Virus record (IMG/VR): IMGVR_UViG_3300001460_000040
Span: 9,427 to 31,132 of that record
Source: a virus
DNA: 21,706 bases
Strand: one strand, 5' to 3'
A program made the translations under genes and the position numbers. Under the pieces are notes generated by a model. The model did no database searches. It had not been told where the DNA came from and saw only the letters and a program-made list of their open reading frames with translations. Below, piece by piece: positions 1 to 21,706 of the stretch (the stretch's first letter is position 1; each line of letters begins with the position of its first letter).

Positions 1-44
1 TTACGTTTTTCGTGTATATTTGTGTAAAGTCCTTTTTTTGGCAT
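1..44 (-). CDS. Small basic phage protein, N-terminal fragment (runs off left edge)
   Basis: Only the first 14 codons are present, beginning MPKKGLYTNIHEKR. Its ATG overlaps the stop of the preceding 59-aa gene (TAATG), so it continues the same late operon. A KKGLY.NIH.KR opening is, from memory, common to short lysine-rich proteins encoded near terminase and portal genes of many tailed phages, whose role is unknown. Nothing can be said about the missing part. Confidence 0.7.
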   Translation of the reverse strand, partial: MPKKGLYTNIHEKR

Positions 45-223
45 TATTTACTCCAGTAAGTTTTGGCCTTTTTCTTTGCTTTGTTGGTTAAGGCTCCATA
101 ATGGAAAAGTTTCACACTGGACTTGGCATGTTTTGCACCTGAGTGCATAGTTCCATCTGACATCTTGTGTGAACCGCCTTTGTGTAAAGTTCCATCTTTT
201 TTGTAATGATTGGCTTTTTTCAT
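44..223 (-). CDS. 59-aa basic phage protein of unknown function
   Basis: A 59-codon reading frame starts MKKANHYKKDGTLHKG and ends AKTYWSK. It is rich in Lys, His and Gly and holds two similar repeats, DGTLHKGGSHK and DGTMHSGAKHAK, about 13 residues apart. There are only 4 bases between the upstream 95-aa gene and its start, and its stop overlaps the next start. Similar short His/Lys-rich proteins with DGT.H.G motifs sit between terminase and portal genes in many phages. They may be small DNA-binding or virion-associated proteins, but that is a guess. The placement and overlapping junctions make it a convincing gene. Confidence 0.8.
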   Translation of the reverse strand: MKKANHYKKDGTLHKGGSHKMSDGTMHSGAKHAKSSVKLFHYGALTNKAKKKAKTYWSK

Positions 224-227
224 GTCT

Positions 228-515
228 TTACCATTTCTTTAAATTTGCCCAATAAGCTGCTGATAGCTTGCCTTTTGCTATATTTTTAGCATGTCTTGCC
301 TTGAATGATTTGCGTCTGTTTTTATCAGCTTCTGATTCGTTTTTTTTAGGTGGAGATCCTTTAACGCCTTGTTGTCCAAAGCGTATTGTTTTGATTGTGT
401 CTCCATCTTTAGCAACAACTACATGAGATTTGGTAGGATGGTTTGGTGTCCGTTTTGGTTTGTTAAATCCATCAACACCAACTCTATCTAATCTGGGATC
501 TCTTTTTTTTGCCAT
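228..515 (-). CDS. 95-aa conserved basic phage protein next to TerL
   Basis: This is a highly basic protein with N-terminal MAKKRDPRLDRVGV, central KSHVVVAKDG and IRFGQQGVKG, and C-terminal FKARHAKNIAKGKLSAAYW. The start overlaps the TerL stop (TAATG), so translation is probably coupled. From memory, the pattern of basic N-terminus, SHVVVAK, TIRFGQQG and ARHAKNI recurs in small proteins next to the terminase or portal of many marine and enteric tailed phages. No biochemical function is known to me. A nucleic-acid or virion-associated role is possible from charge and location, but is inference. Confidence 0.88.
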   Translation of the reverse strand: MAKKRDPRLDRVGVDGFNKPKRTPNHPTKSHVVVAKDGDTIKTIRFGQQGVKGSPPKKNESEADKNRRKSFKARHAKNIAKGKLSAAYWANLKKW

Positions 516-2089
516 TAATATCCAATTGTTTTGTCTAAAGGTTCAAACTTTTCTCTTAGCACCACAGGTCTTTTCTTTGGTAAGGTTCTTAATCCAAATA
601 AAGCTAAACAGTAAGCCATAACTCTATCGTCATAACATCCTGATGCTGCGTTGGTGGATCCGTTATCATCAATTTGATAGGTTCTTAATTCTTTTATTAA
701 ATCAAGATCAACGATGCCGGATTCTTCTAATCTCAACATAGAAGCTAAATTGTCTACGATTAAAGGTTTAGACTTAGCTGTGGTAGTAAAACCAATCTTA
801 GGTGATTTACGGCCTTCGTAGCGCCTATCCCAAGATTCTTCTTGGTATACGTTTTTATAATCTAATTGCTTTAAACGATCACATACTGATATGCCGTGAT
901 TGTTTCTTTCTACGATGACGTATGCATAGTTCCAATGTCTGGCCAAGTCTTGGATTTTATCGCCAAACTCAAACGGATCTATATAACCGTGCCATACCGC
1001 CACTTGTTCACCATCTTCATTCACAACCTGTGCACATGAATAGTCACCGCCTCTGCCTTCTGCAACGTCTACACCTATGCAGTAATCAACACCTCTGTCT
1101 ACAACACCCCATTGTTTATATGAGCCTTTCTTGTCAGATCTGGGTATAAACTGACCTAAAGGATCAAAGTCTCCAATCATATCTGGTTGAAATACTTCTT
1201 CTTCAGCTGCGGTTATGTACCGTTCCTCTACAAAAGGTCGTCCAGAGTAAATAAATGCTTCGTTTACATTTATTGGATACTCTTGTTTAAACTTGTCATC
1301 ACCTAGCTCTAAGATCTTATTACGTCTCCAAGCCAACTGATCATTGTTTACTTTATATTGTTCTACTAAGAATTGTTCTTCATCTGATAAAACAAAGTTT
1401 TTTCCAGATGGCTGTTGGTATTCTTCCATCACAGACCAAGGTACAAATACAACCTGCCACTCACTTTCATCTAACTCTGCTTGTTTAACTTGATCGTGAA
1501 ACCAATTTAGTCCATTAGCAGTAGATTCAAACACAACCCAACTGTTTCTACCAACTGCCTGCAACAGTCCAGCAGTAATGTCTTCAGCAAAGTCCCAATA
1601 AGCAGGCTCTGATGCATGAAGATTCTGTAATGTCATTCCACGTCCAGTTGTTTTAGATCTGGCCGTACCGACTCTAAATGAGCTGTTAATTTCATCAAAA
1701 TGCAATCCACTAGCGCTTTGCATGCCGATACTAGGTTTTACCGTTTCATGCGGTAAATTATCCAGAAAGGTTTTAGTCATCTTAAAGATTGAAGATGTGC
1801 TTTCTGCTAAGTGAGAACATATGAACGTATTCATGTTCTGATTCATTGTGGTCCTATGGAACATCATTCCCTCTATAAGAGTAGATATGCCCATTTGTCT
1901 GGCTTTGACAATGATCGCTCTTACTTTGCCAGTTCTTTCATACTGTTCTGTCAGAGCGTCATAAACTATTTCTTGAGCTTCGTTTAAAACAAACGGTGTT
2001 TTCTTGCCGTCTTTAGTAACTATGTTTAAGCAATGCTTTGCATAGTATTTAAAATCGTCTCTTAAAGCTGATAACTTAATGTTCGACAT
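515..2089 (-). CDS. terL: Terminase large subunit (packaging ATPase and nuclease)
   Basis: This 524-aa protein is the motor that translocates phage DNA into proheads and cuts it. The ATPase half has a Walker A-like KARQMGIST at residues 62-70 and a Walker B-like stretch LHASEPAYW at 156-164, with E160 the likely catalytic glutamate. The RNase H-fold nuclease half has GVDVAEGRGGDYS with D340 and D348, VIVERNNHG with E393, and CYDDRVMAY with D486/D487, which together fit the metal-binding acidic cluster. The length is normal for the family. Its start overlaps the end of the TerS gene by 14 bases, the usual TerS-TerL order. The packaging type (headful or cohesive-end) cannot be decided by eye. 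Confidence 0.96.
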   Translation of the reverse strand: MSNIKLSALRDDFKYYAKHCLNIVTKDGKKTPFVLNEAQEIVYDALTEQYERTGKVRAIIVKARQMGISTLIEGMMFHRTTMNQNMNTFICSHLAESTSSIFKMTKTFLDNLPHETVKPSIGMQSASGLHFDEINSSFRVGTARSKTTGRGMTLQNLHASEPAYWDFAEDITAGLLQAVGRNSWVVFESTANGLNWFHDQVKQAELDESEWQVVFVPWSVMEEYQQPSGKNFVLSDEEQFLVEQYKVNNDQLAWRRNKILELGDDKFKQEYPINVNEAFIYSGRPFVEERYITAAEEEVFQPDMIGDFDPLGQFIPRSDKKGSYKQWGVVDRGVDYCIGVDVAEGRGGDYSCAQVVNEDGEQVAVWHGYIDPFEFGDKIQDLARHWNYAYVIVERNNHGISVCDRLKQLDYKNVYQEESWDRRYEGRKSPKIGFTTTAKSKPLIVDNLASMLRLEESGIVDLDLIKELRTYQIDDNGSTNAASGCYDDRVMAYCLALFGLRTLPKKRPVVLREKFEPLDKTIGY

Positions 2090-2474
2090 GTTCGTTATCC
2101 GGTATTGGTAATGATTCCAACCAATCTTTATGACTCATATCAACTGATACTTTATCCGGTGCAAAGATACCTAATACTTTGCCTAAGTGAGCCAATGCTT
2201 GTACTCTTGCGCCGTGTGAAGATCTCTCTCCTTGCTCCATTGCTTCAGTCATTAAAGACTTGATAACAAAGTCAGCATCCAATTCGGTCCTTTGTTTCTT
2301 ATGTGTCATTGCATTTTGTATAGCTTTTGCAATGTCAGGTTTTGTGAGGTTTTCTGCTCCTATTGCTCTTGCTGTTTTTTCAGAATAACCAGATCGAATA
2401 GCTGCCTGTGTGGCATTAAAATCGACGAGGTATTCATCCACAAAGCGTTGTTGCTTGTCGGTGAGTTCCGCCAT
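2076..2474 (-). CDS. terS: Terminase small subunit (Terminase_2 type)
   Basis: This 132-aa protein recognises phage DNA and feeds it to TerL. It opens MAELTDKQQRFVDEYLVDFNAT followed by a helix-turn-helix-like stretch, QAAIRSGYSEKTARAIG (about 24-40). This matches the well-known TerS N-terminus, in which LT.KQ..F...Y..d.NAT.AA..aGYs is diagnostic. The C-terminal part is helical and then acidic, as expected for oligomerisation and TerL contact. The gene starts one base after the HNH stop codon, with a GGAG ribosome site inside the end of the HNH gene, and overlaps terL by 14 bases. Confidence 0.95.
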   Translation of the reverse strand: MAELTDKQQRFVDEYLVDFNATQAAIRSGYSEKTARAIGAENLTKPDIAKAIQNAMTHKKQRTELDADFVIKSLMTEAMEQGERSSHGARVQALAHLGKVLGIFAPDKVSVDMSHKDWLESLPIPDNEHVEH

Positions 2475-2475
2475 A

Positions 2476-2991
2476 TTAACTCCATTGTTGTAATAATCCT
2501 TTTAACTGTTTATGTTCATTAATAGATTCAACCCAAAACATTAGATCTACTTCTGTCATGTCATGTTTGATCAGGTTCGCTCTGTGACAAACTAATTGTA
2601 TGTTGTCTCTTTCGTAACCTATGCTTGGATCTATTCTGTCGACGGTGGCATTCATCCATTTTTTGCCTTTGCCGTCTTTTAAGTGTGTTAATTTAATTCC
2701 GCTTAAAGCGCAGATACCATCTTGTTTATACCATTGGTCCACAAGATCTTGCTCTGATATTTCAAAGTCGTAGTGTTTATTAGTCAGGCCCTTGGTCCTG
2801 TTATGCTTTAAATTTTTATAGGTTTGCTTTAAATAGCGTTCTGGTGTGCTAGAGATCCTTATGTTGTCTCTAACATGTCGGCAAGATTTACATTCGTTGT
2901 AATAATATTCTTTGCTTGATTTTTTGTTTTGTTTTATTTTATAAAAACTATTATCTTGCAAGACCTCTTCACAGATCCTGCATTGTTTCAT
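2476..2991 (-). CDS. HNH endonuclease next to the terminase
   Basis: This 171-aa protein has an N-terminal double CxxC zinc site (C4/C7 and C34/C37) and a C-terminal HNH fold. The latter shows CALSG at 94-98, then ATVDRIDPSIGYERDN, LVCHRAN and K142, the typical V.RID...GY..dN..lvc..aN..K signature. Such HNH proteins beside TerS/TerL can be needed for terminase-dependent cleavage, as described for several phages, or can be free-standing homing endonucleases. Tight packing within the operon (one base before terS, five bases after the previous gene) favours a functional late gene over a recent homing insertion, though homing is not excluded. Confidence 0.92.
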   Translation of the reverse strand: MKQCRICEEVLQDNSFYKIKQNKKSSKEYYYNECKSCRHVRDNIRISSTPERYLKQTYKNLKHNRTKGLTNKHYDFEISEQDLVDQWYKQDGICALSGIKLTHLKDGKGKKWMNATVDRIDPSIGYERDNIQLVCHRANLIKHDMTEVDLMFWVESINEHKQLKGLLQQWS

Positions 2992-2996
2992 TTGGT

Positions 2997-3422
2997 TTAG
3001 ACGATGAGTTGCTTTATCTCTAATTCAAATTCATCTATGTTTGCCAACTCTTCGTAAAGTTTATTCAGTGCTTTACGTGATGATGCAACGGCAACCTTAT
3101 CGGCCATTAATTCAGTTCCTACAGCTATGCAACCTTGCAGCTCATGTGGAAAGTTGGCTGCATGAATCAATATGTGTGTTCTATTCGGTACATCGGTTAC
3201 TTCAAATGTATTACCAAATCTAGGACTATTTACTCTTTTACAAATATATGTGTTTTGCGGTATGCAACTTATATTTGGTGCGTTGTCTAACCAAGGTCGT
3301 TCGACTGTGTGAAAAAAACCACCTTGAAACCAATCATAGCGTCCAGTTGGATACCATAGTCTTCCTAACGTTCCTCTTGGATCGTAAGAGTGTCTTGTAA
3401 GTTCTAATTTTTCTAAGCTCAT
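2997..3422 (-). CDS. DUF5675 family protein, probable wall-active lysis protein
   Basis: This 141-aa protein matches my memory of DUF5675: LTR...GTLGRLW near residues 8-23, HTVERPW at 38-44, SCIPQNTY at 52-59, ILIHAANFPHELQGCIAVG at 84-102. The His-87 and Cys-98 spacing (IH..N....GCI) resembles the HG...S.GCI layout of L,D-transpeptidases, so an enzymatic role on peptidoglycan is plausible but unproven. It directly follows two membrane-protein genes, which is where an endolysin is expected, and no other lysin gene is visible in this window. No clear Shine-Dalgarno sequence precedes the ATG, so translation may be coupled to the 33-aa gene ending 2 bases upstream. Confidence 0.85.
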   Translation of the reverse strand: MSLEKLELTRHSYDPRGTLGRLWYPTGRYDWFQGGFFHTVERPWLDNAPNISCIPQNTYICKRVNSPRFGNTFEVTDVPNRTHILIHAANFPHELQGCIAVGTELMADKVAVASSRKALNKLYEELANIDEFELEIKQLIV

Positions 3423-3424
3423 AT

Positions 3425-3526
3425 TTATAGTTTTTTTATATATAAAATTGTTAATGCAAGCAGAGATAGTGTTATTAACACTATTCCATATTCATTCATG
3501 TCTCCGAACAATACTGGTTCATTCAT
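3425..3526 (-). CDS. 33-aa single-span membrane peptide in the lysis cassette
   Basis: A short frame starts at the ATG overlapping the TGA of the holin-like gene (ATGA) and ends 2 bases before the DUF5675 ATG. The peptide begins MNEPVLFGDMNEYG, then has one hydrophobic helix (IVLITLSLLALTILYI) and a KKL tail. This is an N-out/C-in-looking single-pass topology. The exact fit between two genes with an overlapping start argues for a real gene. A second holin, antiholin or spanin-like accessory are possibilities; the sequence does not decide between them. Confidence 0.65.
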   Translation of the reverse strand: MNEPVLFGDMNEYGIVLITLSLLALTILYIKKL

Positions 3527-3786
3527 TTATCCAGTAATAATGAATCTACTTTTGCGTCTAATCTGTTGATTGAATCTATTATTGAAGTTTGTTGCTGTAA
3601 TATTCTGTCAACGTCTTCAGCTAAATCTTTTTTTGTAACGTACATCTTTGCGGTTTCAATACGAAAATCAGACAAGGTTATCCTTAACTCAGCGTTTTCT
3701 TTTTCGTTTTTGCGGATACCATATAAAAGCGGTGCTGCGACCAAAGTTATAAATGCATTCCAAACTATGAGTGGGTTTATTTCCAT
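3523..3786 (-). CDS. Holin-like membrane protein with C-terminal coiled coil
   Basis: This 87-aa protein has one N-terminal membrane segment (PLIVWNAFITLVAAPLLYGI, residues 5-24), a Lys/Glu-rich region and a long amphipathic helix ending in a heptad-like stretch (IIDSINRLDAKVDSLLL). One transmembrane helix plus a cytoplasmic or periplasmic coiled coil is common among phage holin or lysis accessory proteins. Its position first in a cassette with a 33-aa membrane peptide and a putative wall enzyme supports a lysis role. The start is immediately downstream of a terminator hairpin, and the only Shine-Dalgarno-like bases (GGGG) lie in the 3' arm of that hairpin, so expression may be conditional. 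Confidence 0.72.
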   Translation of the reverse strand: MEINPLIVWNAFITLVAAPLLYGIRKNEKENAELRITLSDFRIETAKMYVTKKDLAEDVDRILQQQTSIIDSINRLDAKVDSLLLDK

Positions 3787-3790
3787 ATAT

Positions 3791-3822
3791 AAAAAAACCC
3801 CAAAGGAAAAACTCTGGGGTTT
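3791..3822 (-). terminator. Hairpin terminator or attenuator in front of the late operon
   Basis: On the minus strand an 8-bp perfect stem (AAACCCCA / TGGGGTTT, arms at 3815-3822 and 3795-3802) with a 12-nt loop is followed by further T residues, the form of an intrinsic terminator. It ends 4 bases before the holin-like ATG. Transcription of the lysis-packaging genes, whether from the early block or from a promoter in the 120 bp upstream, has to pass it. Confidence 0.75.
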
Positions 3823-3834
3823 ATTTGATAAGTT

Positions 3835-3932
3835 CTAGGATACGTTTACTATGAGTATAGGTGACAAATGATAAAAAATTATATTGTTTGTAGAATTAAA
3901 ATTCTTGAAAAGATACAATTATCGTATCCTAG
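3835..3932 (-). promoter_or_regulatory. Inverted-repeat-bounded putative late promoter/operator
   Basis: This non-coding stretch between the small HTH gene and the terminator has a 10-bp perfect inverted repeat at its ends (CTAGGATACG at 3835-3844, CGTATCCTAG at 3923-3932). Inside it, on the minus strand, is a TATAAT hexamer (3878-3883). Upstream of that is a short palindrome AGAATT-AA-AATTCT, which would fall in the -35/spacer area. No good -35 hexamer is seen, which is what an activator-dependent promoter would look like. The 75-aa HTH protein encoded directly upstream is the obvious candidate regulator. Inferred from sequence pattern only. Confidence 0.4.
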
Positions 3933-3942
3933 GAATTAAATG

Positions 3943-4170
3943 TTAGTCTTTTTCACTAACCTTGTCTACTAAATAATCGTTTTTTTTAAAAAGAATATTT
4001 AACTTATTACTAAGCAATTCTAACGACACTAAAGGCATTTTACGTCTTCCAGAAGACCAACTTTTTGCGGTGTCCTCAGTAACATAAACTTCTTTGCCTG
4101 CTTGTTTTAATGTTAGGCCTTTTTCTTTTACTATCTGCCTAAACTTTTCGTTTGTCTCCACCAACCACAT
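3943..4170 (-). CDS. Small Cro/XRE-like helix-turn-helix protein
   Basis: This 75-aa protein has a helix-turn-helix at about residues 19-46 (LTLKQAGKEVYVTEDTAKSW followed by SSGRRKMP). The layout is that of Cro/C1-type DNA-binding proteins, in which the final basic turn follows the recognition helix. There is no further domain. It is the last gene before the intergenic region and terminator leading to the lysis-packaging operon, so control of the early-to-late switch is an attractive but inferred role. The start ATG overlaps the stop of the 45-aa zinc-motif gene (TAATG). Confidence 0.78.
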   Translation of the reverse strand: MWLVETNEKFRQIVKEKGLTLKQAGKEVYVTEDTAKSWSSGRRKMPLVSLELLSNKLNILFKKNDYLVDKVSEKD

Positions 4171-4307
4171 TATAGACCTTCCTTCAAAGTTTCATAGATT
4201 GTTCTTCTACAAGCATCGCTGCAATATACTTTAGTTTTCTTGTGTGCTGTTATGCCAAAAGATAAACCACAATTCTTACAATCTTTTGATCCTATTATTT
4301 CGTTCAT
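4170..4307 (-). CDS. 45-aa zinc-ribbon-like protein
   Basis: A short frame has CKNC at residues 10-13 and YCSDACRR at 28-35, giving a CxxC...CxxxC pattern like short FCS/zinc-ribbon proteins. It begins inside the 3' end of the upstream 92-aa gene with a GGAAGAG ribosome site, and its stop overlaps the next start (TAATG). The overlap architecture matches every junction around it, supporting a real gene. It could bind nucleic acid or be a partner of the adjacent HTH protein; this is unproven. Confidence 0.72.
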   Translation of the reverse strand: MNEIIGSKDCKNCGLSFGITAHKKTKVYCSDACRRTIYETLKEGL

Positions 4308-4554
4308 TCTCTTCCTTAAGTTCTGATGCGTTAGGATATTCGTTTCTTAGAATATCCATATACAATTCTTGTTTAATATTTTCTGACTCTACTGGTGTTA
4401 GGTTGTCCAGTAAGATCAAATCTTTTTTCTTAGGCTTTCCGGTCTTATGATTCCAAGCTGCATGCTGATAATCTTCGGACCAATTCCACCTGACTGTTTT
4501 GCCTGATTCATCGTCGGCAAAATAAAACTCATTTTTTAATGGTATATCTTTCAT
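4276..4554 (-). CDS. Hypothetical protein, 92 aa
   Basis: I do not recognise this family. The first half is aromatic and acidic (FYFADDESGKTVRWNWSED), and the C-terminal 40 residues are a charged predicted helix ending NNRIKRL. It overlaps the preceding 38-aa gene by 26 bases and the following 45-aa gene by 32 bases, typical of this early block of small genes. Probably a small early accessory or host-takeover protein. Confidence 0.65.
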   Translation of the reverse strand: MKDIPLKNEFYFADDESGKTVRWNWSEDYQHAAWNHKTGKPKKKDLILLDNLTPVESENIKQELYMDILRNEYPNASELKEENERNNRIKRL

Positions 4555-4645
4555 ATTCTTCTTTAGTTATTAATTTTCTTCCTTTCAATCCTTGCAGGAA
4601 TCTAATCCTTTCAGGTCTAACATATTCAGTTTGATTCTTTGCCAT
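4529..4645 (-). CDS. Hypothetical protein, 38 aa
   Basis: A 38-codon frame starts MAKNQTEYVRPERIRFL and ends ERYTIKK. It is strongly basic, with a GRKLITKEEYERY stretch resembling short phage helical peptides. It overlaps both neighbours (20 bases with the 67-aa gene, 26 with the 92-aa gene), and without it the region would be an unusual untranslated gap in a tightly packed operon. Family and role unknown. Confidence 0.6.
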   Translation of the reverse strand: MAKNQTEYVRPERIRFLQGLKGRKLITKEEYERYTIKK

Positions 4646-4829
4646 TGTTAATAACTTCTGCGAGTTTGTATTTGCCGCGCCAGTTCTTTCTATAGATCTC
4701 AACAGATCCGTCGTTCAGCCATTGCTCAACCTTGCCACCGTTAGCATGTATTAGCTTCGGTGTTTTAAGCCAAGCTTGATGATTCAGTTGCTCTTGGATC
4801 TTACGTATTGCTTCAGTGTACTCAGTCAT
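4626..4829 (-). CDS. Hypothetical protein, 67 aa
   Basis: A small basic protein has an N-terminal helix (MTEYTEAIRKIQEQL), a central HANGGKVEQWLNDGSVEIYRK that looks like a short beta hairpin pair, and a polar tail. The start overlaps the stop of the 36-aa gene (ATGACTGA context). No family recognised. A single small alpha/beta fold is likely. Confidence 0.68.
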   Translation of the reverse strand: MTEYTEAIRKIQEQLNHQAWLKTPKLIHANGGKVEQWLNDGSVEIYRKNWRGKYKLAEVINNGKESN

Positions 4830-4932
4830 TGTGCACCTCTACTTCTTTATTTTCGTAAGCTTCTCTGTAGTCTTCAAAAGACTTCTCTAGATCTAGAGAT
4901 TCAGAGTTTTCCGGCTTTCTTATTTTATCCAT
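4822..4932 (-). CDS. Hypothetical acidic protein, 36 aa
   Basis: A 36-codon frame with a good TAGGAGAAATT leader in front of its ATG. The product is acidic and Glu/Asp-rich (SLDLEKSFEDYREAYENKEVE) and is probably one helix. It overlaps the start of the 67-aa gene by 8 bases. Its coding sequence contains two adjacent palindromes. A tiny acidic early phage protein may act as an inhibitor or adaptor, but nothing in the sequence proves it. Confidence 0.65.
   Translation of the reverse strand: MDKIRKPENSESLDLEKSFEDYREAYENKEVEVHND
4869..4899. repeat. Two abutting palindromes inside a small early gene
   Basis: A 16-bp perfect palindrome (TCTCTAGATCTAGAGA, 4884-4899) directly abuts an AGTCTT-CAA-AAGACT inverted repeat (4869-4883). 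They lie inside the 36-aa coding sequence. They could be protein-binding sites, RNA hairpins, or chance. Confidence 0.5.
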
Positions 4933-4988
4933 AATTTCTCCTATGTATATATTTAATTAGTTTCTGGAACGATTAATTGCAAATTTTT

Positions 4989-5258
4989 TTAACAATAAGA
5001 AGGAAAACTTTTACAGTATTCTCTATTCAAGTCGTCATTCTTGAAAACTAACGCAGTTCCTTTTTTAACTGTAAAATCATCTGTAGGTTCTAAGTCTTCC
5101 ATAGGAACATCTGTTAGTTCCCATTTAAATATACCTACGTTCAATTTAACAGTCGCCCATGTTCTTTTTGCATCAACAACTAGTGCAGGAATTTTTTTGT
5201 ATTTATTCTGCCAGTCTATGTAATAAACCGTTTGGTCTTTTTCAAAATTATATGTCAT
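4989..5258 (-). CDS. Hypothetical protein, 89 aa
   Basis: The protein looks like a small beta barrel: QTVYYIDWQNKYKKIPALVVDAKRTW and ATVKL followed by WELTDVPMEDLEP. This is the alternating-strand pattern of SH3-like or KOW-like phage proteins that start with a 'VYYID...' strand. It ends with Cys, and a second Cys lies 8 residues before. It has a good GGAGAGAAAA ribosome site identical to that of the next upstream gene. Function unknown; the fold call is inference. Confidence 0.72.
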   Translation of the reverse strand: MTYNFEKDQTVYYIDWQNKYKKIPALVVDAKRTWATVKLNVGIFKWELTDVPMEDLEPTDDFTVKKGTALVFKNDDLNREYCKSFPSYC

Positions 5259-5282
5259 TTTTCTCTCCGTTGTGGAAGTGGC

Positions 5283-5564
5283 TTATGCCACCTCCCCATC
5301 TAATTTATTTCTTTGTACTCTGAATAACTCACATTCTTCAAAAGAGAATTCAAAATCTCTTTTGTATACGTTTTTATAAGGCATTGAATAAGTTTCTTCT
5401 ATGTCCCATCCATCTGAAACATGTTCAAACCATAACTCTAAAGTTCCACCTTCAAAGCCAGATCTACCGTAACTTCTTAAATGTTTGCCGTGAGCTTCAG
5501 CTACTGCAATAATTTTTTGAATTGCTTTAATTTCTGAATCATAAATATTGTAATTTTTTGTCAT
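5283..5564 (-). CDS. Hypothetical protein, 93 aa, first gene after an operator region
   Basis: I do not recognise this family. The protein has an N-terminal helix (IKAIQKIIAVAEAHGKHL), a Gly-rich turn, a strand-rich middle with several aromatics (LELWFEHVSDGWDIEETY) and a mixed C-terminus. The GGAGAGAAAA leader matches that of the downstream 89-aa gene. It is the first gene after the operator/promoter at 5588-5626 and is therefore likely to be directly repressor-controlled. Confidence 0.72.
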   Translation of the reverse strand: MTKNYNIYDSEIKAIQKIIAVAEAHGKHLRSYGRSGFEGGTLELWFEHVSDGWDIEETYSMPYKNVYKRDFEFSFEECELFRVQRNKLDGEVA

Positions 5565-5587
5565 TTTTCTCTCCTTTATTAATTTGA

Positions 5588-5626
5588 CTACTTAATCTTA
5601 TACTAAGTAGTGTACTTTGTACACTA
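5588..5626 (-). promoter_or_regulatory. Nested palindromic operators over a putative promoter
   Basis: Read on the minus strand, TAGTGTAC-AAA-GTACACTA (5608-5626) is a perfect 8-bp-arm palindrome. It is followed at once by a second inverted repeat, CTACTTA / TAAGTAG (arms 5604-5610 and 5588-5594), which brackets a TATAAG -10-like hexamer (5597-5602). No strong -35 is visible, because the palindrome occupies that place. The arrangement is typical of repressor-controlled phage promoters and would drive the 93-aa and following genes. A related element lies at 9581-9599. Confidence 0.6.
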
Positions 5627-5642
5627 TTATTTTGAAATAAAG

Positions 5643-5743
5643 TGAGCCTTTTTTGAACGTGCTCAGGTTCATTAGATCGCTATCGTATGAAAGTTTAAGA
5701 GCAAGCACGATAGCTATTAGTAATTGAGGAGGAAGCCTGCTCT
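5643..5743 (-). ncRNA. Candidate structured RNA with two tandem H-type pseudoknots
   Basis: In the 189-bp gene-free stretch 5565-5753 the minus-strand transcript can form two consecutive pseudoknots. PK-A: stem 1 pairs 5735-5743 with 5698-5706 (9 pairs, one G-U), and stem 2 pairs 5707-5714 with 5679-5686 (8 Watson-Crick pairs), with loops of 20, 0 and 11 nt. PK-B: stem 1 pairs 5667-5671 with 5654-5658, and stem 2 pairs 5661-5665 with 5643-5647, with loops of 1, 2 and 6 nt, the last A-rich. The G-U in PK-A would be an A-C mismatch in a plus-strand RNA, so the minus strand is favoured. I cannot match it to a known RNA class. It could be a 3' UTR, a leader element or a small RNA. Confidence 0.45.
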
Positions 5744-5753
5744 AAGGGGGTAA

Positions 5754-6107
5754 CTATTTAATTCTTTTAACTTCACTGATTTCGTCCCTTTTATAAACTG
5801 TAAAATCAACCAGCAAATTATTGTTATGTATTTCCTTTTCTTTTTGTTCTAACTTTTTTAATAAGATAATTCTTTCCAATAACAAAGTTTTATCATCCTC
5901 TGTAAGATTTCTATGCTTTATTGGGTAATCGCCCCAATTTCTCATATTAACTTCTTTCTTTTGTTGGTCCTCTAATGTATTCCATTCTCGGATCTCAAAA
6001 TCAAACCGGCCACAACCTCTACAGCGTTTATCTCCAAACTGTGATGATGAGCAAATCCCCATACAAGGTGTGTCACTCAAACTAGTTGTATTTCCAAAAA
6101 TGTTCAT
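5754..6107 (-). CDS. DUF1289 domain protein
   Basis: This 117-aa protein has the DUF1289 signature: TPCMGICS with C15 and C19, CRGCGR with C29 and C32, then EIREWNTLEDQQKK (EI..W..l....). This four-cysteine module is common in short chromosomal proteins of proteobacteria and probably binds zinc or an iron-sulfur cluster; its function is not established. The extra C-terminal helix (ERIILLKKLEQKEKEI) is longer than in the usual stand-alone domain. A host-derived accessory gene is likely. It has its own upstream AT-rich region and a CAGGAGT ribosome site, so it may start a separate transcription unit. Confidence 0.85.
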   Translation of the reverse strand: MNIFGNTTSLSDTPCMGICSSSQFGDKRCRGCGRFDFEIREWNTLEDQQKKEVNMRNWGDYPIKHRNLTEDDKTLLLERIILLKKLEQKEKEIHNNNLLVDFTVYKRDEISEVKRIK

Positions 6108-6186
6108 ATCATTTATGGTTACTCCTGCTTTACAAGAATATTATATTTTATCAATACTAAAAGCAACTATGTGTTGCTAAATGTAA
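6108..6186 (-). promoter_or_regulatory. Hairpin and possible promoter before the DUF1289 gene
   Basis: On the minus strand AGCAAC-ACATA-GTTGCT forms a 6-bp hairpin followed by TTTTAG, a weak terminator for the preceding operon. It is followed by TATAAT with an upstream TTGCTT at a short 15-base spacing. A CAGGAGT ribosome site precedes the DUF1289 ATG. This is a plausible boundary between two early transcription units. Confidence 0.4.
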
Positions 6187-6510
6187 TTAAAACAATGTAC
6201 TTATCTTTTTTGTAGAAAGTTTATCTCCTTCTGGTAATTCTGGTACTGGCAGCCAATGAGTAATAATTCTTTCTGAATTTTCTAGATCCACATCGAATCC
6301 TGCACCGACTATGTATTCACAGAAATCTACAAAATGTTGCTCAAGGTGTCTGGCCCTTCCAGTGACAGCACCTAAGCAAACATAGATGCCCTCTTCGGTT
6401 GGCTGTTCTCTGTCGTAGTCTCTCCAATAAGGTGGTATGGAATGTATATAAACAACTTTAGCGTTTTTGAGATCGCAATCTGATGTATCTTTTGCTACTT
6501 TATTTTTCAT
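6187..6510 (-). CDS. DUF551-like small protein
   Basis: This 107-aa protein has a central PTEEGIYVCLGAV strand and a C-terminal ITHWLPVPELPEG. The latter resembles the closing motif of DUF551-like phage proteins (thW.plPepP), which often appear in early accessory regions with unknown function. The start overlaps the stop of the nuclease-like gene (ATGA). Assignment rests on the short C-terminal motif only. Confidence 0.62.
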   Translation of the reverse strand: MKNKVAKDTSDCDLKNAKVVYIHSIPPYWRDYDREQPTEEGIYVCLGAVTGRARHLEQHFVDFCEYIVGAGFDVDLENSERIITHWLPVPELPEGDKLSTKKISTLF

Positions 6511-6950
6511 GTTTCGTTTAACTTTTTAAATAAACTCACCGGAATATGTATGACCGGCTCTTGGTCCTGACTGTCCCTTTTTTGATTTCTACCTCCCCAA
6601 GTAATTTCAAAATCTATACTGGCTCTTGGGTCGTAAGTAAAATGCCAGATGCTTCCATCAGTGAATCCTACGGCTAAAACAAACTCTATGTTCATTTCGT
6701 CTTTGTACCGCTTTCCGTGCAACCATTTATTCAAAGAAAAATAAAGTGTTGGAAAAGTTTCTGGTGTATGTTTTCTGTTTTTAATTTCTAAAACAGCTAC
6801 CACTTTTTTCTTTCTACATAGTGCGAAATCTACATAATAAGATATCGGCAACTTATGGTAGTTAACTATATTCCAGCTTTTTAAACAACGCTCTGCAATA
6901 GTCAACTCTTCACTGATGTCTTGCTTTGTTTCGTATAGTTGTCTAGGCAT
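6507..6950 (-). CDS. Putative PD-(D/E)XK-fold nuclease
   Basis: This 147-aa protein has the core order of a PD-(D/E)XK nuclease: a conserved Asp in YYVDFAL (D41), then strand VVAVLEIKNRK with E55 and K57 (the ExK motif), then a helix containing aromatic residues. Size and position among early genes suit a Holliday-junction resolvase-like or DNA-repair nuclease. An alternative is a PD-(D/E)XK-fold protein acting on host DNA. The gene overlaps both neighbours by a few bases, indicating co-translation with its operon. Confidence 0.62.
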   Translation of the reverse strand: MPRQLYETKQDISEELTIAERCLKSWNIVNYHKLPISYYVDFALCRKKKVVAVLEIKNRKHTPETFPTLYFSLNKWLHGKRYKDEMNIEFVLAVGFTDGSIWHFTYDPRASIDFEITWGGRNQKRDSQDQEPVIHIPVSLFKKLNET

Positions 6951-7500
6951 TTGCAGTTTTGGGTATTAAATCCGCATCTTGTAATGGACCGTGTAAATGT
7001 AAGAGCATCTGATCGTGGTAATTGGCCAGCTCTTTAAAGATCCTTCGTTTATATCTGCTTAAGCTTGCTTCACTTTTATTAACTATTTCTTTTGCGTTTT
7101 TTCTAGAAATTAACCTTGGCAGACCTGAGTATTCTCTGACAAAGAACCAACAGGCTGTTGGGTGTAGTTTTAAATCTTCAGACAAGACATAGGATAAATT
7201 TAAACAGGCTAGTTCTTTACGTTCAGTTCTTTTAGTACCACAAAATTCACCTTCTTCTCTTTCTATATTGGGTAGCGTATAAACTGCGTCCATATAATTG
7301 ACCAGTTGCGTATTAAGATTTTTTTTACAGATTTTTATTGTAAAAGAAGCTTGTGCTATCAATTCTTCTGGTGATAGCCAACTAGGGTCTTTAGCATTTT
7401 TAATAGCGTCAGAAAATGCTGAAGAACTTTTGCAATTTGATTTTAGTTCCGCTGCATAGGAATTTGAAACGGCATGTATAACGTCTTTATAAATTGGCAT
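6943..7500 (-). CDS. Hypothetical protein, 185 aa, possible regulator
   Basis: I do not recognise the family with confidence. The protein is mainly helical. Residues ~128-165 (LPRLISRKNAKEIVNKSEASLSRYKRR in sense, written here only in part) look like a DNA-binding helix-turn-helix with a basic recognition helix SLSRYKRRIFKEL. That layout would suit a sigma-region-4-like or antiterminator-type late regulator. It sits in the early block upstream of the late operon's terminator. Role inferred; confidence in the gene itself is high. Confidence 0.7.
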   Translation of the reverse strand: MPIYKDVIHAVSNSYAAELKSNCKSSSAFSDAIKNAKDPSWLSPEELIAQASFTIKICKKNLNTQLVNYMDAVYTLPNIEREEGEFCGTKRTERKELACLNLSYVLSEDLKLHPTACWFFVREYSGLPRLISRKNAKEIVNKSEASLSRYKRRIFKELANYHDQMLLHLHGPLQDADLIPKTANA

Positions 7501-7510
7501 AAATTAAGAT

Positions 7511-7816
7511 TCATTGGTCAACCTCCTTGCTAATTTCCTCTATACTTATCCTTACACCGATTTGTTCACCTACTATCGGTTTTGCCATCCTAAAACTATA
7601 TACATCCTTAATAAGTTTTGTGTCTAATAAACTATCTATTACAGCTGCTAATAAATCGTTGTAATAATTAATTGGGTGAGATTCTTCCGATTCTATTGGT
7701 GTGACGGTAATTAATACCGGTTCTTCGAAAGATTCCATATTGTTAACTAAATCATCTAGACCCCAACCTTCTAGAGTAAAACCAATCTTTTTACCTACCA
7801 CTCTTCTAGATTTCAT
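7511..7816 (-). CDS. Hypothetical protein, 101 aa
   Basis: This is an alpha/beta protein with LITVTPIES, then NYYNDLLAAVIDSLLDTKLIKDV, then GVRISIEEI. The strand-helix-strand order with a D-rich helix recalls RusA-type resolvases (D.dNl.KavlDaL...~~dD), but the two key Asp motifs are degenerate here, so I do not assign that function. It overlaps the DUF3310 gene by 11 bases. Confidence 0.65.
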   Translation of the reverse strand: MKSRRVVGKKIGFTLEGWGLDDLVNNMESFEEPVLITVTPIESEESHPINYYNDLLAAVIDSLLDTKLIKDVYSFRMAKPIVGEQIGVRISIEEISKEVDQ

Positions 7817-8111
7817 CCTTTAATTTGTTTTGATAAAACTGTGCTTTTTCAATATCTTGTTTGTAATTACCTTTAGATCTCCTCCAGATATACTTAAGAG
7901 CATTACCTCGTAAATAACCTATGTACTCTTCTTTGGTTAACATTGATTTAATTGCGTCTATGCATTCAACACCACCTTGGTTAGCGTAATGTTCAGGATG
8001 ATTCACCATGTCCCAACCAGATTGTCCATTTAATTGGTTCTTTAATTGGCGGTCTTGCTCCGTCTTCCCAGAGTCCAGTAAAGACTGCTTGTGCAATTCT
8101 TGCTTTTTCAT
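7806..8111 (-). CDS. DUF3310 family protein (phage nucleotide-kinase-like)
   Basis: This 101-aa protein contains the diagnostic DUF3310 core from residue ~33: WDMVNHPEHYANQGG, VECIDAIKSM, YLRGNALKYIWR and DIEKAQFYQNKL. The family includes the phage T7 gp1.7-type nucleotide kinase, which phosphorylates dTMP/dGMP, so a role in nucleotide metabolism is reasonable. The first 32 residues precede the conserved core and overlap the upstream 98-aa gene by 119 bases. An internal start at M35 would give a minimal domain with no overlap, so the true start is uncertain. Confidence 0.88.
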   Translation of the reverse strand: MKKQELHKQSLLDSGKTEQDRQLKNQLNGQSGWDMVNHPEHYANQGGVECIDAIKSMLTKEEYIGYLRGNALKYIWRRSKGNYKQDIEKAQFYQNKLKDEI

Positions 8112-8289
8112 TTTGCTTTGTGTCTTTGCACCATTTTACAAACTGTACTAATCGTTTGGTTGGCCATATAAAATACATTCTTAAACATGTGTTTTCTTGT
8201 ATCTTCCTATTTGTAAAATCAACACGAGTTTCGTCTTTTGAAGCTCCCTTTGTACTGTATAAATCGTTTCTTTCATCCCAATTGCTCAC
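7993..8289 (-). CDS. Hypothetical protein, 98 aa (GTG start), long overlap with DUF3310 gene
   Basis: The frame starts at GTG overlapping the previous stop (GTGA). The N-terminal 60 residues are its own (SNWDERNDLYSTKG, then YFIWPTKRLVQFVKWC), and the last ~40 residues share DNA with the DUF3310 gene in another frame. The C-terminal part is Trp- and Pro-rich (KEPIKWTIWLGHGE). Function is unknown. The unique 5' half and coupled start support a gene, but the C-terminal end might be extended by chance. Confidence 0.6.
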   Translation of the reverse strand: MSNWDERNDLYSTKGASKDETRVDFTNRKIQENTCLRMYFIWPTKRLVQFVKWCKDTKQNEKARIAQAVFTGLWEDGARPPIKEPIKWTIWLGHGESS

Positions 8290-8636
8290 CTAAGTCTCAT
8301 TTCTTCTCTTTCGTAAGCACGTTGAGATATTTCTTCTTCATGTTTCATCTTAAATTCTTCTAGCTCTAACTTAGACGCTTCAACTTTAAATGCAGCTAAA
8401 TCTACATTCATTTCATTTGTAGTAATTTCTTCATCTGCATCACATCTAGTCTCTAGTTCTGCTTGTGTAATTTTGTCGTTAGATTCGTATTTAACTTTCA
8501 TCTTGAACTGTGCTTTTCGCATTTTGTGTAATCTTTTTATTTCAGCTAAATTGATGTTGGCTTCTTTTTTGTTTTCTCTAAGCTTTTTGTGTAAATCCCA
8601 CTTACCCTCTTTTTGTTCTTCGCTTGGATTGATCAT
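8286..8636 (-). CDS. Coiled-coil protein, 116 aa, downstream of the O-like gene
   Basis: Almost all of this protein is charged helix (KLRENKKEANINLAEIKRL, then AAFKVEASKLELEEFKMKHEEE), a predicted long coiled coil without known motifs. It follows the replication initiator with overlapping stop and start (TAATG). In lambda the P helicase loader takes this place, but nothing here resembles P or DnaC, so the function stays open. It may be a structural partner of the initiator. Confidence 0.72.
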   Translation of the reverse strand: MINPSEEQKEGKWDLHKKLRENKKEANINLAEIKRLHKMRKAQFKMKVKYESNDKITQAELETRCDADEEITTNEMNVDLAAFKVEASKLELEEFKMKHEEEISQRAYEREEMRLR

Positions 8637-9529
8637 TAAAAATTATATTTCTTACCTAATTTGGCAAACTTGCTTTTTATGTTTGGATCTTTGACTAATA
8701 CCTTTTCTTTTCTTTCTTCTATCTGCCAATGTGTAGAAACTCTTTTTTGGTTCTGCTCATCTAACACATCTTTATCTTTGGCCCACTGTGGTCTGTTATC
8801 AGGTTTATTAGTTTTAGTCAGGGTGTGTTTAGAACGTATCTGTTCTTCTGTGAGATCTTCATAATCCTCAAACTCTCTTTGGTGTAAAAATGTTTTAGCA
8901 TGTTTTATGTATTGCTGTTCTGTGTTTTCTAGGTCAACATCTAGTGCAAATCTTTGCGTAGTTTCTAGTATGAACTCGGCACTATATTCTTTCCTTGCCT
9001 GTATATATTTCTTATATGCTTCATGTTTATCTTTCTTCTTTGGATACACTGACCAAAACTCACTAAAGTCCTCACTATATTTATTAGTTTTCTTTCTTTC
9101 TTTTATGGTTGTCGTTTTGACAACTTTTTGTTGTCGTTTTGACAACTCAGTTGTCGTTTTGACAACCGTTTTGTTCCATCTAAAATAATCTTTCTGTATA
9201 CCTAATTCTCCTTCTGGGTAACTAGGGTCCTTTTTGTGATAATCAATAATGCAATCCATATTTTTTAATTGCTTTAATGTTTTACTCACAGCAGATTTCT
9301 CAAGATCAGTCATCTTGCAAATATATTCGTTTCTAAGATAAGTGTGTGTTTTGTGATAACCATATGTTTTTCTCATAATGGCTAACATGATTTTTAACTG
9401 CCTGCTAGTAAATGGAAACTGTATAATTTTGTCTATAAGCTCGTTAGCAAAACTGGTGTATCCATTTTCTAATTGTGGCGATGCAGTCTGTGCTGTAGCA
9501 ACAATTTTCATCAAATTTTGTTTACCCAT
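8636..9529 (-). CDS. Lambda O-like replication initiator with origin inside the gene
   Basis: This 297-aa protein has the Rep_O-type winged helix at residues ~20-110: ENGYTSFANELIDKII, SRQLKIMLAIMRKTYGYHK, then CKMTDLEKSAVSKTLKQL. The centre is low-complexity (VVKTTT...KTTT) because it is encoded by the iterons. A second conserved part around residues 155-185 (FSEFWSVYPKKKDKHEAYKKY) is the FW..YP.K..K..A motif of many phage replication proteins, thought to contact host replication proteins. O binds the iterons and recruits the helicase loader and helicase. The start has a strong GAGGAG site, and a TTGACA-type promoter lies just upstream. No helicase gene is seen in this window. Confidence 0.92.
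   Translation of the reverse strand: MGKQNLMKIVATAQTASPQLENGYTSFANELIDKIIQFPFTSRQLKIMLAIMRKTYGYHKTHTYLRNEYICKMTDLEKSAVSKTLKQLKNMDCIIDYHKKDPSYPEGELGIQKDYFRWNKTVVKTTTELSKRQQKVVKTTTIKERKKTNKYSEDFSEFWSVYPKKKDKHEAYKKYIQARKEYSAEFILETTQRFALDVDLENTEQQYIKHAKTFLHQREFEDYEDLTEEQIRSKHTLTKTNKPDNRPQWAKDKDVLDEQNQKRVSTHWQIEERKEKVLVKDPNIKSKFAKLGKKYNF
9108..9166. other. Putative replication origin: three 17-bp iterons
   Basis: Three identical copies of GTTGTCGTTTTGACAAC (GTTGTC/GACAAC arms, 5-base centre) lie at 9108-9124, 9130-9146 and 9150-9166, spaced 22 and 20 bp, about two helical turns. An AT-rich, purine-biased stretch adjoins them toward lower coordinates. They lie inside the O-like gene, the same position as the lambda origin, where O binds iterons beside an AT-rich region. 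The middle copy is read in a different frame from the outer two, so the conserved object is the DNA and not the peptide. Confidence 0.8.
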
Positions 9530-9546
9530 AGTATCTCCTCAAAGCA

Positions 9547-9576
9547 ATACTACAGCTTCTCTGGAATATTTGTCAA
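9547..9576 (-). promoter_or_regulatory. Leftward early promoter for the replication operon
   Basis: On the minus strand TTGACA (9571-9576) is followed after 18 bases by TAGTAT (9547-9552), a near-consensus sigma-70 promoter pointing to the O-like gene. The ATG lies about 18 bases downstream of the -10. A palindrome (9579-9591) directly abuts the -35 element and is a likely operator. Confidence 0.72.
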
Positions 9577-9578
9577 CA

Positions 9579-9600
9579 GTTACAACGTAACCTACTTAGC
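9579..9600. promoter_or_regulatory. Operator-like palindrome between divergent promoters
   Basis: GTTAC-AAC-GTAAC (9579-9591) is an inverted repeat with a 3-base centre. It and the following CTACTTAG match the operator at the other early promoter (minus strand, 5600-5618) at 16 of 19 positions over TACAA[A/C]GTA..CTACTTAG. Its location between the leftward TTGACA and the rightward TATAAT suits repression of both promoters by the adjacent HTH protein. Confidence 0.55.
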
Positions 9601-9617
9601 TGGAACATTAAAATTTG

Positions 9618-9659
9618 TATAATCGTTCTATAAGTGATACTGTCTTTATTGTTATATTT
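9618..9659 (+). promoter_or_regulatory. Rightward promoter region of the repressor gene
   Basis: TATAAT at 9618-9623 is a perfect -10 hexamer. The -35 area overlaps the operator at 9579-9600, so no good TTGACA is visible and autoregulation is likely. The downstream sequence 9637-9659, starting ATACTGTCT, matches 10770-10792 at 20 of 23 positions by eye. The leader to the repressor ATG is about 75 bases and ends in a good GAGGAAAA site. Confidence 0.5.
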
Positions 9660-9703
9660 ATTAAGTCTCCAAAGTTAGTAAATAGATAGTTACGAGGAAA
9701 ACT

Positions 9704-10141
9704 ATGAACGAAAAAAAGAATCATAATTATAATTATGAATTTGCAGATAGACTGCACCAAGCACTAGATCATAAAGGGTATGATCGTTTTAAAAGAACTA
9801 GATTAATTGCAGATAAATTGCATCTAACTACATCGCCAGTATCAAAATGGCTTAATGGCCACACTAAACCTTTGCCAAACAGATTAGAACAATTATGTGA
9901 TGCATTTCAAATTAACAGTGCTTTTTTGATAACCGGAACAGGACCCATAGATTTAATAGAGGATGAATTAAGTATAAATTCAGATTTATTAGAAGAATGT
10001 ATTGATGAAGTTTATAAGCAATTAGAAGGAAAATCTAAAGAGAAAATTGCTCAAGTAATAGCAGAGCTTTACACAGTATCGGCAGAACAAGGCACTTTAG
10101 ATCGTAAGGCTTTCAACAGACTAATTAAATTAGTTAGCTAA
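9704..10141 (+). CDS. HTH-type phage repressor without peptidase domain
   Basis: This 145-aa protein has a helix-turn-helix at about residues 29-58 (TRLIADKLHLTTSPVSKWLNGH) followed by LPNRLEQLCDAFQI, a typical XRE/CI-like domain. The C-terminal half is helical (SDLLEECIDEVYKQLE, then IAQVIAELYTV) and probably dimerises. There is no S24-type autocleavage module, so induction would not go by RecA-driven self-cleavage as in lambda CI. It is transcribed away from the replication operon, and its gene is followed 3 bases later by a winged-helix protein gene. CI-type lysogeny repressor is the best guess. Confidence 0.82.
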   Translation: MNEKKNHNYNYEFADRLHQALDHKGYDRFKRTRLIADKLHLTTSPVSKWLNGHTKPLPNRLEQLCDAFQINSAFLITGTGPIDLIEDELSINSDLLEECIDEVYKQLEGKSKEKIAQVIAELYTVSAEQGTLDRKAFNRLIKLVS

Positions 10142-10144
10142 CAA

Positions 10145-10702
10145 ATGAGAATAAAGGATTTTAGATCTTTAGCAGAAGCTGAAGTAATGACTTATAAGCA
10201 TTATCTAAATGCGCCACATCAAGACAAAGAATGGTTTAATTATTTTTTAAACGATTTCAAAGGGTATAGGTTTTTCACAGTATTTTTAATGGCTGAAGCT
10301 AAAGGTGTTGCTGTTAAAATAAACGATATCTTTTCTGTTTTTGACATTAAAAAAGATGTTGGTGAAGAATTAATTAAAAAAAAAATACAAGATGGTGTTC
10401 GAAAAGAAATAATACATCGACACACATGTGATGAAGATAAAAGGACAAAACAATATCATTTAAATGATGATTTGATTATTGAGATAGGCGAATATTTATC
10501 TTACGCACAAGAACTAAGGACGCTTAATATTCTTGATGCCTTTGAAGATATTTATTCAACGAATATAATTAAATCTTTTCATACCCTTTTCGCTCCAAGA
10601 TTTGGAGAACAAATATCAAGAAATATAATTCGCACACTTACCTCTGCATCTCCTAAAGACAACGTCTTTGAAAAAAAAGCTATACCTTTAAAGTCAAAAT
10701 AA
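10145..10702 (+). CDS. Winged-helix protein co-transcribed with the repressor
   Basis: This 185-aa protein's residues ~45-115 look like a MarR-type winged helix: VAVKINDIFSVFDIKKDVGEELIKKKIQDG, then HTCDEDKRTKQYHLNDD, in which DKRTK.Y.L. resembles the wing. The N-terminal helix and C-terminal helices would form the dimer interface. It begins 3 bases after the repressor stop, so both are made together. An array of palindromic repeats starts right after it. A co-repressor, an anti-repressor or a lysis-lysogeny switch partner are all possible. Confidence 0.72.
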   Translation: MRIKDFRSLAEAEVMTYKHYLNAPHQDKEWFNYFLNDFKGYRFFTVFLMAEAKGVAVKINDIFSVFDIKKDVGEELIKKKIQDGVRKEIIHRHTCDEDKRTKQYHLNDDLIIEIGEYLSYAQELRTLNILDAFEDIYSTNIIKSFHTLFAPRFGEQISRNIIRTLTSASPKDNVFEKKAIPLKSK

Positions 10703-10703
10703 A

Positions 10704-10752
10704 AATTTACAAGTAAAAATTTACAAGTAAAAATTTACAAGTAAAAATTTAC
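10704..10752. repeat. Array of 14-bp palindromic repeats, putative operator cluster
   Basis: TTTACAAGTAAA (TTTAC/GTAAA arms, 2-base centre) occurs at 10706-10717, 10720-10731 and 10734-10745, in exact 14-bp tandem period, followed by a half copy TTTAC at 10748-10752. The array begins within 3 bases of the winged-helix stop and precedes the rightward genes. Three and a half palindromic sites in register resemble a cooperative repressor-binding operator. Iterons for a second origin are an alternative. Confidence 0.72.
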
Positions 10753-10765
10753 TTCAAATTGTACT

Positions 10766-10792
10766 AGACATACTGTCTGTATTATTTTATTT
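10766..10792 (+). promoter_or_regulatory. Palindrome and AT-rich promoter-like element
   Basis: AGACA-TAC-TGTCT (10766-10778) is a perfect 5-bp-arm inverted repeat just after the 14-bp array. It sits within TTGTAC / TATTAT promoter-like hexamers with a poor 15-base spacing, and the AT-rich TATTTT region further down is a second choice. Bases 10770-10792 match the repressor leader 9637-9659 at 20 of 23. It probably drives the 40-aa gene and the recombination operon. Confidence 0.45.
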
Positions 10793-10800
10793 TTTTATCT

Positions 10801-10923
10801 ATGAGTTACGATCTTAAAAGAAGAAAAAATAACAAGGAAGAGATTTTTGAAATAAGAAAAATGGCTATACAGTTGATACAAGAAAGAAATGACTGTAATA
10901 ACACGTTTAATCATTCCAAATAA
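10801..10923 (+). CDS. Hypothetical basic protein, 40 aa
   Basis: A 40-codon frame starts MSYDLKRRKNNKEEIFEIRK, continues with helix MAIQLIQER and ends NHSK. It is basic and probably helical. The ATG lies just downstream of a promoter-like region with no clear ribosome site, so it may be leaderless or an artefact. Position directly after the operator array is where lambda-like phages place a Cro or early regulator, but no HTH is visible. Confidence 0.5.
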   Translation: MSYDLKRRKNNKEEIFEIRKMAIQLIQERNDCNNTFNHSK

Positions 10924-10941
10924 ATAAATTTCCACAAAGCA

Positions 10942-10968
10942 TTGATTTGTGTAGTTTCATGTTATAAG
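10942..10968 (+). promoter_or_regulatory. Weak candidate promoter before the recombination operon
   Basis: TTGATT (10942-10947) is followed by TATAAG (10963-10968) at 15 bases, shorter than ideal. The TATAAGAT core equals that of the other early promoter (5597-5602 on minus). It points to the 110-aa gene and onward. Confidence 0.35.
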
Positions 10969-10999
10969 ATGTTGTTAAATATATCAAAACGTATATTAA

Positions 11000-11332
11000 A
11001 TGATGTTAAACAACACTATATATAACAACAAAATTAACGAAGCCGTTGATAGCGGAATAACAGATTTTGTTAGTTTAGACCTAGAAGTAAAACAAAGATT
11101 AATTAAAGCAGCATTTTTAAATCAAGATTCTTTACAAAGAAAAGATTTAATTAAAGAGGCGCTTCAACAAGACTCTGTAGTTTTATTGATAGAGTCGCTA
11201 ATTAGGACCAATGGTAACGATAGTATTGATACTTCTGCCCTACTTATAGAAGAGTGTTTACATTTTATTAAAATGCAATTAGCTGAACAAGCTGATGCTG
11301 ATATACATAAAAGATGTAAGGAAAATAACTAG
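11000..11332 (+). CDS. Hypothetical protein, 110 aa, heads the recombination operon
   Basis: An all-helical protein (INEAVDSGITDFVSLDLEVKQRLIKAAFL, only partly quoted) with Leu/Ile-rich amphipathic stretches and a charged C-terminus. No family recognised. ATG at 11000 or 11003 are equally possible, since no clear ribosome site is present. It precedes the ERF gene by 18 bases and is presumably co-expressed; an early accessory role is likely but unproven. Confidence 0.68.
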   Translation: MMLNNTIYNNKINEAVDSGITDFVSLDLEVKQRLIKAAFLNQDSLQRKDLIKEALQQDSVVLLIESLIRTNGNDSIDTSALLIEECLHFIKMQLAEQADADIHKRCKENN

Positions 11333-11350
11333 GAAAATGAGGAGTGCAAT

Positions 11351-12100
11351 ATGGCTAATCAACGTCACGCAGTTACAGAAACTAAAACAACTAAAGTTCC
11401 TGTTCAAAAAGCTAACGGTTCTGCTAAGAAAGTAATCAAAGCAGAAACACAAAATACCATCCCTGAAGATAAACAAACTCACGTATCAATATCAGGAAAA
11501 AGTTATGAGTTAGTCTCTAGCAGAAAAGTACGTGCTAGGACTGATAACCCTGATTGGCGATACATAACTGAAAGAATAGACAGAAACGATCCATCAATGG
11601 TTGAGTTTGTTTGCTATATAGTAAAAGGAAAGTTCAAGTGGGATGAATATGGTCAAATAGTTGGTGATGTGATTGCAACTGGATACGCAGAAGAAAATCG
11701 TGACTCTAGCAGAATCAATAAAACATCAGCAGTTGAAAACGCAGAAACCTCGTCAATAGGAAGAGCATTAGAATCAGCAGGTTATGGCACTGGCCCATCA
11801 GCTGACGAAATAAAAGTTGCTATAGATGATCCTATCCAACAACTTAGAGAAGTAATAAAACAATATCTCAAAGAAAATAAAGATGCATTAATGGGGCATT
11901 TAGATATTGGCGGTGAAGGCGGTAGATTTCAAGACTTTAATCATTATTTAGAGTATTGCGAATTAGGTGATGGCAAAGCATACAGGTCATTAACAGAAGT
12001 AAATCAAGTAGGTCCATTAACTAACTTGTTAGGAAAACTTTTTATGGCTGTACAGTCAAGAACAGAATTTTTAACACAAGTTAAAACTACAAAAAAATGA
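11351..12100 (+). CDS. erf: ERF-type single-strand annealing protein
   Basis: This 249-aa protein belongs to the ERF superfamily of phage recombinases, which anneal complementary single strands. The core is at residues ~50-145: SISGKSYELV, FVCYIVKGKF, DVIATGYAEE and AVENAETSSIGRALESAGYG. The last motif (..ENaeTSaiGRaLa.~Gyg) is the family signature. The C-terminal ~100 residues are helical. It overlaps the exonuclease gene by 4 bases (ATGA), the expected annealase-exonuclease pair, acting on ends processed by YqaJ. It starts with a good GAGGAG site. Confidence 0.9.
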   Translation: MANQRHAVTETKTTKVPVQKANGSAKKVIKAETQNTIPEDKQTHVSISGKSYELVSSRKVRARTDNPDWRYITERIDRNDPSMVEFVCYIVKGKFKWDEYGQIVGDVIATGYAEENRDSSRINKTSAVENAETSSIGRALESAGYGTGPSADEIKVAIDDPIQQLREVIKQYLKENKDALMGHLDIGGEGGRFQDFNHYLEYCELGDGKAYRSLTEVNQVGPLTNLLGKLFMAVQSRTEFLTQVKTTKK

Positions 12101-13080
12101 CTGATTTAAAAGAGATACAGGCTTTAGAGCCTAAAGAGGTCATGATACCTCAAGGCACAGAAGCTTGGTTGCATTACAGACAACACGGTAGAAACAATAA
12201 ACCATATATAACAGGTACAGGTATGCCAGCAATCGTGCCACACCCTGATATTGAAGGTAAATATTGTCAGACTCTTTTTGAAACAAATTGCCCACAGGCA
12301 TTAGCGGATTTACTTAATGGAAAAACAAAAATTAATGTACCTGCCCATATCCTTGGACACGGTAATGATTACGAAGACGAAGCAAGACATGCTCTTGAGC
12401 AAATTACAAATAAAAAATATACACCAAGAGTTTATGAAAAATGGAATTGGCTTGCATCACTTGACGGTGAAACTGATTGTGGTGAAACCTTATGCGAAAT
12501 TAAATGCCCTTGGTCGCAAAAAGGTGGACATTTATGGAAAGATGTCTCTAAAGGAATTGTCCCAGAAGCCTACAGATGTCAAATGGCATTACAGTTCTTG
12601 GTCGCTCCGAATGCAAAACAAATTGACTTCTATGTTTACGCAAGTGAAACACAAGAAGGATTGTACATAGAATTATTTAAAGAACATTTTGAAGATTTGT
12701 TTGAGCCAATGGTTCAAGCTACAGAGGAATTTGTTTATAAATTTGATTCTGGATATTACGATCATCCGGAAATAAAAAATGAACATACTCTTGCTTTTAT
12801 GCAAGAGCACAGAGAACTTATTGCTAAACAAGCAGAAGTAAAATCATTAAAAGAAAAATTTGATGATAAAAGAGAAGTGATGTGGAAACGTCATGGTAAC
12901 TTTAGTTGTGATGGATTTACTTTTACAGGTAAACAAATTGCAGCGTCGGTAGGATGGAAATCAATAGTAGATTCTATTATTGAAAAACATCCTGAACTAG
13001 AACTTGAGATTGAGGACATTGTATCTGCACACAGAGATTCAAAGGAACTCGGTTTTGGATATAAATTTAAGGAAATATAA
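12097..13080 (+). CDS. YqaJ/lambda-exonuclease-type recombination nuclease
   Basis: A 327-aa protein with the YqaJ order: IPQGTEAWLHYRQH at ~18-30, ITGTGMPAI, GHGNDYEDEA with E93/E95, ASLDGETD with D123, CEIKCPW with E134 and K136, and YRCQMALQF with Q162. These are the metal-binding D...ExK and the flanking Glu/Gln residues of the lambda exonuclease fold. It would resect double-strand ends so the ERF annealase can act. The C-terminal ~120 residues are helical and may contact ERF or SSB. The upstream ERF gene overlaps its start by 4 bases. Confidence 0.92.
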   Translation: MTDLKEIQALEPKEVMIPQGTEAWLHYRQHGRNNKPYITGTGMPAIVPHPDIEGKYCQTLFETNCPQALADLLNGKTKINVPAHILGHGNDYEDEARHALEQITNKKYTPRVYEKWNWLASLDGETDCGETLCEIKCPWSQKGGHLWKDVSKGIVPEAYRCQMALQFLVAPNAKQIDFYVYASETQEGLYIELFKEHFEDLFEPMVQATEEFVYKFDSGYYDHPEIKNEHTLAFMQEHRELIAKQAEVKSLKEKFDDKREVMWKRHGNFSCDGFTFTGKQIAASVGWKSIVDSIIEKHPELELEIEDIVSAHRDSKELGFGYKFKEI

Positions 13081-13082
13081 AT

Positions 13083-13361
13083 ATGGAAAATGAAAAAGAG
13101 TTTGCGCAAGGTATATATGTGAACAAACCTAAACAGGACTTTATAGCAGCAGATTTTGGTATCAAGATAGCTGACTTTGGACCTTGGTTTATGGAGAAAG
13201 CAAAAGCTGCTAAAACAGCAGGTGATGACTTTATAAACATACAGTTCAAAGAAGGTAAATCAGGGAACATGTACGCAGAAGTTAATAACTGGAAACCTAG
13301 TAATGATGGTGGTAATGAAGTTTTCAGTTCAGGCGGTAACGATGAAGACGTACCGTTTTAA
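13083..13361 (+). CDS. Small protein with SSB-like acidic tail
   Basis: This 92-aa protein ends in NDEDVPF, equivalent to the DD[DI]IPF tip of bacterial SSB that recruits repair proteins. The body is a short beta-rich stretch (QDFIAADFGIKIADFGPW, then DFINIQFKEGKSGNMYAEVNNW) consistent with a minimal OB-like or ssDNA-binding domain. It starts 2 bases after the exonuclease stop. With annealase and exonuclease it forms the usual three-part recombination module. The OB assignment is inference; the tail is plainly visible. Confidence 0.72.
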   Translation: MENEKEFAQGIYVNKPKQDFIAADFGIKIADFGPWFMEKAKAAKTAGDDFINIQFKEGKSGNMYAEVNNWKPSNDGGNEVFSSGGNDEDVPF

Positions 13362-13392
13362 AAAAACAAAAAAGGGCGCTTGTTCGGAAAAT

Positions 13393-13421
13393 AAAACCAC
13401 CTCTCCGGTTTTAATAGACCG
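13393..13421 (+). promoter_or_regulatory. Alternative hairpins in the leader of the CsrA-like gene
   Basis: In the 89-base gap before the CsrA-like gene, AAAACC (13393-13398) can pair with GGTTTT (13407-13412), while CGGT (13406-13409) can pair with ACCG (13418-13421). The two share bases and are mutually exclusive. The gene's AGGAG ribosome site follows at about 13440-13444 and contains a GGA, as CsrA sites do. Autoregulation is plausible, but this is only weakly supported. Confidence 0.3.
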
Positions 13422-13450
13422 ATCAAGTTCTCTACTAATAGGAGATATTT

Positions 13451-13813
13451 GTGAGCCATCTAGTTTTAACAAGAAAAACTGGCAGCAAGGTATATTGTGG
13501 CTACCAGTTAGAAAAGGAAGATCTTGAGCAAACCAGTGACTTTATTATAGGAATAGAAGAAGTAACTGGCGGACTAAAAGAAAGGAAGGTTGAGTTTTCA
13601 GTAGAAAATTCAAAAGACAGGACAACTAATAGTTTTATATTATCTGCCGACAAACAAGAAAAGCAGATAGGTGAATCGGCTGAAGTAACTTTAGTATTGA
13701 TAGACGTGGTATCTAGCACTAAAGAAAATGAAGGAAGGCCAATACCAAAAGCTAGGATAGGAATAGAAGCACCTAAAAATATGAAGGTGTACCGTGACGA
13801 TATTAATAAATAA
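13451..13813 (+). CDS. CsrA-like RNA-binding protein, apparent single-chain pseudo-dimer
   Basis: A 120-aa protein, twice the usual CsrA length (~60 aa). Residues 4-16 (LVLTRKTGSKVYC) match CsrA strand 1 (LILTRRVGE). Residues 78-118 (EVTLVLIDVV..., then RIGIEAPKNMKVYRDDI) match the C-terminal half of CsrA, with R115 at the place of the RNA-contacting R44. Between them lie a diverged CsrA C-half (FIIGIEEVTGG, then KVEFSVEN) and a diverged N-half (FILSADKQEKQIGE). So two CsrA units seem fused, each with one good and one decayed half. In CsrA dimers each RNA site combines strand 1 of one subunit with the last strand of the other, so this chain would hold one complete site. GTG start with AGGAG upstream; it lies in the recombination/integration operon. 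Confidence 0.78.
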   Translation: MSHLVLTRKTGSKVYCGYQLEKEDLEQTSDFIIGIEEVTGGLKERKVEFSVENSKDRTTNSFILSADKQEKQIGESAEVTLVLIDVVSSTKENEGRPIPKARIGIEAPKNMKVYRDDINK

Positions 13814-13824
13814 AAGGAAACACA

Positions 13825-14052
13825 ATGACAGAAGAACAAAAACAAGGTGAGCCTGTAAATCTTAATGATATTGCAATAGCAGTTGCAGCAATAGATAAAG
13901 CATCTAAAGCAGGTGCCTTTGACGGACAAGATTTAGAAGTTGTCGGTGGAACAAGAAACAGACTAAATGCACTTGTGCAAGCTTCACAACCTAAAGAGCA
14001 AGAACCTCCAGTAGTAGACGCAGAGGTAGTAGAAGAAACTGCGGCGGAGTAA
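13825..14052 (+). CDS. Hypothetical acidic protein, 75 aa
   Basis: The N-terminal half is a small conserved-looking module (LNDIAIAVAAIDKASKAGAF, then LEVVGGTRNRLNALVQA). From memory, similar short LNDI...ID.A..RGAF...EL..VG..R proteins occur in many aquatic phages without an assigned role. The C-terminal 20 residues are acidic and Pro-rich. It has a clear AAAGGAAAC ribosome site and its stop overlaps the next start (TAATG). Confidence 0.78.
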   Translation: MTEEQKQGEPVNLNDIAIAVAAIDKASKAGAFDGQDLEVVGGTRNRLNALVQASQPKEQEPPVVDAEVVEETAAE

Positions 14053-14291
14053 TGTCTGAAGAGTTAGTTGTGTTACCGGTTTTGATACCGGACATTGAAA
14101 AAATAACACAAGACTTTCCGGCATTTGCAGGTGAGCCTACTGAAAATTATTTTTTTAGGCTTTTATCTGAACGTATAAATTTAGAGCAACCAATTATTAT
14201 GGAAATTATGGCTTGTCTAAAAGCAGCACAGTATCAAGAATTAAATAACATTATGTTAGACGCAATAATTAAAGGAGAAAACATACATTGA
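14052..14291 (+). CDS. Hypothetical protein, 79 aa
   Basis: A small acidic helical protein (ERINLEQPIIMEIMACLKAA, preceded by FPAFAGEPTENYFFRLLSE). It lies between the 75-aa gene and excisionase and overlaps both (TAATG upstream; TTGA with the excisionase start). No family recognised. A GCGGAG ribosome site lies at the end of the preceding gene. Confidence 0.7.
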   Translation: MSEELVVLPVLIPDIEKITQDFPAFAGEPTENYFFRLLSERINLEQPIIMEIMACLKAAQYQELNNIMLDAIIKGENIH

Positions 14292-14566
14292 AACCAGTAT
14301 TAAACGCAGACGAAACAGCAGAATATCTAAGAGTTACGATCATTACAGTTCGCAAATTGGCTAAAAAAGGTGAAATACCATGTCAGAAAGTGGGACGTGA
14401 CTATAGATTTTTATCCTCATCTTTGGATGCATGGTTGACAGGAAGTATAAAATTGAAGGAAAAAAAGGAAGATATATGGGACTACACAAACGCAAAGGAT
14501 CCGACAATTGGCATATTAGAATCAGTCACAACGGACGAGAAATACGAAAAACTACTGGAACAGTAG
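14288..14566 (+). CDS. xis: Excisionase (HTH_17 / MerR-like), TTG start
   Basis: This 92-aa protein opens with the excisionase DNA-binding domain at residues 1-50: LNADETAEYLRVTIITVRKLAKKGEIPCQKVGRDYRF, shown here by LNADETAEYLRV and KKGEIPCQKVG only. This is the winged-helix fold of Xis/HTH_17 proteins that bend attP/attR DNA and direct excision. It starts at TTG with AAAGGAG 10 bases before; no ATG fits the conserved N-terminus. The 3' end overlaps the integrase start by 91 bases in another frame, linking Int and Xis expression. Confidence 0.85.
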   Translation: MKPVLNADETAEYLRVTIITVRKLAKKGEIPCQKVGRDYRFLSSSLDAWLTGSIKLKEKKEDIWDYTNAKDPTIGILESVTTDEKYEKLLEQ

Positions 14567-15537
14567 ATAAGAAAAAGGCCCAAAGAGTCCATGATGAACT
14601 TAAAGCAAAGTTGTGGAATCTCAAATACACAGATGAAAGTCCTGAGTATAAATGGGAAGACGCAGTAGTAAGGTATTTAGAGAACAAAGAGAAACAGGTA
14701 ACTGACCATGAGCTTAAATACAATATTGAATTTGCTGCTCCATTCTTTCGTGGTTGTAACATTAGAGATATTGATAGTGATCTTGTTCACAAGGTCATAC
14801 AAGAACGTAGAAAAAGAGTTAAGGGTGCTACTGCAAATAAGGCCGCAACTCACTTACGCAGAATATTTACAGCTGCAAAAAGATGGGGATGGATCGATGG
14901 AGTCCCTAATTTCCCTCGCTATGAAGAAGAGCCAAGAGAGCTTGCCCTTACCAAGAAAGAAGCAATAATATTTATAAATGCTTTACCTGATTATCTTAAA
15001 AATATGACTTCGTTTTGTTTATCCACGGGCTTACGAAGACATAACATAACTCATTTAAAGTGGACATCATATAAAGAAGACCAAAGAGAGCTGCATATAG
15101 AGTCTAGAGAAACAAAAAACAAAATTGCTTTAGTAATACCTTTGGTTGGCTCGGCAATAAAAATTTTACACAAACAAAAAGGAAAAGACCCTGTTTGGGT
15201 TTTTCCTAGCCCTAAAAAAAATGGCTATCCATTAACAACATTGGTTAATGATTCTTGGAAAAAAGCAAGAAACGAAGTTGCAGTAATTACTAAAAATAAA
15301 AAATTACATAAACTTAAATTCCATGACATGAGACACACTTGGGCAACTTGGCATGTCCAAGCCGGAACAGATCCTATTAGCTTAATGAGAATGGGTGGCT
15401 GGACAGGAACTAAAAGTATGAATAAGTATGTAAATTTACAGTCTGATCACTTGCATAAAATGGCCAGAAATATAGAAAAACCGCACAAAAACCGCACAGT
15501 TCCTGAAACTATAGACTTTATAAAAGATGATGATTAA
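14476..15537 (+). CDS. int: Tyrosine-type phage integrase
   Basis: I place the start at the ATG of MGLHKRKGSDNWHIRI (353 aa), as this matches the usual integrase arm-binding N-terminus (MGL.kR.gs.~W.i.i) and has AAGGAAGATAT before it; an upstream ATG at 14431 would add 15 residues. Order: arm-binding N-terminus, SAM-like core-binding domain (~55-145), catalytic domain with R187 (STGLRRHNI), H283 and R286 (HDMRHTW), W309 (GGWTG, replacing the usual His) and nucleophile Y318 (NKYVNL). It inserts the phage at a tRNA-Ser; attP directly follows the gene. One arm repeat lies within its last codons (15481-15500). Confidence 0.95.
   Translation: MGLHKRKGSDNWHIRISHNGREIRKTTGTVDKKKAQRVHDELKAKLWNLKYTDESPEYKWEDAVVRYLENKEKQVTDHELKYNIEFAAPFFRGCNIRDIDSDLVHKVIQERRKRVKGATANKAATHLRRIFTAAKRWGWIDGVPNFPRYEEEPRELALTKKEAIIFINALPDYLKNMTSFCLSTGLRRHNITHLKWTSYKEDQRELHIESRETKNKIALVIPLVGSAIKILHKQKGKDPVWVFPSPKKNGYPLTTLVNDSWKKARNEVAVITKNKKLHKLKFHDMRHTWATWHVQAGTDPISLMRMGGWTGTKSMNKYVNLQSDHLHKMARNIEKPHKNRTVPETIDFIKDDD
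15481..15500 (+). repeat. 20-bp attP arm repeat, left copy
   Basis: Identical to the copy at 15721-15740. It lies within the last codons of the integrase gene (KPHKNRTV). Probable arm-type integrase binding site, with two CCGCACA units 11 bp apart. Confidence 0.75.
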
Positions 15538-15554
15538 CCTGAAACGTAGGCTAA

Positions 15555-15616
15555 TGGCGGAGAGAGAGGGATTCGAACCCTCGAAGGATTTTAGTCCTTA
15601 CTCCCTTAGCAGGGGA
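15555..15616 (-). tRNA. Partial tRNA-Ser(GCU), 3' half from anticodon stem to CCA (attP core)
   Basis: On the minus strand the sequence reads the 3' part of the anticodon stem-loop (TCCC-CTGCTAA-GGGA, anticodon GCT), a long variable arm (AAGGACTAAAATCCTT), the T-arm GAGGG-TTCGAAT-CCCTC and an acceptor 3' strand TCTCTCC-G-CCA. The 5' half (acceptor 5' strand and D-arm) is absent, so it is not a functional tRNA. It would restore the host tRNA-Ser(GCU) gene after integration, and crossover is likely in the anticodon loop, the symmetrical point of the stem. Confidence 0.88.
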
Positions 15617-15720
15617 CGAGAATATATAAAAAACCCTTATTTTACAAGGCTTTTAGAGCAAGTCCATTCTTTCAGGAATCGTTTACATATCTTTATGTAT
15701 GGTTATCGTATTTATTTATA

Positions 15721-15740
15721 CCGCACAAAAACCGCACAGT
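15721..15740 (+). repeat. 20-bp attP arm repeat, right copy
   Basis: Identical to 15481-15500. It precedes and overlaps the GTG start of the HNH gene by 2 bases, so an integrase bound here could affect initiation of that gene. Probable arm-type integrase binding site. Confidence 0.75.
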
Positions 15741-16056
15741 GAAAGGCAAGACGCCACGTAAAGAAGAGAAAGAATGGTTGGATAAAATTTGTCAGGTAGG
15801 ATGTATTGTGTGTTGGAAAGAAATGGATGTGTATTCACCGGCTGAACCACATCATATTGTGTCAGGGCCATTGAATCCAAGGGGTAGGAAAGACCATATG
15901 TTAACGATACCGTTATGTCCTGCACATCATCGTTTTAATTTAAATAATGATCAATGTGTTAGCAGACATTATTACAAAGCTGAGTTTGAAAAAAGATATG
16001 GAACTGAAGCTAAATTACTGGAAGAAACAAAAAAAATAGTCGAAAAGCTACATTAA
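15739..16056 (+). CDS. Ref-like HNH protein (RecA-associated nuclease family)
   Basis: This 105-aa protein resembles the Ref/DUF968-type HNH family: EKEWLDKICQVGCIVC at ~11-25, AEPHHIVSG (H-H-I), PLCPAHH and a C-terminal FEKRYGTEAKLLEE. Phage P1 Ref, a member, is a RecA-dependent nuclease that enhances recombination and makes targeted double-strand breaks at RecA-bound D-loops. Position next to the integrase and the ERF/exonuclease operon is consistent. The start is a GTG at the edge of the right attP repeat, with no clear ribosome site, so initiation is uncertain; after integration this gene would lie beside host DNA. Confidence 0.82.
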   Translation: MKGKTPRKEEKEWLDKICQVGCIVCWKEMDVYSPAEPHHIVSGPLNPRGRKDHMLTIPLCPAHHRFNLNNDQCVSRHYYKAEFEKRYGTEAKLLEETKKIVEKLH

Positions 16057-16061
16057 TTTGG

Positions 16062-16079
16062 CTTATTCTATTTAATAAG
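16062..16079. terminator. Weak hairpin after the HNH gene
   Basis: CTTATT-CTATTT-AATAAG forms a 6-bp AT-only stem followed by TTT, 5 bases after the HNH stop. It may end the rightward operon weakly. Its low stability makes this uncertain. Confidence 0.35.
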
Positions 16080-16097
16080 TTTGGTCAATAATATATA

Positions 16098-16250
16098 ATG
16101 CGCTCAAATATCAAACGGACGTTGATATTATTAATTTCATCAAGAAATACCTTGGAAAAATTTCAAAATTTACTGCTCGCTAGTACAGTAAGTCTAGCAC
16201 CTATCGTTGTTTTAATAGCTATCTCAGAAATCAGTATTGGTCTTGTCTAA
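16098..16250 (+). CDS. Possible 50-aa membrane protein (uncertain)
   Basis: In the 261-bp gap 16057-16317 a plus-strand frame starts MRSNIKRTLILLISSRN and ends in a hydrophobic helix (LAPIVVLIAISEISIGLV). There is no ribosome site, and a TATAAT overlaps the ATG, so the sequence may instead be a promoter or small-RNA region. Its end overlaps the 44-aa gene on the other strand by 27 bases. It also contains a GCTAG/CTAGC inverted repeat. Otherwise I see nothing in this gap. Confidence 0.3.
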   Translation: MRSNIKRTLILLISSRNTLEKFQNLLLASTVSLAPIVVLIAISEISIGLV

Positions 16251-16358
16251 ACCGGCTTTGATCAATAAGCCTCTAGATATAACTTTAACTTCTTCTTGTT
16301 CTTCTTTGGTAAGTTTTTTACCTTGAAACGATTTTGTTAACGATTTGTTTTGCGCCAT
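16224..16358 (-). CDS. Hypothetical 44-aa protein at the end of the late operon
   Basis: A 44-codon frame starts MAQNKSLTKSFQGKKLTKE and ends RGLLIKAGLDKTNTDF. It has a good AAAGGATT ribosome site and starts inside the last 41 bases of the giant gene, in another frame. It is basic and helical. The tight overlap and ribosome site support a real gene, probably the last of the late operon; family unknown. Confidence 0.65.
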   Translation of the reverse strand: MAQNKSLTKSFQGKKLTKEEQEEVKVISRGLLIKAGLDKTNTDF

Positions 16359-19300
16359 CACTGAATCCTTTTGGTTCTGCTTTGATACCTAAGCTTCTAT
16401 ATAAATATTGTTCGTAAAACCATAATATAGCCTGTGCATCTCTAGCTGTATTGCCTGTTCTATCTGCTACATTATACACCCATTCTTGCATAAGTTTTCT
16501 TTCTGTATCGTTTCTAGGTGTGCTTACAGTACCATCAGATCCGAGATTACCTTCTAACAATTTTCCGGTATGTCTGTTATGTGCTTTGGTCATCCATAGA
16601 TCTATAGTGACGTCTTCTACACCATGTAAGTTTGCTATAAATGCTCCAACTTTTGGACCAAAAATTAACGTACCTAAAGTTTCTGTGTCTTGATTACCGG
16701 CTATACCGTGTGATGTATACACACCAGAATCTATTTTTATTTTTCTAAGATCTTTAATTTTGTGTTCAGTTAACAGATACTCAGCCGCACCTGTTTCACC
16801 ATACTGACCAACTAACCAATTCATAAAATCTAAAGCTTTTTTACTTGAACCTCTTGGGTCCCAAGCAGTGTTTGGGTTGCCAGAAAAACTATCAACTGTT
16901 TTTACTCTAGGGAATACACCGTCTTTGACATAATTCATCATGACTTCAGTGGCAACTTGCCAGTTCATAGGAACTTCTGAGGCCGGTGAGGTTACACCTG
17001 CTACCACTAGTAAAAGTGAAGGCATGTGCTTAACAGTTTTAAGTTCTGGAATTATTTCGCTGGTAATTTCAATAGCATCTGCAATGTCTTGATCATACCA
17101 ACCCTTACCAGTTATATCTTGTGTCATTTGAAACTCAAGATCAGCAACACCTTTGTCAATGACTATGTTTTTGTCTCTTGTTTTAGATACGTCTAACTTT
17201 CTTTTTTTATGACGTTGATTGTGATCTTTCGTGAAATACTCAGCTAAATCTTTAACTGTTACAACAGTGCCAGCAGATCCTCCAGATGGTTTTACTTTTG
17301 TTGCGTCGTATCGTACCAGCCGTCCATTATCGAGCCTGTTTTGGTTTTGGTCCTTTGCTCCCATTCCATATAAGGCTCCCCCTTCGTCAGGGCCTCCTCT
17401 ACCATCTCTACTTGTTTCTCCAAGCTGTAAGCTTTGCGTACCTCTGGTGGGACTGGATGACCGAAAGTGTCTTCGTATTTTTTTAGCCGATCTAAGAGAG
17501 GCTGTCTTTTCAGTATTGAGCTCATTGTCTAATCCTTTGTAAAATTTATACGCTTCTGGAGCGTGTTTTGCAAGCAGTTCTGGGTTAATTCTATACAAAG
17601 CTGACATCTGCGCTTGCACTTCGCCAACTAATGTTTTTATAGGGCCTGTGACACCTGTAGAGGCTACATTTATAGAAGTCATAAGAGAGTCAAAGGGATA
17701 ACCTAAAAACTCAGCATAGCCTTCTATATCGTTTCTATAAATATTATAAGCTTCTTGTGTAATCGGTCCGAAATTTTCTATAAATTCTGCATTTAGTTTT
17801 ATATTTTCTAGTCCATTTAAACCAAGATCTTGATTCCAAAAATATTCTGACGACCATGACAATAGTTCATTAGAAAGATCCTGATCATTAAACTCAGGCA
17901 TTCTATTAATGGCATCCGGTATATGTCCTAGTTCGTGTGCCAATAAAGAAGTAACAGACCATCTTGCGTTTGCTTCGCCTTTATTTGCATCAGCTAATTC
18001 TTTTTGATTGATAGCAATAATGCCTTGATCTGGATACGTAACTCCTGATCTATTTTTGCTTGGCATCTGACCAAATTGTTTAACTGAATTTATTAAAATC
18101 TTGGGCATGCCTGCATCTATCAAACTGTCTAATCCTGCTGCAAAACTGTTTTTGTTTTCACCAGTAAAAGGTAGAACGTCTTTGATGCTGTCTGGTATAT
18201 CTGTTAAAGGTTTTTTATCTATATCTAATAAAGTTTGTTTTTTAGCTTTAGTCTTTATTGTTATTTCTGGTTTTTTAGCTGTGCTAAGTTTTGTTCTCCA
18301 GCTTTCACTAAATAAAGGCAAGTTGCCTTCTCTGATAGCGTCTTTCAGTTCTTCGGTAAGTTTTATTCTTCTGTAACCGCCAACTAAGGTTCCAATTAAC
18401 TCTTCCTTTAAAGGCTCAACAAATTTACGTGCTTGTTTTTCTGTTTTAAAGAAAACTATTTTTGCTTTTTCTCCTGCACCTACTGAATAGTAAGTTGGTG
18501 CTGTATCTAAAGTTCCATCAATAGGATCAAATACTGTAGCTGATATGTCGACATACTCTCCAGCTCTGTCATTAGGAGGCACTTCAATGAGATAATAATC
18601 TTCATTAGGATCAATTTCTTTTCCATCTAAAGTTTTGCTTTGCTCAATTGAATTAGTGTCTTTAGGCGCTTCTACTACTTTTACATTTCTGACATAATTT
18701 TCAGCCATTAATACATCTGGAACATATCGGCTTTGATTAAAGGTGTCTTGTCCTTCAGCTACTGTTTCTGGTTGGATACCATACGATTTCAGAAACTTTA
18801 ATCTGTTCATCAATATGCGATTGTAAAAATAAGCAACACCTTTTGTTTCGTCACCGGTTCCATAAAGATCGGTTTGTATACTTCCCCAAGGTATTTCTAG
18901 TACATCAACACCGTGATCAACCATGTGTACTAATAGATTTTTTATACCCATTGTGGCCCAGCTGTCTTGCTCCATAAAAGGCATACTTTGGTCGTTCGAA
19001 GCATTTTGTGCCCAATCGCTTTGTATCTCTACTAACCTAAATTTTCTTTCGTTATTCTCTGTTAGATAGCCGCCTCTGACATGGGCATATGTGCCTTCAG
19101 GAAAACCGTGTCCAGTTCCTGTGCCTATAACTTTCATGCCTTCTTCGTCTCTAGGCTTGATTTGCATAGACAGCTCTACGTAGCCAATAGGATCATATTC
19201 ATATGCTATTTCGTACGAATCAGGTACATAAGATGACCATGAAGTTGAATCAAAGTCTCCTGAGCTTGTAGTGGAATATTCACCGCTTAAATGATTAAAA

Positions 19301-21654
19301 ACTGAATCTCTAGCAGCATTCTCTTGATCAAAAATTTCAATGTTACCATTAGGCTTTCGGTGTATATAAAGCATTCCGCTCCAAGCACCTGATTCATCTT
19401 TCAAATATTGCCAAAGTGGATTGTCATACTCGGTATCTCCTGTACTATTATTAAAAACAAAATAGGTGTCTCTGAGCATACTCTCGTATTCTTGCCAAGC
19501 TTCGTTAAATTCACTTAGTTGTTCTTGGGTGACGTCAATAGGATCTCGATTATTGCGAAGAAAACCAGCACCAGAAACATTACTTTCATCTATAGCCATC
19601 ATCCAAGGCAAAAATCCATTAGCTGTTGCATTTAAAAATCTACTTGTAATTCTCTCTACATCTTTCTCTAAGTAACCTGAAAGTGCAAACCTGTAAGCAG
19701 CGCTATAGTCTGATGGATCGCCACCTTGATCTTCAAAATTTATATCTCTTTCAGTTAGCATAAAATCCATAAAATTATCTGTAAGTCTTTGTTCTAACAG
19801 AGCTCTGTCTTGAAAGATTGCGCTGTAGTTAGGTATTTCGATGACATCTCTAGTTTCTTCTACATAATCATATTCTGTATCTACAACAGCTAAACTACCG
19901 ACCCTGTTAATAGCAGCTTTTGGCAAAGTATCCATTGTCTCTATACGACTCTGGATGCCATCACTGTCTATAGGACGACCCACAAGTGCGTTGATTGCTA
20001 CATCGTGATCCGTAGTAAAATTTTCAGGATTGTCGCCATAGCCCTCTGTGTAACCAGCATCAGCTTGCTCATCAAACGTTATCTCGTCATCAAAAGAATA
20101 ATTACCACCGGATCCTCTTCTTTCATCAGTGGTCATTAATTTAATGATGTCGTGCTCTTGCATTAAATTTGCTATGCCTTGTAAGGTGACTGTTTCTTTC
20201 TCTCCGGTTTCGTCTATTTCAGCAAACTCTAATGCGTCTAAACCAGACCAAGCCATTTCTGATTTCTTAACCAGACCTTTCTTTTCAATGAGACGTAATG
20301 CATCTTGAAATTGTTCTTCAGTAACTTCTACGTTTACAAATCCTGCACTACGTTTTTCATTAGGGTCTACAAGATTGAATAATTCTGATCTGGCTTTGGA
20401 TGTAAATGTTTCATCAGGAAATGGAAATTGATTTGCTTGTGCGCCTTCTGGATTGGCTGCGTATAAAGGCAATGCGTTATCAGGATCTGCTTCTAACTCA
20501 ACATTGGGTTGTGTGCCGTAATAACTTATAGCCTCTGCAACACTAGGAACACCTGAAGCTAATCCTTCAGCTGCTACATCTATGGGACTGTAGACCTCAC
20601 CTTCTGATGCCAACTGTGCACCTGCCTCACCGGCAGATTCAACAAATGGAGCTGCTGCTGTTCCTGCAACTTTTTGTCCTATAGTCTTAGCAAAAGGTAG
20701 ATAAGCACCTCCAACAGCATTTGTTAAACCTACAACTGACGATCCTCTGGCTGCGTCTGTCTTAGCCTCTTCAAAAAACTCTGGATCTTCTAGCGCCATT
20801 CTTATGGCATTAGGATCATTAACATTAACTCCACGTCTTTGCAGCACCTCTTGTAATCTGCCTATATAGTCCAGTCTAGCGGCCATTACAGATCCACCAG
20901 CAATAAAACCAGCCGGACCAGCAGCCATTCCACCTGCTACAGATGCGCCTATTGTCATGACCATATTAGGGGCTTGAGTCAAAGTTAACTCTGTCAATAT
21001 AGTTACAGGTGCACTTATAAAGTCCTCCCACATCGATCCTTTGTTTTCTAAAAACTTTTGCGTTTCTGGACTAAAACTTATACCAGCCTCTTCGGCAGAA
21101 ATATCTACTGCCTTTTGTAATAATATTTCTACAGAATTAGGATTTAATACAGCCTCTGCATCGGCTAACCCTTGTTGTTTGATGTTTTGTAGATTTAAAT
21201 TTAAGTATGGATTACTAGCTGCATAACGACTAACAAAGGTTTCTTTGTTACTGTTTTTTATTATTTTTTCGTATCTAGTCTTTTCTGCTTCTGTAAGATT
21301 TTTCTGGCGCTCTGCCATTTCAATCGCTTTATAGATGTATGTTCTAGAAGCAACGTCTCTTGCGCCTTTTTCCAAAAGCTCGCCAGATCTTGAAATAGAT
21401 CTATAAGACACAGGATCTTTAAATTGAACTGTTTTGGATGAAGGTAATTTTATATTTTGATGTGTTATTAGATTAGGATCTAAAGATTGTTTAAAATCTA
21501 GATCTATTTTTTGATGCTCTTCTCTTGCTCTGATATTAGCCGGATGGTGTTGTAAAGTATCTTCACCTTGCTCAAACTTTCCTTTTAATAACGCAAAAGA
21601 CTCAATTTCGCCTGCTTCAATTTGTGGTTTGAATTTAATTAAGAGCTTGCTCAT
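16318..21654 (-). CDS. Giant multidomain virion protein (1778 codons) with HELGH zincin motif
   Basis: A single open frame of 1778 codons, the last large gene of the late operon. Visible parts: charged helical N-terminus (~1-205); membrane-active-looking Gly/Ala-rich segment (~212-260, APNMVMTIGASVAGGMAAG); mid region with the EIQSDW motif (876-881) and following helix-loop GVDVLEIPWG, seen in many large phage polyvalent proteins; a zinc protease-like HELGH (1240-1244) with a candidate third ligand in YAEF (~E1315); an Arg/Ser/Gly-rich linker (~1377-1454); and a C-terminal phage domain (~1455-1778) with FGPKVGAFIANL and TIDLWMTKA. A likely role is an internal virion or DNA-ejection protein carrying enzymes into the cell. 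The linker is coded in a different frame from a convincing small gene, so the frame may be two genes or a recent fusion. Confidence 0.82.
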   Translation of the reverse strand: MSKLLIKFKPQIEAGEIESFALLKGKFEQGEDTLQHHPANIRAREEHQKIDLDFKQSLDPNLITHQNIKLPSSKTVQFKDPVSYRSISRSGELLEKGARDVASRTYIYKAIEMAERQKNLTEAEKTRYEKIIKNSNKETFVSRYAASNPYLNLNLQNIKQQGLADAEAVLNPNSVEILLQKAVDISAEEAGISFSPETQKFLENKGSMWEDFISAPVTILTELTLTQAPNMVMTIGASVAGGMAAGPAGFIAGGSVMAARLDYIGRLQEVLQRRGVNVNDPNAIRMALEDPEFFEEAKTDAARGSSVVGLTNAVGGAYLPFAKTIGQKVAGTAAAPFVESAGEAGAQLASEGEVYSPIDVAAEGLASGVPSVAEAISYYGTQPNVELEADPDNALPLYAANPEGAQANQFPFPDETFTSKARSELFNLVDPNEKRSAGFVNVEVTEEQFQDALRLIEKKGLVKKSEMAWSGLDALEFAEIDETGEKETVTLQGIANLMQEHDIIKLMTTDERRGSGGNYSFDDEITFDEQADAGYTEGYGDNPENFTTDHDVAINALVGRPIDSDGIQSRIETMDTLPKAAINRVGSLAVVDTEYDYVEETRDVIEIPNYSAIFQDRALLEQRLTDNFMDFMLTERDINFEDQGGDPSDYSAAYRFALSGYLEKDVERITSRFLNATANGFLPWMMAIDESNVSGAGFLRNNRDPIDVTQEQLSEFNEAWQEYESMLRDTYFVFNNSTGDTEYDNPLWQYLKDESGAWSGMLYIHRKPNGNIEIFDQENAARDSVFNHLSGEYSTTSSGDFDSTSWSSYVPDSYEIAYEYDPIGYVELSMQIKPRDEEGMKVIGTGTGHGFPEGTYAHVRGGYLTENNERKFRLVEIQSDWAQNASNDQSMPFMEQDSWATMGIKNLLVHMVDHGVDVLEIPWGSIQTDLYGTGDETKGVAYFYNRILMNRLKFLKSYGIQPETVAEGQDTFNQSRYVPDVLMAENYVRNVKVVEAPKDTNSIEQSKTLDGKEIDPNEDYYLIEVPPNDRAGEYVDISATVFDPIDGTLDTAPTYYSVGAGEKAKIVFFKTEKQARKFVEPLKEELIGTLVGGYRRIKLTEELKDAIREGNLPLFSESWRTKLSTAKKPEITIKTKAKKQTLLDIDKKPLTDIPDSIKDVLPFTGENKNSFAAGLDSLIDAGMPKILINSVKQFGQMPSKNRSGVTYPDQGIIAINQKELADANKGEANARWSVTSLLAHELGHIPDAINRMPEFNDQDLSNELLSWSSEYFWNQDLGLNGLENIKLNAEFIENFGPITQEAYNIYRNDIEGYAEFLGYPFDSLMTSINVASTGVTGPIKTLVGEVQAQMSALYRINPELLAKHAPEAYKFYKGLDNELNTEKTASLRSAKKIRRHFRSSSPTRGTQSLQLGETSRDGRGGPDEGGALYGMGAKDQNQNRLDNGRLVRYDATKVKPSGGSAGTVVTVKDLAEYFTKDHNQRHKKRKLDVSKTRDKNIVIDKGVADLEFQMTQDITGKGWYDQDIADAIEITSEIIPELKTVKHMPSLLLVVAGVTSPASEVPMNWQVATEVMMNYVKDGVFPRVKTVDSFSGNPNTAWDPRGSSKKALDFMNWLVGQYGETGAAEYLLTEHKIKDLRKIKIDSGVYTSHGIAGNQDTETLGTLIFGPKVGAFIANLHGVEDVTIDLWMTKAHNRHTGKLLEGNLGSDGTVSTPRNDTERKLMQEWVYNVADRTGNTARDAQAILWFYEQYLYRSLGIKAEPKGFSDGAKQIVNKIVSR
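17292..17525 (-). CDS. 77-aa gene overprinted inside the giant gene
   Basis: In another minus-strand frame lies a 77-codon gene starting MSSILKRQPLLDRLKKYEDTF and ending WYDTTQQK. Its composition is that of a natural helical protein (RLKKYEDTFGHPVPPEV, then EMVEEALTKGEPYMEW), while the giant frame over the same bases is Arg/Ser/Gly-rich and low-complexity. The ATG has an AAAGGA ribosome site 7 bases upstream. It sits between the zincin and the C-terminal domain of the giant frame. I think this is a real gene, and that the giant frame reads through its DNA as a linker. Function unknown. Confidence 0.65.
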   Translation of the reverse strand: MSSILKRQPLLDRLKKYEDTFGHPVPPEVRKAYSLEKQVEMVEEALTKGEPYMEWEQRTKTKTGSIMDGWYDTTQQK

Positions 21655-21706
21655 GACTTAATATCTTTCCTGTGTCTCTGTCATACAGAGGCAGGTTATA
21701 GACCTT
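21635..21706 (-). CDS. C-terminal end of an upstream late gene (partial)
   Basis: Only 23 residues and the stop are present, beginning KVYNLPLYDRDTGKILS. The end NLPLYDRDTGKILSHEQALN resembles the C-terminal closing of phage structural proteins (YDp.TG..ls..eAl.). The stop lies 20 bases inside the giant gene, so the two overlap in the late operon. Nothing more can be said without the rest. Confidence 0.7.
   Translation of the reverse strand, partial: KVYNLPLYDRDTGKILSHEQALN

Follow-up and report, generated by a model that had tools for sequence, protein, structure and literature searches.

A double-length CsrA-like protein with one predicted RNA site in the recombination-integrase cassette of marine temperate phages

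The csrA2 locus

The DNA analysed here, referred to as the window, is a stretch of 21,706 nucleotides from a 45.6-kb virus contig, an identical copy of which is present on a second contig. The window carries, in this order, genes for a 249-aa phage protein, a YqaJ exonuclease, a small protein with an SSB-type tail, a CsrA-like protein that we named CsrA2, a further small protein, an excisionase-like HTH protein and an integrase (Table 1). A 1778-aa open reading frame on the minus strand (16318-21654) fills a quarter of the window. Neither Rfam families nor tRNAs were found within it.

The original prediction had described a 120-aa open frame of about double the length of CsrA. This was confirmed, with a GTG start preceded by an AGGAG Shine-Dalgarno sequence, and the double length proved to be shared by the whole family. 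The csrA2 open reading frame is real and its product is related to CsrA.

Table 1. Features of the csrA2 locus (positions are those of the window; residues are those of CsrA2)
Feature	Position	Strand	Basis
249-aa phage protein (phrog_11717), at the place where locus L153 has a Sak single-strand annealing protein	11351..12100	+	PHROG match
YqaJ/RecE-type exonuclease	12097..13080	+	Pfam YqaJ, E 6.3e-10; PHROG RecE-like
92-aa protein with SSB-type acidic C-terminal tail (..DEDVPF)	13083..13361	+	upstream neighbour of csrA2
Shine-Dalgarno AGGAG of CsrA2, with GGA within	13440..13444	+	sequence
csrA2, single-chain CsrA-like protein (CsrA2), 120 aa, GTG start	13451..13813	+	ORF; Pfam CsrA; 56-member family; AF2
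First strand 1 (LVLTR, residues 4-8); R8 = CsrA R6; predicted retained half of the RNA site	13460..13474	+	highest conservation, 3.41 bits
Hairpin, residues 31-53, predicted strands 3-4 of the first CsrA unit	13541..13609	+	AF2 strands 31-40 and 45-53; no CsrA sequence signal
Residues 58-65, read as second strand 1	13622..13645	+	AF2; strand-1-like, not strand-5-like
Residues 70-117, CsrA strands 2-5 of the second unit	13658..13801	+	hhalign probability 95, E 3.1e-8; 0/60 shuffles
Last strands 4-5, RIGIEAPKNMKVYRDDI; R115 = CsrA R44; predicted other half of the retained RNA site	13754..13804	+	R115 and P108 100% conserved
Small 75-aa downstream cassette protein	13825..14052	+	ORF; small ORF at the equivalent place in most loci
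HTH_17 excisionase-like protein	14288..14566	+	Pfam HTH_17, E 1.4e-12; PHROG excisionase matches
Phage integrase	14431..15537	+	PHROG integrase, E 4.8e-52

Sequence relationship to CsrA

The Pfam CsrA family (PF02599) matched residues 101-118 of CsrA2 with 28.3 bits against a cut-off of 27 (E 1.7e-6). The two stretches that had been taken for the CsrA ends, the N-terminal LVLTRKTG (residues 4-11) and the C-terminal RIGIEAPKNMKVYRDDI (residues 102-118), held up, as both are kept in distant homologues. The CsrA contact residues L4, R6 and R44 and the APK loop are present in the window protein as L6, R8, R115 and A107-P108-K109. The resemblance to CsrA exceeds chance, because homologues with 23-32% full-length identity keep both ends and because residues 70-117 align with CsrA strands 2-5 at E 3e-8 in a profile comparison (0/60 shuffles). 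The CsrA profile was built from 13 sequences, four of them references (E. coli, P. aeruginosa RsmA, RsmE and B. subtilis) and nine taken from fetched loci.

With the same profile, residues 2-20 aligned with CsrA strands 1-2 (0/100 column permutations), and residues 57-77 gave a second match to these strands, with a score of 9.74 compared to a permutation maximum of 7.95 (0/100). When only the strand-1 part (residues 58-69) was permuted, the score was lowered in 184 of 200 cases; the remaining 16/200 make this part suggestive, not decisive. No match to CsrA strand 5 was detected in residues 54-70, residues 19-69 alone gave no CsrA signal, and a direct comparison of the N-terminal with the C-terminal half revealed no similarity. 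By sequence alone, the protein thus contains two strand-1/2 motifs and one strand-3/5 motif.

These results changed the assignment of the middle of the protein. The stretch FILSADKQEKQIGE, proposed as a decayed N-terminal half, lies in the region of the second strand-1/2 match, which stands as a whole, while its strand-1 part taken separately is as uncertain as described above. EVTLVLIDV had been assigned to the same decayed half; instead it is the third strand of the C-terminal CsrA unit, which is well preserved. For FIIGIEEVTGG/KVEFSVEN, regarded as a decayed C-terminal half, no CsrA sequence similarity was detectable, although the expected hairpin was predicted (residues 31-40 and 45-53). 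Since residues 19-69 have no CsrA match by the criterion set in the original prediction, the case for this half comes from structure prediction alone.

The profile results also bear on a simpler explanation, according to which CsrA2 is one ordinary CsrA unit that is interrupted after strand 1 and before strand 2 by about 55 non-CsrA residues and still forms a two-site homodimer. When aligned to CsrA as one unit, CsrA2 indeed shows a single large insertion after strand 1, a construct lacking the insertion scored 38.7 bits with Pfam CsrA compared to 28.3 bits with it, and the lack of signal in residues 19-69 points in the same direction. However, CsrA strands 1-2 are matched twice, and the length and both ends are conserved throughout the family. 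Together with the structure predictions described below, this makes an insertion unlikely.

A family of double-length homologues

Scanning with an alignment of the window protein and CsrA yielded five distant homologues of double length, and later scans yielded 53 and then 106 viral loci on uncultured viral contigs. A six-frame search of the fetched loci resulted in 56 unique family members, 116-134 aa in length, which form 13 clusters at 65% identity. CsrA2 was also found on two marine Gammaproteobacteria MAG contigs, one of them assigned to Porticoccaceae. Among 369 genomes of this class searched with a profile, CsrA2 was found only in the Porticoccaceae MAG, next to one borderline match riddled with stop codons. 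No credible homologue was found when five family members were compared by tblastn to 50,697 GenBank phages; matches in Erwinia and Microbacterium phages were rejected at E 0.3. A tblastn search of the window protein against plasmids returned chance matches at Tn3 transposase loci (E about 5).

No dedicated CsrA2 family was found in PHROGs or Pfam, and Pfam CsrA matched 11 of 29 family members at E<=1. Ordinary csrA is present in 85 GenBank phage records, on at least 500 IMG/VR contigs and in 48 of 61 genomes of a Porticoccaceae sample, which are relatives of the host. Two loci, L017 and L018, resembled CsrA2 relatives and turned out to encode ordinary phage CsrA of 66 aa. In these loci a long Gly-Asp/Ser-Tyr repeat open reading frame (3389-3901) lies upstream of csrA, and the b3-b4 loop of this CsrA is enlarged.

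Predicted structure and strand order

AF2 predicted the window protein as one domain with a pLDDT of 85.6 and a pTM of 0.77, with two of the five models being poor (pLDDT 64). A second family member, L021, was also predicted as one domain (pLDDT 86.5, pTM 0.76), and its five models ranged from about 82 to 86.5. Both predictions have the same strand order: b1, b2, a short helix, b3, b4, one strand, b2', b3', b4' and b5'. In these models a single strand, residues 58-65, connects strand 4 of the first unit with strand 2 of the second, and no strand 5 is predicted for the first unit. A short helix (H25-28) is inserted in the model of the window protein, which has no C-terminal helix; in L021 this helix comprises only four residues. 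Thus, the prediction for two members is a single nine-strand domain and not a CsrA fold with a separate insertion domain. This continuous chain, in which the strand order mimics that of a CsrA dimer, argues further against the insertion explanation.

We compared the models to single PDB chains with Foldseek, a library that is ill suited to a domain-swapped dimer. The window protein matched RsmF (4k59) at E 0.13 and probability 0.85, which is not significant, and no CsrA match was obtained for L021. Against viral models, four unnamed proteins of 88-201 aa were found at E<1e-3 (query TM 0.55-0.61).

In the CsrA dimer the two sheets have the order b5A-b2B-b3B-b4B-b1A and b5B-b2A-b3A-b4A-b1B (PMC3791407). 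Given this order, running from strand 4 straight into strand 1 of the partner is a natural route for a single chain. The predicted nine-strand order is likely to represent a tandem CsrA pseudo-dimer without strand 5 of the first unit; this topology was inferred from the order of the predicted strands. In such a pseudo-dimer one composite site, made of strand 1 of the first unit and the last strand, would remain.

We consider it probable that CsrA2 has a single-chain, one-site CsrA architecture, with strand order and single site as predicted by the models. In this architecture two CsrA units would make up one fused chain, reduced to nine strands. Once b5A had been dropped, b4A would turn tightly (residues 54-57) into its sheet neighbour b1B. 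Strand b1A of the first unit and b5B of the second would form one normal CsrA RNA site, and the mirror site of b1B and b5A would be lost, as strand 5 is absent from the first unit and the second strand 1 no longer carries its contact residues. This protein would be expected to behave as a monomer, to bind one (A)NGGA site and to be unable to bridge two. In the literature searched, which left out most subscription journals, we found no description of a tandem or single-chain CsrA; the nearest systems were RsmN, the CsrA proteins of mobile elements and engineered heterodimers with one site.

Conservation of the two ends

The key contacts of CsrA are L4 and R44 (PMC7652899). Across the CsrA2 family, R8 (CsrA R6), P108 (P37), R115 (R44) and residue 4 of CsrA2 itself, a Leu, are 100% conserved. 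The mean information is highest in strand 1 (3.41 bits), followed by the last strand (3.19), and lower in the middle strand (2.13) and its hinge (1.73). The half-specific conservation that the original prediction asked for was therefore observed, with maxima in strand 1 of the first unit and in the last strand. In the second strand 1, Arg or Lys occurs in 0-19% of the sequences per column, with 0% at residue 64 and 3% at residue 66, and the predicted lost site has equivalents of neither R6 nor R44. The proposal that one site was kept and the other had decayed is consistent with the absence of Arg and Lys at the R6-equivalent position of the second strand 1; it needs correction for the first strand 5, which according to the models is missing and not merely decayed.

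Two further features of the family were noted. The motif YGG..LD..DLEGTFDHR.W.R (residues 15-36, 13493-13558) is strongly conserved, spans the first strand 2 into strand 3 and is not accounted for by the CsrA fold. Most members (84% weighted) contain a CxxC pair in the b3'-b4' loop, at residues 94-97 in L021, which is possibly a zinc knuckle; the window protein and L010 lack it.

csrA2 is part of a recombination-integrase cassette

The surroundings of csrA2 were compared to those of ordinary viral csrA. A YqaJ exonuclease is encoded upstream of csrA2 in 54/54 loci (5/80 for ordinary viral csrA). In 53 of 56 loci (2/80), the immediate upstream neighbour of csrA2 codes for a protein whose acidic, SSB-type tail ends in PF, and this gene usually lies 8-14 bases ahead of the csrA2 start. 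A same-strand integrase lies downstream in all 43 loci (0/80). We conclude that csrA2 is a fixed part of an early recombination-to-integrase operon in temperate marine phages. With this invariant position upstream of the integrase, the earlier suggestion of a lysogeny-specific regulator gains support.

The SSB-tail neighbours (..DD[ILV]PF) fall into at least two unrelated-looking types that occupy the same place, and none of those compared, including that of the window (13083-13361), had a Pfam or PHROG match. Possibly these neighbours are single-strand DNA-binding proteins of phages that have so far escaped recognition. An ordinary single-unit csrA directly follows a phage SSB in L212 (3531-4213), and in L210, L222 and L223 it is found shortly after YqaJ; these are possible relics of the ancestral arrangement.

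This genomic context would also fit a role of CsrA2 as a single-stranded nucleic-acid-binding accessory of phage recombination without any translation control. The neighbouring exonuclease and SSB-tail genes are present in essentially every locus tested, L153 additionally carries the Sak annealing protein, and the plasmid-encoded RsmQ binds GGA-containing single-stranded DNA in vitro (PMC9928087). However, the residues that read GGA in RNA (CsrA R6, P37 and R44) are invariant, and a non-specific single-stranded DNA binder would not need them. No CsrA protein is known to act in recombination, and we consider this role quite improbable.

A possible role in translation of the operon

As csrA2 is always located between the recombination genes and the integrase, it may control the entry of the virus into dormancy and its exit from it. 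When only one of its sites works, CsrA is unable to bridge two sites and does not fully repress glgC (PMC7652899), and single-site repression by CsrA has been reported for hfq (Baker 2007, as cited in PMC7652899). The inability to bridge, together with the existence of a natural single-site target, favours single-site repression within the phage operon. Among the roles considered, the leading one for CsrA2, though short of an even chance, is that of a translational repressor of the recombination-integration operon. CsrA2 would cover one GGA overlapping a Shine-Dalgarno sequence and thereby repress translation. The most plausible target would be its own operon, that is csrA2 itself, the excisionase or the integrase, and CsrA2 would in this way tune the lysogeny decision.

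We searched for CANGGA at Shine-Dalgarno sequences and found it in 29/46 integrase contexts, compared to 64/201 for other open reading frames, 1/43 for csrA2 and 3/38 for YqaJ. Because the contexts are related, this enrichment is a weak lead to the integrase as a target, and the Shine-Dalgarno sequence of the integrase in the window does not contain CANGGA. In integrase leaders of the family (for example L049, L129 and L149) the Shine-Dalgarno sequence is often part of a small hairpin, in which it occupies the 3' arm while the 5' arms differ between leaders. Local pairing at integrase Shine-Dalgarno sequences was not significantly above that of other open reading frames (p 0.085), so we do not claim these hairpins as a feature.

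Alternatively, CsrA2 could be a decoy that occupies GGA on CsrB/RsmZ-type sponge RNAs or on mRNAs of the host and thereby shifts the activity of host CsrA, or that mixes with host CsrA. Relatives of the host do carry ordinary csrA, as described above. In addition, RsmQ forms heterodimers with Rsm proteins of the host and also binds its sponge RNAs (PMC9928087), and glgC is not fully repressed by CsrA heterodimers that have one site (PMC7652899). On the other hand, csrA2 was never found outside the recombination-integrase cassette, which indicates a local, phage-internal role, and a single-chain pseudo-dimer should swap subunits less readily. We regard a decoy function as unlikely.

CsrA is a textbook homodimer, and its two RNA sites permit bridging and cooperative binding of sponge RNAs. 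If our reading is correct, a natural one-site chain would offer a ready-made separation of function with which the purpose of the second CsrA site could be probed. In addition, how marine temperate phages control integration could be approached anew through a widespread and so far unnamed phage regulator that is fixed between recombination and integrase genes.

Comparison with known systems

In the pL operon of phage lambda, recombination genes and then excisionase and integrase are carried on one early transcript, and sib controls int post-transcriptionally. The csrA2 cassette resembles it in that recombination genes precede the excisionase and integrase and, as proposed for CsrA2, in the control of int after transcription. 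The two differ in that lambda int is controlled through an RNA element acting in cis and RNase III and not through a CsrA-like protein. As a tentative reading, slightly less probable than repression of the operon as such, a dedicated one-site, single-chain CsrA that became fixed in the recombination-integration module might regulate the translation of integrase or recombination genes and be the protein counterpart of sib control.

With CsrA, RsmA and RsmE (PF02599), CsrA2 shares the RNA-contact motif, made up of LxLTR and GIxAPxxxxVxR, and the alignment of strands 2-5. These proteins are two-site homodimers of 55-75 aa with five strands and a C-terminal helix in about 60 aa, whereas CsrA2 is a chain of 116-134 aa with one predicted site, nine predicted strands and little or no C-terminal helix. 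RsmN/RsmF of P. aeruginosa (PMC3791407) also has a rearranged CsrA fold, with a helix inserted between strands 2 and 3 and no C-terminal helix, and 4k59 was the best CsrA-type Foldseek match. RsmN is, however, a two-site homodimer of 71 aa with a helical insert of 16 residues, while CsrA2 has double that length, carries the insertion in the first half only and unites both halves in one chain. RsmM and RsmQ are likewise CsrA homologues of mobile elements, a phage and a plasmid (PMC7366521, PMC9928087), but they are ordinary single-unit proteins, and none of the 80 ordinary viral csrA loci compared here has an integrase just downstream. CsrA heterodimers made in the laboratory, in which one subunit carries R44A (Mercante 2009, as described in PMC7652899), resemble the form predicted for CsrA2 in having one RNA site per functional unit and no bridging. 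Those heterodimers were engineered, whereas the predicted one-site form of CsrA2 seems to have arisen naturally and to have become fixed in evolution.
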